Shown: positions 1-64,000 of the stretch, in pieces | How positions within the stretch are numbered: position 1 is the first letter of the stretch | Layout: each line of letters starts with the position of its first letter | The notes under the pieces: generated by a model | Database searches by the model: none | Told to the model about the DNA's origin: nothing | What the model saw: only the letters and a program-made list of their open reading frames with translations | Assembly (NCBI RefSeq): GCF_004762035.2 | Contig: NZ_SIJK02000024.1 | Span: 1-64,000, forward strand | From: Candidatus Chloroploca mongolica | GTDB lineage: Bacteria > Chloroflexota > Chloroflexia > Chloroflexales > Chloroflexaceae | Direction of reading: 5' to 3' | Length of the DNA stretch: 64,000 bases | Program-made: the position numbers and the translations under genes

Positions 1-54
1 ACCCGCAAGGGGTGCCCCTACACCGGGCCCGGTGTAGGGGCACCCCTTGCGGGT
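1..54. repeat. 54-bp perfect palindrome
   Basis: Two 27-base arms are perfectly complementary with no spacer. The arms carry GGGGTGCCCCTAC, the same GC-rich word seen in the repeat islands near 28.3, 56.5 and 60.6 kb. It lies at the window edge, so its neighbour on the left is unknown. It probably belongs to the dispersed GC-rich repeat family rather than being a dedicated terminator, since no T-tract follows. Confidence 0.85.
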
Positions 55-143
55 GCCCTGGCGGGGTGGATGCTTCGCATGCCGTCGCCGAGGCGTTGAC
101 GCCGACAGGGTGGGCGTATGCATCATAATATGTCAAAGGTAAT

Positions 144-152
144 TGGTATAAA
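144..152 (+). promoter_or_regulatory. Extended -10 promoter for the inhibitor-nuclease pair
   Basis: TGGTATAAA is a TGn-extended -10 hexamer about 20 bases upstream of the inhibitor start. No good -35 box is visible at 17 bases. A ribosome-binding site (AGGAGG) follows at about 161-166. Confidence 0.4.
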
Positions 153-172
153 TCCCGATCAGGAGGATCACC

Positions 173-586
173 ATGAGCGATGAACTCTCGCCACCTCTTC
201 CGTCTCTCGCGACGATCATGACGGCTGCAGATGATCTGATGGTTCCCAGTGAGCAGGACGCGCCTTTGCTTCCGTTTCACTGGCCTGGTGACGAACCCCT
301 GACACCGGCATCGCTCGCTGCGTTGTTGGGGCTTGCCCCTGAGACCCCGGTGGAGCAGCGTGAGCTTGAGGCGTTCTTTGGCCCGTTAACCCGTACGCGC
401 TCCTGGCATAGCCTGGCTGACCATGCACTGGTCGAGCGTTTCGCCCACCTCCACGCGACGTTGCTGGCGACCTTGACCGACCCAGTCGTCTATCGACTTG
501 GCACGATCGAGATTCAGGTGGTGATTGTTGGGCGTGATGCGTCCGGCGCGCTCGTTGGGTTGCATACGACGGTGGTTGAAACGTAG
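173..586 (+). CDS. nuiA: NuiA-family nuclease A inhibitor
   Basis: This 137-residue protein resembles the sugar-nonspecific nuclease inhibitor NuiA of Anabaena. The shared landmarks, recalled from family knowledge, are the acidic mid-region, a QVYRLG-type strand (here PVVYRLGTIEIQ), and the C-terminal VVET ending. NuiA binds NucA tightly in the cytoplasm and blocks the active site. The gene sits directly upstream of a NucA-type nuclease: its TAG ends at 586 and the nuclease ATG is at 600, so the two are probably one transcript with the inhibitor made first. The start is supported by AGGAGG upstream of ATG 173. The first ~35 residues are low-similarity and may be a lineage-specific extension. 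I am fairly sure of the family. Confidence 0.85.
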   Translation: MSDELSPPLPSLATIMTAADDLMVPSEQDAPLLPFHWPGDEPLTPASLAALLGLAPETPVEQRELEAFFGPLTRTRSWHSLADHALVERFAHLHATLLATLTDPVVYRLGTIEIQVVIVGRDASGALVGLHTTVVET

Positions 587-599
587 GAGTCTCGTCCCT

Positions 600-1799
600 A
601 TGAACGTCTTTGTGCTTGCTCTGCCTCGTCTCACCATTTTCCTGTTGCTGCTCACCCTGCTCGCTGGCTGTGTTTCAGGATCAGCGCAGGTCACCGATGC
701 GAGTCGCCACCTTGCCCTGGGCAATCCGAGTGGGGCGGTGGTTGATGTCAGGCAGCCTACCAATTATCTGTTGCTGCGCAATCAGTATGTGGTTGGCTAC
801 CATCGGGATCGTGGTATCCCCAACTGGGTCAGTTGGCACCTGCAAATGAGCGATTTCGGTCCTGCTGAACGCTATAGCGGTTCCTTCATTACCGATCAGA
901 GTCTGCCGGAGGGTTGGTATCAGGTGACCCACGCTGACTATACGAGTTCGGGGTATGACCGCGGCCATATGACGCCTTCGGCTGATCGGACGGCGACGGA
1001 AGAAGATAATATCGCCACGTTCATCCTGACCAATATTTTGCCCCAGGCCCCCGACAATAACCGTGGCGTCTGGGCACAACTCGAAGAGTATGCCCGTGCC
1101 GTGGTGCGTGAGGGCAACGAGGCCTATATCATCGCCGGTAGTGCCGGAAGTTTGGGCACCCTGGCGCAGGGGCGGCTGACCATCCCCGAACATGTCTGGA
1201 AGGTCTTGCTCTTCCTGCCTGAAGCCGAAGGCGACGACGCCGCACGGGTGACCGCCGACACGATGGTGCTGGCCGTCTGGATGCCCAACGATAACAGTGT
1301 CGCGAACGCTTCGTGGCAAGATTATCAGACGACGATTCGTTGCCTCGAAGATCTCACGGGCTATGATTTTTTCTCTACCATCGAACCGACGCTCCAGGAT
1401 CTGATCGAAGGCCAGGGTTGTCCTGACGGCAAGCCCTACCGCGCTATGCTCCCGCTCGTCGTTGATGATGAACCTGCCCCGCCGCCGCCGGTCTTCGCTG
1501 GCTGCAACGTCGATCCTGGCCCCGGCGTCGCCCCTGAGCGCCCCGTGCGCATTGTCACCGTTGATAAAATTGCCGAAACCGTGACCCTCGAAAATGTGAG
1601 TGCGACTCCGATCAATCTGGATGGCTGGCGTATGTGCAGCATCCGGGGTGGACAGGATCATCCAATCAGTGGTATGCTCGAATCAGGGACGACGCGGGTT
1701 TTCCCTGGTCCAGACGCCAATATTTGGAGCAATAGCTCTTCTGATCCCGGGGCACTCTATGATGCCGAAGGCTATCTGATCAGCTATTGGCCCGATTGA
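600..1799 (+). CDS. nucA: NucA-type DNA/RNA non-specific endonuclease, lipoprotein with C-terminal lamin-tail-like domain
   Basis: A 399-residue nuclease of the beta-beta-alpha-Me (NUC1) family that cuts DNA and RNA without sequence preference. The start at 600 follows AGGAG at 585-589. It gives a clean lipoprotein signal (hydrophobic stretch, then LAGC with Cys24), so the mature enzyme should be anchored outside the cell. A longer in-frame start at 525 would bury the signal peptide. The catalytic motif DRGHM is at 120-124 with general base His123, followed by the metal-binding Asn in PDNNRGVWAQLE (around 151-162). A proline-rich linker near 310-320 leads to a C-terminal beta-rich domain of about 90 residues (VTLENVSATPINLDGW) that looks like a lamin-tail domain, often found on surface nucleases. 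It is paired with the upstream inhibitor. Confidence 0.9.
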   Translation: MNVFVLALPRLTIFLLLLTLLAGCVSGSAQVTDASRHLALGNPSGAVVDVRQPTNYLLLRNQYVVGYHRDRGIPNWVSWHLQMSDFGPAERYSGSFITDQSLPEGWYQVTHADYTSSGYDRGHMTPSADRTATEEDNIATFILTNILPQAPDNNRGVWAQLEEYARAVVREGNEAYIIAGSAGSLGTLAQGRLTIPEHVWKVLLFLPEAEGDDAARVTADTMVLAVWMPNDNSVANASWQDYQTTIRCLEDLTGYDFFSTIEPTLQDLIEGQGCPDGKPYRAMLPLVVDDEPAPPPPVFAGCNVDPGPGVAPERPVRIVTVDKIAETVTLENVSATPINLDGWRMCSIRGGQDHPISGMLESGTTRVFPGPDANIWSNSSSDPGALYDAEGYLISYWPD

Positions 1800-1808
1800 G
1801 AGGAATAG

Positions 1809-2762
1809 ATGCAATTCACCGGTCTTCACCATGTGACGGCCATTTCGGCCCGCATTCAGGCCAATTATCAGTTTTATACCCAGACGCTCGGGATGCGTCT
1901 GGTCAAGCGTAGTGTGAATCAGGACGATGTGAGTGCCTATCACCTCTTTTATGCCGATGCGAAGGGGTCGCCAGGCACTGACCTGACCTTTTTTGATTGG
2001 CCGGTACCACCCGAGCAGCGTGGTGGCCGTTCGATTACGCGTACCTCGTTGCGTGTCGCCGGTGCCGAGGCGATCACCTGGTGGTGGCAACATCTGCGTC
2101 ATTTGGGCGTCAAGGTTGGCGAACCCGCCGAAAGCGATAGCCGCCTGACCCTCGCTTTTGAGGATGGCGAAGGCCAGCGCTTGGCTCTCGTTGACGATGG
2201 CGAAGTCGGTTCGGCCTATCCATGGGAACGTAGCCCTGTGCCAGCGGCCTATCAGATCCGCGGCCTGGGGCCGGTCATGCTCAGCGTCCCCGACCTCGCT
2301 CCGACCGATGCCGTGCTCACCAATGCGCTCAATATGCGCCTCGTGCGTGACTATGCCCATCCCGATGATGCCCGTTCGACGGTACACGTCTATGCAATGG
2401 GTGACGGAGGCCCCGCAGCCGAGTTGCATCTCGCCGTGCAACCTCATCTTCCTCCTGCGCACCAGGGTGCTGGCGGGGTGCATCATCTTGCCCTGCGTAC
2501 CCCTGATGATGCCTACGACGCCTGGGCGCAGCGGCTACGAGCGCTCCGCATTCCCAACAGTGGCAAAGTCGACCGCTACTGGTTCCGCAGCCTCTATTTC
2601 CATATCCCAGGGGGCATCTTGTTCGAGATTGCCTCGGATGGCCCTGGTTTTGCCGTGGACGAAGACGAGGCGACCCTGGGCGAGAAGATTGTGCTCGCGC
2701 CCTTCCTGGAACCGCAGCGCGAAGCCATTGTGGCAAAACTCAAGCCGCTAAACGATGCCTAG
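1809..2762 (+). CDS. VOC-family ring-cleaving dioxygenase (MhqO-like)
   Basis: A 317-residue protein with two glyoxalase/bleomycin-resistance (VOC) modules. The first opens with GLHHVTAI, whose His is the usual first metal ligand. The second carries GVHHLALR near 225 and GGILFEIASDGPGF near 270, giving the second His and the Glu of a mononuclear metal site. This architecture is that of hydroquinone/catechol ring-cleaving dioxygenases such as MhqO and LinE. The substrate cannot be read from sequence. The gene follows the nuclease by 9 bases with a weak Shine-Dalgarno (GAGAGGA), so read-through from the nuclease promoter is plausible, although no functional link is obvious. Confidence 0.8.
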   Translation: MQFTGLHHVTAISARIQANYQFYTQTLGMRLVKRSVNQDDVSAYHLFYADAKGSPGTDLTFFDWPVPPEQRGGRSITRTSLRVAGAEAITWWWQHLRHLGVKVGEPAESDSRLTLAFEDGEGQRLALVDDGEVGSAYPWERSPVPAAYQIRGLGPVMLSVPDLAPTDAVLTNALNMRLVRDYAHPDDARSTVHVYAMGDGGPAAELHLAVQPHLPPAHQGAGGVHHLALRTPDDAYDAWAQRLRALRIPNSGKVDRYWFRSLYFHIPGGILFEIASDGPGFAVDEDEATLGEKIVLAPFLEPQREAIVAKLKPLNDA

Positions 2763-2875
2763 AACCAATAAGGCGGTTGGTTTGACGCAAAGACGCCAAG
2801 GCGCAAAGGTTTTCGTGGAGGTGCGCAACCCTTCGCGGCTTCGCGTGAGTTTCTTTGCGCTGGGTCACACCCTCC

Positions 2876-2927
2876 AGGGCTACGCTGAAAATGGGGAACT
2901 TGGTTCCCCCATTTTCAGCGTAGCCCT
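2876..2927. repeat. Long intergenic hairpin
   Basis: The arms 2876-2899 and 2903-2927 pair almost fully (one bulged C at 2910) around a 3-base loop. It lies between the dioxygenase and lon. No T-tract follows, so it is a poor intrinsic terminator by standard rules. Just upstream (about 2783-2808) is the word GACGCAAAGACGCCAAGGCG, a dispersed oligonucleotide seen again in reverse near 38240-38262. Confidence 0.8.
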
Positions 2928-2980
2928 ATCGCGCCCTCAAGGCAAGTGTAAGCGTTTCGCTAGAACATGCTATCATAGCA

Positions 2981-3044
2981 TTGACTCCGATCTGAACCAG
3001 TTCCATAATAGTTATAACAAGAAAAAATGACGTTTCTGGTTCAG
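2981..3044 (+). promoter_or_regulatory. lon promoter with overlapping inverted repeat
   Basis: TTGACT (2981-2986), a 17-base spacer, then CATAAT (3004-3009) makes a strong housekeeping promoter. A 9-base inverted repeat flanks its core: CTGAACCAG (2992-3000) lies in the spacer and CTGGTTCAG (3036-3044) lies in the leader just before the ribosome-binding site. The left arm would be covered by RNA polymerase, which suggests repressor control. The factor is unknown, and the repeat does not match the CIRCE element. Confidence 0.6.
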
Positions 3045-3057
3045 TGAGGAGATATCC

Positions 3058-5493
3058 ATGAGTGAGTACACCGACGCTGCCCAGCTTTCGATAGAAAATG
3101 TATTGCCCCTGCTTGTCCTTGAAGGGGCCGTTGTCTTTCCCCATACGGTCATTAGCATTACGCTGGATGATGGTAATCTGCACGCCGCCGAGGCGGCGCT
3201 CAAGGGCGATCGCCACATTTTGCTGGCTGTCAAACGCCCCGATGCCGATGCGTCAGCCGAGCTCGCCGCACAACTCTTTCCGATTGCGGTGATCGGGCGG
3301 ATTGAACAGTCGGGTGTGTTGCCCGGTGGTGCCAGCGGCATCATTGTGCGCGGTCTCGTCCGGGCCGAGTTGCAGGATCAGGTTGCGAGCGAGCCGGCAC
3401 CTTCTTTTCGCTTTGTCCGCCGCCCTGATGTGGTTGAACTGACCCCCGCCCTCGATCAGTTGATGGTTGAAGTGCGTGCGGTCATTGATGCGGTGCTTGC
3501 CTTGCGCCCTGGCATGACCCAGGAGATTCGTAATTTTGTGCGCTCCATTGAAGATCCGGGCCATCTCGCTGATAATACCGGCTATTCCCCTGATTATACG
3601 CTCGAAGAACGCCTCGAGCTGCTCGCAACCTTTGATGTCACTGCGCGCCTGATCAAGGTGCGCGAGGCCTATCGCCAGCAACTTGCCCTGCTCGAAGTGC
3701 AGCATCGTCTCCGCCAGGAGGTGCAGGATAGTTCGACCCGTCAGCAGCGCGAGTTCTATCTCCGCCAGCAGTTGCGGGCGATCCAGAAGGAGCTTGGTGA
3801 GGACGATGCCGAGGCCACCGAGCTTGACGATCTCCGTGAGAAACTCGCCGCTGCGCAGTTGCCCGAGGCAACGCGCAAAGAGGCCGACCGCGAACTGAGT
3901 CGCCTGAGCCGGATTAATGGCAGTTCGCCTGAGTATCAGATGGTGCGTACCTACCTTGAATGGCTCGCCGAGTTGCCCTGGGGGGTCTATACCGGCAAAC
4001 CGATTGATATGGCCTTTGCCCGCGAGGTGCTCGATGCCGATCACTATGGCCTTGAGCGCGTCAAGGAGCGTCTGCTCGAGTATCTGGCGGTCAAGCAACG
4101 CCGCGCTGCGCTCGGTGAGGATACTGGGCGCGCCGGACGCGAGCCGATCCTCGCGTTTGTTGGCCCGCCCGGCGTCGGCAAGACGAGCCTCGGGCAGAGC
4201 ATTGCGCGTGCCCTTGGCCGTACGTTTGTCAGGATGAGCCTCGGTGGCGTGCGCGACGAGGCCGAGTTGCGCGGTTTCCGCCGTACTTACATCGGTTCAC
4301 AGCCCGGCCGCATTATCCAGGAACTGCGCCGCGCTGGCACGGCTGATCCGGTGATCCTGCTCGATGAGATCGATAAGATCGGCAGCGATTATCGCGGCGA
4401 TCCTGCTGCTGCGCTGCTTGAGGTGCTTGACCCTGAGCAGAATTACACTTTTACCGATCACTATCTCAATCTGCCTTTTGATCTTTCCAAGGTGCTGTTT
4501 TTGGCAACGGCTAATAATTGGGATACCGTGCCACCCGCCCTCCGCGACCGCATGGAGGTGATTGAACTTGCCGGCTATGTCGAGAGCGAGAAGTTGCGCA
4601 TTGCCGAAACCCACCTGGTGCCCCGGCAGATCCAGGCCAATGGCCTGCGAAACGAAGAGGTTCTGGTGGAGGAGCAAGCCCTCCGCGCCATCATCAATGG
4701 CTACACCCGTGAGGCGGGCGTGCGTAACCTCGAACGCAACATCGGCGGAGTCTTGCGCAAAGTCGTGCGTCAGATCACCGACACCAACCACGTTGCCCCG
4801 CCCCCGGTGATCGTCGACGGAGCCTTCGTCCGGCGTTCGCTTGGTCGCCAGCGTTTCTATAACGAGGCGCAAGAGCGCATTGATCAGCCAGGTGTCGCGA
4901 CTGGTCTGGTCTGGACACCCGTGGGCGGCGATATCATTTTTGTCGAGGCTGTCGCTGTCGAAGGCAATCGTGAATTGAAGATTACCGGTCAGCTCGGTGA
5001 TGTGATGCGCGAAAGTGCCGAAGCTGCGCTGACCTATGTGCGTTCGCGGGCCCAGACGCTGGGCATCGATCCACGCTTCTTTGAGACCCACGCGATCCAT
5101 ATCCACGTCCCTGCCGGCGCCGTCCCTAAAGATGGCCCCTCGGCAGGCATCACGATTGCCACCGCGCTCGCTTCGGCGGCGACCGGCCACCTGGTGCGCG
5201 AGGATATCGCGATGACCGGCGAGATCGCCTTGCGTGGACGAGTTCTGCCCATCGGTGGCATCAAAGAGAAGGCGCTTGGAGCGCACCGCGCAGGCATTCG
5301 TACGATCATCCTACCCCGTCGCAACATGGCCGAACTCGATGAAATGCCCGACGAGATCCGTGCTGAAATGACCTTTATCCCGGTGGATACGCTTGACGAG
5401 GTGCTCAGCGTCGCGTTGCGTCCCGATGAACGTGCCACCCTTGGGGCGATCCTCGCCGCCCCCAGGAGTGAGGAGTTGCTGCCTTCCGTTTGA
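3058..5493 (+). CDS. lon: ATP-dependent protease Lon (LonA)
   Basis: An 811-residue cytosolic AAA+ serine protease that degrades misfolded and regulatory proteins. An N-terminal substrate-binding domain (PLLVLEGAVVFPHTV) and a long coiled-coil region (around 185-260) precede the AAA+ module with Walker A GPPGVGKT near residue 370. The protease domain follows, with catalytic Ser695 in KDGPSAG and Lys738 in GGIKEK, the expected 43-residue spacing. The length is normal for bacterial LonA. GAGGAG sits at the right distance before ATG 3058. The promoter region carries an inverted repeat that may be an operator. The gene is monocistronic: a strong hairpin follows and the next gene is convergent. 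Confidence 0.97.
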   Translation: MSEYTDAAQLSIENVLPLLVLEGAVVFPHTVISITLDDGNLHAAEAALKGDRHILLAVKRPDADASAELAAQLFPIAVIGRIEQSGVLPGGASGIIVRGLVRAELQDQVASEPAPSFRFVRRPDVVELTPALDQLMVEVRAVIDAVLALRPGMTQEIRNFVRSIEDPGHLADNTGYSPDYTLEERLELLATFDVTARLIKVREAYRQQLALLEVQHRLRQEVQDSSTRQQREFYLRQQLRAIQKELGEDDAEATELDDLREKLAAAQLPEATRKEADRELSRLSRINGSSPEYQMVRTYLEWLAELPWGVYTGKPIDMAFAREVLDADHYGLERVKERLLEYLAVKQRRAALGEDTGRAGREPILAFVGPPGVGKTSLGQSIARALGRTFVRMSLGGVRDEAELRGFRRTYIGSQPGRIIQELRRAGTADPVILLDEIDKIGSDYRGDPAAALLEVLDPEQNYTFTDHYLNLPFDLSKVLFLATANNWDTVPPALRDRMEVIELAGYVESEKLRIAETHLVPRQIQANGLRNEEVLVEEQALRAIINGYTREAGVRNLERNIGGVLRKVVRQITDTNHVAPPPVIVDGAFVRRSLGRQRFYNEAQERIDQPGVATGLVWTPVGGDIIFVEAVAVEGNRELKITGQLGDVMRESAEAALTYVRSRAQTLGIDPRFFETHAIHIHVPAGAVPKDGPSAGITIATALASAATGHLVREDIAMTGEIALRGRVLPIGGIKEKALGAHRAGIRTIILPRRNMAELDEMPDEIRAEMTFIPVDTLDEVLSVALRPDERATLGAILAAPRSEELLPSV

Positions 5494-5501
5494 TGAGCGT
5501 T

Positions 5502-5548
5502 TGCCGCACGCAAAACTGCCAGCAAAGCTGGCAGTTTTGCGTGCGGCA
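5502..5548. repeat. Hairpin with GCCAGC-AAA-GCTGGC tip
   Basis: Perfect 22-base arms (5502-5523 and 5527-5548) with loop AAA lie between the convergent lon and tspO-like genes. This is a member of the hairpin family that shares a GCCAGC/GCTGGC tip (see findings). It could terminate transcription from both sides, although the T-tract lies inside the stem. Confidence 0.9.
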
Positions 5549-5556
5549 GAGCTGTC

Positions 5557-6342
5557 TTACCCTCGCCGGCGCAACCAGAGGGCCGCCCCAGCACTGAGCA
5601 GCGCAACCGCAGTTGCGACCCATGCCGCCGGGCCGACCAGCGGCGTTTCGGCCTGTTTCCTCGCGATCCCGGAAAAAGCCCAGGCCAGCACCAGCGGAAA
5701 CGCAACATCCTGCTCGCGTACTCCCATTGCTGCGCCTACACCTGCGCCAACCCCCAGCATCCCCGTCGTCCAGACCTCGGGACTCAAGCCCATGCCGTCC
5801 CATTCGGCATCATAGAGCACGACGGCGGCATTGACAATCGTGGCGACGCTGGCCCAGCCGAGATAGATGCTGAAGGGCAACCGGGCTAGTAGCCGGTCTG
5901 CCAGCGGCATCTCGGTGGCCTTGCCGAGGCGGCGATCAATCGTGATCAGCGCCAGCAACAATCCAATGATGACCCCCAGGCTGATCCCCAACTGGTTGTA
6001 GTGCCAGAGCACAATCCAACTTGCATTGGCAGCGCAGCTAAGAATGAACGGCCACGCGATCCGCTTGAGCCGTTCATTGTCGCGGTTCGATGGCAACGCC
6101 TGGTAGACCGCGTAGCTTAACAGGCCTGTGTAGATCACCCCCCAGATGCCAAAAACATAGCCAGGTGGGGTGATTAAAATAGGAAACTTGTCCGAAATTT
6201 CACCCGTGGTTTGTCCGTTAATTGGAAGCGTATTCGCTAGCACATTCACCGTTAATGTCCCGGCGAGCGCAGCCAAGACCGCCCCCTGGCGCGTCAGATG
6301 AACGTACGTTGGTTGCGCACCAGCAGTCGCAGCATTTGTCAT
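5557..6342 (-). CDS. TspO/MBR-like tryptophan-rich membrane protein
   Basis: A 261-residue membrane protein with about seven hydrophobic segments. The motif TPPGYVFGIWGVIYTGL, a run of Trp residues (WIVLWHYN) and SIYLGWASVATIVN resemble the long version of the TspO/tryptophan-rich sensory protein family, whose members bind tetrapyrroles or act as regulators and transporters. In phototrophs TspO can tune pigment genes, but nothing here proves this. The start at 6342 is chosen because GGAGGAGA precedes it; an upstream in-frame extension (to 6489) has no such site. It is divergent from the M20 peptidase with only 68 bases between starts. Confidence 0.7.
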   Translation of the reverse strand: MTNAATAGAQPTYVHLTRQGAVLAALAGTLTVNVLANTLPINGQTTGEISDKFPILITPPGYVFGIWGVIYTGLLSYAVYQALPSNRDNERLKRIAWPFILSCAANASWIVLWHYNQLGISLGVIIGLLLALITIDRRLGKATEMPLADRLLARLPFSIYLGWASVATIVNAAVVLYDAEWDGMGLSPEVWTTGMLGVGAGVGAAMGVREQDVAFPLVLAWAFSGIARKQAETPLVGPAAWVATAVALLSAGAALWLRRRG

Positions 6343-6410
6343 GAGTCTCTCCTCCGAGTATACTGTTTCTATCCACAATGTTAGACCTGTCCAAGGTACG
6401 AGGAGCCACC

Positions 6411-7778
6411 ATGTCTTCCTGGGAGTCCTATCTTGAGGCCCACCAGCCTCGTTTTGTTGACGAACTGCTCTCCTTCTTACGCATTCCAAGCATTTCGGCT
6501 ATTCCGTCCCATGCCGCCGACGTGCAACGCGCCGCCGAGTGGGTCGCCGCACGGGTCGCTGCCGCCGGACTTGAGCATGTCGAAATTTTGCCGACGGGCG
6601 GGCATCCGGTGGTCTATGCCGACTGGCTGCATGCCCCGGGCAAGCCAACCGTGCTAATCTATGGTCACTTTGACGTTCAGCCGGTGGATCCAGTTGATCT
6701 CTGGACGCATCCCCCCTTTGAGCCGCACATTATTGATGGCAAAGTCTACGCCCGTGGGGCCAGCGATGATAAAGGCAATATGCTGGTGCCAATCCTTGCG
6801 CTCGAGGCGCTTCTTCAGAGCATAGGGCACTTGCCGGTGAACGTCAAGGTCTTTTTTGAAGGCCAGGAGGAGATCGGCAGCCCGCAGATCGGGGCGTTCT
6901 TGCCGCAACACAAAGACCGCTTTGCCTGCGATCTTGTGCTCAACGCCGATGGCGGCCAGTATAGCGAGACCGAACCCGCGATCCTCGTGGCGCTACGGGG
7001 TGGCTGCGGGGTGCAGATCGATGTCAAAGCGGCCAAGATGGATCTGCACAGCGGCCTCTATGGTGGCGTCGTGATGAATCCCATCCATGCGCTGGTGATG
7101 ATCCTCGACTCGATGCGCTCGCGTGATGGACAGATCACCATCGAAGGCTTTTACGACCAGATTCGTCCACTCACTGACCTTGACCGCGATCGGATTGCCG
7201 CCGTGCCCTTTGATCCCGAAGCGATCATGGCCGATCTCGATGTGCCTGATCTCTTTGGTGAAGCTGGTTATACGCCGCAAGAGCGTGCCTGGGCCCGACC
7301 GACCCTTGAAGTCAACGGGGCCTGGGGGGGCTTCCAGGATCCAGGCATCAAGACCGTGCTGCCAAGCATGGCTCACGCCAAAATTACCTGTCGCCTCGTC
7401 GCCGACCAGGACCCCGAACGGATCGTCCAGTTGCTCCAGGCGCATGTCGCCCACCATACGCCGCCCGGCGTCACCGCGACCGTCACGCCACTTCCCTTCC
7501 GGGCGTCCCCCTATCTGACCGAAGGCAATGACCATGGCAACCAGGTTGTCCGCGAGGTGCTTGTTGAGCTGTATGGACGCGAACCCTACTATGTACGCAG
7601 TGGCGGCTCGATCCCGGTATGTAGCCTCTTCCAGCAGCATCTCGGCGTCTACAGCGCCAGTCTCGGCTTTGGCCTCGACGATGAACGCCAGCACTCACCC
7701 GACGAATTCTTCCGCCTCGCCAGCTTCCGCCGCGGCCAGACCGCTTACTGCATGACGCTCGAACGCCTCGGTCGCTAA
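6411..7778 (+). CDS. M20-family metallodipeptidase
   Basis: A 455-residue zinc peptidase of family M20 (peptidase T/carnosinase-like, COG0624), probably a cytosolic dipeptidase. The metal and catalytic landmarks are YGHFDVQPVDP near 84-94 (His and Asp), GASDDKGN (bridging Asp), EGQEEIGSP (catalytic and metal Glu), NADGGQ, and the late His in DDERQHSPDEFF. The dimerisation domain lies between them. The start at 6411 follows AGGAG at 6401-6405; the upstream in-frame ATG at 6378 lacks a ribosome site. It is divergent from the TspO-like gene and followed by a hairpin. Confidence 0.9.
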   Translation: MSSWESYLEAHQPRFVDELLSFLRIPSISAIPSHAADVQRAAEWVAARVAAAGLEHVEILPTGGHPVVYADWLHAPGKPTVLIYGHFDVQPVDPVDLWTHPPFEPHIIDGKVYARGASDDKGNMLVPILALEALLQSIGHLPVNVKVFFEGQEEIGSPQIGAFLPQHKDRFACDLVLNADGGQYSETEPAILVALRGGCGVQIDVKAAKMDLHSGLYGGVVMNPIHALVMILDSMRSRDGQITIEGFYDQIRPLTDLDRDRIAAVPFDPEAIMADLDVPDLFGEAGYTPQERAWARPTLEVNGAWGGFQDPGIKTVLPSMAHAKITCRLVADQDPERIVQLLQAHVAHHTPPGVTATVTPLPFRASPYLTEGNDHGNQVVREVLVELYGREPYYVRSGGSIPVCSLFQQHLGVYSASLGFGLDDERQHSPDEFFRLASFRRGQTAYCMTLERLGR

Positions 7779-7793
7779 CTTTTTCGCTTCTGG

Positions 7794-7830
7794 TGGCGCA
7801 AACGGCCAGCGAAGATGGCCGTTTGTGCCA
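7794..7830. repeat. Hairpin of the GCCAGC/GCTGGC family (imperfect tip)
   Basis: Arms 7794-7808 and 7816-7830 pair with one G-U. The tip is GCCAGC-GAA-GATGGC, one mismatch from the family tip. It lies just after the peptidase stop. Confidence 0.75.
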
Positions 7831-7843
7831 GCATAAGCATAGG

Positions 7844-7867
7844 TTTTGAGGGCGCGAGCCCTCAAAA
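7844..7867 (+). promoter_or_regulatory. Hairpin touching the DinB-gene ribosome-binding site
   Basis: TTTTGAGGGC (7844-7853), loop GCGA, GCCCTCAAAA (7858-7867) is a perfect 10-base stem. Its last bases overlap AAGGA (7866-7870), the only ribosome-binding site for the start at 7878. The stem could modulate translation. Confidence 0.45.
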
Positions 7868-7877
7868 GGAATGAAAG

Positions 7878-8450
7878 ATGATCAACCTCCTCCCTGTCTT
7901 CACCGGCCAGCAAACGATGGCCGATCTTGTTGCCCCAATGACGATCGCGGATCTTCGCAACGAAACCAACGAACTGACCACGCACATCCTGGCCTTGCTT
8001 GCCGACTGTGACGATGACGATGTCACCTTTCAGCCCGTTGACCCCGAGGCCAATGACCCCGTCGCCAGTTCTGCCGAAGAGGTCGGCATCGCCTGGACCC
8101 TCGGCCATGTCATTGTTCACCTGACCGCAGGTAACGAAGAGATGGCCGCGCTCGCCGCCGAACAGGCTCGTGGCGTGCCTTTCCACGGACGTTCGCGCTA
8201 CGAGGTTCCTTGGGAAACAATGACGACCGTGGCGCAACTCCGCGATCGCCTCGAAGAGAGCCGGCGCATGTGCCTTGGCTCACTTGACATGTGGCCTGAT
8301 CAGCCCGATCTTGACCTCACTGGCGAAGCCTGGCCCGGCGGCCCGGTGGTTGATGCCCGTGGTCGCTACCTCATTGGCATCGGCCATGCCGTGAGTCACC
8401 TCGACCAGATCAAAGAGATCATTCGCCAGAGCCACGCAGCAAAAAAATGA
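7878..8450 (+). CDS. DinB/YfiT-like four-helix protein
   Basis: A 190-residue protein of the DinB-like superfamily (four-helix bundle, often binding a metal through three His). The pattern is visible: TLGHVIVHLT near residue 78 supplies the first His residues and GIGHAVSHLDQIKEII near 172 supplies the last pair, typical of DinB_2/YfiT proteins. Members include thiol transferases (bacillithiol and mycothiol S-transferases), so a detoxification role is possible but unproven. The start at 7878 uses AAGGA 7 bases upstream. A second ATG at 7917 (MADL) is less likely. Confidence 0.7.
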   Translation: MINLLPVFTGQQTMADLVAPMTIADLRNETNELTTHILALLADCDDDDVTFQPVDPEANDPVASSAEEVGIAWTLGHVIVHLTAGNEEMAALAAEQARGVPFHGRSRYEVPWETMTTVAQLRDRLEESRRMCLGSLDMWPDQPDLDLTGEAWPGGPVVDARGRYLIGIGHAVSHLDQIKEIIRQSHAAKK

Positions 8451-8455
8451 GTAAG

Positions 8456-8492
8456 GCATAGGTATGGAGGGCTTTGCCCTCTATACCTATGC
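8456..8492. repeat. Intergenic hairpin, TTT loop
   Basis: 17-base arms (8456-8472 and 8476-8492) have one G-U pair and loop TTT. It lies between the DinB-like gene and the repeat protein. It has a three-base loop like the GCCAGC hairpins but a different tip (GGGC/GCCC). Confidence 0.85.
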
Positions 8493-8530
8493 GTTGCAGT
8501 GGTTCTGAACCTAGAAGGGCGAAGCATCCT

Positions 8531-9919
8531 ATGCCTGACGACTCGCAGTTTCACTCGGCTCTGCGCAAGCTTGATGAAGCCTTGCAGTCCCTTCCCGACG
8601 AGCCTTCCGAGGCCGATCGGGCGAGGATTCCGCTCACCGAGATGCTCACGCGTCTCGTCGTTGGCATCGTACTGCTTGGCCTCGATGCCCTCGCAGCACG
8701 CTCGGTGGCATGGGAAAACGAGGCTGGCCTTGTTCGCGATGCTTCCCCACCTGTGCCTGCCGCTGGTGAGCCGGGTTCGGCTCGTTTCCGCCAGGCGCTG
8801 ATCGGCTGGATCTTTGAGAGCGAGCAGCGGCTGCGTCCACAGGGCAGTCCAGTTGCCTGGTTGCGTTCGGTGATCACGTATCTGTTTGGGACGCTGTTTG
8901 CGGTGCTGATCGAGTTGTTGCCCTTGCCTCGCCCCGGTTTTCGTCGCACCAAACAGCCCCTCGCCGAGCCAACTGATGAAGAGACCCGCCGCTGGATCAG
9001 TCGTGGCCGTGACGAGGAAGTACAGAGTCGCCGCCTCGCCGCAGTCGCCCTGGAAGATGGGGTCAATCAGGCCATCATCTATCTCGCCCGTCGCCCTGCG
9101 GTCGCTCAGGCGCTTGGCGAAATTGTGCGCTCACCGGCGATGGACGATGCGGCTCGCCACCTTGTCGCCGGCCCGGTTGTTGATGAGGCGATCAAGCGGG
9201 TCATCGCCAGCCCGGCCCTCGATGATGTGATTGTCCGGGTCGGCCAGAGTCCGGCACTCGATCAGGTGATCACGCAGGTGGCACAGAGTCCGGCGCTGGA
9301 TGCGGTGATGCTGCAGGTTGCCAACAGCCCGGCACTTGATCAGGTGATCACGCAGGTGGCGCAGAGTCCGGCGCTGGATGCGGTGATGCTGCAGGTTGCG
9401 AGCAGCCCGGCACTTGATCAGGTGATCACGCAGGTGGCGCAGAGTCCGGCCCTGGATGCGGTGATGCTGCAGGTTGCCAGCAGTCCTGCGCTTGATCAGG
9501 TGATCGATCAGATTGCGCAGCGTCCCGCACTTGAGCAAGCAGTCAGCCGCATTGTGCATAGCCCGGTCATCGAAGAGGCCGTCAGCCACATTGTGCGCAC
9601 CCCGGCGATGGAGGATGCCGTCAAACATCTGGTTAGTACGCAGGCCATGAATGAAGCAATTGACACCCTGGCCCAATCGCCTGCCTTGGTCTCCCTTGTT
9701 ACTACCCAGGGTTCATCGCTTGCCAACGAGGTGCTTGGGCAGGTGCGTTCGCACGCGATCAAGACTGACGATGGACTCGAAGGCTTGCTGCGCCGTCTGT
9801 TGCGCCGTCGCCCGCGGGCAGAGCTGCCCGATGCCGCGCAAGGGTTGCTCGTCGATAGCGAGGCTCTCTCTGCGCGACGGCTCCGCTCACGGTGGAAAGG
9901 AGGCGCTGATGGACGTTAA
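8531..9919 (+). CDS. Protein with 13-residue tandem repeats, unknown function
   Basis: A 462-residue protein that I do not recognise. The N-terminal third has two hydrophobic stretches (around 37-60 and 115-138) that may be membrane segments. Residues about 200-395 are a tandem array of 13-residue units of the type SPALDxVIxQVAQ, each predicted as a short amphipathic helix after a Ser-Pro turn. The central units (239-316) are almost identical in pairs. The C-terminal region is basic (RRLLRRRPR). ATG 8531 has only a weak GAAGGG upstream; an in-frame earlier start exists at 8474. The last 11 bases overlap the RDD membrane protein gene, so the two are translated together and probably act together at the membrane. 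Confidence 0.65.
   Translation: MPDDSQFHSALRKLDEALQSLPDEPSEADRARIPLTEMLTRLVVGIVLLGLDALAARSVAWENEAGLVRDASPPVPAAGEPGSARFRQALIGWIFESEQRLRPQGSPVAWLRSVITYLFGTLFAVLIELLPLPRPGFRRTKQPLAEPTDEETRRWISRGRDEEVQSRRLAAVALEDGVNQAIIYLARRPAVAQALGEIVRSPAMDDAARHLVAGPVVDEAIKRVIASPALDDVIVRVGQSPALDQVITQVAQSPALDAVMLQVANSPALDQVITQVAQSPALDAVMLQVASSPALDQVITQVAQSPALDAVMLQVASSPALDQVIDQIAQRPALEQAVSRIVHSPVIEEAVSHIVRTPAMEDAVKHLVSTQAMNEAIDTLAQSPALVSLVTTQGSSLANEVLGQVRSHAIKTDDGLEGLLRRLLRRRPRAELPDAAQGLLVDSEALSARRLRSRWKGGADGR
9245..9520 (+). repeat. 78-bp tandem repeats inside the repeat protein
   Basis: Three nearly identical 78-base units start at 9245, 9323 and 9401, followed by a partial, more diverged unit from 9479. Each encodes two 13-residue helices. 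The low divergence at DNA level suggests recent duplication, so copy number may vary between strains. Confidence 0.9.
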
Positions 9920-10472
9920 ACCAGATGCCGCACCGGTGCCCGTCGCGCCGGGCTATTACCTGTACGAAGGGCCGTACTTTGCCCGGTATGCTGGTTTTGC
10001 CTCGCGCTTGCTTGCCATGATGATCGATCTCTTGATCGTTGCCATCATCTGGATCTTCTGGGGCCTCACCTTCAGTTTCCTGGGACGCACCTCGGGGATC
10101 AACGAGTTACTGAATCTGGTGGGCAACTTCTTTCTCTGGATTACGCCCTACCGCAGCATTGTCAGCATCGCCCTCGAAGTCTCGGCACTCTTGCTGGTCG
10201 CCCAGATCTACTTTACCTTCTTTTACGGCTTTGGTGGGGCCACCATTGGCAAATACCTGATGGGGCTGCGCGTTATTCGTCGCAATGGACAACCACTCTC
10301 GTTGGCTCGTGCTGCGTTGCGCACCCTCGCCTATACGGTCTCATCGCTCGTCATCTATGCGGGCTTCTTCAACATTCTGCTTGATGAACGCCGCCGTGCC
10401 TGGCATGATATCCTGATCGGGACGGTGGTCGTACATACCTGGCAGGGTAGTCCCGATGAAGCAGAGCTGTAA
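9909..10472 (+). CDS. RDD-family membrane protein
   Basis: A 187-residue integral membrane protein. YEGPYFARYAGFASRLLAMMIDLLIV contains the Arg/Asp pattern of the RDD domain (an Arg early and MMID in helix 1). GKYLMGLRVIRRNGQPLSLARAALR and ERRRAWHDILIGTVVV complete the family signature. Four hydrophobic segments are visible. RDD proteins are mostly uncharacterised; some are ion or solute transporters. The start at 9909 has AAGGAGG at good distance and lies 11 bases inside the preceding repeat-protein gene, implying translational coupling. Confidence 0.85.
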   Translation: MDVKPDAAPVPVAPGYYLYEGPYFARYAGFASRLLAMMIDLLIVAIIWIFWGLTFSFLGRTSGINELLNLVGNFFLWITPYRSIVSIALEVSALLLVAQIYFTFFYGFGGATIGKYLMGLRVIRRNGQPLSLARAALRTLAYTVSSLVIYAGFFNILLDERRRAWHDILIGTVVVHTWQGSPDEAEL

Positions 10473-10492
10473 GCCTGCCGTTCCCAAGACAC

Positions 10493-10547
10493 TGGTTCTG
10501 CTGGCGCACGATGCCAGCTTTGTTGGCATCGTGCGCCAGCAGAACCA
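10493..10547. repeat. Hairpin with GCCAGC-TTT-GTTGGC tip
   Basis: Arms 10493-10516 and 10524-10547 are perfectly complementary, and the inner tip closes with one G-U pair. It lies between the convergent RDD and DUF389 genes. It is a member of the shared-tip hairpin family. Confidence 0.9.
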
Positions 10548-10550
10548 TGC

Positions 10551-12338
10551 TTATTTACTCCGCAAGACTTCTTGCACGACAATATCGAGGCTGACGGCCC
10601 GCCCGAGTTGCTGCTCTATATCCTGACGCCCCTGCGCGACCTGCTCTGCGGTCAACGGTGCGTCGCTTGTCTGCCGCATCGTCGCAATAATGCTCAGTGG
10701 GTCACTTCGGCGTAGTTCGACGCCAACTAGTTCCGCATTGGGAAAAGCTGCCCGTAGTTCACGCTCGATCCGTGCGTTCGACAGGGGATTGACGGCAAAG
10801 CCGACGATCAGGCTGAGGATGAGACCAAACATCGCAATACTGATCAGTGAGCCGATGCGCCGGACGCGGGCGGCTTCGGCGGGGGGTGGGCGCAGGCCAA
10901 GGTAGACAAACGTGGTCGCGGCGGCAAACATGATGGCGCTGATGTTGGTGAGAAAGAGGAGGAGACTACCCTGGTAGAGTGGGCTGTCGCCGATCGCGAC
11001 TGCAATGCCGACCGTACAAATAGGCGGCATCAAAGCGGCGGCGATCGCGACGCCAGCCAGGGCGGCCGGGATATCTTTGCGGGCCTGCGCGTAGGCGGCA
11101 ATGACGCCAGCGGCCAGCGCGACGCCGAGATCAACTAGGCTTGGATTACCCCGCGCCGCCATTTCGCTCGTCACGATCAACCCCGGGCTCAGCAAGCCAA
11201 TCATCCATGCCACCCCAAAAGCGACCAGAAAGCCTTCAACGAGCGTCAACACGGCTTGCCGGATGATGCTGGTGCGCCCCCCGGCGATGCCGGACGCAAA
11301 GGCGATCAAGGGCGACATCAAGGGGGCCACGAGCATGGCCCCGATGATCACCGCATTGCTGTTCGATAAGAGACCCAATGAGGCGAGGATGGCGGCAATC
11401 ACGACCAGTACGTTGTAATCGAGACTCGTGCGGCTCATCTGGTCGGCACGACTCATCAATTCACGTTGCTCGACTGGGGTCACGGTTGGGCGCAGCCAGC
11501 GTTTGATCCAGGTGAACAAAGAGGGGTTTGGGCTTGCCTGGGTCGCGCCTCGCTCGCGAATCACCAGCACGACAGGCCCTTCAGCGCCACGCAATAACGC
11601 TTTGGCTACCCGGTTGTAGAACCAGTCCTCTTCATCGGCATGGGCGTAGTCATAGCCCGTCACAAGCATTGTCTGCTCATCGGTACGTTTGAAGATGCCC
11701 CGTATCGGATCATCATCGTTGATATGGGTGCGCGCGAGATTCGGATCAAGTCCCAGTTCCTCGAGCCTCCGCCGCAGATAACGCCGCGTTGCACCTCCGG
11801 TCTGGGCTTCGCCTACCGTCACCATCTGCATTGGACGCCCCAGGTGTTCGGACAGCTGGCTACCAACCCGTAAGGCTTCCTTCGACAGATCAGTTACATC
11901 GCAGGCTACCGTAATCTGCCTGATATCGGCAGGGCCTGGACGATAGATGACCACCGGGCACGGCGAAGTCGCCGCGATATTCTCGGCGATCGAACCGATG
12001 CCCGAACGCTGGGCAGGATCGCGACTGAGGCCAAGCAGAATCAGGTTGCTCCCATATTCACGCGCAACATCAAGCACGCCCCGTGCCACACTCGAGGCAT
12101 TGACGCTCAGCGTCTTGACTGGCGTGCCTTGCTCGTTCAGCCGCTTCACGACCTGCTCGATGGCACCGACATTCTCGGCTTCATCTTCCACCGAACCAAG
12201 CGAAACGGTTAAGACGATGATGCGCGCCTGATCGCCTTCCGAGAGCAGCTCGGCAAGCCGAACCATCTCTTCAACTGGCTCGGGCTCATCAGCCGCGACA
12301 ATGACGGTGCTTTTGCGTGAACGAAGATTTCGTGCCAC
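10551..12338 (-). CDS. Usp-Usp-DUF389 membrane protein (TIGR00341-like)
   Basis: A 595-residue fusion. Residues 1-150 and 150-280 are two universal-stress-protein-like modules; the first ends NLILLGLSRDPAQRSGIGSIAENIAATSPCPVVIYRPG, shown only as the characteristic nucleotide-loop and strand pattern. From about 290 a DUF389 membrane domain follows, with LLSNSNAVIIGAMLVAPLM, several transmembrane helices and MPPICTVGIAVAIG. A short soluble tail ends the protein. DUF389 proteins have no settled function; the Usp modules suggest nucleotide-sensed control of a transporter. The stop is 3 bases past the hairpin at 10547. The gene begins 13 bases after the GT39 gene's stop, so it is probably the last cistron of a three-gene operon. 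Confidence 0.8.
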   Translation of the reverse strand: MARNLRSRKSTVIVAADEPEPVEEMVRLAELLSEGDQARIIVLTVSLGSVEDEAENVGAIEQVVKRLNEQGTPVKTLSVNASSVARGVLDVAREYGSNLILLGLSRDPAQRSGIGSIAENIAATSPCPVVIYRPGPADIRQITVACDVTDLSKEALRVGSQLSEHLGRPMQMVTVGEAQTGGATRRYLRRRLEELGLDPNLARTHINDDDPIRGIFKRTDEQTMLVTGYDYAHADEEDWFYNRVAKALLRGAEGPVVLVIRERGATQASPNPSLFTWIKRWLRPTVTPVEQRELMSRADQMSRTSLDYNVLVVIAAILASLGLLSNSNAVIIGAMLVAPLMSPLIAFASGIAGGRTSIIRQAVLTLVEGFLVAFGVAWMIGLLSPGLIVTSEMAARGNPSLVDLGVALAAGVIAAYAQARKDIPAALAGVAIAAALMPPICTVGIAVAIGDSPLYQGSLLLFLTNISAIMFAAATTFVYLGLRPPPAEAARVRRIGSLISIAMFGLILSLIVGFAVNPLSNARIERELRAAFPNAELVGVELRRSDPLSIIATMRQTSDAPLTAEQVAQGRQDIEQQLGRAVSLDIVVQEVLRSK

Positions 12339-12351
12339 GTATGATCCTCAT

Positions 12352-14397
12352 CTACATATCTGGGCGATAGACAAAAAAGAGCGGCTCACCGTTCATTGGC
12401 GATGGCACAACTTCAAGGGTACCATCAGGGAACCGGGGCGTGATGAACGCAAGCTCATCGCGGCGCTCTGGTAGCAAGATAAAGACCAGGGGTTTCGCGA
12501 GATTGGCAAGTTCGCCTTCGATGGGGGCCGTCAGTGGCTCGGTCACGTCTAGCCCTCGGCTCTCGCCCGTCAGATACAGAATCGTCCCGAACCCGTAATA
12601 CATCCGTGGCGCTCCAAGAAAGACAACGAGCGCTTCCGGGTCAACCCGTTCAAGCACATAATCGGCCATGCTCGTCGCGACGAGGCTATTGGTGTGCCCA
12701 TAGATCCGCCTCGGTGTGTAATCAACGACATAATAGCGCACGCTGAGCAGGCTTAAAACAAGCGCGATTGTGCCAATGATGAGCCAGAAACTGCGTGCGA
12801 CTGGCACCGCCATCGCTGCCCAGATCCCCCGCAGAAAGAGTGCAAGGCCAAGGATGACAAAGAAGACTGCCGGTTGCGCCGTGGTGATCAAACGCTGCAA
12901 TGAGGGTGGATTTTCGGTCAAGACGCCACCAATGATGACCGCCCCGCCCCACCAGGCGACGAGTGGAAAGAGCCGCCGGTTCCCCAGATGCAGGATCGCA
13001 TAGCCCAGGCCGAGAATGAAAAAGGCCCCTTCGACCAACCCAAAGAGCGGATCAGGCGCACCGTACCAGAACGTTGGATCAGAGATTGCATTATAGAGCA
13101 GGATGGCCTTCCAGAACTGGGTGGTCATGATCTCCAACGCACTTTGACCCAGAATGACCTGCTCGCGCTCGAGCCACCCGCTCTGAAAGACGCCAACGGC
13201 ATTGACGCGGGCGTTGAAATCGTCAGGAAACCGGAAGGCGTACTGGATCATTGGTGCCGCTGTCACCAGGCCCACGCTGAACAGGGCGACGATCCCGCTC
13301 TGCTGCTCACGCCACAGCCTCTTCCCGTCACGGATCAGCAGGAGGAGCAGCACCGCGATCATCAGGACAACTGTCAGGCGCGCGCCGGCGTAAAAGTAGT
13401 GCGCCAGCCCGATCACCATGCCGCTCAACCCCCACGCCAGCGGCTCGCGCCGATCGTATCCCCGATAGAGCAACAGCAGCATCAGGGCCACAAACAGGCC
13501 GTCGGCAATCTGATTCGAGCCGAGCCGCGAGAAGTGCAGATGGTAGTGAAACCCGGTCAGCAAGATCGCCGTGCCCAGCGCAAGACCGGGGCTGGTCAGG
13601 CGGGCCACCAACAGATAGGTGACCGGGATCGTCAGCGTGCCAATCAGCGCCCAGGGCAGTCGCAACCCGACAAAGGTATGCCCAAAGAGCGCGATGGTCG
13701 GCGCGTTGAAGTAGAAACTCATCGTCGGGACGCCAAGCCACCCTGTACTAAAGGGATTGTTGATCTCGCCCCGCAAGACTTTCATTGCTTCGAGACCCTG
13801 TGACCCCTCGTCGCCGCCGAGGGTTGCCGGCATTGCGTCGAGTTGCCAGACCCGCAACACCAGCGCTACCAGCGTCAACCCCGCCAGTGGCATCCAGGGC
13901 CGTGCTTCGGCAAGGGTGGGCCAGCGCAGACGAGGCCACGTGCTCGGCGCTGGCGCAAAGGCTGCTAGGCTGCACCCGATGGCGATGATCCACAAGAGGG
14001 CATACCAGTTGTACCCACTCGCCGGAGCTGGCAGCGCCAGACCCGCCAGCAAGATGAGCGTTGCAACGACTGCGGCCATCAGCAACCCGATCCGCCAGCG
14101 CTCGCCTGTCAACGTCACTGCTGTCACCGATGGCTGCGTCTCGATTGGCGCGGGCCGCAACAGCATCTCGCGACTCACCCCTCTGAGGGCCAGCATCAGC
14201 ATTGGCACCGATAGTAAGGCAGCCGCTAGCGCCCAGCCATCAAAAGCGCGCTGGCTCAGCCAGCGCATCTGCGCAAAGAGGGCCAGACCAAAGGCGACGA
14301 GCAGCAACACCGGAATCAGAACCGTTTCACGATACGAGCTCTTGGCATCCGATGTAGCCTTGGAGGGGAGGGGTATCTGACTTGAATCCATGCACAT
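12352..14397 (-). CDS. GT39/ArnT-like membrane glycosyltransferase
   Basis: A 681-residue protein with about 12 hydrophobic segments and a C-terminal soluble region. The first large extracytoplasmic loop holds GGDEGSQG, matching the conserved acidic motif of the PMT/ArnT (GT-C, family 39) enzymes that move sugars from lipid-phosphate donors. FHYHLHFSRLGSNQIADGLF is the next family landmark. The acceptor is unknown. The start at 14397 abuts the stop of the upstream YihY gene with no gap; ATG 14391 (MDSSQ) is an alternative. It is co-transcribed with YihY upstream and the DUF389 gene downstream. Confidence 0.8.
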   Translation of the reverse strand: MCMDSSQIPLPSKATSDAKSSYRETVLIPVLLLVAFGLALFAQMRWLSQRAFDGWALAAALLSVPMLMLALRGVSREMLLRPAPIETQPSVTAVTLTGERWRIGLLMAAVVATLILLAGLALPAPASGYNWYALLWIIAIGCSLAAFAPAPSTWPRLRWPTLAEARPWMPLAGLTLVALVLRVWQLDAMPATLGGDEGSQGLEAMKVLRGEINNPFSTGWLGVPTMSFYFNAPTIALFGHTFVGLRLPWALIGTLTIPVTYLLVARLTSPGLALGTAILLTGFHYHLHFSRLGSNQIADGLFVALMLLLLYRGYDRREPLAWGLSGMVIGLAHYFYAGARLTVVLMIAVLLLLLIRDGKRLWREQQSGIVALFSVGLVTAAPMIQYAFRFPDDFNARVNAVGVFQSGWLEREQVILGQSALEIMTTQFWKAILLYNAISDPTFWYGAPDPLFGLVEGAFFILGLGYAILHLGNRRLFPLVAWWGGAVIIGGVLTENPPSLQRLITTAQPAVFFVILGLALFLRGIWAAMAVPVARSFWLIIGTIALVLSLLSVRYYVVDYTPRRIYGHTNSLVATSMADYVLERVDPEALVVFLGAPRMYYGFGTILYLTGESRGLDVTEPLTAPIEGELANLAKPLVFILLPERRDELAFITPRFPDGTLEVVPSPMNGEPLFFVYRPDM

Positions 14398-15294
14398 CTA
14401 CTCAGTTTTTTGCAAGACCGCGATCGGCTGACCTTTGCGCGTCCCAAAGATATAGGTCCAGGCAAACGAGATCTCGCCGCCGATCAAGATTACCTGGGCC
14501 GACAAAAAGATCCAGAGCAACAGCGTCATCATGCCACCAACCGCCCCATAGGAAGCATAATTGATGTTGGCAAAGATCAGGCTTGCCACCGATTGCAGCA
14601 GCGCAAAGCCAATTGAGGCGATAAAGGCAGCCGGAAAGACATCGCGCCAGTAGATCCGCTGGCTCGGCAGCAGCTTAAACATCGCCGCAAAGACGAGCGT
14701 CAAGAGCACGAGCGTCACCCCAACTTGACCAAGCAGATAAAAGAGATCTTGCCCCGGCAACCAGTCGGTATAGCTACTCACAACGCTCATCGCCACATTC
14801 GCCATCATCGCCAGCAGGATCACGGCTGCACTGATCAGCAGCATACTAAAGGCTGCTAGGCGATTCAAGAGCATTGCGACTGCTGCCGCTACCAACCCGG
14901 TTTTTTTGCCGTTCATCCCCGGTCGGTTCTCCCAGATCACATCGAAAGAGCGACTGAGCGCGGCAAAGATGCCCGAAGCGGTCATAAAGAGCGTCGCAAA
15001 ACCGAGCAAGCCGGCATTGAGCCGATTATCGCGAAAATTCGCGAGCGTTTGGGTAATCAATGCCCGTATTTCGTCCGAGCCAACCAGCACCAGCAGTTGC
15101 TCTTGCACCTCGACACTATCAACATCAATCAAAAAGCCGACCAGACTGACGACGACGAGAATCATGGGAAAAAAAGAAAAGACCGCAAAATAGGCAATCG
15201 CAGCCGCCAGATTATTCACCAGATCTTTCTGGTATTTTGCCAACGTAACCTGTCCCAGCCGCACCACGGGATGCGCCCGTACGCGATCAAGCAT
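14398..15294 (-). CDS. YihY/BrkB-family membrane protein
   Basis: A 298-residue membrane protein of the YihY/virulence factor BrkB family (formerly misnamed ribonuclease BN). AAAIAYFAVFSFFPMILVVVSLVGF is the family's N-terminal helix pair, and YGAVGGMMTLLLWIFLSAQVILIGGEI is the C-terminal signature. Six transmembrane helices are likely. The molecular role is unknown. The start at 15294 is preceded by AGAAAGGGG; an in-frame upstream start at 15372 adds 26 atypical residues and is rejected. It is the first gene of the three-gene minus-strand operon. Confidence 0.85.
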   Translation of the reverse strand: MLDRVRAHPVVRLGQVTLAKYQKDLVNNLAAAIAYFAVFSFFPMILVVVSLVGFLIDVDSVEVQEQLLVLVGSDEIRALITQTLANFRDNRLNAGLLGFATLFMTASGIFAALSRSFDVIWENRPGMNGKKTGLVAAAVAMLLNRLAAFSMLLISAAVILLAMMANVAMSVVSSYTDWLPGQDLFYLLGQVGVTLVLLTLVFAAMFKLLPSQRIYWRDVFPAAFIASIGFALLQSVASLIFANINYASYGAVGGMMTLLLWIFLSAQVILIGGEISFAWTYIFGTRKGQPIAVLQKTE

Positions 15295-15372
15295 CGTTTC
15301 ACCCCTTTCTCCTAAGCTTCGGGTTGTCACACTCCAAACCCATGCGTGCGCTGGCGCAATGCCTGGGGCCAT

Positions 15373-15438
15373 AAGGTAGCCTAAATGCTGCTACCTTGGC
15401 GTGGCGCGAAGCCAGCTTAGCTTGGCTTCGCGCCACGC
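15373..15438. repeat. Two adjacent hairpins, second with GCCAGC/GCTTGGC tip
   Basis: A small stem AAGGTAGC/GCTACCTT (15373-15380 and 15390-15397) is followed directly by a 16-base stem (15399-15414 and 15423-15438) whose tip is GCCAGC-TTA-GCTTGGC, the family tip with one bulged T. They lie between divergent genes, so termination alone cannot explain them. Confidence 0.8.
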
Positions 15439-15476
15439 AAGAAATCCTTGCATACGATACCACAGATAGCACTGTG

Positions 15477-15485
15477 TGGTACAAT
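15477..15485 (+). promoter_or_regulatory. Extended -10 promoter for the ATP-grasp pair
   Basis: TGGTACAAT is a TGn-extended -10, 38 bases before the GTG start at 15523. No good -35 is seen. Confidence 0.45.
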
Positions 15486-15522
15486 TCAAAGCGCTTGGCA
15501 CGCCGGTATAGCAGGAGTAGAT

Positions 15523-16500
15523 GTGAGCACCAAAAAAATTGGCGTCATTGTGGGCCGCGAATGGTCATGGCCCCCCGCCTTTATCGAAGAAGTTAATCGC
15601 CGCGATCAGGGTGTGACCGCTGAGTTTGTGAAACTCGGGGGTACGATCATGGCTGAACCATGCGAATACGACGTGATCATCGATCGGATTAGCCATGAAA
15701 TTCCGTATTACCGAACGTATCTCAAAAATGCGGTGCTCTCGGGAACCCATGTTATCAACAATCCCTTCTGGTGGAGCGCCGATGATAAGTTTTTTGGCGC
15801 AAGTATCTGTACGCGGCTTGGCATTCCGCATCCACGAACGGTCGCGCTGCCTTCCCACTCGTATGTTGAGGGTGTGGTCGATGAGTCGCTGCGCAATCTG
15901 AAATATCCCATTCCCTGGAGCGACCATGTCGAGTATGTCGGCGGCTTCCCCGTTATTCTCAAGCCCGCCTGGGGCGGCGGCTTCAAGCAGGTCTACCGGG
16001 TCAATAATTTTGAGGATCTCTGGCGTGCCTATAACGAGACGACAACCGAGTGTATGATGCTCCAGGAGTATATCGCCTGGGAGAAGTACGTTCGCTGTAT
16101 CGTGATTGGCCGCACAGAGATCATGACGATCAAGTTTGATGCCAATGCTCCATGGCCGCATCGCTATTTCCGCGATGACCAGTACCTGACCTCTGAAGAG
16201 GGCCAGATCGTGACGGCGAATGCGCTCAAGATCAACGAGGCGCTCGGGTATGATATGAATACTGTCGAGTTTGCGTTGAAAGACGGCGTGCCTTATGCGA
16301 TCGATTTTACAAACCCGGCCCCTGATTTTGATGTCAACTCGTTGACCCCGCACTATTTTGACTGGGTCGTCAAGAAGATGGCTGACTTTACGATTGATCT
16401 GGCGCTCAAGGGTCGTGCTATGCCGAGCGACTATGCCTGGGGCCGACTCATCGCAGCGGCAACCCCGGCCACCCCGCTGGCATCGCCCCAGGGTGAGTGA
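15523..16500 (+). CDS. ATP-grasp domain protein (ligase-like), substrate unknown
   Basis: A 325-residue protein with an ATP-grasp fold. FPVILKPAWGGGFKQVYRV near residue 145 is the nucleotide-binding lysine and glycine-rich loop. MMLQEYI supplies the hinge, and YAIDFTNPAPDFD near 265 gives the Mg-binding acidic/Asn residues (normally E-x-N; here D-x-T-N). The N-terminal SKKIGVIVGREWSWP-type region is a Rossmann-like substrate domain. Such enzymes join a carboxylate to an amine or thiol using ATP. The GTG start at 15523 is favoured by AGGAG at 15513-15517. The gene is 6 bases upstream of a second, unrelated ATP-grasp gene, so both probably serve one biosynthetic product. Confidence 0.7.
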   Translation: MSTKKIGVIVGREWSWPPAFIEEVNRRDQGVTAEFVKLGGTIMAEPCEYDVIIDRISHEIPYYRTYLKNAVLSGTHVINNPFWWSADDKFFGASICTRLGIPHPRTVALPSHSYVEGVVDESLRNLKYPIPWSDHVEYVGGFPVILKPAWGGGFKQVYRVNNFEDLWRAYNETTTECMMLQEYIAWEKYVRCIVIGRTEIMTIKFDANAPWPHRYFRDDQYLTSEEGQIVTANALKINEALGYDMNTVEFALKDGVPYAIDFTNPAPDFDVNSLTPHYFDWVVKKMADFTIDLALKGRAMPSDYAWGRLIAAATPATPLASPQGE

Positions 16501-16506
16501 GGTACT

Positions 16507-17886
16507 ATGAGTCTCGCGGCTGCAATTGACGCATACCATAGCCTGCTTACCCCCGAGCTGGCAACCGCTTCGTGGGCGCATCTCACCAGTGCCATGCGTG
16601 AGCGCCAGCTCTATTTCGGCGACCGTCCGTTGACGACCGTGCTGCGCCCGCGCCTCATCAGCGAAACGCAGTATGCCTGGTTGCAACAGGGCGTCAACCT
16701 CGTTGCCGAGGCTTCCCGTCGGGTGGTGGCCCCCGCTCGTGAGGGCGGGGTCGCTGGTCAGGCGGTGCGCGACATCCTTCTGTTGACGCCCCAGGAAGAG
16801 GCACTCATTGCGATGCATCCCGGCTACCTTGAGCCGAGCGCCCATTCACGCATGGATACCTTTCTGACCGTTGATGGCACGTCGCTGCAGTTTGTCGAGT
16901 ATAACGCTGAGAGTCCTGCGGCGATTGCGTATGAAGACCTGTTGAGCGAGGTCTTTCTGGCGACGCCGGTGATGCAAGAGTTTATGCGTCACTATGCACT
17001 CCGTGCGTTGCCCGCCCGCCACCGTTTGCTCGAGACGTTGCTTGCCTCATGGCGCGAGGCCGGTTCGCCCGGGGGCGAGCCGACGGTCGCGATTGTTGAT
17101 TGGTACGGCTTGCCCACCGCAACCGAATTTGCCCTCTTTGCCGCCTTTTTTGCCGCCCATGGCCTCACAGCGGTGATCTGTTCACCTGATGAGTTGCAGT
17201 TCCGCGATGGGCAACTCCTCGCCGAGGTCGCGGGCAAGACGACGCCTGTTACCATCGTCTTCAAGCGCGTGCTCACGACGGAGTTTTTGGTACACTACGG
17301 TGATGCGGCGCTTGATCATCCGCTGGTGCAAGCCTATGCCGCCGGGGCGTGTGTCATCGTCAACTCCTTCCAGGCCAAACTGCTCCACAAAAAATCGCTC
17401 TTTGCCCTGCTCTCGGATGCGCAGTTTACCAGCACGCTCAGTCAACCGCAGCAAGCCGCGCTCGCCGCCCATATTCCCTGGACCCGCGTTGTTCGCCCAG
17501 GTGCAACAACTTATCAAGATGAGCACATCGAGCTGCTCCCCTTTATTCGCACCAACCGCGATCGTCTGTTGCTCAAGCCCAATGACGAATACGGGGGCAA
17601 GGGCATTACGATTGGTTGGGAAGCCAGTCGCGATGAGTGGGAAGCCGCCCTCACGGCGGCGCTACGTGAACCATTTGTCGTGCAAGAGCGTGTCCAGATT
17701 GCCTACGAACCCTACCCGACGCTTGTTGAGGGCAAGGTCGAAATTAGTCAGCGTCTCGTCGATACCGACCCCTTCCTCTTTGGCTCGCACGTCGAGGGGA
17801 GCCTCTGTCGCTTGTCAACCGTCACGCTGCTCAACGTCACCGCTGGTGGCGGGAGTACTGTTCCCGTCTTTGCTATTGAAGCCTGA
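16507..17886 (+). CDS. Circularly permuted type-2 ATP-grasp protein
   Basis: A 459-residue protein. The region RLLLKPNDEYGGKGITIGW near 355-375 is a phosphate-binding glycine loop with its Lys. Downstream FVVQERV is the hinge. SLQFVEYNAESPAAIAYED near 122-140 is the metal-binding E-x-N motif placed upstream of the loop, which indicates circular permutation as in the glutathionylspermidine-synthase-like and DUF404/407 groups. Its reaction is unknown. A ribosome site (GAGGTACT) lies in the 6-base gap after the first ATP-grasp gene. The two are predicted to act in sequence on the same small molecule or peptide. Confidence 0.7.
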   Translation: MSLAAAIDAYHSLLTPELATASWAHLTSAMRERQLYFGDRPLTTVLRPRLISETQYAWLQQGVNLVAEASRRVVAPAREGGVAGQAVRDILLLTPQEEALIAMHPGYLEPSAHSRMDTFLTVDGTSLQFVEYNAESPAAIAYEDLLSEVFLATPVMQEFMRHYALRALPARHRLLETLLASWREAGSPGGEPTVAIVDWYGLPTATEFALFAAFFAAHGLTAVICSPDELQFRDGQLLAEVAGKTTPVTIVFKRVLTTEFLVHYGDAALDHPLVQAYAAGACVIVNSFQAKLLHKKSLFALLSDAQFTSTLSQPQQAALAAHIPWTRVVRPGATTYQDEHIELLPFIRTNRDRLLLKPNDEYGGKGITIGWEASRDEWEAALTAALREPFVVQERVQIAYEPYPTLVEGKVEISQRLVDTDPFLFGSHVEGSLCRLSTVTLLNVTAGGGSTVPVFAIEA

Positions 17887-17898
17887 TCTGATCCGTTG

Positions 17899-17947
17899 GG
17901 GCGCGGTGTGCCGCCTCTGACCGGGGGGGGCGCGGCACGCCGCGCCC
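17899..17947. terminator. GC-rich hairpin after the ATP-grasp pair
   Basis: 16-base arms (17899-17914 and 17932-17947) have one G-U pair. There is no T-tract. It separates the ATP-grasp pair from cobU. I examined 17887-18005 for a cobalamin riboswitch and did not find the B12-box pattern. Confidence 0.5.
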
Positions 17948-18005
17948 TGACTGGAAGACGGCTATCTATCCTGCCCTCATCTCAGGGTCGAGGTTTTTAT
18001 CTGCT

Positions 18006-18569
18006 ATGAGCGCAATTACCCTTTTTATTGGTGGCACCCGCAGTGGCAAAAGCCTTTGCGCCGAACGTTATGCGGCCCAATTCGAACTCCCGGTACTCTA
18101 CATCGCAACTGCCGAACTTGATGATGATGATATGGAACTGACCATTCGGATCATGGATCACCAGATCCGTCGTCCTCTCTCTTGGACAACCTTTGAGCAG
18201 CCGACGAACCTGGTGATGGCGATGGAACATGCCCCACCTGGCACGGTTGTTTTGCTCGATTGCTTCTCACTCCTGGCTCACAACCTGCTGGAAGCTCATC
18301 GAGACGATCATGCCCTGGCTTCCGCAATCCTTGCCGGGGAACTGGATGCCATTCTTGCGATGACCAGTGAGCGGAACCTGACCCTGATCATCGTCACCAA
18401 AGAGCTTGGGATGGGGCTTGTCACCGATAGATCCGAAGATTGTGCCTATCACAACCTGCTTGGGCTTGTCAACCAACGGATCAGCGCCGCTGCCGATGAA
18501 GTCTACCTGGTCATTGCCGGGCTTCCCATTGAGTTGAAACACCTCGCACCGGCCTGGCATCGTGCGTAG
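18006..18569 (+). CDS. cobU: Adenosylcobinamide kinase / adenosylcobinamide-phosphate guanylyltransferase
   Basis: A 187-residue cytosolic CobU/CobP enzyme that phosphorylates adenosylcobinamide and then adds GMP, in late B12 assembly and cobinamide salvage. The P-loop is GGTRSGKS (residues 9-16). The guanylylated His is probably His52 in MDHQIRR. VVLLDCFSLLAHNLL matches the family's D-C-L-T strand, and VTKELGMGLV matches the VSNEVGMG signature. Length is typical. No other cobalamin gene is in the window, so it may act with distant cob genes. The start is ATG 18006. The hydrolase gene follows 13 bases after the stop. Confidence 0.9.
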   Translation: MSAITLFIGGTRSGKSLCAERYAAQFELPVLYIATAELDDDDMELTIRIMDHQIRRPLSWTTFEQPTNLVMAMEHAPPGTVVLLDCFSLLAHNLLEAHRDDHALASAILAGELDAILAMTSERNLTLIIVTKELGMGLVTDRSEDCAYHNLLGLVNQRISAAADEVYLVIAGLPIELKHLAPAWHRA

Positions 18570-18582
18570 CAGGAAGGTGCCT

Positions 18583-19371
18583 ATGCTTCTTCGTCTGCTT
18601 GTTCTCTGCCTGTTGCTCTATCTGCTCGTCTGCGTCGTCATCTTTCTCTGGCAAGAGCAGTTGATCTTCTTTCCTGAGCGTAATCAGCCGGGAACCCGGT
18701 ATGTCTTTGGCCATCCTGCTGAGGAGGTCTGGTTGAACGCCGAAGGCGCTCAACTCCATGCCCTCTGGTTTCGTGTCCCAGACCCGCAGGGGGTTATTCT
18801 CTATCTCCATGGGAACGCCGGGAGTCTGCGGACATGGGGGGCGGTCGCGCCAGAGCTCGTGGCGTATCAGTATGATCTGCTCATCATTGATTATCGCGGA
18901 TATGGTCAGAGTAGCGGTCAGATCCGCCGTGAAGCGGATGTGTATGCCGATGCTGAAGCTGCCTATGCCTGGATCCTTGAACGCTATCGCGAGGATCAGG
19001 TGGTGCTGTATGGCCGCTCCCTCGGGAGTGCCCCGGCCACGCGCCTAGCGGCTGAGCATCAACCCCGTATGCTGATCCTCGAGACCCCTTTTTATAGCCT
19101 GGAGGCTCTTGCCCGCCGTCAGTTTCCCTGGTTGCCCCCATTCTTGCTCAAGTATCCGCTGAATGTCTCGGCCTCGCTTGGTCAGGTGAGTTGCCCGGTG
19201 GTCATCATCCACGGCACAGAAGACGAAATCGTACCTTTTGCTGATGGTGAACGTCTGTCCGACAGGGTAACTGCCCCACTTCGCTTTTATCCTATCGCTG
19301 GCGGTCGGCACAATAATCTAGCAACCTTTCCTGCCTATTGGGACGCGATCACTGCGGCACTCGTTCAGTGA
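18583..19371 (+). CDS. Alpha/beta hydrolase, BEM46/ABHD13-like
   Basis: A 262-residue serine hydrolase with one N-terminal transmembrane helix (residues 1-23). The catalytic triad is visible: Ser146 in GRSLGS, Asp214 in HGTEDEIVP and His243 in GGRHNNL. The oxyanion motif LHGNAGS is at 76-81 and DYRGYGQS follows. The family includes lipases and depalmitoylases; the substrate is unknown here. The start at 18583 is supported by AGGAAGG upstream; an in-frame start at 18562 overlaps the cobU end and is less likely. Probably co-transcribed with cobU. Confidence 0.85.
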   Translation: MLLRLLVLCLLLYLLVCVVIFLWQEQLIFFPERNQPGTRYVFGHPAEEVWLNAEGAQLHALWFRVPDPQGVILYLHGNAGSLRTWGAVAPELVAYQYDLLIIDYRGYGQSSGQIRREADVYADAEAAYAWILERYREDQVVLYGRSLGSAPATRLAAEHQPRMLILETPFYSLEALARRQFPWLPPFLLKYPLNVSASLGQVSCPVVIIHGTEDEIVPFADGERLSDRVTAPLRFYPIAGGRHNNLATFPAYWDAITAALVQ

Positions 19372-19430
19372 CAGCGCGACCGGTAAACGTTGTTGCCAGG
19401 CTCCGCTCCCAATGCATCGAAGCCATGCCG

Positions 19431-19509
19431 CATTGTCACCCCGAGTGCAGCGAGGGGTCTTCCGACGCATCACCATGGAAGATTTCTCGCTGCGCTCGAA
19501 ATGACAATG
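19431..19509. repeat. Dispersed palindromic repeat (GTCATTCC/GTCACCCC family)
   Basis: This element of about 79 bases begins CATTGTCACCCCGAG and ends with its inverted echo CTCGAAATGACAATG. GCAGCGAGGGGTC and TTTCTCGCTGCGC lie inside as a second inverted pair. The same family occurs twice near 56.6-56.8 kb. It looks like a small non-coding mobile repeat. It sits between the hydrolase and the convergent potassium genes. Confidence 0.75.
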
Positions 19510-19523
19510 CTTGCCAACGACGT

Positions 19524-20876
19524 TTACCCAATTAAAATCTGCTCTTCTGGATACCGGATCATCTGCGCCTGACTCTGCCGGCGGGCAATGGCGATGACGA
19601 TGGTCAGGGCGCCGAGTCTTCCCCAGAACATGACGACCATGATGACAAATTGCCCAAAGAGATTCAATTCGGTGGTGAGTCCCAGCGAAAGACCACAGGT
19701 GGCAAACGCCGAGACAACTTCAAAGGAGGCGCGATCTAACGAGACATCATGGGTGATCAGAATCAGCCAGATGGCCGTGATGACGACGAGCAACGAGACT
19801 GTTAGCACCGCTCCTGCTTTCCGCATCGTGCCCAGGGCAAGTGTCCGCCCGCCAAATTGCGCCTCACTCAGCCCACGGGCATAGCTCCAGAGGGAAATCA
19901 TCAGCGCGGCAAACGTTCCGGTCGTAATGCCACCCCCCATTGAGGCCGGCGCACATCCGATGAACATCAGCACAATCAAGAGCAGCTCGCTCGCATCGGT
20001 AATATGAGCAATGTCGGGTATGCCGGCAAAGCCTGCCGTCCGTGCCGAGACCGACTGAAAGAAGCAGATCAGGAGGCGGCGCAGGGGAGGTTCATCAACC
20101 AGGGTTCCCCCAGGCTGGCCTTCGGCAAAGAAGAAACCGAGGGTTCCAACGACCACGAGAAAGCTGACCACCGTGAGCGTGATGCGGGTATGCAGGGTAA
20201 AGCGACGCTGGCGCCAGAAGAGCAGGAGATCGCCCATGACGGGAATGCCGAGGCCGCCAATGAAGATAAGCCAGCCCATAATCGCCAGGCTGAAATTGTC
20301 ACGCGGAATGCCCTCGGGGTAGCCGGGGGTTCCGGTAAACAGGTCAAAGCCCGCATTGCAAAACGCCGAGACTGCGTGAAAAACTGCATAGAGCAGGGCC
20401 TGTCCTTCGCTGAGCCGCGGATCGGTGCGCCAGTGCAGGTAGAGCAAGATCGCCCCAAGTGTTTCGATCAGCAAGACCATCGCGAGCACATTGCGGGTCA
20501 GGGTGACAATCGCCCTTGGGGAAAGCAGCCCCAGCGAGTCTTGCAGGGCGATCCGATCAGTCAAGCTGATCCGCCGCCCAATCAGGCGCATGACCACCAC
20601 GGCAATCACCATAAAACCGACCCCGCCACTCTGAATGAGGATCAAGAGCGTCCACACCCCAAAGAGCGATAGGTCGGTGATGGGGGTAATCGTCGAAAGA
20701 CCGGTCACGGTGAGCGCCGAGGTTGCCGTAAAGAGCGCCTCGTTCCATGTTAGCCCGCCGTCCTGCCCTGAAATAGGCAGCCAGAGGAGAAAAGCCCCGA
20801 TGAACATCAGGGCAACCAGCCCCAATACCAGCCTTAGTGGTGGTGGTAGAGGCCGCAATTGGTTTGCCAATGGCAT
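19524..20876 (-). CDS. TrkH/KtrB potassium channel subunit, copy 2
   Basis: A 450-residue membrane protein with four pore repeats. The filter glycines are recognisable in SALTVTGLSTITP, SAFCNAGFDLF, SARTAGFAGI and FATCGLSLG. It forms the potassium-conducting pore and works with a cytoplasmic RCK ring. It is the last gene of a three-gene minus-strand operon and is a close paralogue of the gene immediately upstream; the gap is only 5 bases. Both end with the motif PEEQILIG. The two copies probably arose by tandem duplication and may differ in ion preference or partner. Confidence 0.9.
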   Translation of the reverse strand: MPLANQLRPLPPPLRLVLGLVALMFIGAFLLWLPISGQDGGLTWNEALFTATSALTVTGLSTITPITDLSLFGVWTLLILIQSGGVGFMVIAVVVMRLIGRRISLTDRIALQDSLGLLSPRAIVTLTRNVLAMVLLIETLGAILLYLHWRTDPRLSEGQALLYAVFHAVSAFCNAGFDLFTGTPGYPEGIPRDNFSLAIMGWLIFIGGLGIPVMGDLLLFWRQRRFTLHTRITLTVVSFLVVVGTLGFFFAEGQPGGTLVDEPPLRRLLICFFQSVSARTAGFAGIPDIAHITDASELLLIVLMFIGCAPASMGGGITTGTFAALMISLWSYARGLSEAQFGGRTLALGTMRKAGAVLTVSLLVVITAIWLILITHDVSLDRASFEVVSAFATCGLSLGLTTELNLFGQFVIMVVMFWGRLGALTIVIAIARRQSQAQMIRYPEEQILIG

Positions 20877-20881
20877 AAAAC

Positions 20882-22234
20882 TTATCCGATGAGAATCTGT
20901 TCTTCAGGAAAGCGTACCATCTGCAGGTTATTCTGCTGGCGTGTGATCGCGACGATCAACGTCAATGCCCCGAGACGGCCCCAGAACATCATAAAAACAA
21001 TCACCAGTTCACCAAAGAGATTGAGATCGCCTGTCATCCCGAGCGAGAGCCCGCAGGTCGCAAAGGCTGAGACGACCTCAAAGGCAGCGACGTCGAGCGC
21101 GACATCGTGGGTCAGCACAAGTAACCAGATGCTCGTGAACACAACCAGGAGCGAGACTGTCAGGACGGCGGCTGCTTTGCGCACCGTACCGACGGCGAGC
21201 GTGCGCCCTCCAAACTGGGCTTCAGTCAGCCCTCGTGCATAACTCCAGACGGAAATCGTCAGCACGGCAAATGTCCCGGTGGTAATGCCACCCCCCATCG
21301 AGGCTGGTGCGCAGCCAATGAACATCAGCATGATCAGCAATAAACGGGTTGCAATGCTAATCTCACCAAAATCGGGAATCCCTGCCAACCCACCCGCACG
21401 TGCCGAGACCGATTGGAAGAGACTCATCACGAGGCGGCGATAGACTGGTTCTTCGGCAAGTGTGCCACCTGCGCGCCCTTCCGCAATAAAAACCCCCACC
21501 ATGCCCACGAAGACCAGGAAGGCAACCACCGTAAAGGTGATGCGGGTATGCAGTGAAAACCGACGCTGCCGCCAGTAGAGCAAAAGATCGCCGATCACCG
21601 GAATGCCTAGCCCCCCGAGGAAAATGAGCCACCCCATGATCGTCAGGCTCAGCGTATCGCGGGGAATGCCGTCAGGATACCCCGGGGTACCGCTGAAGAG
21701 TTCGAAGCCGGCATTGCAAAACGCCGAGACCGCGTGAAAAATAGCATAGAGGATCACTTGGCCCTCGCTCAGCCGTGGATCGCCGCGCCAGTGAAAATAG
21801 AGCAGGAGCGCTCCGACCGCTTCAATCAAGAGCACTGTTGCCAGCACATTGCGGGTCAGCGTAACAATTGCCGCCGGTGAGAGCAAACCAAGTGAATTGC
21901 TCAGGGTGAGTCGGTCGGCCAGGCTAATGCGTCGCCCGAGCAAACGCAGAATGACGACCGCAATCACCATAAAGCCGACGCCACCGATCTGGATCAGGGT
22001 CAGCAAGATCAGCATGCCAATGATCGACAGATCACTGGTTGGGGTGATAATGGTCAATCCGGTCACCGTCAGTGCCGAGGTTGCGGTAAAGAGCGCCTCA
22101 TTCCAGGTGAGGCTGCCATCACGTCCCGAGAAGGGCATGCGTAGCAGGAAGGCCCCAAGGAACATAAAGCCGATGAGCCCACCCGCCAGGCGGACAGGCG
22201 GCGGGAGGGGGCGCCGTTGTGTCGAAATGGTCAT
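20882..22234 (-). CDS. TrkH/KtrB potassium channel subunit, copy 1
   Basis: A 450-residue membrane protein, the same length as its downstream paralogue. Filter segments are SALTVTGLTIITP, SAFCNAGFELF, SARAGGLAGI and FATCGLSLG. The third differs from copy 2 (AGGLAG against TAGFAG), a position that shapes selectivity in this family. The gene starts 1 base after the RCK gene's stop codon, so translation is coupled. Function: potassium uptake and osmotic balance through KtrAB/TrkAH-type transport. Confidence 0.9.
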   Translation of the reverse strand: MTISTQRRPLPPPVRLAGGLIGFMFLGAFLLRMPFSGRDGSLTWNEALFTATSALTVTGLTIITPTSDLSIIGMLILLTLIQIGGVGFMVIAVVILRLLGRRISLADRLTLSNSLGLLSPAAIVTLTRNVLATVLLIEAVGALLLYFHWRGDPRLSEGQVILYAIFHAVSAFCNAGFELFSGTPGYPDGIPRDTLSLTIMGWLIFLGGLGIPVIGDLLLYWRQRRFSLHTRITFTVVAFLVFVGMVGVFIAEGRAGGTLAEEPVYRRLVMSLFQSVSARAGGLAGIPDFGEISIATRLLLIMLMFIGCAPASMGGGITTGTFAVLTISVWSYARGLTEAQFGGRTLAVGTVRKAAAVLTVSLLVVFTSIWLLVLTHDVALDVAAFEVVSAFATCGLSLGMTGDLNLFGELVIVFMMFWGRLGALTLIVAITRQQNNLQMVRFPEEQILIG

Positions 22235-22235
22235 G

Positions 22236-22907
22236 CTATTGTGTCTGATGACAGAAGCTGCTGATCGAATTATCGGCCCCGATAATAAGCATCATATCAC
22301 CACGCGCAAAGAGCATATCTGCTGGCGGGGTGACAAGCATCTGGCCGTCCCGTTTAATGGCAAGTAGGTTGATATTGTAGCGTTTGCGGAGCCCGCTCAT
22401 CATCAGCGATTGCCCTACGAGCCACTCGGGGACATGGATTTCAGCAACACTGAAACCCGAACCAAGATCAAGATGTTCCAGCACCCGTGGTTCGGCCAGC
22501 CGCCAGGCGAGGCGCGCCCCGGCTTCGTGTTCAGGTAGCACCACCTGATCAGCCCCGATCCGCAAGAGGATCTGTTGCTGGCGTTCACTGATCGCCTTGC
22601 AGACGACACGACGTACCCCCAGGCCCTTCAGGGTGACGGTGGTCATCAGATTATTCTCGAAATGGGTTCCAATCGCGACCACTACCGTATCAAACGACGT
22701 AATATCAACGGCGCGTAGGGCATCTTCATTCGTTGAGTCAAGGGCCACTATCTGCGAAATACGATCCGAGAGCGTCTGCACAATCTCGGGGCTACGGTCA
22801 ACGCCAAGTACCGTATAGCCCCGCTCGATCAAATTCAAAGCGACAGAACTGCCAAAGCGCCCTAGCCCAATCACAGCAAATTCTTCTTGCCGACTTGCGC
22901 GTGCCAT
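22236..22907 (-). CDS. TrkA/KtrA RCK regulatory subunit
   Basis: A 223-residue cytoplasmic protein. RCK_N is residues 8-130 with the NAD(H)/ATP-binding GLGRFGSSVA loop and acidic strand end VLGVDRSPE. RCK_C runs from about 138 to the end (VAEIHVPEWLVGQSLMMSGLRKRYNINLLAIKRDG). It gates the adjacent TrkH-type pores in response to nucleotides. The upstream AAGGAT serves as ribosome site. It is the first gene of the operon ktrA-trkH-trkH. Confidence 0.9.
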   Translation of the reverse strand: MARASRQEEFAVIGLGRFGSSVALNLIERGYTVLGVDRSPEIVQTLSDRISQIVALDSTNEDALRAVDITSFDTVVVAIGTHFENNLMTTVTLKGLGVRRVVCKAISERQQQILLRIGADQVVLPEHEAGARLAWRLAEPRVLEHLDLGSGFSVAEIHVPEWLVGQSLMMSGLRKRYNINLLAIKRDGQMLVTPPADMLFARGDMMLIIGADNSISSFCHQTQ

Positions 22908-22933
22908 AGTCTATCCTTAACATATGGTGTCAC

Positions 22934-22972
22934 GTTGGCAGAGGTGCCAGCGTAGCTGGCACCTCTGCCAAC
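22934..22972. repeat. Hairpin with GCCAGC-GTA-GCTGGC tip
   Basis: Perfect 18-base arms (22934-22951 and 22955-22972) with loop GTA lie between the divergent ktrA-like and tatD genes. It is a member of the shared-tip family in a location where no gene ends. Confidence 0.9.
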
Positions 22973-22997
22973 AATAACTCATATTGTACCGCAGCTA

Positions 22998-23006
22998 TGC
23001 TACAAT
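22998..23006 (+). promoter_or_regulatory. Extended -10 abutting the tatD start (leaderless transcript)
   Basis: TGCTACAAT ends 6 bases before ATG 23013, so the predicted first transcribed base falls at or next to the start codon. No Shine-Dalgarno is present. Confidence 0.5.
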
Positions 23007-23012
23007 GCCTAT

Positions 23013-23798
23013 ATGAGTGACGGTTCTATTACCTTTATTGACACCCACGCGCATGTTGCGCTTGCGCAATTTGATGCCGACCGTGAGCCGGTGCTCACCC
23101 GCGCTGCCGCTGATGGCGTGACGCGGATCATCGAGATTGGCTACGATCTGCCCTCTTCGCGTGATGCTCTGGCCCTCGCTGAGGCGTACCCGCAGATCTT
23201 TGCGGTCGTCGGTGTGCAACCTAATCATGTCGCCGATCTGCCCCCTGATTGGCTCGACCAGGTGCGCGATCTCGCTCGTCACCCCAAGGTGGTTGCCGTT
23301 GGCGAGATTGGCCTTGACTACCATTGGATGCGGGCCTCACCTGAGGCTCAGGCGCTCGTCTTTCGCCAGCAACTCGATCTCGCACGGAGCCTCGATCTTC
23401 CGGTGGTGATCCATAGCCGCGATGCCCACGACGATACGGCGCAGGTGCTTGCCGAGGCTGCCAGGGGTGTGTCAGGGGTGATGCATTCTTTTTCGGGTGA
23501 CTGGGCGTATGCCCAGATCTGCCTTGAATTGAACTTCTTGCTCTCGTTTTCGGGGCCGCTTACCTTTCCCAAAGCAACGATCCTGCACGAGGTGGCACGT
23601 CGTGCGCCCCTGACGATGCTACTTACCGAGACTGATAGCCCCTATCTTAGCCCGCATCCCTACCGGGGCAAACGCAACGAGCCCGCCCGCGTGCGGCTCG
23701 TGACCGAACAACTTGCCGCCCTGCGTGAGCAACCGCTCGCCGAGGTGGCGACAACCGTATACGCAAATGCCCGGCGTATCTTTCCACGGATGCGCTGA
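23013..23798 (+). CDS. tatD: TatD-family metal-dependent hydrolase/DNase
   Basis: A 261-residue TIM-barrel enzyme. Metal ligands are visible at FIDTHAHV (His12, His14), VAVGEIGLDYHW (Glu), VVIHSRDAHDD (His), VMHSFSGD (His) and LLTETDSPYL (Asp). TatD proteins act as 3'-5' exonucleases and deoxyribonucleases and possibly in D-Tyr-tRNA metabolism; the cellular role varies. Length is typical. The gene has no ribosome-binding site and an extended -10 directly upstream, so it is probably translated from a leaderless mRNA. The transglutaminase gene begins 13 bases after its stop. Confidence 0.92.
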   Translation: MSDGSITFIDTHAHVALAQFDADREPVLTRAAADGVTRIIEIGYDLPSSRDALALAEAYPQIFAVVGVQPNHVADLPPDWLDQVRDLARHPKVVAVGEIGLDYHWMRASPEAQALVFRQQLDLARSLDLPVVIHSRDAHDDTAQVLAEAARGVSGVMHSFSGDWAYAQICLELNFLLSFSGPLTFPKATILHEVARRAPLTMLLTETDSPYLSPHPYRGKRNEPARVRLVTEQLAALREQPLAEVATTVYANARRIFPRMR

Positions 23799-23811
23799 TC
23801 GATATAAAGTT

Positions 23812-26199
23812 ATGACAACACTGACCACATCGGCCAACCGGCCTGCTCCCCGTGAGTGGAGCCGTGAACTGGCTGAGGTTTTACCCGGGTTTCTGCTGAT
23901 CCTGTTGATGACCGGCGCGGTCGTCTGGTCACTTTCGGTCTCCAACTGGGCAGTGGGCCTCGAGGTGCTGCGCCCGATGGCCCTGCTCGGTCTGGTGCTT
24001 GGGGCGATCTTTGCGCGTTTGCCCTGGCTTAATCCCGGCTTGGCTCATCTGCTCAGCGGGATGCTCGGGTTTACCTGGGCGATCCATCTGCTCGGCGATG
24101 TGATGGATGCACGCCTGATCACATGGCGTGATCAGGCGACTGATCTCTTGATCCGCGGCCTGATCTGGGCCCGGGTGATCGGGGCCGGTGGGCGCGGTGA
24201 GGATATCCTGCTCTTTGTCTTTGTCCTCTGCCTGCTGGTCTGGTTGCTTGCCTATAGTACGGCATGGATGGTTTTGCGCCGTGGCTGGACCTGGCGGCCC
24301 ATTTTGCTCAATGCGCTTGTGGCGTTGATCAACTATACCTATGTTTTGCCCAAGCCGACCATGCCTTTTTTTGTCTTTCTCTGTGCGGCGCTGCTCCTGC
24401 TTGTCTATCAAAATGTTATCCAGCGCCAGACGCTCTGGGATGCCCGCCAGATCGAGTATCCTGATCTGCTCCCGCTGCGCTTTCTCTGGTCGGCGACGTT
24501 TGTCTGCGGCCTGTTGATCATCCTGACAGCCTTTCTGCCCGGTGAGGTCTCGATTGATCGGGCCACCCGTACCTGGACGATGCTCAGCAGCCCGTTTAAG
24601 GCCGCCCGTGAGCAGTGGGAGGATATGTTCAGTACGATTACTGCTCCTCCCGGTGCCGGTAGCGGGGCCTTTACGTCACGTGGCGCAGCCCTTGGTGGCT
24701 CCCGTCAGTTGACGGCTGATGCGGTGATGGAGGTGCGCTCGCTTGAGTATGATTACTGGCGGGCGGTCGCGTTTGATAAGTATACCGGCCAGGGTTGGCA
24801 AAATACCGTTGGTGAACAGGCCCGCGCTGCGCTCGGTGTCGGTGCCCCCGAGCAGGCGCGTACCCCCCGCGACGCCGATGAACCGATCCCGGTCTCGCCT
24901 GGGCAGGGCCGTCGTGAAGTTGTGCAGACGTTTACAATGAAGTCGGATCGGCTTGATGATCTGGTGATGGTGGGCGGTACGCCGTATCAGATCAGCCTGC
25001 CTACCCTGGTTGAACACAACTACGCTCTGAGTGGCGGCGTAAGCGTGCCCAATTTTGATGAACTCGCGCTTGTCGTGGCGCAGGAACGCCTCCGGGCCGA
25101 GCAGGTCTATACCGTGACGGCGCTGATGTCGTTTGCCGATGTCGCCAGCCTGCGCGCCTCGGGTAACGATTATCCGCAATGGGTGCGCGAGCGTTATCTT
25201 GCGCTTCCCGAGACGGTCACACCGCGTACCTATGAACTCGCAGCCCGCCTCATCGCCGAAAATGGGGCGTTGACCCCATATGACCAGGCGCTCGTAATCC
25301 AGGATTACCTCCGCACTATTCCGTATAGCGAGTCGATTGCGACGCCTCCACCGGATGCCGATCTGGTTGATTGGTTCATCTTTGAAGAGCGAACCGGCTA
25401 CTGTGATTATTTCGCTTCGGCGATGGTCGTGATGCTCCGTTCACAGGGCATTCCCGCACGCTGGGTACGCGGGTACGCCGGCGGCGAGTTTGATACCGAG
25501 CGCGGTGTCTATGTTGTCCGTGAAAATGTTGCCCATAGCTGGCCCGAGGTCTATTTCCCTGGTTTTGGCTGGGAGCGTTTTGAGCCAACGGCGGCGAGCT
25601 ATACGGTTGTGCCGTCGCGCCGCCTTACCGCCAACCTCGGCTCGGATGGCAGTGATGCCGGTGGCCCGCTTGCCCCGCTCAACCCCGATCCTGGCCGTTT
25701 TGATGAGCTCGATGAGGGCCTCGATCAGATTCCCGTTCCTGGTGTCCTGCAGACCGGTGAAACGTCTGGAACCTTCGGGAACGTCTGGTCGCTTGGTCCC
25801 TTTGGGATGATCCTGGCATCACTTGGCCTACTGGCGCTCGCTTTGTATGCCCGCTGGCGGTACGAGTTGCATGGGCTGAGTCAGGTCGGGGCAGCTTATG
25901 CCGGGATGGCGCTGCTCGCCCGGTGGAGTGGTCTCGGCCAGGCTGAACAAGTGACTCCGGCGGAATACGGGGCGCTGCTGGCCGCCGCCCTGCCCGAACA
26001 TCAAGCGACGATCGTGCAGATTGCCAGGGCGTATGCCCGTGAACAGTACGGTGGGCCAGCCCAGGCTACCGGGCAACTCTTCCGTGGGGCACGCGTTGAT
26101 CTCCCGTCTGATGAAGCGCGCAAGGCCTTGCATCGGGCCCTTGTCCGGCGCATTTTTACGGCTCTGCCCGACCGGATGAGCCAATTCCAACGCTCGTAG
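23812..26199 (+). CDS. Membrane-bound transglutaminase-like protein (DUF3488/TgpA type)
   Basis: A 795-residue protein. About seven N-terminal transmembrane segments (residues 20-250) form the DUF3488 region. An extracytoplasmic transglutaminase/cysteine-protease core follows with Cys531 in GYCDYFASAM and His575 in NVAHSWPEVY. After a low-complexity linker comes one more membrane helix and a C-terminal DUF4129-like domain (PAEYGALLAAALPEH). The family resembles TgpA of Pseudomonas; the substrate is unknown. The start at 23812 follows tatD closely with a weak ribosome site (ATAAAG); an earlier in-frame start would overlap tatD. In many genomes it neighbours DUF58 and MoxR genes, which are absent here. 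Confidence 0.85.
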   Translation: MTTLTTSANRPAPREWSRELAEVLPGFLLILLMTGAVVWSLSVSNWAVGLEVLRPMALLGLVLGAIFARLPWLNPGLAHLLSGMLGFTWAIHLLGDVMDARLITWRDQATDLLIRGLIWARVIGAGGRGEDILLFVFVLCLLVWLLAYSTAWMVLRRGWTWRPILLNALVALINYTYVLPKPTMPFFVFLCAALLLLVYQNVIQRQTLWDARQIEYPDLLPLRFLWSATFVCGLLIILTAFLPGEVSIDRATRTWTMLSSPFKAAREQWEDMFSTITAPPGAGSGAFTSRGAALGGSRQLTADAVMEVRSLEYDYWRAVAFDKYTGQGWQNTVGEQARAALGVGAPEQARTPRDADEPIPVSPGQGRREVVQTFTMKSDRLDDLVMVGGTPYQISLPTLVEHNYALSGGVSVPNFDELALVVAQERLRAEQVYTVTALMSFADVASLRASGNDYPQWVRERYLALPETVTPRTYELAARLIAENGALTPYDQALVIQDYLRTIPYSESIATPPPDADLVDWFIFEERTGYCDYFASAMVVMLRSQGIPARWVRGYAGGEFDTERGVYVVRENVAHSWPEVYFPGFGWERFEPTAASYTVVPSRRLTANLGSDGSDAGGPLAPLNPDPGRFDELDEGLDQIPVPGVLQTGETSGTFGNVWSLGPFGMILASLGLLALALYARWRYELHGLSQVGAAYAGMALLARWSGLGQAEQVTPAEYGALLAAALPEHQATIVQIARAYAREQYGGPAQATGQLFRGARVDLPSDEARKALHRALVRRIFTALPDRMSQFQRS

Positions 26200-26208
26200 C
26201 ACCATGCA

Positions 26209-26217
26209 TGCTATACT
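26209..26217 (+). promoter_or_regulatory. Extended -10 for the solute-binding protein
   Basis: TGCTATACT lies about 30 bases before the coding start. A ribosome site (AAAAGGAG) follows at 26235-26242. Confidence 0.45.
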
Positions 26218-26247
26218 TGCTCATTGTGTAGCCCAAAAGGAGCAGTG

Positions 26248-27558
26248 GTGCAGATGCTCGCGCAACTTAGATCTCTTCTGCTTGCCTGGCTGATGGCGGT
26301 GCTGCTCGTTGCCTGTTCAACGAGCAGCACGTCGCCGCCACCGACGCCTCCTGCGGTTGCCCCGAGCGAGCGTACCGTCTTGATCCTCTGGCATGCCTGG
26401 CCTCGTGCTGAGGCCCAGGTGCTTGCGGTGCTGATCGAGCGCTTTAATCGTACGACCCCAGGGGTGCAAATCGTCTTGCAGACCCGCCCTGCCGCGACGC
26501 TGCGCAGCGATCTCGCGCTTGCCGTCGCCGAAGGCGGTGGCCCCCATATAGCAATTGTGCCGAGTCATACGCTCGGTGGGTTGCGTGACGAGGCGGTCTT
26601 GCTCCCCGCTGAGGATCTGATCCCCGCACGAACGGTGGCCCAACTCTTGCCGGTTGCGGTTGGCGCGGCACGCACCGCAACCGCTGATGGCCCCGTCCTC
26701 TATGGTGTGCCGCTAACCTTTGATACGCTGGCACTCTACTATAATCGAGCGAATTTCACGGGAGCGCCGCCCTCTGATCTCGATCCGCTGCTCGCGACGG
26801 CGCGTGGCCTGACCGTCACCAGTAGCAATCCGCCGATCTGGGGGCTTGCCTATAATCTCAACCTCGACCGTACGATTGGCTATCTCTATGCCTTTGGTGG
26901 GCGGGTCTTTGATGACGAGGGCGCGATCGTCCTTGGCCTCGATGGGCGTGAAGGCACCGAAGCCTGGCTCAATTGGCTGCTACAACTCCGCGAAGATCCG
27001 CGGTTGCTCGCCCGCCTCGATGGGGTGCGCGTAGACAATGCGGTGATGGCACAGCAGGCCGTGATGACGATTGATTGGGCGCATGCCTTGCCGGTCTATC
27101 AGACGATCTGGCCCGGTAATCTGGGGGTGATGCCTTTGCCGCATCTGTCGGGCAGCAATCAACAGCCGCAACCCCTGGTGCAGAGTGATGTGCTGGTCTT
27201 CAATGCCCGCCTCGGCGAACAAGCCGAGCGGACGGCGGCGAGGGCCCTTGCCACCTATCTGGTGGACGAGGTCGCCCAGCGTGAATTGTTGCGCGCTGGC
27301 CGCCAACCGGTCTTGATGAGCCTCGATCTTGCCGCTGAAGATACCGAACTTGATCCAGCGTTGCGTGATGCGGCCATTGCTTTTCGCGCTCAGGCTCAGG
27401 TCGGCTTGCCGATGCCCAATAGCCGGATTGCCAACGAGGTCGTCTGGAATATTTTGCTCGACATGCATAGTAGTGTGTTGCGCCGCCTTCTTACGCCTGA
27501 TCAGGCGGTTGAACAGGCCGACGGAATGTTGCGTAGCCGTCTCGAAACAAGGCCCTGA
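26248..27558 (+). CDS. Extracellular solute-binding lipoprotein (sugar ABC type, family 1)
   Basis: A protein of 436 residues from the GTG at 26248; ATG 26254 is an equally possible start. The N-terminus is a lipoprotein signal ending LLVACSTSS, then a Ser/Pro/Thr linker. The body begins VLILWHAWPRAEAQVLAVLIERFN and carries the family-1 solute-binding pattern (GVPLTFDTLALYYNRANF; MTIDWAHALPVYQ). It would deliver a sugar or similar ligand to an ABC importer, but no permease or ATPase is encoded nearby, so it is an orphan receptor in this window. It has its own extended -10 promoter. Confidence 0.85.
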   Translation: MQMLAQLRSLLLAWLMAVLLVACSTSSTSPPPTPPAVAPSERTVLILWHAWPRAEAQVLAVLIERFNRTTPGVQIVLQTRPAATLRSDLALAVAEGGGPHIAIVPSHTLGGLRDEAVLLPAEDLIPARTVAQLLPVAVGAARTATADGPVLYGVPLTFDTLALYYNRANFTGAPPSDLDPLLATARGLTVTSSNPPIWGLAYNLNLDRTIGYLYAFGGRVFDDEGAIVLGLDGREGTEAWLNWLLQLREDPRLLARLDGVRVDNAVMAQQAVMTIDWAHALPVYQTIWPGNLGVMPLPHLSGSNQQPQPLVQSDVLVFNARLGEQAERTAARALATYLVDEVAQRELLRAGRQPVLMSLDLAAEDTELDPALRDAAIAFRAQAQVGLPMPNSRIANEVVWNILLDMHSSVLRRLLTPDQAVEQADGMLRSRLETRP

Positions 27559-27561
27559 TAA

Positions 27562-27673
27562 TGGTATAATTACGACAAGCGCTAGTCATTACACCTGCAC
27601 CCGTAGATGCACACGTTTTATCCCATTGGCACGAAGCAAATGAGTTGCCGGTAGTCTCAAGATGTAGTAGAAT
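27562..27673 (+). promoter_or_regulatory. Promoter region of the roadblock gene
   Basis: Two candidates: TGGTATAAT (27562-27570, extended -10) and a full promoter TTGCCG (27645-27650), a 17-base spacer, TAGAAT (27668-27673). The second predicts a leader of about 98 bases. The word TTGCCGGTAG occurs at 27645-27654, covering the -35, and again at 27710-27719, and could be a regulator site. Nothing else is recognised between 27559 and 27777. Confidence 0.5.
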
Positions 27674-27777
27674 AGGCCAGGATGGTCATCGCGCTATGGC
27701 CCGTGTGCTTTGCCGGTAGCAACTGGCACATTCTCGCTTTTACCCCACAACTGGTTGATGGCCCAAGGAGGATATAA

Positions 27778-28146
27778 ATGGCAAGCAGAACCGAAGAGAT
27801 GGTGCGGCATCTGAAGGCCCTGTCAATGAATACGCCTGACATCGAGGCATCGGCTGTCGTCAGTGTTGATGGTCTCATCATGGCTTCGGCGCTGCCCGCT
27901 GATGTTGAGGAGGATCGGGTCTCGGCGATGAGCGCAGCAATGCTTTCGCTTGGTGAGCGCATTGCCAATGAGTTGCGGCGTGGTCAACTCGATCAAGTCT
28001 TCGTCCGGGGTGAAGAAGGATATGTGATCTTGATGGCTATCGGCGATGAGGCAGTTCTGACTGCCCTGGCGCAGAGTCGTGCCAAGCTTGGCCTGGTCTT
28101 CCTCGATATGCGCCGCACCGCCAATGAGTTGATCAATCTCGTCTAG
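27778..28146 (+). CDS. Roadblock/LC7-domain protein (MglB-like)
   Basis: A 122-residue single-domain protein. ASAVVSVDGLIMASALPADVEEDRVSAMSAA is described here only by its hallmark: a beta strand with VDGL, then an acidic loop and helix. IANELRRGQLDQVFVRGEEGYVILMAIGDEAVL completes the Roadblock/LC7 fold. Bacterial members such as MglB act as partners of small GTPases in polarity and gliding, which fits a filamentous gliding bacterium, but no GTPase gene is adjacent. AGGAGG precedes ATG 27778. A good intrinsic terminator follows. Confidence 0.85.
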   Translation: MASRTEEMVRHLKALSMNTPDIEASAVVSVDGLIMASALPADVEEDRVSAMSAAMLSLGERIANELRRGQLDQVFVRGEEGYVILMAIGDEAVLTALAQSRAKLGLVFLDMRRTANELINLV

Positions 28147-28173
28147 GGTGTCTCCCAGGCTCTGTGTTACACG

Positions 28174-28210
28174 CGGGCAACGAGTTACGTAGATACTCGT
28201 TGCCCGTTTT
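28174..28210 (+). terminator. Intrinsic terminator of the roadblock gene
   Basis: CGGGCAACGAGT (28174-28185) pairs with ACTCGTTGCCCG (28195-28206), followed directly by TTTT. Confidence 0.8.
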
Positions 28211-28240
28211 GTTGTGGGCAAACCCTGCCTTTTTTCAATG

Positions 28241-28356
28241 CGGCGGTGGTCGGGGCACGGCGGTGGTCGGGGCACGGCACCGCCGTGCCCGTACGGGGCA
28301 CGGCGGTCGGGGCACGGCGCGGTAGGGGCACGGCGCCGCCGTGCCCCTACGCGACC
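28241..28356. repeat. GC-rich repeat island
   Basis: Several copies of GGGGCACGGC/GCCGTGCCC words are mixed with GTACGGG. The last part (28322-28350) is a perfect 14-base inverted repeat around one base. Related islands are at 1-54, 56409-56587, 56875-56905 and 60541-60780. No gene is seen here. Confidence 0.8.
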
Positions 28357-29711
28357 GGCAGGGTAAACCAGAAACACGCTCCTTGCCCTGGTTCGCTGCG
28401 TACCCCAATCATACCATTGTGCAACTTGATCAGTTGTTGCGTAATGGCAAGTCCGAGCCCGCTTCCCCCTCGATCACGGCTGCGTGACCGATCGGCCCGG
28501 TAAAAACGCTCAAAGATGTGTGGCAGATCGTCTGCTGCAATCCCTGTGCCATTGTCTTCAACGACGATTTGTACCAGCGATCCTTCTGCTGTTGCCCGCA
28601 AGGTGATCGTGCCGCCTGCCGGCGTGTGGTGCAGGGCATTGCTCACCAGGTTGCGTAACACTTGCGTCAGACGTTCAGCATCACCTGTCACCATCGGCAG
28701 TTCGGGTGCATATGTCGCGGATAGCGTGATCTCCTGACTCGCCGCAAGCTCCTCAAAGAGGGTGACAGTGCGCTCAAGGAGGGGGCCAATTGCTGTGGGG
28801 CTGAGGTGCAGTTCGAGCTGACCGGCCTCGGCAAGCGAGAGTTCCCGCAGGTCGTCCACGAGCCGTCGCAAGCTCAGCGTGGTATCGTAAATGGTCGCTA
28901 CTTCGCTTTTGCTGAGCGGGTAGACATCGTCGAGCATGGCGCGCAAATTCCCCTGCACGACGGTGAGGGGGGTGCGTAGTTCGTGGGCAATGTCGGCGAC
29001 CATATGACGACGCTCGGTCTCGCCGGCTTGCAAACTGGCGGCCATTGCGTTGAAGGCCTCGGCAACCTGGCTTACTTCGATGGGTCCGCCAGGCGGTACC
29101 CGCTCGTCAAGCTTGCCTTGCGCAATGCGCCGCGCCCCATGCGCTAATCGATTGAGTGGTGCCGTCAGGCTCCGCGCCAGCAGCAAGCCGAGGACGAGCC
29201 CGATGCTGGCGGCAAGGAGCGCCGACCACCAGAAAATATCGTTCAGATCCTCCAAAAAACGCTCGGCTGCCCCGGGCAGGCTGCCGCCACGTGGTTCGCT
29301 GACCAGCAGATAGCCCACGGTCTCGTTGGCGACAGTGATCGGAAGGGCGTTGTTACGCTCACGGACGTCCAGGCTGTTGCCCGTCGCGATTTCGTTGGGA
29401 TCGGCGATCAGTTGCCCCTGGGCATCGGCTAGCGCGACACTACTCCGGGGTGCCCCCGACCCTTGCGCACCTCGCCCCTGTCCAGGGCCATACTGGGCCG
29501 CCAGGATTGTCTCAACCCCCTCCCACGAACCTTGCTCGCTGTAAAAACGCTCAAGGCGCCCGATCAGCCCCGAGTCGGTGACCTGACTACGCACGACATA
29601 GCCCCGAAAGGTTGTCGCTGCCCGTGTATTCGCCAGCAAGGCCACGGTCACGATGGCCGTCAGGGCCACTAAGCCGAAGCTCAGGGTCAGTTGGATCCAG
29701 AGGCGTTTCAT
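28347..29711 (-). CDS. Membrane sensor histidine kinase (HAMP, HisKA, HATPase)
   Basis: A 454-residue kinase. The N-terminal membrane helix (10-27), an extracytoplasmic sensor of about 140 residues (low complexity near GPGQGRGAQGSG) and the second helix (around 165-185) are followed by HAMP. The phospho-acceptor is His243 in DIAHELRTPL. The ATPase boxes are NLVSNALHHTP (N), VVEDNGTGIA (G1), FERFYRADRS (F) and GGSGLGLAI (G2). It resembles BaeS/PhoR-type kinases of envelope stress. Its start overlaps the response-regulator stop by 4 bases (ATGA), so the pair is translationally coupled. The C-terminus runs to the edge of a GC-rich repeat island. Confidence 0.93.
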   Translation of the reverse strand: MKRLWIQLTLSFGLVALTAIVTVALLANTRAATTFRGYVVRSQVTDSGLIGRLERFYSEQGSWEGVETILAAQYGPGQGRGAQGSGAPRSSVALADAQGQLIADPNEIATGNSLDVRERNNALPITVANETVGYLLVSEPRGGSLPGAAERFLEDLNDIFWWSALLAASIGLVLGLLLARSLTAPLNRLAHGARRIAQGKLDERVPPGGPIEVSQVAEAFNAMAASLQAGETERRHMVADIAHELRTPLTVVQGNLRAMLDDVYPLSKSEVATIYDTTLSLRRLVDDLRELSLAEAGQLELHLSPTAIGPLLERTVTLFEELAASQEITLSATYAPELPMVTGDAERLTQVLRNLVSNALHHTPAGGTITLRATAEGSLVQIVVEDNGTGIAADDLPHIFERFYRADRSRSRDRGGSGLGLAITQQLIKLHNGMIGVRSEPGQGACFWFTLPVA

Positions 29712-30400
29712 AGGTTTCGCAAACGGTACCCGATGCCATAGACCGTCTCGATCAAGGGGCCTGCATCGCCATCACGTTCGATCTTCTTGCGTAAATTTTT
29801 GATATGGCTATCCACGGTACGCTCCAAACCGGCATAGCTATAACCGAGTCCCTGCTCGATTAATTCCGTACGGGTAAAAGCGTGGCCCGGGTTGCGCATC
29901 AAGAGTGCTAGCAACTCGAATTCTGTCGGTGTGAGTTCGAGCACAACCCCCCCCACCGTCACCCGATGGGCATCAAGATCGAGTACGAGATCCCCAGAAG
30001 TCAGGCGTTGCGTGGCTACAGGTGCGCCTGTGGTACGACGTAAGACCGCTCGTACACGCGCGACAAGTTCACGCGGATTGAATGGCTTGCTGACATAATC
30101 ATCGGCTCCTAGTTCAAGCCCGACAATGCGGTCAGTATCGTCAACACGTGCAGTTAACATAATAATAGGAAGTTGTGCATGAGCCGGATCGCTGCGCACC
30201 GCACGGGCAATCTCGAAGCCATCGCGGTCAGGCAGCATGAGATCAAGCACGATGAGATCAGGCCGTTCAGTGCGGATTGCACGCAGGGCTGCTTCCCCAT
30301 TATACACACCAGACGCACGAAAGCCTGCCTGCTCGAGATATGCGCAGACAAGCCGGACTATTTCGCGATCATCATCAACGACAAGGACTGTTTCTGGCAT
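29708..30400 (-). CDS. OmpR/PhoB-family response regulator
   Basis: A 230-residue regulator. The receiver has acidic pair Asp10/Asp11, phospho-acceptor Asp53 in VLDLMLPDRDG and Lys in VSKPFNP near 102. A winged-helix DNA-binding domain follows (LTPTEFELLALLMRNPGHAFTRTELIEQ; YAGLERTVDSHIKNLRKKIE). It is partner of the kinase encoded by the overlapping next gene. AGGAAG precedes the start. The secreted-protein gene upstream on the same strand has an OmpR-like direct repeat in its promoter, making it the likely target and the possible head of the operon. Confidence 0.94.
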   Translation of the reverse strand: MPETVLVVDDDREIVRLVCAYLEQAGFRASGVYNGEAALRAIRTERPDLIVLDLMLPDRDGFEIARAVRSDPAHAQLPIIMLTARVDDTDRIVGLELGADDYVSKPFNPRELVARVRAVLRRTTGAPVATQRLTSGDLVLDLDAHRVTVGGVVLELTPTEFELLALLMRNPGHAFTRTELIEQGLGYSYAGLERTVDSHIKNLRKKIERDGDAGPLIETVYGIGYRLRNL

Positions 30401-30435
30401 AGACGTTCTTCCTCAGCCTTCAGCCTTCCTTCGCT

Positions 30436-30475
30436 GCGCTGTGGGCAAAGCAAGGTGCTTGTTTGCCCACAGCGC
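30436..30475. repeat. Hairpin between secreted-protein and regulator genes
   Basis: GCGCTGTGGGCAAA (30436-30449) pairs with TTTGCCCACAGCGC (30462-30475), with a further AGCA/TGCT inner pair. It may attenuate transcription between the secreted-protein gene and the two-component genes. Confidence 0.8.
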
Positions 30476-30483
30476 AAACGGAG

Positions 30484-31083
30484 CTATCGATTGCCTCCAC
30501 GACGCTGTTGCCCGCCACTCTGGTCACACGTTCCCGTACCATCGCAGGTGCCATCATTGCTCTGCTGACGCGTCCCCTGATTGGCCCGATCCCGGTTGCC
30601 CTGGTTGCCCTGGTTGCCCTGGTTGCCCTTGCCAAGCATGCTCAACGGCTGATTGATCCGCTCGGTGAGCTGCGCCTCGATTGTTGCCAGACGGGCGTCG
30701 GCTTCGGCCTGGGTCATATGGCCTGCTGCGACCGCAGCCTCAAGACGTTCGGTACGCGAGGCGATCATTGTCTGCACGAACGCGGACGGATCGACGCCCC
30801 CAGACTGGAGCGCGGCAGCGATGGTGCCGTCTGTCCCCAGTTGTGCAACCAATTCGGCACGAGTGAGGCCAAGCGCATTGGCGGCCTGGGCCACAAGCGA
30901 TTGATCCGCCCGGCCCATGCGTCCGTTGCTGCCCTGACTGCGGTCACGACTACTCGCTCCCTGCTGTGCCGCACTAGTGGGAGGCCCGCCCTGGGCTGAG
31001 GCTGCAGGCGCAAAGCTCAAGGCCACAAGGGCAAGAAGCGCGAGGCCAATGCCAGTTGCAAAAAGTGAAAAGATGCGTTTCAT
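30484..31083 (-). CDS. Secreted protein with Gly-Asn-Gln-rich tail, unknown function
   Basis: A 199-residue protein with a clear Sec signal peptide ending around ASAQ (residue 31). The mature part has an alpha-helical core (NALGLTRAELVAQLGTDGTI, then MIASRTERLEAAVAAGHMTQAEADARLATIE) reminiscent of DUF2680-like envelope proteins often located beside two-component systems. The tail is low complexity (GNQGNQGNQG) with a short TCDGTGTCD cysteine pair and a basic end. I do not recognise a specific function. Its promoter carries two CTCCATA direct repeats 11 bases apart, suggesting control by the neighbouring OmpR-type regulator. Confidence 0.75.
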   Translation of the reverse strand: MKRIFSLFATGIGLALLALVALSFAPAASAQGGPPTSAAQQGASSRDRSQGSNGRMGRADQSLVAQAANALGLTRAELVAQLGTDGTIAAALQSGGVDPSAFVQTMIASRTERLEAAVAAGHMTQAEADARLATIEAQLTERINQPLSMLGKGNQGNQGNQGNRDRANQGTRQQSNDGTCDGTGTCDQSGGQQRRGGNR

Positions 31084-31152
31084 GATGGTTCTCCATATTG
31101 TTGATCGAAGATTGTCTGGCCATTCCAGTGATCACGTTCTCTCGATGTTTCT

Positions 31153-31185
31153 ACTATAGCAAGTCTTTATGGAGAACCTATGGAG
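31153..31185 (-). promoter_or_regulatory. Promoter with OmpR-type direct repeats
   Basis: On the minus strand, CTCCATA (31185-31179), GGTT, CTCCATA (31174-31168), then 9 bases, then TATAGT (31158-31153). The 11-base period is one helical turn, as for OmpR-family dimers, and the repeats replace a consensus -35 box, the arrangement expected for activator-dependent promoters. Confidence 0.55.
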
Positions 31186-31211
31186 ATAGGGGGTAGCTGT
31201 TGTGGATATAC

Positions 31212-31258
31212 GCATATAGAAGGTGGCGCTGCGCATCGCAGCGCCACCTTCTATATGC
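31212..31258. repeat. Perfect 22-base hairpin, CAT loop
   Basis: Arms 31212-31233 and 31237-31258 are perfect. It lies between divergent genes, and its right end carries the TG of the next promoter. Confidence 0.9.
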
Positions 31259-31264
31259 TACAAT
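31256..31264 (+). promoter_or_regulatory. Extended -10 abutting the Cys-rich gene (leaderless)
   Basis: TGCTACAAT ends 7 bases before ATG 31272. It is identical to the tatD promoter core, and there is no ribosome-binding site. Confidence 0.5.
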
Positions 31265-31271
31265 ATCTCCT

Positions 31272-31670
31272 ATGCCAATCATGATGAACCTGACCACCGC
31301 CGAGCACGGCGGCACCCAGCCTTCCTGCGGGACGGGCGATCATAGTAGTTGTGGCCCCAACTGCTCGTGTGGCTGCCCCTATACGGGCATGCACGAGCGC
31401 GGTCTTGTTGAGCCCATTGCGCTCGTCGAGCCGCGCTATCCCAACGAGTGGTTGGCCTTTGTCATTCCCCCTGGTGAAGATGAGTATCACCCCGAATATG
31501 GCATGCTTGTTGTCCATAGCCCCGACGATAATGAAGTTTGGGACGCCGTCAGCCGCATTACCTTCAACCAGGTGGTGCATGTCTATTTTAATGGCTGTTT
31601 AGAAGCCTACTTCAACTCAGTTGCACTCGACGCAAACGCAGCGAATTTGTTACCACAAAGACCGAACTAA
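31272..31670 (+). CDS. Small protein with Cys-rich N-terminus, unknown function
   Basis: A 132-residue protein. Residues 18-36 ([18 protein letters not shown]) contain five cysteines and a histidine, compatible with metal binding. The rest ([36 protein letters not shown] is the conserved-looking part) is a soluble mixed fold I cannot name. The gene appears to be read from a leaderless transcript. Its last 59 bases overlap the 3' end of the copper ATPase gene on the other strand. The copper context makes a metal-related role attractive, but that is inference. Confidence 0.6.
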
Positions 31671-34239
31671 ACGCCATCGCCACTGCGGCAAGCATCGGGT
31701 TGAGTTGCACCTCCGTGAACGGGTAGAGAATGCCGGCGGCGACCGGGATCAGCATGACGTTGTAGATAAAGGCCCAGAAGAGGTTCCAGCGAATCGTGCG
31801 CATCGTCGCCCGGCTGAGCGTAATTGCCTGGCTGACCCCAGCGAGATCACCGCGCATCAGCGTGATCGCTGCGGCTTCTATCGCGACATCGGTGCCCGTG
31901 CCAATGGCAATGCCAACGTCGGCCTGCGCAAGCGCCGGCGCATCATTGATGCCATCGCCGACCATTGCCACGACCCGGCCTTCGCTCTGGATGCGTTTGA
32001 CTTCATTGGCCTTATCTTCGGGCCGCACCTCGGCGAGCACGCGGTCAACGCCAACGTCGTGGGCAATGGCGGCGGCGGTACGCTGGTTGTCGCCGGTCAG
32101 CATTGCGACTTCGATGCCGCGGCTGCGCAGCATTGCAATCGCCGCCGCTGAGGTTGGCCGCACCGTGTCGGCGACCCCAATGACCCCCAACGGGACGTCG
32201 TCTGCTGCGACGATCATCGCGGTCTTGCCTTTGCTCTGCATTGCGCTAATGGCGCTTTCGAGTTGCTCTGTCCCAATACCGCGCTCGTCCATCAGCCGTG
32301 TTGTCCCGATCAAGACGGTTGCGCCCTCGATCTCAGCCTCGACCCCGGCTCCGACGATGGCGGTAAAGCGCGTTGGGCGCGTCAGCGTCAGGCCACGCTC
32401 GTGGGCCGCCTGGACAATTGCTTCGCCAAGGGGGTGCTCGCTCCGACTCTCGGCGCTAGCCGCTAGTTGCAAGAGGTGCCGTTCGGCCTCCTCTGCGCTT
32501 CCGTTCACGGTAACGCCATGTTCCGCCTGAAGGGTCGCCTTGCCAACCCCATCCCCCGGGTCTTTCTCGCCTGCTGCGGCTGCCGCAACTGAGGTAGGCA
32601 GGACAGGCTGCACGCCCTGTGCGAGGACGATGATATCCGTCACCGAAGGTTTGCCTGCGGTGATCGTGCCCGTTTTGTCGAGCACGACGGTCTGAATCTT
32701 GGCAGCACGTTCGAGGCTTTCGGCATTCTTGATCAGAATGCCCCGCCGCGCCCCGACGCCTGTGCCCACCATGATTGCGGTTGGCGTCGCAAGCCCTAGC
32801 GCACACGGGCACGCAATGACAAGCACCGAGACCGCAAAGATCATGCTGCGGGTAAAGCCGACATCCCCGATGAAATACCAGACGCCAAAGGTTGCGAGGG
32901 CGATGGTGATGACAACCGGGACAAAGACCGAGGCGACCTGGTCGACGAGGCGTTGCACCGGCGCCCGACTCCCCTGGGCCTCCTGAACTAGCCGGATGAT
33001 CTGCGCCAGAGCGGTTGCCTTGCCCACGCGGGTGGCCCGCATCTGGAAACTGCCACTTCGGTTGATCGTCGCGCCAACGACCGGGTCGCCAACATGTTTC
33101 TCAACCGGCAGGCTTTCACCCGTCAGCATGCTCTCATCAACACTCGAAGCGCCTTCAAGCACCACCCCATCAACTGGGATCTTCTCGCCCGGGCGCACGA
33201 TGACCACCTCACCTACGCGTACATCACCCACCGGGATGTCGATCTCTTGCCCACCGCGTAGCACGCGGGCGGTGCGTGGTTGCAACCCGATCAGACTCTT
33301 GATGGCCGCGCTTGTCTGACTCTTCGCCCGCGACTCGAGATATTTGCCCACCAGTACGAGCGTGATGATGACGGCGGCGGTCTCAAAATAGACATGCCCT
33401 GGTGCCCCGCTAACGAGCAGGGCAATGCTATAGAGATAGGCCGTGGTCGTCCCCATCACAATCAGGGTGTCCATATTGGCCGTACGCGCTTTGAGTGCCG
33501 TCCATGCGTGGCGATAAAAGTCGGCCCCGCTATAGAACTGCACCGGCGTCGCCAACAACAGAAAGAGCCAGTTGAGTAGGTCGTCGCGGGCGGCGATCTG
33601 GTGCATCATTGCCGCCATCGAAGCCCCGTGATCCTGGCGCATCATCTCGGCCCCGGCCCCGATCAACCAGGGATTGATGAGCCCGACATCGCGGGCCATC
33701 GCGATGAGCAAGAGGGGCAGACTAAAGATGATGCCCACGGTCAACTGCCGTCGCTTGCGGGCAAGTTCTGCGGCGCGGGCGACGGCCTCGGCATCCTCGC
33801 TTTCACCCTCTTGCTCGCTCGTCTCGATCACCCCGTAACCGGCTTGTTCGACCGCCGCCTTCAGTTCGCTGAAACCAGTCGCCGCCGGTGAAAAGACCAC
33901 GGTTGCGCGCTCGGTTGCCAGATTCACGTCGGCAGTCAGTACTCCGGGCACCTTGCGCAACGCCTTCTCGACGCGACTGGAACACGAGGCGCAGGTCATC
34001 CCCGTGACTGGTAATTCAACGCGATCAGTCACAATGCCGTAGCCGGCCTGCTCGACGGCTGCCTGGATCTGCTGGGGCGCAAGTTGGGCCGGGTCAAACC
34101 GGATGCTCGCCTGCTCGGTAGCAAGATTCACGCTGGCGCTCGCCACGCCAGGGAGTTTCTTGACCACCTTTTCGACTCGCATCACACACGAGGCGCAGGT
34201 CATTCCGGTCACCGGTACAATAAGTTCTTGTTCTGCCAT
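31612..34239 (-). CDS. copA: Copper-exporting P1B-type ATPase CopA
   Basis: An 875-residue membrane pump. Two N-terminal metal-binding domains carry GMTCASC (Cys15/Cys18 and Cys83/Cys86). The transmembrane metal site is CPC at 477-479. The phosphorylated Asp521 lies in DKTGT, SEHPLGE is the nucleotide-binding His-Pro motif, and [12 protein letters not shown] is the hinge. MASSUMED features aside, an unusual insertion of about 45 residues (rich in Ala and Gly, with [10 protein letters not shown]) lies after the DKTGT strand, and a Met/His-rich loop ([16 protein letters not shown]) follows the first membrane helix. It exports Cu(I) from the cytosol. It is the last gene of csoR-copZ-copA. Confidence 0.95.
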
Positions 34240-34275
34240 AGGTCTTTAGGAGCATCGCTTAGCTGCAAGCCATGC

Positions 34276-34491
34276 TCATAGAACTGGAGCAACCTCTTCG
34301 TACCCTGCCTCACGAATCGCGGCCACAATCGTTTCCGCTGCGAGCGTGTTCTCCGACGCAACGGTCACGACCTTGCCTGGCAAATCGACCGTGACACTGG
34401 CAACACCAGTGAGTTTGCCAACTTCGTCGGTGACCGCACGGACACAGTGCTGACACGAAATTCCCGGGACGTGAAATTGTTCGGTTTTCAT
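34276..34491 (-). CDS. copZ: Copper chaperone CopZ (HMA domain)
   Basis: A 71-residue single heavy-metal-associated domain with PGISCQHC (Cys13, Cys16), the Cu(I) site. The length is typical of CopZ. It carries Cu(I) to CopA in the cytosol. AGGAAGGA precedes the start. It lies between csoR (18 bases upstream) and copA (36 bases downstream), all on the minus strand. Confidence 0.92.
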   Translation of the reverse strand: MKTEQFHVPGISCQHCVRAVTDEVGKLTGVASVTVDLPGKVVTVASENTLAAETIVAAIREAGYEEVAPVL

Positions 34492-34509
34492 TCTTACTTT
34501 TCCTTCCTC

Positions 34510-34785
34510 TTAGCTCTGACGCGCTTCAAAGACCTCCAACAACTCGCGCACGACCCGTTCCCGTTCATCAAGGCTCTCACTCTGGATGGCCGTGGTGACA
34601 CAGGTGCGCAGATGTTCATCGAGAATACGCTGGTCAAGACTCGTCAGGGCCTGCCGGATCGCTCGCGTCTGGGTGAGCAAATTGATACAATAGGTGTCTG
34701 CTTCGACCATGCGCTGCACCCCGCGCACATGCCCCTCGATCGTCTTGAGCCGCTTGAGCAGATCTGCTTTGTGTTCGCTGTTCAT
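34510..34785 (-). CDS. csoR: Copper-sensing repressor CsoR
   Basis: A 91-residue all-helical DUF156 repressor. The Cu(I) ligand set is complete: Cys33, His58 and Cys62, matching the C-H-C pattern of CsoR. Copper binding releases it from DNA. The start at 34785 has GGAGGAGG upstream; an in-frame upstream extension crosses the operator and is rejected. A GC-rich operator overlaps its own promoter, so the operon csoR-copZ-copA is probably autoregulated. Confidence 0.93.
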   Translation of the reverse strand: MNSEHKADLLKRLKTIEGHVRGVQRMVEADTYCINLLTQTRAIRQALTSLDQRILDEHLRTCVTTAIQSESLDERERVVRELLEVFEARQS

Positions 34786-34796
34786 TGCCTCCTCCA

Positions 34797-34833
34797 CCCC
34801 CTCCCCCCTGGGGGGGGTACAGTCAGTATACCA
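34797..34833 (-). promoter_or_regulatory. csoR promoter and candidate CsoR operator
   Basis: On the minus strand, TGGTATACT (34833-34825) is an extended -10, followed after 4 bases by GTAC and a C-run/G-run palindrome centred at T34809. Runs of C and G flanked by GTAC are typical of CsoR sites. The operator covers the start of transcription. Confidence 0.65.
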
Positions 34834-34837
34834 CTTC

Positions 34838-34882
34838 TTTCTTGGAAAAAAAGCCAGCGTCGCTGGCTTTTTTTCCAAGAAA
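34838..34882. terminator. Hairpin with GCCAGC-GTC-GCTGGC tip and A/T tracts
   Basis: 21-base perfect arms (34838-34858 and 34862-34882) contain a 7-base A/T run, loop GTC. It follows nurA on the minus strand and can act as a terminator there; it is also upstream of the csoR promoter. It is a member of the shared-tip family. Confidence 0.85.
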
Positions 34883-34902
34883 GATTTATATTGGTCGCCC
34901 GT

Positions 34903-36111
34903 TTAGCTCCGCGGAAACTGTTTGCTTGCTTGCTTGGCCGAAGAACTGGCCGGGGCCTCGGCGCGGTAGAGGCTTCCTTCGAGGATGCGTAGGAACGCAC
35001 GCCGGTCAGCGCTGCGCACGACGGCCTGTTCATGGGCGCGGGCCAGCGCTACCGGGTAGCCGTCGCCACGCACCGATTGGTCATAGACGAGGGTATGCAC
35101 CTGGTCAACCAGGTCTGGTTCGCGTGCGACCCATTGCGGGATCTCGATCCGACAGAGCTCACGGGCGACCCGTAGGTAGAAGAAATGAATCAGATGGTGC
35201 CCGTACCGCTCCAGGTTGATCCGGCTCATCGAGCAGAAGATTGGCCCGCGTTGCCCTTCGGCCAACCCTGCCCCGAGAATGTCGGCATCAACAAGCCCCT
35301 GACAGACCATACACGAGGCCTCGCGCCCGGCACCAATGTCGCTACACTCGGCACAGACCGCACCTTGCCCTGCGGCTACATCGACATCAGGACACAACAT
35401 CAAGCGGATCATGCCAACGACCTCGGGTGAGCGTGGACGACTGATATACGAGGCGACCGGGATCGCCCGCCGTCGCAATTGTTCCAGATACCCAAGATAG
35501 GGTTCAAGAAAGAAGTCCTGCACAAACCGCTCGGCCCCGGCCAGCGCCCAGCGTATCAGCGTTCCATCCTGCAACGCAAGCGCTGGCAAGTCGTCGGTCA
35601 GGTACTCATCGGCCAGTTCGGCCAGCGCGACGCCTTCTTCCACATCGCGCCGCGCACTCAGATAGCCCCCTTCAATTGCAACCCGCCGCGAACCTTCTCG
35701 CAGATAGAGATCCTCTTCACGATAGTAGAGCGTTGGCTGCGAGGTGAGGCGCGCCGTCGGCTGATGCCCATACCGCAGAAAGACCTGCCCGATGTTGAGC
35801 AGATAACAGCTCACACTCCCGTGGCGATCAAGGTCGATCTGCGATCCGTCGGTGGCGACGAGCGCATACGCGGCTGGGGGAGGGGGAAGATCGCGCACGG
35901 TTCCGAGCGGCTCAATCGGGCGGGCCAGCAACCACTGGGCGGTCGGGCGGCTGAGATCAACCGCCTGCGCCCAGTGCGCCTCGTTGCCATCGGCCTCAAG
36001 ATAGTGCGCTCGTAGCGCTGCAGCCCGCGAGGCGGTCGCAGCGGCAGCACCAGCCGCCGCATGGCTCATTTCGCGGATCTGCTTGCTGAGGGTTGAGAGA
36101 TCCAGTCCCAT
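34903..36111 (-). CDS. nurA: NurA-domain 5'-3' nuclease with Cys4-type insertion
   Basis: A 402-residue NurA-family protein. The two metal-binding Asp positions are Asp88 in VATDGSQID and Asp182 in LALQDGTLIRW. NurA works with the HerA translocase in DNA end resection, but herA is not in this window. Between the catalytic strands lies a cysteine cluster: Cys240, Cys253-x2-Cys256, Cys267-x2-Cys270, which looks like a zinc ribbon. The C-terminal ~20 residues are low complexity. The start is ATG 36111 with only a weak ribosome site. The gene begins 9 bases after the acetoacetyl-CoA synthetase stop, so they share a transcript. Confidence 0.85.
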   Translation of the reverse strand: MGLDLSTLSKQIREMSHAAAGAAAATASRAAALRAHYLEADGNEAHWAQAVDLSRPTAQWLLARPIEPLGTVRDLPPPPAAYALVATDGSQIDLDRHGSVSCYLLNIGQVFLRYGHQPTARLTSQPTLYYREEDLYLREGSRRVAIEGGYLSARRDVEEGVALAELADEYLTDDLPALALQDGTLIRWALAGAERFVQDFFLEPYLGYLEQLRRRAIPVASYISRPRSPEVVGMIRLMLCPDVDVAAGQGAVCAECSDIGAGREASCMVCQGLVDADILGAGLAEGQRGPIFCSMSRINLERYGHHLIHFFYLRVARELCRIEIPQWVAREPDLVDQVHTLVYDQSVRGDGYPVALARAHEQAVVRSADRRAFLRILEGSLYRAEAPASSSAKQASKQFPRS

Positions 36112-36120
36112 AGGCGTGGC

Positions 36121-38103
36121 TTACCGTGCTTTCAACCGCTGGGCCAACTCGACAAAGAAGGGCAGCAACTCAGGATTCTTGAGCGAGTCGGGATTCGCGG
36201 CACGTTCGACGGGCGCACCCATCAGGATCTTCTTGACCGGCACTTCAAGTTTTTTGCCGCTGAGCGTGCGCGGTACATCGGGGATCGCAAAGATCTCATC
36301 GGGCACATGGCGCGGCGAAAGCGCTGTCTTGATCGCCGTTTTGATGCGCTGTTCCAGCGCCTTATCGAGGCTCACCCCGTCGCGCAGCACCACAAAGAGC
36401 GGCATATACGATGCCCCACCTAGTCCTTCCAGGTCAATCACCAGGCTATCGAGTACCTCGGGGATCGCCTCGACGGCCCGGTAGATCTCGCTGGTACCCA
36501 TGCGAACGCCCTGGCGATTGATCGTACTATCCGAGCGTCCGTAGATCACAACCCCGCCATGCTCATTCAACACAATCCAGTCGCCGTGGCGCCACAGGCC
36601 AGGATAGACCTCAAAATAGCTTTCGCGGTAGCGGCGGCCATCAGGATCATTCCAGAAATAGATCGGCATCGAAGGCATTGGCTCGGTAATCACCAGTTCG
36701 CCCATCACCCCCGTCACACTATTGCCATCGGTGTCAAAGGCCTGCGCATTGACGCCCAGCATGCGCCCCTGAATTTCCCCGCTATACACCGGCAACAGAG
36801 GCGTGCCGCCCACAAAACAGCCACACACATCGGTGCCTCCGCTGATCGAGGCCAGCCAGAGATCCGCCTTGACGTTGGCATAGACCCATTCAAAGCCCTC
36901 GGGTGGCAACGGCGACCCGGTTGAACCCATGCCCACAAGCATATGCAGATCGTACTCGGCACCTGGATGCACATCAGATTTCATTAGGGCTGTAATGTAA
37001 CCTGCGCTTGTCCCAAAAAAGGTTATGCCCGCCTCTTCGACATACTTCCAGAGCACCCCCATATCAGGATAGCCAGGGCTGCCATCGTAGAGCGCAATCG
37101 TACTGCCCGTCAACAGCCCACCCACCAGCAAATTCCACATCATCCAGCCGGTCGTCGTAAACCAGAAAAACCGATCACCGGGCTTGAGATCCAGGTGCAG
37201 GGTCAACTCTTTCAGATGCTGGATCAGAATGCCTCCCTGGCTCTGCACAATGGGCTTGGGGAGACCGGTGGTGCCTGAGGAATAGAGCACCCAGAGGGGA
37301 TGGTCGAATGCGACGTGCTCGAACTGCAACGTCCCGGGGGCTGCGCTTGCTGTTGCCCAGGGCAATACTCGTCCTTCGAGATCGTCGCCAGTCGCCGCTG
37401 GATCAAGATAAGGCACCAGGATCGTCGCTTCAAGCGTCGGCAGAGCCGCGTGAATCTCGCGCACCGCCCCGAGGCGTTCGTGGGCCTTGCCGCCGTACCG
37501 ATACCCATCGACAGCAATTAGCACCTTGGGCTCGATCTGCTGAAAGCGATCAATCACACTTGGGCTGCCAAAATCGGGCGAGCAACTCGACCAAACCGCC
37601 CCGAGACTCGCCGCCGCGAGAAAGGCCACTAGCGCCTGCGGAATATTCGGGATATAGCCAACCACCCGATCACCGGCACGCACCCCAAGTTCACGGAGCG
37701 TTGCCGCAACACCGGTTACCTGGGCCTCCAATTCAGCCCAACTCACCTCGGTAAGTGGCCTGCCCTCAGCTTGAAAGATCGCCGCAGGATGGCTCGTCGT
37801 CGCTCGGCGAAAGATATGCTCGGCATAATTGAGCTTTGCCCCCGCAAACCAGCGTGCCCCAGGCATCGTATGGCTCGACAGCACCGCCGTGTAGGGTGTC
37901 GACGACAGAATCGCGGTATATTCCCAGATCGACGCCCAGAACGCCTCGATCTCATCAACTGACCAGCGCCAGAGCTCATCATACGTCGTGAAATGCAACC
38001 CACGCGTCTCGGCAAGCCAGGTCATATAGTGCTGCATATTGCTCTGCTGCTTTAGTTCAACAGAAGGTGACCAGAGCAACATCGGGGCAGGCTCGTTCGG
38101 CAT
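36121..38103 (-). CDS. Acetoacetyl-CoA synthetase
   Basis: A 660-residue adenylate-forming enzyme (acetoacetate + ATP + CoA). VLYSSGTTGLPKPIVQSQGG is the phosphate-binding loop; GSTGSPLPPEGFEW, WLASISGGTDVCGCFV and YGRSDSTINRQGVRMGTSEIYR follow in the usual order. RTLSGKKLEVPVKK near the end supplies the catalytic Lys. The N-terminal YMTWLAETRGLHF and length fit the acetoacetate-CoA ligase subgroup rather than acetyl-CoA synthetase. The role is probably in polyhydroxyalkanoate or ketone-body metabolism. GGAGG precedes the start. Co-transcribed with nurA. Confidence 0.92.
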   Translation of the reverse strand: MPNEPAPMLLWSPSVELKQQSNMQHYMTWLAETRGLHFTTYDELWRWSVDEIEAFWASIWEYTAILSSTPYTAVLSSHTMPGARWFAGAKLNYAEHIFRRATTSHPAAIFQAEGRPLTEVSWAELEAQVTGVAATLRELGVRAGDRVVGYIPNIPQALVAFLAAASLGAVWSSCSPDFGSPSVIDRFQQIEPKVLIAVDGYRYGGKAHERLGAVREIHAALPTLEATILVPYLDPAATGDDLEGRVLPWATASAAPGTLQFEHVAFDHPLWVLYSSGTTGLPKPIVQSQGGILIQHLKELTLHLDLKPGDRFFWFTTTGWMMWNLLVGGLLTGSTIALYDGSPGYPDMGVLWKYVEEAGITFFGTSAGYITALMKSDVHPGAEYDLHMLVGMGSTGSPLPPEGFEWVYANVKADLWLASISGGTDVCGCFVGGTPLLPVYSGEIQGRMLGVNAQAFDTDGNSVTGVMGELVITEPMPSMPIYFWNDPDGRRYRESYFEVYPGLWRHGDWIVLNEHGGVVIYGRSDSTINRQGVRMGTSEIYRAVEAIPEVLDSLVIDLEGLGGASYMPLFVVLRDGVSLDKALEQRIKTAIKTALSPRHVPDEIFAIPDVPRTLSGKKLEVPVKKILMGAPVERAANPDSLKNPELLPFFVELAQRLKAR

Positions 38104-38183
38104 CGAACACCTCCAGAGAGTATTGCATCACGAGAAGCGCCTCTTATTGTACCCTATCTTGCTAGGGCAATCACAAGATGGCA

Positions 38184-38262
38184 AGACCTCACAGATCTTC
38201 AATACCTGTGAGGTCTAGTCTAGCGGATTCATTCGAAGCTTTGCGTCTTTGCGCCTTTGCGT
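38184..38262. repeat. Short hairpin and dispersed GCAAAGGCGCAAAGACGC repeat
   Basis: AGACCTCACA (38184-38193) pairs with TGTGAGGTCT (38207-38216). About 38240-38262 carries TTTGCGTCTTTGCGCCTTTG, the reverse of a word near 2783-2808. Nothing else is seen between the ferredoxin and synthetase genes. Confidence 0.6.
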
Positions 38263-38296
38263 CACACAATCTGTCTTATGCGCTAAGGCATTGGTC

Positions 38297-38887
38297 TTAG
38301 CTAGACGGCGTCTCTTCCGAGGGCTTGATCGCCTCAGGCCGTTTCCGCTCGATTCGCTCGGCCCCCGAGTTCATCCGTTCAACGAGACGGCTCATATCAT
38401 CAGCAAAGCGTTCGGTGTCCTGGATCGGGAAGGCAAAGCGCACTGGCCCGAGTTCGTTGAGGCGGCTCAGGATGTTACGGGGGAAGAGGGCCAGTTGATC
38501 GGCAAAGTCGGTCAGCAGATTCTTAACCAGGGGCTCAAGATTTTGCACCGTATTCGTGCTCGGAGGCGGGTCAATCAGGGTTAAGACGAGTTGCCGGATA
38601 TACTCGGCGTAGCTTTGGATCTTGACTTCGCCCTGTTCACGGACGATCAGTTGACACGCGAGCCGCTGGCCTTCGGCGAGTTTCGCCTCGGGAATCCAGG
38701 CTTTTTCGGCCTCACTCGGCGGACTCAAATACTCGGCCCCTTCCACCACCTGGCAGCGGCAGAGTTGGCAGGTACCCGCGTTATCGCACAGGAAACCGAT
38801 ATGCGCCGCATTGCGTCGGGCGACATTCAAAACCCGCTCGCCGACCTTCGCTTCCATCGCGACATCGTTCATGATGATGGTAGACAT
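38297..38887 (-). CDS. [2Fe-2S] ferredoxin with C-terminal extension (chlorosome CsmI/J/X/Y-like)
   Basis: A 196-residue protein. Residues 1-90 are a plant-type ferredoxin: Cys34, Cys40, Cys43 and Cys78 hold the cluster in HIGFLCDNAGTCQLCRC and RLACQL. The remaining ~105 residues are amphipathic helices rich in Leu, Arg and Glu. The domain order and the early motif resemble chlorosome envelope ferredoxins of green bacteria (CsmI, CsmJ, CsmX; CsmY in Chloroflexus), which tune energy transfer to redox state. That assignment is inference; a soluble ferredoxin is the alternative. The start at 38887 follows GAGGAG. Confidence 0.6.
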   Translation of the reverse strand: MSTIIMNDVAMEAKVGERVLNVARRNAAHIGFLCDNAGTCQLCRCQVVEGAEYLSPPSEAEKAWIPEAKLAEGQRLACQLIVREQGEVKIQSYAEYIRQLVLTLIDPPPSTNTVQNLEPLVKNLLTDFADQLALFPRNILSRLNELGPVRFAFPIQDTERFADDMSRLVERMNSGAERIERKRPEAIKPSEETPSS

Positions 38888-39001
38888 GTCTGATCTCCTC
38901 TGGCTGGAGCTTGGGGGGGACACAGGTATCCAGGTCGGTCTTCACAATAACATAGGCGATAGATCGCGTCAAGCAACGTGACGAGGGTGCTAAGCTTGCG
39001 C

Positions 39002-39118
39002 TCACTCCAGCACATCAAACCCAAGGGCAAAGCTTATCGCCTCGCGGAACTCGCGGAGCCTTTCTGGTGCAAGATGTGTAATATAACCGGCGAGCTTGGC
39101 TTTGGCGATCTGATTCAT
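39002..39118 (-). pseudogene. Remnant of a MazF/PemK-type toxin gene (C-terminal 38 codons)
   Basis: The frame encodes MNQIAKAKLAGYITHLAPER and then REFREAISFALGF, which matches the last ~40 residues of MazF-like toxins (Q-I-x-T-x-x-K-x-x-L-G, then a helix ending in ALGF). The start codon overlaps the antitoxin stop as ATGA, the usual arrangement of a complete toxin gene. About 70 codons holding the RNA-cleaving core are missing, so an internal deletion seems to have fused the start to the tail. The product should be inactive, though it might still bind the antitoxin. Confidence 0.6.
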
Positions 39119-39348
39119 TGCTCACCCCACGCTTGCTCAGCGTCCCAAACATCAAACTCACCTGGCGCAACGGGATGTTGCGCATAGCCTCTGGCATGCT
39201 GCTGCTCTTTTTCAAGGATGGCGTGATGGCGTAATGCGAGTTGGAGGGCTGAGCGAATAAATGCCGAGCGGGTGGTTTGCAGCGCTGCCGTCAGATGATC
39301 CACTTCAGCCAGCAACTCGTCATCAATGGTCATTTGGATCGTTTTCAC
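39115..39348 (-). CDS. Ribbon-helix-helix antitoxin (MazE/CopG-like)
   Basis: A 77-residue antitoxin. The N-terminal ribbon-helix-helix (VKTIQMTIDDELLAEVDHL; TRSAFIRSALQLALR) binds DNA. The acidic C-terminal tail (GEFDVWDAEQAWGEQ) is of the kind that wraps the toxin. The GTG start at 39348 is chosen because GAGGTG lies upstream and homologous proteins begin at this point; the long upstream extension crosses a hairpin. Its stop overlaps the toxin remnant's start by 4 bases. It may survive as a regulator or anti-addiction gene. Confidence 0.8.
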   Translation of the reverse strand: MKTIQMTIDDELLAEVDHLTAALQTTRSAFIRSALQLALRHHAILEKEQQHARGYAQHPVAPGEFDVWDAEQAWGEQ

Positions 39349-39381
39349 AATGCACCTCGTACGCTCGGTCGCATCAGCTTC

Positions 39382-39424
39382 TGGTGCTGGCACCGGCCAG
39401 CGTAGCTGGCCGGGGCCAGCACCA
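39382..39424. repeat. Hairpin with GCCAGC-GTA-GCTGGC tip
   Basis: 20-base arms (39382-39401 and 39405-39424) with one mismatch and loop GTA lie between the HD-domain gene and the antitoxin. The tip is identical to that at 22934-22972, but the outer arms are unrelated. Confidence 0.9.
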
Positions 39425-39427
39425 TCC

Positions 39428-40060
39428 TTACACCCCCCCAATGCCGAGGCGCGTGGCGTTGCTGCGCAGTGCGGCAATGACTTCGGCGATGAGGTCGTCG
39501 AGCGGCATTGCAATTACGTCGGCCCCGTGGCGGATGCCGTCACGACTCACTTTGGCAGCAAAGGCTTTGTCTTTCATCTTTTTCTTGACCGATGAGACTT
39601 CGACGCTGGCGATGTTTTTGTCGGGGCGCACCAGCGCTACCGCGGTGACGAACCCACTCAATTCGTCAACCGCATACAGTGTCCGTTCCAGCGGCGAGAC
39701 TGGCTCGATGCCGCTGTAGTCGGCATGACTCAAGACGGCCCGCAAGACTTCCTGACTCCATCCCGTCTCCCGCAGATGCGCGACCCCGTAAAAGGGGTGC
39801 CCTGGCAGGGTCGTTGGCAGAGGCTCGCCAGCAAGCATGGCCTCGGCTAGCGCGGTCGTGGCTGGCCCTGCCTCGGGCATGCTCGGATATTGCTCGAAGT
39901 CCATGTCATGGATCAGGCCCACCGCTTCCCAGAGATCGGCATCTTCCCCGGTCTTGTGGGCAAAATGAACCATACACGTCGCGACGGCCTCGCAATGTTT
40001 GCGCAGGCTCTCCGCCTTGACCCACTCGTACAGGGTCGCTCGGGCACGCTCACTCAACAT
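39428..40060 (-). CDS. HD-domain hydrolase-like protein
   Basis: A 210-residue protein with HD-superfamily landmarks: HCEAVATCMVHFA near residues 23-35, GLIHDMDFEQYP (HD pair near 50), GHPFYGVAHL and LSHADYSGIEP. It probably hydrolyses a phosphoester or nucleotide; the substrate is unknown. The start at 40060 has AGAGGA upstream and overlaps the end of the glycosyltransferase gene by 7 bases. The C-terminal helix VKKKMKDKAFAAKVSRDGI is typical of a family annotated as HDIG-like hydrolase. Confidence 0.8.
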   Translation of the reverse strand: MLSERARATLYEWVKAESLRKHCEAVATCMVHFAHKTGEDADLWEAVGLIHDMDFEQYPSMPEAGPATTALAEAMLAGEPLPTTLPGHPFYGVAHLRETGWSQEVLRAVLSHADYSGIEPVSPLERTLYAVDELSGFVTAVALVRPDKNIASVEVSSVKKKMKDKAFAAKVSRDGIRHGADVIAMPLDDLIAEVIAALRSNATRLGIGGV

Positions 40061-40836
40061 ACATGATCCTCTTTCTTCTTGATCCCACATGCGTTGTGCA
40101 GGCTCCATAATAGCAAAAAAGTGACGAGCTCGTGCCATGCCATGGTGGCACAGAGCAAGAAGCCCACTGGCCCATCACGCCATCCTCCGAGTTGTCCATA
40201 GCGCCGCCAAAATTCGCGTGCCGGTGCCCCGAGCAGGTTGCGCCAGCGCATGATGCGCCCCTGTCGGTAGAGGGTCTGCGCTTCGGCGAGCGCGTAGCGG
40301 CTCTGTTTGTGCCACAATTCGTCGAGGCGCTCGATATTTTCGTGCCAGAGATGCTCGTGCGTTGAAGTGATGGCTCCGTCCAGGCTCGCCGCTTCATGCA
40401 CCAGGCGGCTTTCGTCAAAGTGTGCCGCACTCCGCCGGAGCAAGCGGAGTTGGTGGTCGGGATACCAGCCGCCGCCTTGCAGGATCTGACCGAAGAAGCG
40501 ATTGTAGCGCGGCAGGCGGAACCCCGCTGCCGTTGGCTTGTTCTGCAGGGTCGCCACCAGTTCGTCGGCGAGCGCGGGTGTGACCAGTTCGTCGGCATCA
40601 AGGAAGAGCACCCAGGGGGCACTGGCGAGTTCCAGGCCCCGGTTGCGTTGCGCTGGAAAGCCACGCCAGGCTTCGCAGACGACCCGTGCCCCGTGCCGCT
40701 GCGCTCGTTCCGCTGTACGGTCAGTGGTGCGGTCGTCGAGCAGCACGATCAACTCGTCGGCCAGGCCGCTCACACTGCTCAGGCACGTCTCGATATACGC
40801 TTCTTCGTCGCGGGCAATGATCACCACGGCCAGCAT
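40054..40836 (-). CDS. Family 2 glycosyltransferase (WaaE/KdtX-like)
   Basis: A 260-residue GT-A enzyme. VVIIARDEEAYIETCLSSV is the nucleotide-sugar strand, VLLDDRTTDRTAERA follows, and the metal-binding DxD is in VLFLDADELV. FPAQRNRGLE and GWYPDHQLRLLRR are typical of the LPS core glucosyltransferase-like subgroup. In this probably single-membrane organism it more likely acts on cell-wall glycans or glycolipids. It has a hydrophobic helix near the C-terminus. It overlaps the HD gene by 7 bases and follows the membrane GT by 12. Confidence 0.88.
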   Translation of the reverse strand: MLAVVIIARDEEAYIETCLSSVSGLADELIVLLDDRTTDRTAERAQRHGARVVCEAWRGFPAQRNRGLELASAPWVLFLDADELVTPALADELVATLQNKPTAAGFRLPRYNRFFGQILQGGGWYPDHQLRLLRRSAAHFDESRLVHEAASLDGAITSTHEHLWHENIERLDELWHKQSRYALAEAQTLYRQGRIMRWRNLLGAPAREFWRRYGQLGGWRDGPVGFLLCATMAWHELVTFLLLWSLHNACGIKKKEDHVC

Positions 40837-40848
40837 GGCTGCTCCTTT

Positions 40849-42975
40849 TCAGCGCTGCAATTGGATCGACGCAAGCACAATGCTCCCGCCGTCACCGACG
40901 CCAACGGGATCAAGCCGCAGGCCGGTAATGATCCCCTGCCATCCAGGCGCAGCGGCAAGATCGAGCCGATAGGTGGCGAACTCTTCGCTCTCGATCAGTG
41001 TCCAGCGCATTGAACGGTCCTCGTCGGTCTGCCCGTTCTCGTCAAGCCAGAAGAGTTGCGCGTCGCGGGCGGCAGTTGTGGCGGCCATCGTGATCTCGAT
41101 GTTTGCAAATGCTGCCGTGTCGAGGCGCATAGGCGGGCTGATCAGCGCTGGGTCAAGACCTGGCTCAAGCTGCCAGCCCGGTGAGTCGCGCCCGATTGTG
41201 GTTGCATTGTGTACCTGCCAGCCCCACTCTAGGCGGGAGAAAGCCCAGCCCGGCCCCTCCGCGAGGGTCTGGGCTGCATCCAGCACCCCGTACCTCGGCA
41301 GGGGTGCGGCAAGTTCAAGGGGGCGCAGGGCCTCGCGGTAGGGCGCATAACAGGCTGCTACCTCTTCGGGGGCCAACCCGAGCCGTTCGCTGGGTGTCGG
41401 TGGCTCATCGGGGGGCGCTGGGGGCGGATGAATTGCATCGTCGGCAATGAAGACGGCGTAGCCGCTGGCGAGCGCAGTCTCAATGCGTTCCTGGATCAGC
41501 GCACACGCGGCAGGCCAGTCATTGCTGGTCAGCGCAACCGCCTGATTCAGCGAGATTACGTTGGGGTGCTGTTCGTAAAAGGGAAGATAGAGTTCGGCGA
41601 TGCCATCAGGTACGACCAGCAGATCGCCCGTGGCCGCAAGGTTCCCCAGGGTGGTTGCGGCAAGGCGTTGCAGATCACGCTGCGCATCGCCACGTTGCTG
41701 GATGGTTGCCCAGTTGAGGCCAAGCATCGTCACCCCGATCCCGAGGAGGAGCAGTTGGGTGAGTTGATGCCTCCAGCGTAACGGTTGACCCCTCTCCTGG
41801 GAGCGAGGGCGTCCCGCCCTCGGAATGTTTTCGAGGGCGGGACGCCCTCGCTCCCAGGCTTGCCTGTTCCCCCACATGCGAACCTGTACTCGCCCGTCTG
41901 GAGCCTGCGAGCTTCGCTGGTTGCGGGCAGGATGCGTTGCCAGCACGAGCAGCAAATAAAACGGTGGCAAGCTCGCGATCCAGAATTCGATATTGTCCGG
42001 CTCCCACCAGAGAAAAAAGGCCCCATAGACCAGCAACCAGCTCGTGGCGATCACCAGGCTCCCCGGCGGTGCGGTGCGGAGCAGCGGGCGCAGGTGGAGG
42101 ATCAGCAGGCCAAGGAGGAGCAGGCCCAGGATCGCCCCGCCTGGCTGGGCAATCGTGTCGGCCAGACCCTGCCCCAGCAAGCTGAGTTTCGTCTGATCGA
42201 CGGGCCCCCCCCAGAAGCCGGTGGTGGTATAACCAGCGGCCCAGGTAAAGAGATCGGCTGCGTTGCGAAACCCGCTGACCCCCAGACCAACCCACAGATA
42301 GGCCCCACCAACCACCAGCGCCAGAGGCAGCCCATAACTGACCAGGGTGACAAGAAGGCCGCGCCAGTTGGGCGGCCCGGCCTGTTTTTGCTTGACATAA
42401 CCGTAGATTAAAGCAAGACCAGCGGGCACACTCAGCAGCACATTCGTCTGATGAAAGAGCACCGCCATCCCCTGGACGAGGCCAAGGCCAGCGGCAAGGG
42501 TTGGCGAGGCAGGCGTACGGGCTGCGCGGAGCATCAATGCGAGCGCAACGATCAGGAAGACCGCCGCAATCGTATAGACTTCGACCTCAATCGCATAGTA
42601 CCAATAGGCAAAACTGCTCGCGAGCAGCAACGCCCCGAGCAGTGCTGGTTGCCATGCCCACGTTTGCGACTGACCGCGACCGATGAGGCGACCTATCAGC
42701 ACCCCAAAGAGCGTCACCCCAATTGCCCCTGCCAGCGCATTGGTCAACTGTAACAAACGTTCGGCCCCACCGCTCCACCCCAGGCCCCCGGCAACGGCGT
42801 GGATCAATGCCCCGAGGGGGCCATAGGCGAGGTGATGCGGATGGAACAACTCTTGCCAGGGCTTGCGTTCGACATCGAGGATATACGAGAGCGCATCGTA
42901 GGTATGCACATTGGTGAGGGTCAGCACATAGAGTGCCGCGCAACAACAGAACGTCAGGAGGGCAAAACTTCGCAT
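40849..42975 (-). CDS. Large membrane protein, GT-C-like (DUF2723-type), with palindrome-encoded insert
   Basis: A 708-residue protein with about 10 transmembrane segments in the first 370 residues and a soluble C-terminal region. HTYDALSYILDVER and HPHHLAYGPLG in the first loop resemble the acidic/His motifs of DUF2723 or GT-C enzymes. Around residues 373-395 the sequence turns into an Arg/Gly/Pro-rich stretch (AWERGRPALENIPRAGRP) that is entirely encoded by a 61-base palindrome, a likely insertion tolerated between domains. The start codon overlaps the DUF192 stop by 1 base. It probably transfers a sugar onto a lipid or wall polymer; the substrate is unknown. Confidence 0.7.
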   Translation of the reverse strand: MRSFALLTFCCCAALYVLTLTNVHTYDALSYILDVERKPWQELFHPHHLAYGPLGALIHAVAGGLGWSGGAERLLQLTNALAGAIGVTLFGVLIGRLIGRGQSQTWAWQPALLGALLLASSFAYWYYAIEVEVYTIAAVFLIVALALMLRAARTPASPTLAAGLGLVQGMAVLFHQTNVLLSVPAGLALIYGYVKQKQAGPPNWRGLLVTLVSYGLPLALVVGGAYLWVGLGVSGFRNAADLFTWAAGYTTTGFWGGPVDQTKLSLLGQGLADTIAQPGGAILGLLLLGLLILHLRPLLRTAPPGSLVIATSWLLVYGAFFLWWEPDNIEFWIASLPPFYLLLVLATHPARNQRSSQAPDGRVQVRMWGNRQAWERGRPALENIPRAGRPRSQERGQPLRWRHQLTQLLLLGIGVTMLGLNWATIQQRGDAQRDLQRLAATTLGNLAATGDLLVVPDGIAELYLPFYEQHPNVISLNQAVALTSNDWPAACALIQERIETALASGYAVFIADDAIHPPPAPPDEPPTPSERLGLAPEEVAACYAPYREALRPLELAAPLPRYGVLDAAQTLAEGPGWAFSRLEWGWQVHNATTIGRDSPGWQLEPGLDPALISPPMRLDTAAFANIEITMAATTAARDAQLFWLDENGQTDEDRSMRWTLIESEEFATYRLDLAAAPGWQGIITGLRLDPVGVGDGGSIVLASIQLQR
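41797..41857. repeat. Palindromic element inside a coding region
   Basis: Perfect 26-base arms (41797-41822 and 41832-41857) surround a 9-base loop. The arm contains GAGCGAGGGCGTCCCGCC. The reading frame of the glycosyltransferase passes through without a stop. Confidence 0.9.
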
Positions 42976-43340
42976 TAAGGCACGGCATCCTGTCGTTCAA
43001 GGCGCACCTGATCGCCAAGGGCGGTACCGGTAGCAGCGATCATGCCAGCGGGCAGTTCAAGCACATAATGCGACCTCCAGGCACCAGCAAAGGGGCGATT
43101 AGGGGGCAGCGCACTGCTCAGACCCACTACACGGTCGTGGCGATTGACAAAGACGACATCAATCGGAAAGCGCATAAAAAAGCTATGCACACTCGAACAA
43201 GGCACAATCAGCAACCCCTCACCGGGCGCAAGGCCGGGGTGCCCAATCAGGCCTTTGCCACGCGCCAAAAAGCTACGGGCCTCGGTACAGACCAACGCAA
43301 GCGGCAGACCCCGCGTTTGATTATAGACGGCTACGGTCAC
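42975..43340 (-). CDS. DUF192-family protein
   Basis: A 121-residue protein. ARSFLARGKGLIGHPGLAPGEGLLI, VHSFFMRFPIDVVFVNRHDRVV and VLELPAGMI are the three conserved blocks of DUF192 (COG1430), small beta-barrel proteins of unknown function. It lies 3 bases after the tadC stop and overlaps the next gene by 1 base, so it is in the tad transcript tail. Most relatives carry an export signal; this one does not. Confidence 0.85.
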   Translation of the reverse strand: MTVAVYNQTRGLPLALVCTEARSFLARGKGLIGHPGLAPGEGLLIVPCSSVHSFFMRFPIDVVFVNRHDRVVGLSSALPPNRPFAGAWRSHYVLELPAGMIAATGTALGDQVRLERQDAVP

Positions 43341-43343
43341 GCT

Positions 43344-44267
43344 TCACCCACCAAAGGACTGCAACAGGCGTGGCACGGCAGGCCCGAGGATCACCACAAA
43401 GAGGGCCGGGAAGATCAAAAAGACCATCGGGAAGAGCATCTTGATCGGAGCCTGTTGAGCCAGAGCCTCGGCGCGTTGGCGCCGTTTCACGCGCATCTGA
43501 TCGGCCTGGATGCGCAGAATCTTCGACATCGACACACCGAGTTGATCGGCTTGAATGATCGCCGAGGTAAAAGTCTGGACATCTTCGACACCGGTGCGGT
43601 CAGCGAGATCCTTCAGCGCCTCGCGGCGTGTACGACCGAGGCGAACATCGGACAGCACCCGTTTGAACTCGCGGCTCAGTTCATCGTCCCATTTTTGCGT
43701 AACGCGTTGGAGGGCAAGATCAAAAGCGAGGCCAGCTTCAACGCTAATACAGAGCAGATCAAGTGCATCGGGCATTGCCTTCTGGATAGCCTTTTTGCGG
43801 TCAGTAATTTTGCGGCCCAGCCACATCACTGGCAACATATAGCCCAGGACAAAGCCAATGACACTATAGAGCATCGCCTGGCCCGTCTCCATCGTACTGA
43901 ATGAGACGACCATGATAATCAAGCCGAGCACGAGCGTCAGAGCGACACGCAGGCCGATAAACATCGCCGGGGTAATATTGCCTGGATTGCCGGCCAGTTG
44001 CAAATTCAACTTGAGCCGATCCATGCTCTGTTTTGGCCCATACTTGCCCAGCGTGGTCAAGAGACCGCGGGTAGCCGGCAGAATCACCCGCTGGCTAAAG
44101 GGTTGCTCGAGCTCCATCTCTTCGAGGGTCATCGCCCGTTCAGTAAACTGATTGAGGCGTGCCTCAATCGCATCTGAGCGGCGGGAACCTATCAGTACAA
44201 ACACCATGAGCCCGATCCCGCCGAGGATAAGCACCCCAAACAAGAGTATCATAGGACTCATCATCAC
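43344..44267 (-). CDS. tadC: Tad pilus inner-membrane platform protein TadC
   Basis: A 307-residue T2SSF-domain protein with three to four membrane helices (residues 5-25, 110-150, 275-300). DALDLLCISVEAGLAFDLALQ and LGVSMSKILRIQADQMRVKRRQRAE are the family's cytoplasmic motifs. It pairs with TadB to form the platform above the ATPase. Its start overlaps the tadB stop by 4 bases. Confidence 0.93.
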   Translation of the reverse strand: MMMSPMILLFGVLILGGIGLMVFVLIGSRRSDAIEARLNQFTERAMTLEEMELEQPFSQRVILPATRGLLTTLGKYGPKQSMDRLKLNLQLAGNPGNITPAMFIGLRVALTLVLGLIIMVVSFSTMETGQAMLYSVIGFVLGYMLPVMWLGRKITDRKKAIQKAMPDALDLLCISVEAGLAFDLALQRVTQKWDDELSREFKRVLSDVRLGRTRREALKDLADRTGVEDVQTFTSAIIQADQLGVSMSKILRIQADQMRVKRRQRAEALAQQAPIKMLFPMVFLIFPALFVVILGPAVPRLLQSFGG

Positions 44268-45259
44268 ACCTCAATATCCATAATCTTCATAATTGCAAAG
44301 AAGCCGATCACAATCATCACCATTGATGTCACAGGCAAGCAGCACCAGTTTTCGGGCGGAAGGCCAAAGGTAAAGATCGGGGCCATATATTCGGGGTTGA
44401 CCGTAGAAATAAAGATCGCCAGACCAACGGGCAACCCGGTAATCACCCAGGCCGAGATGCGGCCCTGGGCTGTCAGCGTATTAATCTCACCTTTGATCCG
44501 TACCCGTTCACGGATGGTATGACCGATCGTATCGAGGATCTGAGCCAGATTACCGCCCACTTCCATCTGAATATTCACCGCCGTGATCAACAAATCGAGG
44601 TCTTCAGAGGGAACCCGGCGTTGCAGATTGGTCAGCGCCTCTTCGGTTGAGCGTCCGAGCCCGACCTCCTGGACAACCCGATGAAACTCATCATTCACGG
44701 GATAGGGGGCCTCTTTCGAGACCATATCAAGGGTTTGCAAAAAGCTATAACCACCGCGGAGGGCATTTGCCATCATGGTGATCGTATCACCGAGGCGATC
44801 ATTAAAGGCCTTGAGGCGTCGCTTCATCCGCATCCCGAGATAGAGATTGGGCAGGAAGGAAAACAGCACGGCCCCGACGAGCCCCGACGCGAGCATTGCC
44901 ATCGGGTTTGCACGACCAACAAAAGCGCCGATCCCTGCACCAAGGAGCGCGGTACCGATTTTGGTGATATAGAACTCGGCCACCGTTAACTTTACGTCAG
45001 CACGGGCGAGGTCACGTGCCGTATTGCTCCCCTGTTTGCTTTTGGCAACAACCTTATCAATGCGTTCAAGGGCCTGACGCGGATTTGCCTCATCGGTTGA
45101 TTGATCGCCACGCCCGGCAAACTCATCGAGGCGTGAACTGACGCTATCGCCCTGGCCGCTGCGCAGCATCACCACAACTCCAGCAACGATCAATACCAGC
45201 AGCAAGCCCAGGCCACCGAGGGTAATTGGCATCATCTCAGGCGAAAGTAGTCGCTCCAT
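44264..45259 (-). CDS. tadB: Tad pilus inner-membrane platform protein TadB
   Basis: A 331-residue T2SSF-domain protein with an N-terminal helix and a C-terminal helix pair. LGDTITMMANALRGGYSFLQTLDMVSKE and DLLITAVNIQMEVGGNLAQILD are hallmark segments. The start at 45259 has GAGGA 9 bases upstream; ten extra residues from 45289 lack support. Partner of TadC in the same operon. Confidence 0.93.
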   Translation of the reverse strand: MERLLSPEMMPITLGGLGLLLVLIVAGVVVMLRSGQGDSVSSRLDEFAGRGDQSTDEANPRQALERIDKVVAKSKQGSNTARDLARADVKLTVAEFYITKIGTALLGAGIGAFVGRANPMAMLASGLVGAVLFSFLPNLYLGMRMKRRLKAFNDRLGDTITMMANALRGGYSFLQTLDMVSKEAPYPVNDEFHRVVQEVGLGRSTEEALTNLQRRVPSEDLDLLITAVNIQMEVGGNLAQILDTIGHTIRERVRIKGEINTLTAQGRISAWVITGLPVGLAIFISTVNPEYMAPIFTFGLPPENWCCLPVTSMVMIVIGFFAIMKIMDIEV

Positions 45260-45340
45260 ACCATGTTCCTCAGGATAGCAGAACCACACACCTGGTCTTG
45301 CCCGGAGGCACCCATCTGCCAGATACCGGGTTCTCGATCC

Positions 45341-46741
45341 TTAAAAACTAAGTCGATCACTCGAGCCAAAGATTGTTGGCGAGAGATAGATATTCATCGA
45401 CTCAAACTTCTCAATAAATTTGGGACGTACCCCGGTGGGACGCAAGATGCCCACGATCTTGCCTTTTTCATCGACGCCCGTCTGTTCAAAGACAAAAATA
45501 TCTTGCATCACGACCACATCACCCTCCATGCCAGAAAGTTCGGTGATCTGCGTGACCTTACGTGAGCCGTCCTGGAGGCGGGATTGCTGGACAATCAACT
45601 GAACAGCCGAGACAATCTGTTCACGGATGGCGCGGGCGGGGAGATCCATCCCGGCCATCAGGCACATCGTCTCGATACGAGCCATCGAGTCTTTGGGTGT
45701 ATTGGCGTGCAGCGTCGTCATCGAGCCATCGTGACCGGTATTCATCGCCTGCAGCATATCCAGGGTCTCGCCGCCGCGACACTCACCGACAATAATGCGT
45801 TCAGGCCGCATCCGGAGGCAGTTAATCACGAGGTCACGGATCGTCACCTCGCCGCGTCCCTCAACATTTGGTGGGCGTGACTCAAGGCTAATCACGTGAT
45901 CCTGACGAAGTTGCAACTCAGCCGCATTTTCGACGGTAATAATGCGCTCATCATTGGGAATAAACGACGAGAGCACATTCAGAAGGGTCGTCTTGCCTGA
46001 GCCAGTACCACCCGAAACGACAATATTGGTACGCGACTTGACGCAGGCAGCCAGGAACTCACCCATCTCCTGGCTCATCGAGCCAAAGCGGACGAGGTCA
46101 CTGATCGTCAGATTATCTTTGCGAAACTTCCGGATCGTCACGGTCGGGCCATTGAGGGCGAGGGGGCGAATAATTGCATTGACGCGTGACCCATCGGGCA
46201 AACGCGCATCGACCATTGGTGACGACTCATCCACGCGGCGTCCAAGGGGGGCGACAATGCGGTCAATAATGCGCATCACGTGGGCATCATTACTAAACGC
46301 AATATCAGTATGGATAAGCTTACCGGCTTTTTCTACATAAATCTGTTTCGGGCCATTGATCATAATTTCACTGATGGCCGGATCAGCGAGCAACGGTTCA
46401 ATCGGGCCCAGTCCAATAATATCAGCCTCGATAGCCTCAAACATACGCTGGCGTTCCGACTTGGTCAGTACAATGCTTTCGCCATCGAGGATCGCCTGAA
46501 ACGCCTCTTCGACCTGTTTGCGCACGCGAGCTTTATTGCTCAGATCCATGCGCGGATCGAGTTCACTAATCAAGCGGGTTTGCACCCGTGTTTTCAACTC
46601 ATTAAAACTAGCATCAACCGTCGCCTGATGCGGGCGAAGGGTATTGGTGAGTGGTTGGGCCGGGCGGGCGGCAGGTGGGGCTGCGCCAGCCCCGAGTTCA
46701 CTGGTTGGAGGAGCGCCCCCTAGTCGTTTGAGTAGTGACAT
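45341..46741 (-). CDS. cpaF: Tad pilus assembly ATPase CpaF/TadA
   Basis: A 466-residue hexameric ATPase powering Flp pilus assembly. The N-terminal linker is followed by the NTD ([31 protein letters not shown]), Walker [10 protein letters not shown], the Asp box, Walker B-like [21 protein letters not shown] and the His box TTLHANTP. The start at 46741 follows AGGAGG. A gap of about 80 bases separates it from tadB. Confidence 0.95.
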
Positions 46742-46751
46742 CTAGCGCCTC

Positions 46752-48041
46752 CTAGCGCTTAAAAAACCGAAAGAACCCACCCTGAGCGGGTTTCTCAGCC
46801 GCTTTGCCAGCTTTCTCGGGTAGCGCCTTGCTGGGCAGCGTACCTTTTGAACCAGTGGCGCGTGTGGCGGCAGTCAGATCACGGGCGAGACTCAGGATAT
46901 CACGCGAAAACTGGTGATTGGGCTTGCTAATGATCAGGGGCACCCCCTGGTTGATCCAGAAGGTCACGTCATGCCCGGCGTCACCAATTTGATGACTCAC
47001 CTTGCGCTGGAGACTCTTCTCGATATCTTCGGCCTTGATGCCGGTGCGATTCGTTGCTTTATTGAGCACGAGCATCGTCTTTTCTTGTGGATACCCCAGC
47101 AAATCGGCGACTTCAAGGAAGAGGGTAAGATCGCGGATGCAGTGCATTTCGAGGGTGATCAGCGTCACAATCCGTGTCGCCAGATCGAGTGAGGCCAGGG
47201 ATCGATCCTGAAAGGACGCGGGGGTATCAACGATCACAAAATCAAACGAACGCCGGAGGGCTTCAAGAATCGCACGCACATGCTCGGCATTGACCAGTTC
47301 ACCGCGTTGGGGATCAGGTGGGGCAAGTAACACCTTGATCTGGGAGGTATGCGTAGCGAGCACATCTTCGAGCAGTTCTTCATCAAGCTCATCCGTCCGT
47401 TGGGCAAGATCGATGATCGTTTTATCCGAACGCAGATTGAGGATGACTGCCAGATCACCAAAGATGGCATTGGCATCAACCAGGGCCACCTTTTTACTGG
47501 TAAGCTGGCGGATCGCAATGGCAAGATTGGCGGCGACGACCGAGGTGCCCACGCCGCCTTTGGGGCTAAAGACCGCGATGATTTGCCCAAGTTCGACCCC
47601 ACGCTGGGGCGTATTCACGGCCCCGCTCTCGGCCAGATTGACTGTCTTGGGGCGGGTGGCGGCCAGTTTATGGACGTGGCGAATGGACTTATAGAGGTCA
47701 TCGGCACTGATGGGCTTGGTCAGGAACTCTCGTGCCCCGGCGAGCATCGCCCGGCGCAGATAATCTGTTTCGCCCTGCACACTCATGATGATGACCTGGA
47801 TCGCCGGATCTTTATTCATGATCGCTTCAGTGGCGGCGATCCCGTCCATATCGGGCATATTGATATCCATGAGGATGACGTTGGGGTGCAGTTGACCCGC
47901 CATCGCAATGGCCTCACGGCCGCTACTTGCTTTACCAACAACCTCAATATCTTTTTCGAAGAAGAGCAACTTCTCGAGTTGTTCGCGTGTGTCAACAATA
48001 TCGTCGACAATCAGCACGCGGATCTTTTCACCCTCGGCCAT
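46752..48041 (-). CDS. cpaE: CpaE/TadZ-like protein: receiver domain plus MinD-type ATPase
   Basis: A 429-residue protein. Residues 1-125 are a receiver with VLIVDDIVDT, VILMDINMPDMDG and LTKPIS, all functional residues present. Residues ~145-390 are a ParA/MinD-type ATPase with the deviant Walker A SPKGGVGTS and VDTPASF. It probably places the pilus machine in the cell, as TadZ does, possibly under phosphorylation control. The start at 48041 follows GAGGAG. The tail is Lys/Ala/Pro-rich. Confidence 0.92.
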   Translation of the reverse strand: MAEGEKIRVLIVDDIVDTREQLEKLLFFEKDIEVVGKASSGREAIAMAGQLHPNVILMDINMPDMDGIAATEAIMNKDPAIQVIIMSVQGETDYLRRAMLAGAREFLTKPISADDLYKSIRHVHKLAATRPKTVNLAESGAVNTPQRGVELGQIIAVFSPKGGVGTSVVAANLAIAIRQLTSKKVALVDANAIFGDLAVILNLRSDKTIIDLAQRTDELDEELLEDVLATHTSQIKVLLAPPDPQRGELVNAEHVRAILEALRRSFDFVIVDTPASFQDRSLASLDLATRIVTLITLEMHCIRDLTLFLEVADLLGYPQEKTMLVLNKATNRTGIKAEDIEKSLQRKVSHQIGDAGHDVTFWINQGVPLIISKPNHQFSRDILSLARDLTAATRATGSKGTLPSKALPEKAGKAAEKPAQGGFFRFFKR

Positions 48042-48102
48042 TGGTCTCTCCTCACTGGTTATCAGGCGTTCACAGCGCACTCCTCAACTGGAGGTGCAGA
48101 GC

Positions 48103-49134
48103 TTATGGGACGCGTACAGGTGCTGGCGTCCGCGTCGGATCGGGCGTTTCGAGTTCTTCCTGGCTATAGACGCGTGGCGGCAGTGACTCGGGCAAGGGCA
48201 CCCCAAACTCAGCCGTTAGCAGATCCAGGGTCGCCCCGATCGTCTGTTCGACGGCATCATCGCCAGCCCCACGGAGGACAAGCACCAGGCGCGCCTGCGT
48301 TGAAATCGCCAGTTCCATCAACTCAGCTTCTTGATTATTCAGCGCCAGCACGAGGGTCCAGAACCCTGGGGTAAGCGTGCCTGCGGCAGCACTTTCTGGC
48401 GGAACGACCGGATTGTTGATATCCTCGACCGCAACAATCTCTTGATCAGTTTCGCCTTCGGGGGCCGGGGTACCATCAGCTGGTGGGGGTGCAGGACGGA
48501 CAATGCGCAGCACCTGAGCGCGTTGAATAATCGTCTTGGTGCTCGGGAGTTGCTGCTGGTTATCCTGGAAGACCAGTTGTGGCGCTCCGCCAGGTTCTGT
48601 GGGGGGGATCAGGACTGGCTCACGTTCACGGCGGGTAATCGTGAACGTTGCCACCACATCGACAAAATCGCCGGGTTTGATCTGATCAGCGACCCCCGAG
48701 AGGTTATTGACCAGGAAGGGATAGGCTTTATCGGCGGGGCGATCGGGTTCGGCGGTTGGAATTTGTTGGGAGAGCCCTGGTTCCGTCAGCGCACTGCGCG
48801 GAATGCGCTCGCCAGCGCGAAACGCCCGCATCGTCAGTTGGCCGATGACTTCACCGGGGGTCGAAATATCCTGGCGTTCCACAAATTCGGTCTGCGGGAT
48901 CGCGATGACCTCGAGGGCGGCCAGATCGTTAATGACCGTATTGGCGGGAATATCAACCCGAGCTCGTACCACATCAACTTCGGGGATGGCCGTTGGCTCG
49001 GCGATGATCGTCGGCACCTCGGGGCCAACGCCAAGCAGGCTACTTCCTCCTGGTTGCAGAAAGAAAAATGCGGCTGCCCCACCAACGATTAAGATCAAGG
49101 CAATGAGTAAGATGAGCACGCCACCACGCTTCAT
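48103..49134 (-). CDS. cpaB: Pilus assembly protein CpaB (SAF domain)
   Basis: A 343-residue protein with an N-terminal membrane anchor (GVLILLIALILIVGGAAAFFFL). A SAF domain (VVRARVDIPANTVINDLAALEV, RAFRAGERIPRSAL) follows, then the RcpC/CpaB region and a Pro/Arg-rich end. In diderm bacteria it supports the secretin; here, without a secretin, it may act in wall passage. It has its own extended -10 promoter upstream. Confidence 0.88.
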   Translation of the reverse strand: MKRGGVLILLIALILIVGGAAAFFFLQPGGSSLLGVGPEVPTIIAEPTAIPEVDVVRARVDIPANTVINDLAALEVIAIPQTEFVERQDISTPGEVIGQLTMRAFRAGERIPRSALTEPGLSQQIPTAEPDRPADKAYPFLVNNLSGVADQIKPGDFVDVVATFTITRREREPVLIPPTEPGGAPQLVFQDNQQQLPSTKTIIQRAQVLRIVRPAPPPADGTPAPEGETDQEIVAVEDINNPVVPPESAAAGTLTPGFWTLVLALNNQEAELMELAISTQARLVLVLRGAGDDAVEQTIGATLDLLTAEFGVPLPESLPPRVYSQEELETPDPTRTPAPVRVP

Positions 49135-49197
49135 AGCGGGGTATCCTTCCTATTCAGGAGCGGTCGCGCAGATGCACTGACCGCATGCCTGTCTATC

Positions 49198-49206
49198 ATT
49201 ATAGCA
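49198..49206 (-). promoter_or_regulatory. Extended -10 promoter before cpaB
   Basis: On the minus strand TGCTATAAT (49206-49198), 64 bases before the cpaB start. It lies between the Kelch-like gene and cpaB, so the machinery genes can be transcribed separately from the surface genes. Confidence 0.5.
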
Positions 49207-49220
49207 TATGCCTTTAACCA

Positions 49221-51905
49221 TTACCTTACCACTGTGGGCAGGTAGAGCCTGTTGGTTGACAGGATTGTGAACCGACGGATCAACGGCGTCGTGTCGCCCT
49301 CGGTCAGGTTTTCGCCGCGATTATTGGTCTTGCCGAGGCCGCCTTCGGCAACCAGATTGAAGGGGTCAATCAGGGCGGCCACGGCATAGTGGCCTGGCGT
49401 CGCGAAGAGGGTGCGAAGATCGGCGAGTGGTTGATCCTGGCCAAGCTCGGGCAAGAGCGGGTGGGCATTGTAGTTTGAGTACCAGCCTGTATTCAAGGCC
49501 AGCGTGACATCGGGTGTTGTCTGGAGTCGGTTAACCCAGCGGTAGACAGGTGCGCAATCAACGCGGTTATCGTCATCATTTTCAATGGGGAGAGTTGGCA
49601 CCTCAAGCTCGGGCTCGGGCTGTTCAAGTTCGCTATAGGCCACACAGAGCACCACGGGGAAGAGGTCGGCCCCGACGAGCGCGGTTTCGCTTCGTCCGTC
49701 AGGATGCAGGTTCTTCATCGCGAGGTCGAAGCCGTCGAAACGACCACGTTCGGTGACGGTGACGTCAAAGCGCTCGATCCAGAGATCGGGTTCACCGGGG
49801 ATAGTCTTCTCAACGCTGATATTGAGCAGTTTTGGCGTTTCAGTGATATCAATCGGCGGGATCAAGCCACCTTCGGCATTGCGTCCATTCTGGGTCAAGA
49901 GGGCGCGATACTGGAAGCAGGTTGCATTGAATTTTTCTTCGCCAAACACCTCCTTTAATTCAACGCGGTTGTTGCCAGACTGCGAGAAGAAAGACGAACT
50001 GCGATCACTATCGAGTTGTACCCAGGGGGTATTGGCTGGGAACGCGCCTTCATCACAGCGTGCATCAGCGCGCCGTACCCGGCGAAACTCGATGATCAGA
50101 TCGGCGGTGGGGTTGCGCGACCGGTCGATCTCAGTGGTCCAGTTGAGGGCGAGCACGCGGGCGGCACCATCGGCTGCGGTTGACTCGTCACTATCGATGC
50201 GGATATCAAAAAAGCGCGAATAGTATGACCCCTCGACGCTGCGGCGGGTTGCATTTGCTTCAGCGAGCCCCCCGATTGAACCACGCCAGAGCACCCCACT
50301 GGTATTGCCACTGCGATCACGGCCCCCGAGTGAAATGGCCCAAGCCGTGCCGGCCCCGGCGGGGGCTTGCACGTCCTCGGGGTAGCGGGCGGGCACAAGC
50401 ACAATGCCAGCATTGGCAAGCGGATCGAGCAGCGGATTAGCGGGATTGTTATTGCCGATGAAATACTCGGTACTCTCTTCGGTGATCGTCTGGAGATCAA
50501 AGAGATCATCGTGGATCGCCGAGGTGATCGAGTCGAGAGCTGAAGTGGTGGCGCTGGTGGTTGTCCCGCCAACGACATAGAGGCGGTTGTTATAGGCAAA
50601 GCCCGAAAGCCCTGTGCGCGCAACACCCTCGGTATTGACCAGGCGATTAGCGAGATTGGGCCGCTGACTCCAGGTCAATGCACCGGTGTCGGGATCAACG
50701 AGGGCGCGGTAGACATACTCATTGCGGAAAGTGCGGGCGGGATTGACATAGCCACCTGCAATGAAGATGGCATCACGTGTCACCGTTACCCCATCCTCAA
50801 CGACGGTGATCCGCGAGGTCATCGCGCTATGATCAAAGAGGCCTGGCGTGCCGGCAAAGCCACTTGGTGGCACAACGGGCATATTGCCGGTGCGTACCCA
50901 TGGGTTATCGGTGGCGTTCGTCTCGGGATGCCTGAGCCTGCCCGTGGTCGGATCAATTTTGGCATAGAAGACGGCTGCCGTGGTGAGGTCGGGAAGATTG
51001 GTGGCGACCATCAAGCCGCCGGTGACATACAAAAACGCATTATCACTCGATGTCCGCACGATCACTGCGGCGGCATCGGCAACCCCGAGTTGCCGGTCGC
51101 CAAGGGCGGGCGGGCCTTCGTCGACAATCGGTGGACTCGGCAGCATAAAGCCGACTCCCGCGTCGTTGGCGGTCCAGGTAACATTGCCATCAGCGGTCAC
51201 CGTGCCAATCTGCACCAGCGGGGTGGTCAGATTGCTCTGCGAACACTGGGTAGCCCGGATAAAGCCGCCAATCGCATAGAGATACCCGGTGTTGCTGCCC
51301 GCTGGCACCTCGAGCGCGGCTGCGGTAGCATCGCTGCGTGGGGCAAGGGTCTGCACTCGCCCACCACATTCATCAGCGGTGAGCACCACGGCCGGGGGCA
51401 AAGGGTCATCGAGGAAAAAATCGTTGGCACTGGTCGCCCCTGCTGGCAGGGTCTCGTCAGTATAGCCGTGCGCAACGACAAAGCCGTTGGCTTGATCGAT
51501 GGTTGCCCAGAAGACGGAATTGATGGTTGTACTGGCCTGGAGTGAGCCCTGGCTGCCAGCAAGCGTATAGATCCGGTTGCCGAGGGCTGCCACGCCGTGG
51601 CCCTGGACACCCGGGGTGGGCAGCGTTTGCGAGTCGCGGCTCCACTTATTGAGCAACCCAATGGGCGTCAGCAAGACGGCCCCTTCTTTATCGGTGCCAG
51701 GAGGTGACTGCACATCGGCGCTGATCGAGGTACGCTGAACGGTGCCTCGGGCGAAATCGCCCTGACTATTGTCAAGCATTTCGGTAAAGATTGTGACAGC
51801 GGCTCCGGCCTGGCCGCCAGGAATCAGCACGATCAGCAAGACAGTGAGCAAGAGAGTGATCCATGCGAGTGAAGGGCCAGGCCGGACACGGGATCGGTGA
51901 GGCAT
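49221..51905 (-). CDS. Large secreted protein with Kelch-like repeats, in the tad locus
   Basis: An 894-residue exported protein. The signal peptide runs to about residue 36 (LLTVLLIVLIPGGQAGA). Residues 100-520 contain beta-propeller-like repeats of the Kelch/galactose-oxidase kind (NRIYTLAGSQGS, NTGYLYAIGGF, NAFLYVTGGL, DAIFIAGGYV, NRLYVVGGT). A beta-sandwich region then leads to a CARDB-like domain near 720-860 (DLWIERFDVTVTERGRFDGF). The C-terminus NRLYLPTVVR resembles endings common on exported Chloroflexota proteins. Function unknown; its place between tadG and cpaB suggests a surface or pilus-associated role. AGGAG precedes the start. Confidence 0.75.
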   Translation of the reverse strand: MPHRSRVRPGPSLAWITLLLTVLLIVLIPGGQAGAAVTIFTEMLDNSQGDFARGTVQRTSISADVQSPPGTDKEGAVLLTPIGLLNKWSRDSQTLPTPGVQGHGVAALGNRIYTLAGSQGSLQASTTINSVFWATIDQANGFVVAHGYTDETLPAGATSANDFFLDDPLPPAVVLTADECGGRVQTLAPRSDATAAALEVPAGSNTGYLYAIGGFIRATQCSQSNLTTPLVQIGTVTADGNVTWTANDAGVGFMLPSPPIVDEGPPALGDRQLGVADAAAVIVRTSSDNAFLYVTGGLMVATNLPDLTTAAVFYAKIDPTTGRLRHPETNATDNPWVRTGNMPVVPPSGFAGTPGLFDHSAMTSRITVVEDGVTVTRDAIFIAGGYVNPARTFRNEYVYRALVDPDTGALTWSQRPNLANRLVNTEGVARTGLSGFAYNNRLYVVGGTTTSATTSALDSITSAIHDDLFDLQTITEESTEYFIGNNNPANPLLDPLANAGIVLVPARYPEDVQAPAGAGTAWAISLGGRDRSGNTSGVLWRGSIGGLAEANATRRSVEGSYYSRFFDIRIDSDESTAADGAARVLALNWTTEIDRSRNPTADLIIEFRRVRRADARCDEGAFPANTPWVQLDSDRSSSFFSQSGNNRVELKEVFGEEKFNATCFQYRALLTQNGRNAEGGLIPPIDITETPKLLNISVEKTIPGEPDLWIERFDVTVTERGRFDGFDLAMKNLHPDGRSETALVGADLFPVVLCVAYSELEQPEPELEVPTLPIENDDDNRVDCAPVYRWVNRLQTTPDVTLALNTGWYSNYNAHPLLPELGQDQPLADLRTLFATPGHYAVAALIDPFNLVAEGGLGKTNNRGENLTEGDTTPLIRRFTILSTNRLYLPTVVR

Positions 51906-52044
51906 GAGGGGACTCCTATGGACTACGGATTAAGCGGGAGATACGTGAGAGTTGTCTGTGAGGAGAAGGGGGGAGGGGAGGAATAACCCTCCCCATCAAC
52001 ATCGCAGGTACCCACCCGACCAGGCCGGGCTTGCTTGCTCACAT

Positions 52045-54945
52045 TTATGGCTGCCACGAACGTGGGTTATTATCCTGGCAGACATTGACCTCGGTGGTGG
52101 ATGGGAAGCGCATATGGAGGTCAAACTGGGTTGCCGGTTTGAAACTGCCCACCTGGGTGCGCGCCGAGACTTGCAGGGTTGTATTTGGTTGGGCCGTCAC
52201 ACCATCCCAGAGCACATCATAGCGACGGGGCAACGGATTGGGATCTTGATCGCTGGGATCGCGATACAAGAGCCATGCATTCAAGGTATAGGTACCGGGA
52301 CGCACGCGATCAGTAAAGCGATAGTAGAGCTGGTTGGTGGCCTCGTTCACCTTGATTTCGGTCACCAGTGCGCCACCGCTGCCGCCCTCGGTCGGGGTGA
52401 GCGTGACAAAGCCCACCGTCGGCCACCCGAACTCCCGACCGCCCGAGAGGGTAAAGCGCAGATCCGGCGAGAGATTCGCCTGGGTCATATCGGTACGCAC
52501 ATCGCCTTCACGGGGAACACAGGCAAGATCCTGCACCTGACGGCCAATTGACTCGAAGAGGATATCGAGGTTGTTCTTGCCCGTCACCGGATCGGTTTCA
52601 AGGGTTGAGACCACATAGCCAGTCTCGAAGCCATTGATCGGATCCGAAGCAATCTGCCCACTGCTTAAGCCACCGTACACCTGGTTGAGGGGCGAAATGC
52701 CCACAGCGTAGACAATCGTTCGTGCTTTGCGATCATCAGGGATATTGCGCGTATCGGTCACGGTACCTTTGAGCTCGGCATTGCTGACCGAGATTGACTG
52801 ATTGATCGGACGATTATGGAGTGTCGTCCCATCAAAGTAGGTACCTCCGCCGCTATTCGTATGGCAGATCGCCGTATCAATGAGTTGTTTTGTCGCGAGA
52901 CCCCGGCAGAATGCCCGGTGGCTGCCTTCCACTGCGCCTGGACGCCCCTGGCCCCATGTATCGGCTCCATATGTGCCCGGCGAACTGAAGGCGTGATAGT
53001 TGCTCGCGTTTTGATTAAAGAATTGATTCGATACACCGTCGGTGATAAAGAGCACCACGCGCAGATAGGTGAATTCTTTGCCCTGCCAGGTCACGGTTGG
53101 ATCAGACGCACGTAGCACGCGCGAGGCCCGGAAGAGGCCCGCAGTGCCGTTGGTGCCGCCATTGCTGACATAACGCTTGAGGATCTTGTCAGGGCCAAAG
53201 ATCGGATGGGTCGTATCGCGCTCTGGTACGTCAATGGTACCGGTGGAGTGCCCGTCAATCTCCTTTTTCAGCACGTTCTTATTGCTGCTGAAGTAGGCCT
53301 GCGAGCCATTTGGGGTGCCACTCTTGCCAACATAGGTTCCATCACTACGCTTGAAGATGAAGGCATTGCCATCGCGACTAACCTCGCCTGTATACCAGAC
53401 GTAGGCAAACTGATCGGGCGGACGGGCGGGATCGTCCGTGTCAAAGTAGGCCGTATTAATGAGTTGCTGGATGGCCTGTTTGGCAATAAACATCCGGCGT
53501 TGGGTATATTCTCGCCAGTAGCGTGATGCGCCGGTACCATCAGTCTCAGCATTACCATCAATGGTTGATCCATTAGGGCGGGTATAGACCGGCCCGTTGG
53601 TACACTGGGTAAAGACCGAGGGTTGGGGCACGCCATCCACCGTCAGTGGCCCCTGGTTGGAATAGATATTGCCGCCACCGCCAATATCGCACTGCCCATT
53701 GAAATTGGCACTCATCGAGCCAGACTGGTCGAGCACAATCACCCACTGGATCGGATTGTAGTCGGTGGGCCGGTTCTGATAGGCCGGCGTCAGCGCCACA
53801 TCGCCCCATACCTCACAGCAATCCTCCTCGTTGGGTGGTACCGGGCTAAACGAACATGCCCCGAGCAACGCATCTTCCTGCCCAAGGTAGACGAGGTCGA
53901 AATAGGTATTATTCTTACCTTTGTTGTCTGAGGCGAGGATCACAAAGACCCCGAAGCCGGTCACGTTATAGCGGGAATTAGCCCCATTGTCAGCGGCCGG
54001 AGGATTATAAAGTGGCAGGATCATCCTGGTGCCAAGGGCCTGATGTTCCTGCATTGCGTCCCAGGCTTTGCCAACCATCATCCCGGTCGAGCCCCAGACC
54101 CAGTCACCAGGGCTGAGGATACCAGGGAGTGCGGGATAGTTGACATCCACCACCCCTGAAGGCAAGGGAGCCTCTTCAAAACCATTGCTAAGATTGCCAA
54201 ATCCACGGAGACTGTTTTCGGCGTCGACGGCGCTCTTATTGGCTTCCTTCCAGCGCAAGAAGCCGAAGTTGCCAGGGCTATCATTATCTTTTGGATAGAT
54301 GCGCCGTGCTGTATAGGTGGCAAAAGGCCCACTGGGAATGACGCGCCAGTTTACATCATCCACTTGCCTGAACTGGCCCAAGTCATCGGTCAAGGTCATA
54401 CGGTCAATCGCAAATGGGTAGACGCCCTGGCCTATTGGGCACTTGCCGGCATAGGCACTGGCCCCGATAGGCAGATCGTTGCGCCCAACGACGCGGGCAA
54501 AGTAGGTATCAACCTGACCTTCGAGGCGCACCTGGATAAAGGCAACATCATTTGTCGGGATCGCATTGGCATTATCAGGCGTGATCGACGAAGCCCCGGC
54601 AATGGCCCGCCCATCTTTATCGAGATAGACAGCCGCCAATTGCACCTGATTGCTGTCTGGTGTTTGCCCATAGGGTGCCACGTCAATGCCATTGGCAGTC
54701 AGCACCTGAAGGATCTCGTTATAGACCATTGCGCTGGTATCACCGGCGCGACTATTGAAGACAAAATTCATGCCTGCGATCGACGAGGCATTGGCTGCCG
54801 CGACAACCCGGCGCTCTTGCGAAAAGGTATTGCCAACATCCACCGAGAGCCCGACCATGGCTACAAGCACCACGATCATGAGGGCGATCAGCGGGATGCT
54901 TTGGCCTAACGTTCGCCTACGATACATTTGGATTCTTGTTTCCAT
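52045..54945 (-). CDS. tadG: TadG-like pilus protein with von Willebrand A domain
   Basis: A 966-residue protein. The N-terminal TadE/TadG-type membrane helix (GQSIPLIALMIVVLVAMVGLSVDVGN) anchors it. Around residue 401 a vWA domain starts with WVIVLDQSGSMS; the metal-site Asp is 406 with DxSxS intact. It continues with RVVLFITDGVSN. Cysteine pairs (EEDCCEV) precede it. Such vWA-TadG proteins act as minor pilins or adhesins. GGAGG lies 9 bases before ATG 54945. It is in the order tadE-tadE-tadG. Confidence 0.88.
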   Translation of the reverse strand: METRIQMYRRRTLGQSIPLIALMIVVLVAMVGLSVDVGNTFSQERRVVAAANASSIAGMNFVFNSRAGDTSAMVYNEILQVLTANGIDVAPYGQTPDSNQVQLAAVYLDKDGRAIAGASSITPDNANAIPTNDVAFIQVRLEGQVDTYFARVVGRNDLPIGASAYAGKCPIGQGVYPFAIDRMTLTDDLGQFRQVDDVNWRVIPSGPFATYTARRIYPKDNDSPGNFGFLRWKEANKSAVDAENSLRGFGNLSNGFEEAPLPSGVVDVNYPALPGILSPGDWVWGSTGMMVGKAWDAMQEHQALGTRMILPLYNPPAADNGANSRYNVTGFGVFVILASDNKGKNNTYFDLVYLGQEDALLGACSFSPVPPNEEDCCEVWGDVALTPAYQNRPTDYNPIQWVIVLDQSGSMSANFNGQCDIGGGGNIYSNQGPLTVDGVPQPSVFTQCTNGPVYTRPNGSTIDGNAETDGTGASRYWREYTQRRMFIAKQAIQQLINTAYFDTDDPARPPDQFAYVWYTGEVSRDGNAFIFKRSDGTYVGKSGTPNGSQAYFSSNKNVLKKEIDGHSTGTIDVPERDTTHPIFGPDKILKRYVSNGGTNGTAGLFRASRVLRASDPTVTWQGKEFTYLRVVLFITDGVSNQFFNQNASNYHAFSSPGTYGADTWGQGRPGAVEGSHRAFCRGLATKQLIDTAICHTNSGGGTYFDGTTLHNRPINQSISVSNAELKGTVTDTRNIPDDRKARTIVYAVGISPLNQVYGGLSSGQIASDPINGFETGYVVSTLETDPVTGKNNLDILFESIGRQVQDLACVPREGDVRTDMTQANLSPDLRFTLSGGREFGWPTVGFVTLTPTEGGSGGALVTEIKVNEATNQLYYRFTDRVRPGTYTLNAWLLYRDPSDQDPNPLPRRYDVLWDGVTAQPNTTLQVSARTQVGSFKPATQFDLHMRFPSTTEVNVCQDNNPRSWQP

Positions 54946-55024
54946 GATCCTGATCCTCCATCTACCATCATCTTGATTTTTGCTTTGAACTGCCTTAGCC
55001 AGAGCTTTCGGTGCAGGGGCAAGG

Positions 55025-55696
55025 CTAGGGTGTTGTATAGTACTGGCTGCGTATCGGCATCAAGTGTGACGCCTGCAAGCGCACAGTATTGCCAAAGACC
55101 GGGGCAAAGGGGAAGAAAAAGCTGTATTCGTACCGTACGGTGACGCGGATCCAGCACCCGCGCCCGCCGGCCTGCAGATCACGGCCACGCACATTGCCCA
55201 CACAGGAAGGCCGCAGATCGTTCGTGTCAAAGCCGGACAGGTTTTCGACATAAATGTAGCCGTTTGCGTTGGTAGCAACATTGGCATGCAAATTCTGCGT
55301 CAAATCATCAACCCCATTGCCATCGAGGTCGCGCAGATTAGCAAAGCCGTTCCCCTGATCCCCTGCGGCCCCGTAGACGCGTCGCGCAATTTCGGTATAG
55401 GGGAAGACAAGCTGGGTAATATTGCCATTGCCATCTTTGACCGCGTGCGGATAACTGCCATAGACGGCACCCTCCTGGGCGGCGACGCGCAGGGCTTGCA
55501 TGGTAAAGTAGATCAAGCCCAGGTCAACGACGGCGGCCAGCAGAAAGAAGATCATCGTTGAGGCAAGGGCAAACTCGACGACGGCCTGGCCCCATTGCTT
55601 TGGGTGGTGTCTGGGCAATGTCGGGTGAGTAGGCGCAACCCTGGTCTCACCTTGTGGCCTTGCCTTCAGCATGAAGGATGTGATCAACTTTTTCAT
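55025..55696 (-). CDS. TadE-like pseudopilin 2
   Basis: A 223-residue protein. After a polar N-terminus of about 34 residues, GQAVVEFALASTMIFFLLAAVVDLGLIYF is a TadE helix with the expected Glu after the VV pair. The rest is an extracytoplasmic domain with two Cys (LRPSCVGN, GRGCWIRV). It is a minor pilin candidate. A membrane-preceding extension of this length is unusual for TadE. The gap to the upstream tadE is 21 bases. Confidence 0.85.
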   Translation of the reverse strand: MKKLITSFMLKARPQGETRVAPTHPTLPRHHPKQWGQAVVEFALASTMIFFLLAAVVDLGLIYFTMQALRVAAQEGAVYGSYPHAVKDGNGNITQLVFPYTEIARRVYGAAGDQGNGFANLRDLDGNGVDDLTQNLHANVATNANGYIYVENLSGFDTNDLRPSCVGNVRGRDLQAGGRGCWIRVTVRYEYSFFFPFAPVFGNTVRLQASHLMPIRSQYYTTP

Positions 55697-55717
55697 AGCA
55701 CTTGCTCACAACATTAT

Positions 55718-56326
55718 TTATGGCGTAGGATCAGGATTGATCCGCACCCACTCGGTCTGATCGGCGGCACAGGCGACCCCAATCTGACGCGTGGGATCAC
55801 GCCCAAGATTTTCGAGCGAGCGACGCTGGGTCACTCGCATCGTCACCCCATCGTTCATGCCGAGCAAGCCAAAGAGAGGGGTCAAGCTATTGACCGGGTA
55901 GGTGATCGAGATCTCAATTGGCCCACGCGAAGCCAGGTTACGGGTAGTGCCGCCATTGGGATAACGAATGGTCACATACTGAGCCTGGGCGACAGCGTCT
56001 TGTTCGTTGACCCCCATGCCAAGCAGGGTTAGCTGTGACTCAATCGCCACATAGACAGCATTGACACAGTTATCCGAGCGAATGCTGCGCGGTGCCCAGA
56101 CATCCGGGTCTTGATTGAAGCCATCAGGATTCTGGTTCAACCATGCCTCGTGCGGAGGCAGCTGGGCGGCCACTTCGGCACCATTGCGGGCAGCCTGCGA
56201 GATGGTCGAATAGGCAAAGATCAGCCAGCCAAACTCGATGATGCCAAAGATGACGATCAAGAGGATCGGAAGCATCAAGGCCATCTCGACGATGGATTGC
56301 CCTTCTTTGTTCTGCGTATGCTCCAT
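55718..56326 (-). CDS. TadE-like pseudopilin 1
   Basis: A 202-residue protein with the canonical start KEGQSIVEMALMLPILLIVIFGIIEFGWLIF: a short basic/polar head, Glu in the helix, then an extracellular domain. It is the first gene of the tad operon on the minus strand, with GGAGG before the start and a good promoter upstream. It is probably a minor pilin together with the next gene. Confidence 0.9.
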   Translation of the reverse strand: MEHTQNKEGQSIVEMALMLPILLIVIFGIIEFGWLIFAYSTISQAARNGAEVAAQLPPHEAWLNQNPDGFNQDPDVWAPRSIRSDNCVNAVYVAIESQLTLLGMGVNEQDAVAQAQYVTIRYPNGGTTRNLASRGPIEISITYPVNSLTPLFGLLGMNDGVTMRVTQRRSLENLGRDPTRQIGVACAADQTEWVRINPDPTP

Positions 56327-56362
56327 GATCGGCCTCCGTGCAGGGTCTTCTCGCCCAGCCTT

Positions 56363-56392
56363 ATTATAGCTCTAGGGCAAGGAGATGCTCAA
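56363..56392 (-). promoter_or_regulatory. tad operon promoter
   Basis: On the minus strand TTGAGC (56392-56387), an 18-base spacer, TATAAT (56368-56363), 37 bases before the tadE start. Confidence 0.6.
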
Positions 56393-56408
56393 TAGTCTAA
56401 TGGTACCG

Positions 56409-56587
56409 TGTTGGGGCGGGGCGTCGCCGCGCCCCAACGGCGTCGCCGCGCCCCAACGGCGGCACGGGGCGGCGGGGCGGGGGCACGGCGGCGGCGTGCC
56501 CGTACGGGGGGCGGCGGGGCGGCGGGGCGGGGGCACGGCGGGGCCGTGTCCGTACGGCGGGGCGGCGAGGGCGGCGGGGCGGGGCAA
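56409..56587. repeat. GC-rich repeat island
   Basis: Repeated GGCGGGGC, GGGGCACGGC and GTGCCCGTACGG words include a perfect GTTGGGGCG/CGCCCCAAC-type inverted pair and two tandem CGTCGCCGCGCCCCAACGG units. Open frames in it are low-complexity artefacts. Together with 56598-56905 it fills the 668-base gap between the tad operon and the SRPBCC gene. Confidence 0.8.
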
Positions 56588-56597
56588 CGCCAGCCAT

Positions 56598-56786
56598 GTC
56601 ATTCCGAACGGAGTGAGGAATCTTCGCTGCGGTGCATCGGTGCATAGAAGACCCCTCGCTGCGCTCCTAAGAAACAAACCGTGTTGTCAGTTCCAGTGTG
56701 TCCTCTGTCATTCCGAACGCAGCGGAGCGCAGTGAGGAATCTGCACTGATCGTCATGGAAGACCCCTCACTCCGTTCGGGGTGACA
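56598..56786. repeat. Two copies of the GTCATTCC dispersed palindromic repeat
   Basis: Copy one spans about 56598-56680. Copy two runs from TGTCATTCCGAACG (56706-56719) to its inverted end CGTTCGGGGTGACA (56773-56786), with GTGAGGAATCT and AGACCCCTCACT as internal inverted words. It is related to 19431-19509. A half copy (ACTCGGGGTGACA) lies near 56850. Confidence 0.75.
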
Positions 56787-56920
56787 TGGGTGGGCCGGTG
56801 CAACACACTGGTTGCTCTCGGCACCACTGGCCCGCGGGCCACTTGGTACTCGGGGTGACAAGGACGCGCGACGGGGGCACGGCGCCGCCGTGCCTGTACG
56901 GGGCGGGCCTGTGCAAAAGG

Positions 56921-56949
56921 TGGACAATGCACAGATTTGGGGGTATACT
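56921..56949 (+). promoter_or_regulatory. Promoter of the SRPBCC-peroxiredoxin operon
   Basis: TGGACA (56921-56926), a 17-base spacer, TATACT (56944-56949), about 45 bases before the first start codon. Confidence 0.6.
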
Positions 56950-56994
56950 GGGTGTAAGAGGATGCAAAAAGAAAAAAGATAGCGATGGAGTGGT

Positions 56995-57456
56995 ATGATA
57001 GAGCGAACGCATTTGTTGGAAGAGTTTGTGGTTGTGCGTGCGCCGATAGAGCGGGTTGAAGCGGTGATGACTGAGCGCGACCCGATGTTGCGTTGGATGT
57101 CTGGGGCGGTGCGCTTTGAGCCGGTCGATGGGATCTGGACGTTTGACCAGGGGACACGGTGGCAGTTGACGTTGAGTGGGCTTGGACGTTTGTTGCAGGC
57201 TTCGTATGTTGTCCACGAGCGTCGGCCCGGACTGATCCTGTGGGCGTTTGATGGGTTCTGGGAAGGTTTTGATGCGTGGCACTGGATGCCGCAGCAAGAC
57301 CCTGAGCATACATTGATTCAAAATCGCATTGAATATCAGCTGCGTATTCCGGTGATTGATGTCGTCTGGCCAGCGACGGTGGGGCCACTGATGGGCTGGG
57401 ATGCGCGGGTACAGATGCAACGGCTCAAGCAGGTTTGCGAAGAGCAAGGAGGCTAG
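56995..57456 (+). CDS. SRPBCC-family (START-like) protein
   Basis: A 153-residue protein with the START/polyketide-cyclase-like fold pattern: EFVVVRAPIERVEAVM at the first strand-helix, then alternating strands and a long C-terminal helix (GWDARVQMQRLKQVCEE). It probably binds a hydrophobic ligand; none can be named. GGAG precedes ATG 56995. The stop codon is 1 base before the peroxiredoxin start, so the two are co-translated. Confidence 0.75.
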   Translation: MIERTHLLEEFVVVRAPIERVEAVMTERDPMLRWMSGAVRFEPVDGIWTFDQGTRWQLTLSGLGRLLQASYVVHERRPGLILWAFDGFWEGFDAWHWMPQQDPEHTLIQNRIEYQLRIPVIDVVWPATVGPLMGWDARVQMQRLKQVCEEQGG

Positions 57457-57457
57457 G

Positions 57458-58042
57458 ATGGCACGTCCGTTTATTCCGATGACCGGCAAATGGCGCCGGG
57501 AATTCATTCAGCCCCGTGGGCCTAAAGGAGTACCGCAGGTAGGTGAACTGGCACCTGATTTCACCCTGCCGTACGCAAAGATGGTCACAGGCCCTGAGGG
57601 TGAACTGCAGATTGAGTATGGACGAACGGTCACGTTGAGTGCGCTGCGCGGTCGTCCGGTGGTACTGAACCTGTCACGCATTGTGAGTGATCGTTTCTTC
57701 TGACCGCATTGTGCGCCGCAGCTGGATGCTTTGCGGGAAGCTCATAGTGAATTCGTTGCGCGGGGGGCCGAATTATTGGTCGTAAGCAGTACCGAGCTTG
57801 AGATGACGAGCTTTGTTGCTGAGACGCTGAATGCCACGTACCCGGTGTTGAGTGATGGCGATTGGTCGGTTTTTCATCGCTATGGCATGGGTTCGGCAAT
57901 GGGGGTGCCGTTGCCGAGTACCTTTGTGATTGATCCCGAAGGTATCATTCGGTGGAGTTGGGTTGCCCCGCTCTCGGTCGTCTTTACGCCGCCGACACCT
58001 GAGACCCTGCTCTCGATCCTGGATCAATTGTCTGGAAAATAG
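57458..58042 (+). CDS. Peroxiredoxin-like protein with probable selenocysteine (in-frame TGA)
   Basis: A 194-residue thioredoxin-fold peroxidase/oxidoreductase if the TGA at 57701-57703 is read as selenocysteine (U82). The frame continues without change to 58042. Before the TGA: GELAPDFTLP (AhpC/TSA entry), GRPVVLNLSRIVSDRFF. After it: PHCAPQLDALREAH, LLVVSSTELEM, YPVLSDGDWSVFHRYGM, PSTFVIDPEGIIRW. The TGA therefore replaces the first Cys of a CxxC (U82-P-H-C85). A hairpin suitable as a bacterial SECIS lies at 57716-57736. AAGGAGG precedes ATG 57458. Conventional gene callers would split it at 57703. The alternative is a nonsense mutation, but the exact position and hairpin favour selenocysteine. 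Confidence 0.75.
57716..57736 (+). promoter_or_regulatory. Candidate bacterial SECIS element
   Basis: CCGCA (57716-57720) pairs with TGCGG (57732-57736), and GC/GC closes a TGGAT loop (57723-57727) with two bulged T. The first loop G is at 57724, 20 bases after the UGA, within the 16-37 base range described for bacterial SECIS elements, whose apical loop needs a G in its first two positions. Confidence 0.55.
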
Positions 58043-58052
58043 CCGTTTGTTA

Positions 58053-58091
58053 GGCAGCAAAAAAGCCAGCATAGCTGGCTTTTTTGCTGCC
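58053..58091. terminator. Hairpin with GCCAGC-ATA-GCTGGC tip and A/T tracts
   Basis: Perfect 18-base arms (58053-58070 and 58074-58091) contain a 6-base A/T run and lie between two convergent genes. It is probably a bidirectional terminator and a member of the shared-tip family. Confidence 0.85.
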
Positions 58092-58110
58092 CACAGAATG
58101 ACTGAAGGAT

Positions 58111-58809
58111 TTAGAATGCTGCCGGGCTAACGACCATACGACGAATGTAGCTGGTCTCGATAGCCTGGCTATACTGCCATGCGCCGAGGGCGAAGAGGGC
58201 CTGAGCGATGGTCTGGCTAATCTGCTCGAACCAGACGATCGCGATAGTATCGAAGGTCATATTCGCCATCTGGGACATCAGCAGCACCACAAGCATCGTG
58301 GTCAGGAAGAGTGCGCCGGTTGTCCACATCTTGCGGCCCCAGGCGGCGAGGATGAGCATGATCAGCATCCCGATATTGCCAATCGAGGCCAGCAAAATCA
58401 GGGGCACGCGCCACGGGCCGCCAGCCTGACCGATAACGGCGGAGAAGACGACAAAGAGCCCGATCACAATGGCGGGCACCATCCAGGGACTCTTGAGGGG
58501 GGGCTGTTCGCGGAGCATGCGGCGTACCTGATAGAGCGACCAGGCAAAAATAGTAAAACCAGGGGCGATCAAGGGAAAGAGGCCATGGTACATCCAGCTG
58601 ATCTCGGTACCAGTGGCCGCGATGATCAGCTTGCCTGTGGCTTTGAGGATCCCGCCGAAGACGATTAAGATGGCACCGATGGTTGCCATGCGCCCAATTG
58701 AACGATCCATCTGGATCATCATCCGGGTCAAAATGATCAGACCGATGGCCGAAAAGATAACCGTCATGTAGTCCTGCAAGCCCAGAATTACTGTGTATTG
58801 ATCTTGCAT
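58111..58809 (-). CDS. Seven-helix membrane protein, unknown function
   Basis: A 232-residue protein with about seven hydrophobic helices spread over its length (VIFSAIGLIILTRMM, IGAILIVFGGILKATG, LFPLIAPGFTIFAWSL, VPAIVIGLFVVFSAVIG, VPLILLASIGNIGMLIMLIL, ALFLTTMLVVLLMSQ, and a last one near QALFALGAWQY). I do not recognise a family. GGAGCGGAG precedes the start. It stands alone between the Sec-peroxiredoxin (convergent) and the E1 alpha gene (divergent). Confidence 0.75.
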   Translation of the reverse strand: MQDQYTVILGLQDYMTVIFSAIGLIILTRMMIQMDRSIGRMATIGAILIVFGGILKATGKLIIAATGTEISWMYHGLFPLIAPGFTIFAWSLYQVRRMLREQPPLKSPWMVPAIVIGLFVVFSAVIGQAGGPWRVPLILLASIGNIGMLIMLILAAWGRKMWTTGALFLTTMLVVLLMSQMANMTFDTIAIVWFEQISQTIAQALFALGAWQYSQAIETSYIRRMVVSPAAF

Positions 58810-58950
58810 CGTCTCCGCTCCGCTCCTTTGTGGCAGACACTTTTACGTACACCCTATTGTATATATGTCACACGATTCTGCAAGTTGATTGTAGTACAGA
58901 GTCGGGAGAATCTGGTGGAGAGATCTGGAAGAAAGAGGGAGAATTGACAA

Positions 58951-58993
58951 CCAGGGTAGGGGCGAGGACGGAACGTCCTCGCCCCTACCCTGG
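58951..58993. repeat. Perfect 20-base hairpin, GAA loop
   Basis: Arms 58951-58970 and 58974-58993 are perfect. It carries GTAGGGGCGAGGACG, a GC-rich repeat word. It lies between divergent genes. Confidence 0.9.
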
Positions 58994-59101
58994 TGAAAGG
59001 GAAGGTAACGGGGGTTGGCGGGTTGGCAGAAAGGGTCAAGTGGGCCTACAATAGAGGGAGGTGGACCGGGCCGCCCCGGCCGTGTGAGCGAGGGAGCGAC
59101 G

Positions 59102-60070
59102 ATGCATATGGAACTGACGGCTGACAAGCTGATTGAGGCGCACTACTGGATGCGGCTGACGCGGGCATTGGATGACCGAGGAACCTTTTTGCACAAGCAG
59201 AGCAAGATTGTCGGGGGCTACTTCTCGCAGATCGGGCACGAGGCGTTGAGTGTCGCGGCGGGGATGGCGCTTGGGCCTGAGGATGTCTGTGCGCCGATGC
59301 ATCGTGACCTTGGCACATACCTGGTGCGTGGGTTGACGCCACGACGGATTGTGGCGCAGTTTCTTGGGCGGAGGACTGGGGTAAGTCGGGGGCGTGATGC
59401 GAATCTGCATGGGATGGGCGATTTGAGCCTGGGGCTCATCGGTTTTATTAGCCACTTGCCTGCCTCGACCCCGGTCATTGTTGGGGTCGCCCATGCCTTC
59501 AAGCTGAAAAGCGAGCCGCGGGTTGCCATGGCCTTTTTTGGTGATGGCAGTGCGAGTCAAGGCGTAGCGCATGAGGCGCTCAACTGGGCCTCGGTCTTTC
59601 AGGTACCGGTGGTTTTTATCTGTGAGAACAACCAGTACGCCTACTCGACGCCGCTCGCGCGGCAGATGCGCATCGAGCATATTGCCGAGCGGGCAGCGGG
59701 TTATGGCATGCCTGGGCAGATTGTTGATGGCAACGATTTCGAGGCAGTCTATGCAGTCGTGTATGAGGCGGTTGAGCGTGCGCGGGCGGGTGGCGGGCCG
59801 ACGTTGATCGAAGGCAAGACGATGCGGATGCGTGGGCACGCCATTCACGACAACATGGCGTATGTGCCCAAAGAATTGCTGCAAACGTGGGCCGAGCGTG
59901 ATCCCATTATGCGCTTTGAGGCCACGCTACGGGCGCGAGGCTTGCTTGATGATGCACGTCTCGCCGAGGTACTGGAACGGATTGAGGTCGAGTTGGATGA
60001 CGCTCAGGCGTTTGCGGAAGCATCGCCGTATCCTGAAGGGGCCGATGTACGTGAGGGGGTATATGCGTAG
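59102..60070 (+). CDS. 2-oxoacid dehydrogenase E1 component, alpha subunit
   Basis: A 322-residue thiamine-diphosphate enzyme subunit (pyruvate or branched-chain dehydrogenase, or acetoin dehydrogenase). The ThDP-binding motif is GDGSASQGVAHEALNWASVF to CENN. The phosphorylation-loop region MRMRGHAIHDNMAYVPKE contains the His that positions the cofactor. CAPMHRDLGTYLVRG matches the E1 alpha entrance. The beta subunit and E2 are not in the window: the next genes are on the other strand. The start at 59102 follows GAGGGAG; the longer frame from 59015 begins in repeat-like sequence. Confidence 0.9.
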   Translation: MHMELTADKLIEAHYWMRLTRALDDRGTFLHKQSKIVGGYFSQIGHEALSVAAGMALGPEDVCAPMHRDLGTYLVRGLTPRRIVAQFLGRRTGVSRGRDANLHGMGDLSLGLIGFISHLPASTPVIVGVAHAFKLKSEPRVAMAFFGDGSASQGVAHEALNWASVFQVPVVFICENNQYAYSTPLARQMRIEHIAERAAGYGMPGQIVDGNDFEAVYAVVYEAVERARAGGGPTLIEGKTMRMRGHAIHDNMAYVPKELLQTWAERDPIMRFEATLRARGLLDDARLAEVLERIEVELDDAQAFAEASPYPEGADVREGVYA

Positions 60071-60107
60071 GCAGGCGATGTATCTGACGCATCGTTTGCC
60101 TACGCAT
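60063..60107. terminator. Hairpin overlapping the E1 alpha stop codon
   Basis: 18-base arms (60063-60080 and 60090-60107) have two G-U pairs. The left arm contains the stop codon of E1 alpha and the right arm ends 8 bases before the convergent gene's stop. Confidence 0.75.
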
Positions 60108-60115
60108 AATGAAGC

Positions 60116-60472
60116 CTAGCCAAGGACAAAGATCTGAGCGACGGCACGATCCTGGAAGAGCAGGACAACGGCTTCGTGGGCGGGGTCGTAGTCGTTGAGG
60201 ATCGCTTCGAGATTGGGAGGCCACTCATCTGAGCCGGCATCGGCGGGATAGTAGGCGATGGGGGCGGTGCCCGTGGCGGTGCGGAGGTCAATGCCACGGA
60301 GGTCAATCTCGATGACCCCGATGCCATCACGCTTGTAGGATTGGGCCGCAAAGAGCAGTAACTGTTCACTAATCACGGTTACGTAGCTGCCAGCGATCTC
60401 AGCGGGGTCACTTTCGGGTGTTTCGAGTAAACGGCGTAGATAGAGCAAAGCCTCTTGTTGCTGTGGATTCAT
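60116..60472 (-). CDS. Hypothetical 118-residue protein
   Basis: A small soluble protein, predicted mixed alpha/beta. MNPQQQEALLYLRRLLETPESD is an N-terminal helix, and GIGVIEIDLRGIDLRT and AVVLLFQDRAVAQIFVLG are strands. I do not recognise a family. The start at 60472 is supported by GGAGA; the longer frame from 60517 lacks a ribosome site. It is alone on the minus strand between E1 alpha and a repeat island. Confidence 0.65.
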   Translation of the reverse strand: MNPQQQEALLYLRRLLETPESDPAEIAGSYVTVISEQLLLFAAQSYKRDGIGVIEIDLRGIDLRTATGTAPIAYYPADAGSDEWPPNLEAILNDYDPAHEAVVLLFQDRAVAQIFVLG

Positions 60473-60540
60473 AGGGTTCTCCGGATGATACACACGACTG
60501 TCCCTATGATACCGCATGTAGAGAGGAATGGCACAAGAGA

Positions 60541-60780
60541 GGGGCGAGCAAGGCTCGCCCCTTAGGTGCCCGTACGCCGGGCTGATCGGGGCACCCGCGA
60601 GGGGTGCCCGTACGCCGGGCTGATCGGGGCCCCCGCGCGGGGTGCCCGTACGCCGGGCCTGATCGGGGCCCCCGCGAGTAGGGGCACCCCGCGCGGGGGC
60701 CCCTACTCGCGGGGGCCCCTACTCGCGGGTGCCGCCGGGCCTGATCGGGGCACCCGCGAGGGGTGCCCCGATCAGGCCCA
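60541..60780. repeat. GC-rich tandem and inverted repeat island
   Basis: Three or more units of GTGCCCGTACGCCGGGC-TGATCGGGGC(A/C)CCCGCG, with a period of about 46 bases, start near 60569. A long inverted region around 60675-60730 (GCGAGTAGGGGCACC and its complement) and a flanking GGGCGAGC/GCTCGCCC hairpin at 60541-60562 complete it. It fills most of the gap 60473-60853; open frames across it are repeat artefacts. Confidence 0.85.
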
Positions 60781-60853
60781 TGCTCAGAGCAGGTGAAACC
60801 CTTTGGGGTGTAGGATCCTTGCGGCCCTACACCCGTTGGCTTGTGCTTGGTGC

Positions 60854-61303
60854 CTAGTTGACGTTGATACTGATGCGGCGCGGCTTGACCTCTTCGGCTT
60901 TGGGGATGTTGAGGTGGAGCACACCGTTTTCGAGGTGGGCGGTGATGTTATCGCCGCGCACTGTTGTTGGCAGGGTAATGCTGCGGGTAAAGCGGCCATA
61001 GCGACGCTCGATGCGATGATAGTTGCGCTCTTTGCTCGCTTCGCTCTGCTTGATCTCGCCACTCAAGGTCAACGCCCCATTCTCGAAGGTAATCGCTAGA
61101 TCCTCAGCCTTCATCCCAGGCACAGCGGCCTCGATGAAATAGGCATCGGCAGTCTCACTCAGATCCAGGTGCATCGCGAAGGTGCCGCCATTGCCGGTGC
61201 GTGCAACCACCCCAGGCACAACACTCTCTTCAAACAGACGATTCATCGCCTCACGCAGGGTCACCGCCTCTTGCACAGGATCCCACCGGGTCAACGTAGC
61301 CAT
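60854..61303 (-). CDS. Hsp20/alpha-crystallin small heat-shock protein
   Basis: A 149-residue chaperone. The N-terminal arm TRWDPVQEAVTLREAMNRLFEE is typical of class A bacterial Hsp20. The alpha-crystallin domain runs from about 45 to 140 (FIEAAVPGMKAEDLAITFENGALTLSGE; RRYGRFTRSITLPTTV; AHLENGVLHLNIPK with the conserved A-x-x-x-N-G-V-L). The tail KPRRISIN replaces the usual I-x-I anchor with ISIN. It prevents aggregation in the cytosol. AAGGAGG precedes ATG 61303. Confidence 0.93.
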   Translation of the reverse strand: MATLTRWDPVQEAVTLREAMNRLFEESVVPGVVARTGNGGTFAMHLDLSETADAYFIEAAVPGMKAEDLAITFENGALTLSGEIKQSEASKERNYHRIERRYGRFTRSITLPTTVRGDNITAHLENGVLHLNIPKAEEVKPRRISINVN

Positions 61304-61740
61304 AGGTAACCTCCTTATCATTGCATTGCTATCTTTTGTTTGTTCGCTTCTTCAGTTGGGCAAGGACGATAGATAATTTTGTTGTGCTTACTATAGGCTA
61401 CGAGTGTTAGATGAGCATCGGTGGGATATTAGAGCGATGTTAGCGTGCGCTTGCCTTGCTTGCGCATGGGTCGCAGCCCTAAACCGCTAGCTTGGGTTGA
61501 GCAAAAGCAAGAGGCAAACTGGCGTTATGAGTAAATTGTTATCTTGACAGAAAGATCATTCGTTCGGGTTGTTTCAGGCTTGGCTGGGGCTCTCTTCTGA
61601 GCGAAGATCTCAACGCTATTTTTATCATAGCCTGAGAGTATTGTTTGAGGAAATGCCGTTTTATGGCGTTCTGATGGGGGAAAATGGTGGCTGATGTCGC
61701 ATCGGCAGTATAGTGCAAAACGTAAAAATTATTTAACCTT

Positions 61741-61778
61741 AGGTGAAAAGGTGTTTATCTTAACCCACCTTTTCACCT
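61741..61778. promoter_or_regulatory. AT-rich inverted repeat upstream of the regulator promoter
   Basis: AGGTGAAAAGGTG (61741-61753) and CACCTTTTCACCT (61766-61778) are perfect 13-base arms with a 12-base loop. The centre is about 50 bases upstream of a strong -35 box. It looks like an operator or activator site. The rest of 61304-61732 shows nothing I can name and is more AT-rich than the surroundings. Confidence 0.5.
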
Positions 61779-61808
61779 CAATGTAAGGATATTAACTTTT
61801 TCAAAACG

Positions 61809-61837
61809 TTGACATGTCTGGTGCAGAGGGCTACTAT
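61809..61837 (+). promoter_or_regulatory. Strong promoter with long leader before the atypical regulator
   Basis: TTGACA (61809-61814), a 17-base spacer, TACTAT (61832-61837). The predicted leader to GTG 62028 is about 184 bases, long enough for a regulatory RNA structure; I could not assign a known riboswitch. Confidence 0.6.
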
Positions 61838-62027
61838 ATTCATCGAAGGATCGTTATTCAAGTCGAGAGATGTTCATTCAAGCACAGGGGCCACGGAGCG
61901 TACCGTTGAGCAAAAGCGGTATCCAGTGCTCAGCCTTGCTGTCCTCATAGCGAGCAACCTGATCTGACGCAAGTTCACCGAGAGCTGTCGAGTATTTTTA
62001 TGTAGAGGCAGATTCAGGGGGACAACC

Positions 62028-62717
62028 GTGCGAATTTTAATTACCAGCGGCGAGTTGATGCAGTCAAAAATGACTCGCTTCCTGCTCGAAGAAGTGGGTT
62101 ATAGTGTTGAGCATGCGGCAACTGCATATCAAGCTGAACACATTCTTGATCGTGGCAACATTGATTTGATCCTGCTTGATGAGCATTGTCCCGACATTGG
62201 TGGTGTGAGTCTTTGCCAGAAATTGCGTTCACAGTATCACATCCCGATCATTTACACAGCTGAAAATTGCCCGGTTGCCGAACGAGTGATGGCATTGAAG
62301 ATGGGTGCTGACGATGTCTTGCCCACGCCATACAATCCACACGAGTTATTAGCGCGGATTGAAGCGGTGATGCGCCGGTATGGTGATGAAAGCATCCGGC
62401 TCTTTTCAACCTACCAGCCGATCTCGGTCGGCGAGTTGCGCCTTGATCCCGTACAGCGCCGGGTCGTGATTGGCGACAATCGCGAAGAGCTTTTGACCGA
62501 GCGAGAATTTCAACTGCTCTATTATCTTGTGCAGAATGCTCGTTGTGTCTTGAGTTCACGCCAGTTGCTCCAGAAGATCTGGGGGATGGAAGATATCACC
62601 GAGAGCAATCTTGTGCCCGTCTACATCGGGCGATTGCGTCGCAAGATCGAGCCAAATCCAGTGAAGCCCAAGCACATTGTGCGGGTGCGGGATCTTGGGT
62701 ACAGTTATCATCCATAA
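62028..62717 (+). CDS. OmpR-like regulator with degenerate receiver domain
   Basis: A 229-residue protein. The receiver keeps Asp51 (ILLDEHCPDIGG) and Thr77, but the acidic pair that binds Mg is replaced by Ser7-Gly8 (LITSGE instead of IVDDE) and the conserved Lys is Thr100 (LPTPYNP). It is therefore probably not phosphorylated in the normal way. The C-terminal winged helix is intact (LLTEREFQLLYYLVQNARCVLSSRQLLQKIWG; VPVYIGRLRRKIE). The GTG start at 62028 follows AGGGGGA. No kinase is adjacent. It is preceded by a long leader and an inverted repeat and is convergent with the sugar locus. Confidence 0.88.
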   Translation: MRILITSGELMQSKMTRFLLEEVGYSVEHAATAYQAEHILDRGNIDLILLDEHCPDIGGVSLCQKLRSQYHIPIIYTAENCPVAERVMALKMGADDVLPTPYNPHELLARIEAVMRRYGDESIRLFSTYQPISVGELRLDPVQRRVVIGDNREELLTEREFQLLYYLVQNARCVLSSRQLLQKIWGMEDITESNLVPVYIGRLRRKIEPNPVKPKHIVRVRDLGYSYHP

Positions 62718-62737
62718 AACAAACACATTTTGAGCGA

Positions 62738-62779
62738 AAAAAACTGGCGCACGCGGTAGGCCGCGTGCGCCAGTTTTTT
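62738..62779. terminator. Bidirectional intrinsic terminator
   Basis: 19-base perfect arms (62738-62756 and 62761-62779) with A-run at the left and T-run at the right, loop TAGG. It serves both convergent genes; the right arm includes part of the oxidoreductase stop codon. Confidence 0.85.
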
Positions 62780-63803
62780 AGATTCCTACGGCACGTTCGA
62801 GCAGGCCAAGCTGAGAGCGTCCGGCATTGCCTGCGGCGATGATCTGGTTGGCGATGGCGAGGGCGGCAATGCCGGCTTCACCGCTGACGACAGGGGGATT
62901 ACCGGTGCGTACGGCTTCGCAGAAGCTGCGGAGTTCTTCAACGAGCGGCTCGCGGCGCTGCACCTTCTGGCGAATGCTCCGGCCTTCGCTGACGCCGATC
63001 AGCGCCAATTCGGGCCAGGCCTTGCCCTGACAGGCGTCATTCTCGTAGAAGGTGAGATCCTGGGTCAGATAATTCGCGACAAACATCCCCCGTTCACCCA
63101 CCACACTCAATTCACGGATTTTGGTCGGGGTCAACCAGTTAATATCGAGCATCCCGACCACCCCATTTTCAAAACGCAGCACGGCGGACAGCATATCCTC
63201 GTGGGTCTGATGGACATGGCGATGGAGTTCGACGTGCATACGCACAATGGGTGATCCGATGAGATAGTTGAGGATATCGACCTCGTGGGTAGCCAGGTCA
63301 ATCACGACGCCAACATCTTCAATGCGGGCAGGAAAGGGGCCGACCCGACGAGCCGAGATCTGGAACACATTGCCAATTTCGTGGTCATCAATTTGTTGTT
63401 TGAGGGAAATGATCGCAGGATTGAAGCGCTCGATATGACCGACGGTGAGGGTCACCCCGCGGCGGCGGGCGGCGTCAACAAGGGCATAGCCCTCTTCGAC
63501 AGTGGCGGCGATCGGTTTTTCGATCAAGACGGACACACCATAATCAATCACCTCAGCGGCAACACGATAATGGTGCTTGGTCGGGACAACAATTGAAACG
63601 AGGTCGAGATCCATCTGTGCAAGCATCAACCGGAAATCGGTATAGGCGGCACAGCGATAGGTGTGGGCAATCTTGCTCACGATCTCGGTGCTAGCATCAC
63701 ACACGGCGACGAGGTCAACCTCTTCCATGCCTGCGTAGGCGCGGGCATGATTGCGCCCCATACTCCCCACCCCGATCACCCCAGCGCGAAGTCGTCTCGT
63801 CAT
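62778..63803 (-). CDS. Gfo/Idh/MocA-family NAD(P)-dependent sugar dehydrogenase
   Basis: A 341-residue oxidoreductase. The Rossmann motif is AGVIGVGSMGRNHAR, EKPIAA carries the catalytic Lys, and GHIERFNPA and DLATHEVDILNYL (Asp and His) complete the active site, as in WlbA/WbpB-type UDP-sugar 3-dehydrogenases. It is 11 bases downstream of a sugar-phosphate transferase gene, so it probably makes a precursor for surface polysaccharide. GGAGG precedes the start. Confidence 0.88.
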   Translation of the reverse strand: MTRRLRAGVIGVGSMGRNHARAYAGMEEVDLVAVCDASTEIVSKIAHTYRCAAYTDFRLMLAQMDLDLVSIVVPTKHHYRVAAEVIDYGVSVLIEKPIAATVEEGYALVDAARRRGVTLTVGHIERFNPAIISLKQQIDDHEIGNVFQISARRVGPFPARIEDVGVVIDLATHEVDILNYLIGSPIVRMHVELHRHVHQTHEDMLSAVLRFENGVVGMLDINWLTPTKIRELSVVGERGMFVANYLTQDLTFYENDACQGKAWPELALIGVSEGRSIRQKVQRREPLVEELRSFCEAVRTGNPPVVSGEAGIAALAIANQIIAAGNAGRSQLGLLERAVGI

Positions 63804-63814
63804 CCCACCCTCCT

Positions 63815-64000
63815 TTAGTAAGCACCGTGTCCGTTGAGGACAATCGGGATTGTACGAAAAATAATGTAGAGATCGAGCCAGATCGAGTAATTGCGGATAT
63901 AGTGCATATCAAGACGAACGCGGTCTTCGTAGCCAAGGTTGCTGCGGCCACTGATCTGCCAGAGACCGGTGAGCCCGGGGCGCACCATCAAAAGATTGTG
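63815..64000 (-). CDS. Undecaprenyl-phosphate sugar-phosphate transferase, C-terminal part
   Basis: Only the last 61 codons are in the window; the start lies beyond 64000. [22 protein letters not shown] is the signature of bacterial sugar transferases (WbaP/PssY/WcaJ family), followed by [20 protein letters not shown] and the ending VLNGHGAY. The enzyme starts exopolysaccharide or O-unit synthesis by moving a sugar-1-phosphate onto undecaprenyl phosphate at the membrane. Upstream of and probably co-transcribed with the dehydrogenase. Confidence 0.9.

Follow-up and report, generated by a model that had tools for sequence, protein, structure and literature searches.

The nuiA-nuclease locus

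The window (the whole stretch of 64,000 nucleotides of Candidatus Chloroploca mongolica DNA analysed here) carries near its start two adjoining genes on the forward strand, nuiA (173..586, 137 aa, C-terminal VVET) and a gene for a NucA-type DNA/RNA non-specific endonuclease that is a predicted lipoprotein (600..1799, 399 aa). For the first product, membership of the NuiA family had been proposed subject to a profile search, and this search placed it there: Pfam PF07924 (NuiA) matched with 112 bits (cut-off 22.1, E 2.8e-32), the alignment spanning residues 12–137 and profile positions 4–130 of 130, and the PDB NuiA structures 2o3b_B/1j57 matched at E ~1e-16. An NCBIfam search gave no match for either protein. 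E27, W78 and T137 of the window NuiA align with Glu24, Trp76 and the C-terminal Thr135 of reference NuiA, which we take to be the residues plugging the nuclease active site in the 2O3B complex; the C-terminal E134-T135 pair of the reference is also kept. Across the NuiA alignment the Glu24 and Thr135 equivalents are invariant and the Trp76 equivalent is found in at least 90% of rows. Residue numbers follow the Trichormus pair, in which NucA has 274 aa and D121, and NuiA has 135 aa and E24, W76 and T135; both are near-identical to the proteins in the crystal structures. Values of dN/dS of 0.15–0.18 across three Chloroploca genomes indicate purifying selection on nuiA. Signal peptides were judged by eye and with a hydrophobicity scan, without a trained predictor, and by these means neither a hydrophobic stretch nor a signal peptide was seen at the N-terminus of the window NuiA, which is accordingly annotated as cytosolic. 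The protein is expected to bind and inhibit a NucA-type nuclease. A candidate nuiA promoter (102..129, forward strand) was proposed on a weak match to the sigma-70 consensus (9/12) alone.

The nuclease was assigned to the NucA type, as the initial annotation had it, by Pfam PF01223 (Endonuclease_NS, E 6.2e-49) and by its closest solved structures, Anabaena NucA 1zm8/2o3b_A (E ~5e-73), with EXOG, EndoG and Serratia nuclease far behind (E 1e-6 to 1e-19). The DRGH catalytic motif and the metal-binding Asn, Glu and Arg positions of NucA are retained, and all seven positions checked (R93, D121, R122, H124, N155, E163 and R167), which together presumably make up the NucA catalytic site, are present in the window nuclease. 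The match to the cyanobacterial motifs had been called close, a generous word given identities of ~32% for the inhibitor and ~46% for the nuclease to a cyanobacterial pair near-identical to the crystallised one. The nuclease is also under purifying selection (dN/dS 0.11–0.15 across the three Chloroploca genomes), and its sequence suggests that it cuts both DNA and RNA.

The longest open reading frame of the nuclease begins at TTG 525, within nuiA; this start was dropped because of that position and because translation from ATG 600, the likely start, yields a clean lipoprotein signal and has a Shine-Dalgarno-like sequence in front of it. From ATG 600 the N-terminus reads MNVFVLALPRLTIFLLLLTLLAGC, a predicted lipoprotein signal peptide (600..671, forward strand, translation read by eye) with the lipobox LLAG-C (Cys24). 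Genes for Lgt and LspA were found in the C. mongolica genome, and lipid anchoring at the surface, as first annotated, is plausible. Lipoboxes (IVGC, LIGC, LMGC) are present in several NucA proteins of cyanobacteria as well, so that an anchored nuclease would be no novelty of Chloroploca.

A proline-rich linker is followed by a C-terminal lamin-tail-like domain (1470..1796, forward strand), likewise anticipated in the initial annotation. The window tail by itself (residues 313–394) scores 22–24 bits against PF00932, with 22.2 in the Pfam search, under the cut-off of 34.3, while related C-terminal domains match this family at E <= 0.01 in 28/28 cases (best E 5.2e-11), and the AlphaFold2 model is all-beta and confident (pLDDT 91.4). 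Solved structures in the PDB searched with the lamin-tail profile gave no match. In the same order 27 further copies lie at, or a few residues from, C-termini; they are carried by NucA-type nucleases, by SNase-type nucleases and by FPETG..WERNGG..FGFP repeat proteins, or stand alone after a linker, and most carriers have signal-like N-termini. The domain is a reused part. Fusions of such domains to secreted DNases of halophiles, where an aid to DNA binding was proposed (PMC4486849), and a PADLOC model named 'SNc+LTD' (PDLC01096) exist, and the fusion in the window therefore fits known nuclease architectures. Here the domain probably helps the nuclease to hold nucleic acid or cell-envelope material.

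At the junction of the two genes (584..602, forward strand) the nuiA stop codon TAG runs into the Shine-Dalgarno-like sequence TAGGAG, with 13 nt between the stop and ATG 600. The same overlap of stop and ribosome-binding site is found in five genomes (the window, G001, G002, G013 and G417). The two genes probably form one operon with the inhibitor first, in agreement with the original proposal. Nine nucleotides downstream of the nuclease follows a gene of the glyoxalase/dioxygenase superfamily (1809..2762, forward strand; PF00903, E 3e-19), which is possibly co-transcribed with the pair; it is kept after the nuclease in both Chloroploca congeners, whereas the flanks compared in the other genera, which were shorter, did not contain it.

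Two repeats were observed in the window. The half-palindrome GGTGTA(G/C)GGGCACCCCTTGCGGGTGCCC at positions 1–58 recurs at 112 places in the genome (<=1 mismatch; control 0), with one copy directly upstream of nuiA and several at or near contig ends, and is an interspersed palindromic repeat. The open reading frame at 8474–9919 contains 39-bp/13-aa tandem repeats at 9243–9566 (SPALDQVITQVAQ / SPALDAVMLQVA), with up to 93% matches at a 78-bp period.

Distribution and gene order of the pair

A NuiA 93% identical to that of the window is found in its close relatives, Ca. Chloroploca sp. Khr17 and Ca. Chloroploca asiatica B7-9, the genome of the latter having reportedly been described in its own paper. 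A survey of Chloroflexota for linked nuiA and nucA, suggested when the locus was first annotated, found NuiA in 14/400 genomes, all from the order of the window, and NucA-type nucleases (E <= 1e-20) in exactly the same 14. The nuclease thus accompanies NuiA in 14/14 genomes and is found in 0/386 without it (7 genera against 0/217), although these cases share ancestry within the 7 genera and relatedness makes any significance optimistic. The surveyed genomes are samples, several of them metagenome-assembled genomes (MAGs); genome contigs were scanned with a narrower NuiA alignment, and genes counted as linked if they lay no more than a few kb apart. One MAG from a denser sample (G024) has the nuclease with nuiA undetected, so that either the inhibitor is not strictly indispensable or the assembly is incomplete. 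Elsewhere, NuiA matches were obtained in 111/340 genomes of the cyanobacterial class and in 12/345 of the Bacteroidota class to which the Pedobacter relative belongs. Viral contigs searched with NuiA contained no relative, and no publication about a chloroflexotal NuiA turned up in the literature collection searched.

Gene order differs between lineages. In the Chloroflexaceae with the pair, 11/11 have both genes in tandem, inhibitor first, with 1–18 nt from stop to start. Among linked cyanobacterial pairs 42 are convergent (tail to tail), six are divergent and one is inhibitor-first at a distance of 683 nt; at a further 39 cyanobacterial loci the short stretch examined contains no nuclease. 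Convergent pairs are also found in Pontibacter, in Pedobacter and in two sister families of the window's order (f2 and f4), while one Bacteroidota locus, whose NuiA match is weak, has the inhibitor first. Both genes are retained but unlinked in the family of Herpetosiphon (f3, Herpetosiphonaceae), and coupling is therefore not essential for the system; the names of the families f1–f4 are in part our assumption, beyond the record titles. As the relatives are mostly convergent, the inhibitor-first operon is most simply read from these arrangements as a derived state of the Chloroflexaceae. A single origin of the tandem order in this family is compatible with the tree test (p-AU 0.41), and the 11 tandem cases are consequently not independent. 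Two independent tandem origins had been suggested by the NuiA tree, in which G311 and G422 group with Bacteroidota; the idea was dropped, as one clade was not rejected and the nuclease tree keeps the G311 and G422 rows inside Chloroflexota. All Chloroflexota rows of the nuclease tree lie on one side of a 99% branch, and inheritance of the pair within the order looks vertical.

Two of these loci have irregular frames. In G013 (L007 1498–2499, reverse strand) the nuiA frame continues upstream without a break into a hexapeptide protein resembling gamma-carbonic anhydrase (333 aa altogether), either a fusion or a missing stop, and in G007 (L006 1704–3100) the nuclease is split across two overlapping frames, either by a frameshift or by an assembly error.

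Proposed role of the inhibitor-first operon

The locus is very probably the Chloroflexaceae version of NucA/NuiA, in which an exported, nucleic-acid-degrading nuclease would be translationally coupled to its cytosolic inhibitor. The operon would yield NuiA first, and ribosomes ending nuiA would already stand at the start of the nuclease because the nuiA stop lies inside the nuclease ribosome-binding site; with this layout the nuclease should therefore rarely be made without fresh inhibitor. Nuclease folding inside the cell would be blocked by NuiA, whose C-terminal threonine and Glu24 equivalent would fill the active site, where the metal is bound, in the manner seen in the crystallised NucA-NuiA complex. 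The remaining nuclease would leave through Sec, receive its lipid at Cys24 and stay anchored on the external side of the membrane; there it may break down DNA and RNA outside the cell as a source of phosphorus, nitrogen and nucleosides. Protection of the cytosol before export, an element of the initial annotation, is retained as a supported part of this scheme. Against it were counted the nuclease without nuiA in G024, the unlinked genes of the Herpetosiphonaceae and the weak match of the predicted promoter.

In Anabaena, NucA is a nuclease with a signal peptide and NuiA inhibits it (PMC4390845, PMC4890671). The Chloroploca pair most likely functions likewise, with a potent nuclease sent outside and an inhibitor kept in the cytosol. 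The Chloroploca pair shares with that of Anabaena (Nostoc) sp. PCC 7120 (2O3B, 1J57/1KTU, 1ZM8) both families, the seven catalytic residues, Glu24, Trp76 and the C-terminal Glu-Thr, as well as the predicted export of the nuclease, often with a lipobox. It differs in gene order, the Trichormus pair (near-identical to that of Anabaena) being convergent and 8 nt apart, in the proline-rich linker and lamin-tail-like domain, and in being without sign of a plasmid, as the 89-kb contig on which it lies, part of a draft genome, also carries housekeeping genes (e.g. Lon). Serratia nuclease, EndoG and EXOG (PF01223) have the same catalytic DRGH domain at the much greater distance given above, and we know of no NuiA partner for them. 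The secreted SNase nucleases of the 'SNc+LTD' model and the DNaseI-LTD proteins of halophiles (PMC4486849) are exported nucleases that likewise end in a lamin-tail domain of this type, behind unrelated catalytic domains. For neither group is an inhibitor gene known, to our knowledge, whether SNase or DNaseI is the catalytic part. The NucA/NuiA family is already known, and the inhibitor-first arrangement is a new variation on it. The textbook cyanobacterial nuclease-inhibitor pair is thereby extended to filamentous anoxygenic phototrophs, and the same two proteins are wired in two ways, convergent and separately driven in most lineages and inhibitor-first, probably translationally coupled, in Chloroflexaceae; since both wirings exist, a comparison of the two can directly test whether NuiA serves to protect the cell before export.

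The most serious alternative, although an unlikely one, accepts that the pair works as described and denies the gene order any regulatory meaning, the two genes having come together in one shuffle and stayed close by descent. A single tandem origin and the non-independence of the 11 cases agree with this reading; against it speaks that gaps of 1–18 nt persist and that the overlap of stop and Shine-Dalgarno sequence is shared by several genera whose sequences have diverged strongly.

Much less credible is the competition role raised in the initial annotation, by which the two genes form a toxin/immunity unit, the nuclease being delivered to other cells while NuiA shields the producer and its kin. 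Nuclease and inhibitor do adjoin, inhibitor first, as in some antitoxin-toxin operons, and NucA domains serve as toxins elsewhere, Chloroflexi included, according to the parts of PMC3482391 available to us. The window nuclease, however, is a 399-aa lipoprotein with a lamin-tail-like end, in which Pfam finds Endonuclease_NS and LTD alone and no RHS, LXG, PAAR, filamentous-haemagglutinin or other delivery domain; there is no array of extra immunity genes beside the pair, and NuiA matches none of the defence-system models. The immunity partners named for Tox-NucA in those same parts of the source are Imm36, SUKH and NTF2, with NuiA unmentioned there (PMC3482391). The competition role was therefore not upheld, and export of a nuclease held in check by its coupled inhibitor is preferred.

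A plasmid-stabilising (addiction) or abortive-infection module settled in the chromosome, considered because cyanobacterial pairs are often on plasmids (23 plasmid records contain NuiA, all cyanobacterial among the matches listed and many with an adjoining nuclease), is highly improbable, given a nuclease signal peptide in both phyla, which is unexpected for an intracellular killer, the lack of a relative among the viral contigs searched and the vertical-looking inheritance in the order.

A second NuiA and related loci

A second NuiA paralogue is encoded at G000:C105:107669-108052 (L016 1375–1887), unlinked to any nuclease and adjoining a dGTPase-like gene, and is conserved in all three Chloroploca genomes (G000, G001 and G002; L016, L017 and L018). 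It begins with the signal-like leader MRVLVWMVVVVTCTLAFAHPPVGA behind an AGAGAGG ribosome-binding site, matches PF07924 with 75.6 bits and, over its domain, the solved NuiA structures at E ~1.5e-15, retains all three active-site-plugging residues and is under purifying selection (dN/dS 0.17–0.25). Its predicted structure reached pLDDT 94; in alignments for structure prediction plasmid-derived rows were excluded and another locus set was used. The NuiA tree places this protein as a paralogue within the Chloroflexaceae, together with a second G417 copy that has no visible leader. A cytosolic form is possible via an in-frame TTG before the domain, where there is no good ribosome-binding site. A signal-like N-terminus is also present on the NuiA of an unrelated Actinomycetota MAG, the assembly of which contains no Endonuclease_NS match. 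Tentatively, Ca. Chloroploca may make two NuiA proteins for two compartments, the operon-coupled cytosolic one and an exported one that would act outside the cell, either modulating the surface nucleases of the cell itself or inhibiting nucleases of neighbours (e.g. cyanobacteria). Were the exported form real, microbial mats, in which DNA outside the cells serves as food as well as scaffold, would contain an extracellular protein that inhibits nucleases.

Three further observations concern related proteins. Six cyanobacterial loci (L159–L164) encode weakly matching, divergent proteins of ~220–420 aa, most with at least two NuiA-like domains and with no linked nuclease within the stretch read. 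A second NucA-type nuclease of the C. mongolica genome (L019, G000:C104; 609 aa from ATG) has no nuiA beside it within the stretch read and contains two FPETG..WERNGG repeat segments and the same lamin-tail domain. Finally, several exported proteins of these bacteria have, in linkers or close to the C-terminus, a short motif (F/Y/M)LPL(I/V), which reads MLPLVV in the window nuclease (residues ~281–288), FLPLIR in the putatively exported NuiA (L016) and FLPLVI and YLPLVI in relatives (L057, L095), and is a possible processing or sorting signal.
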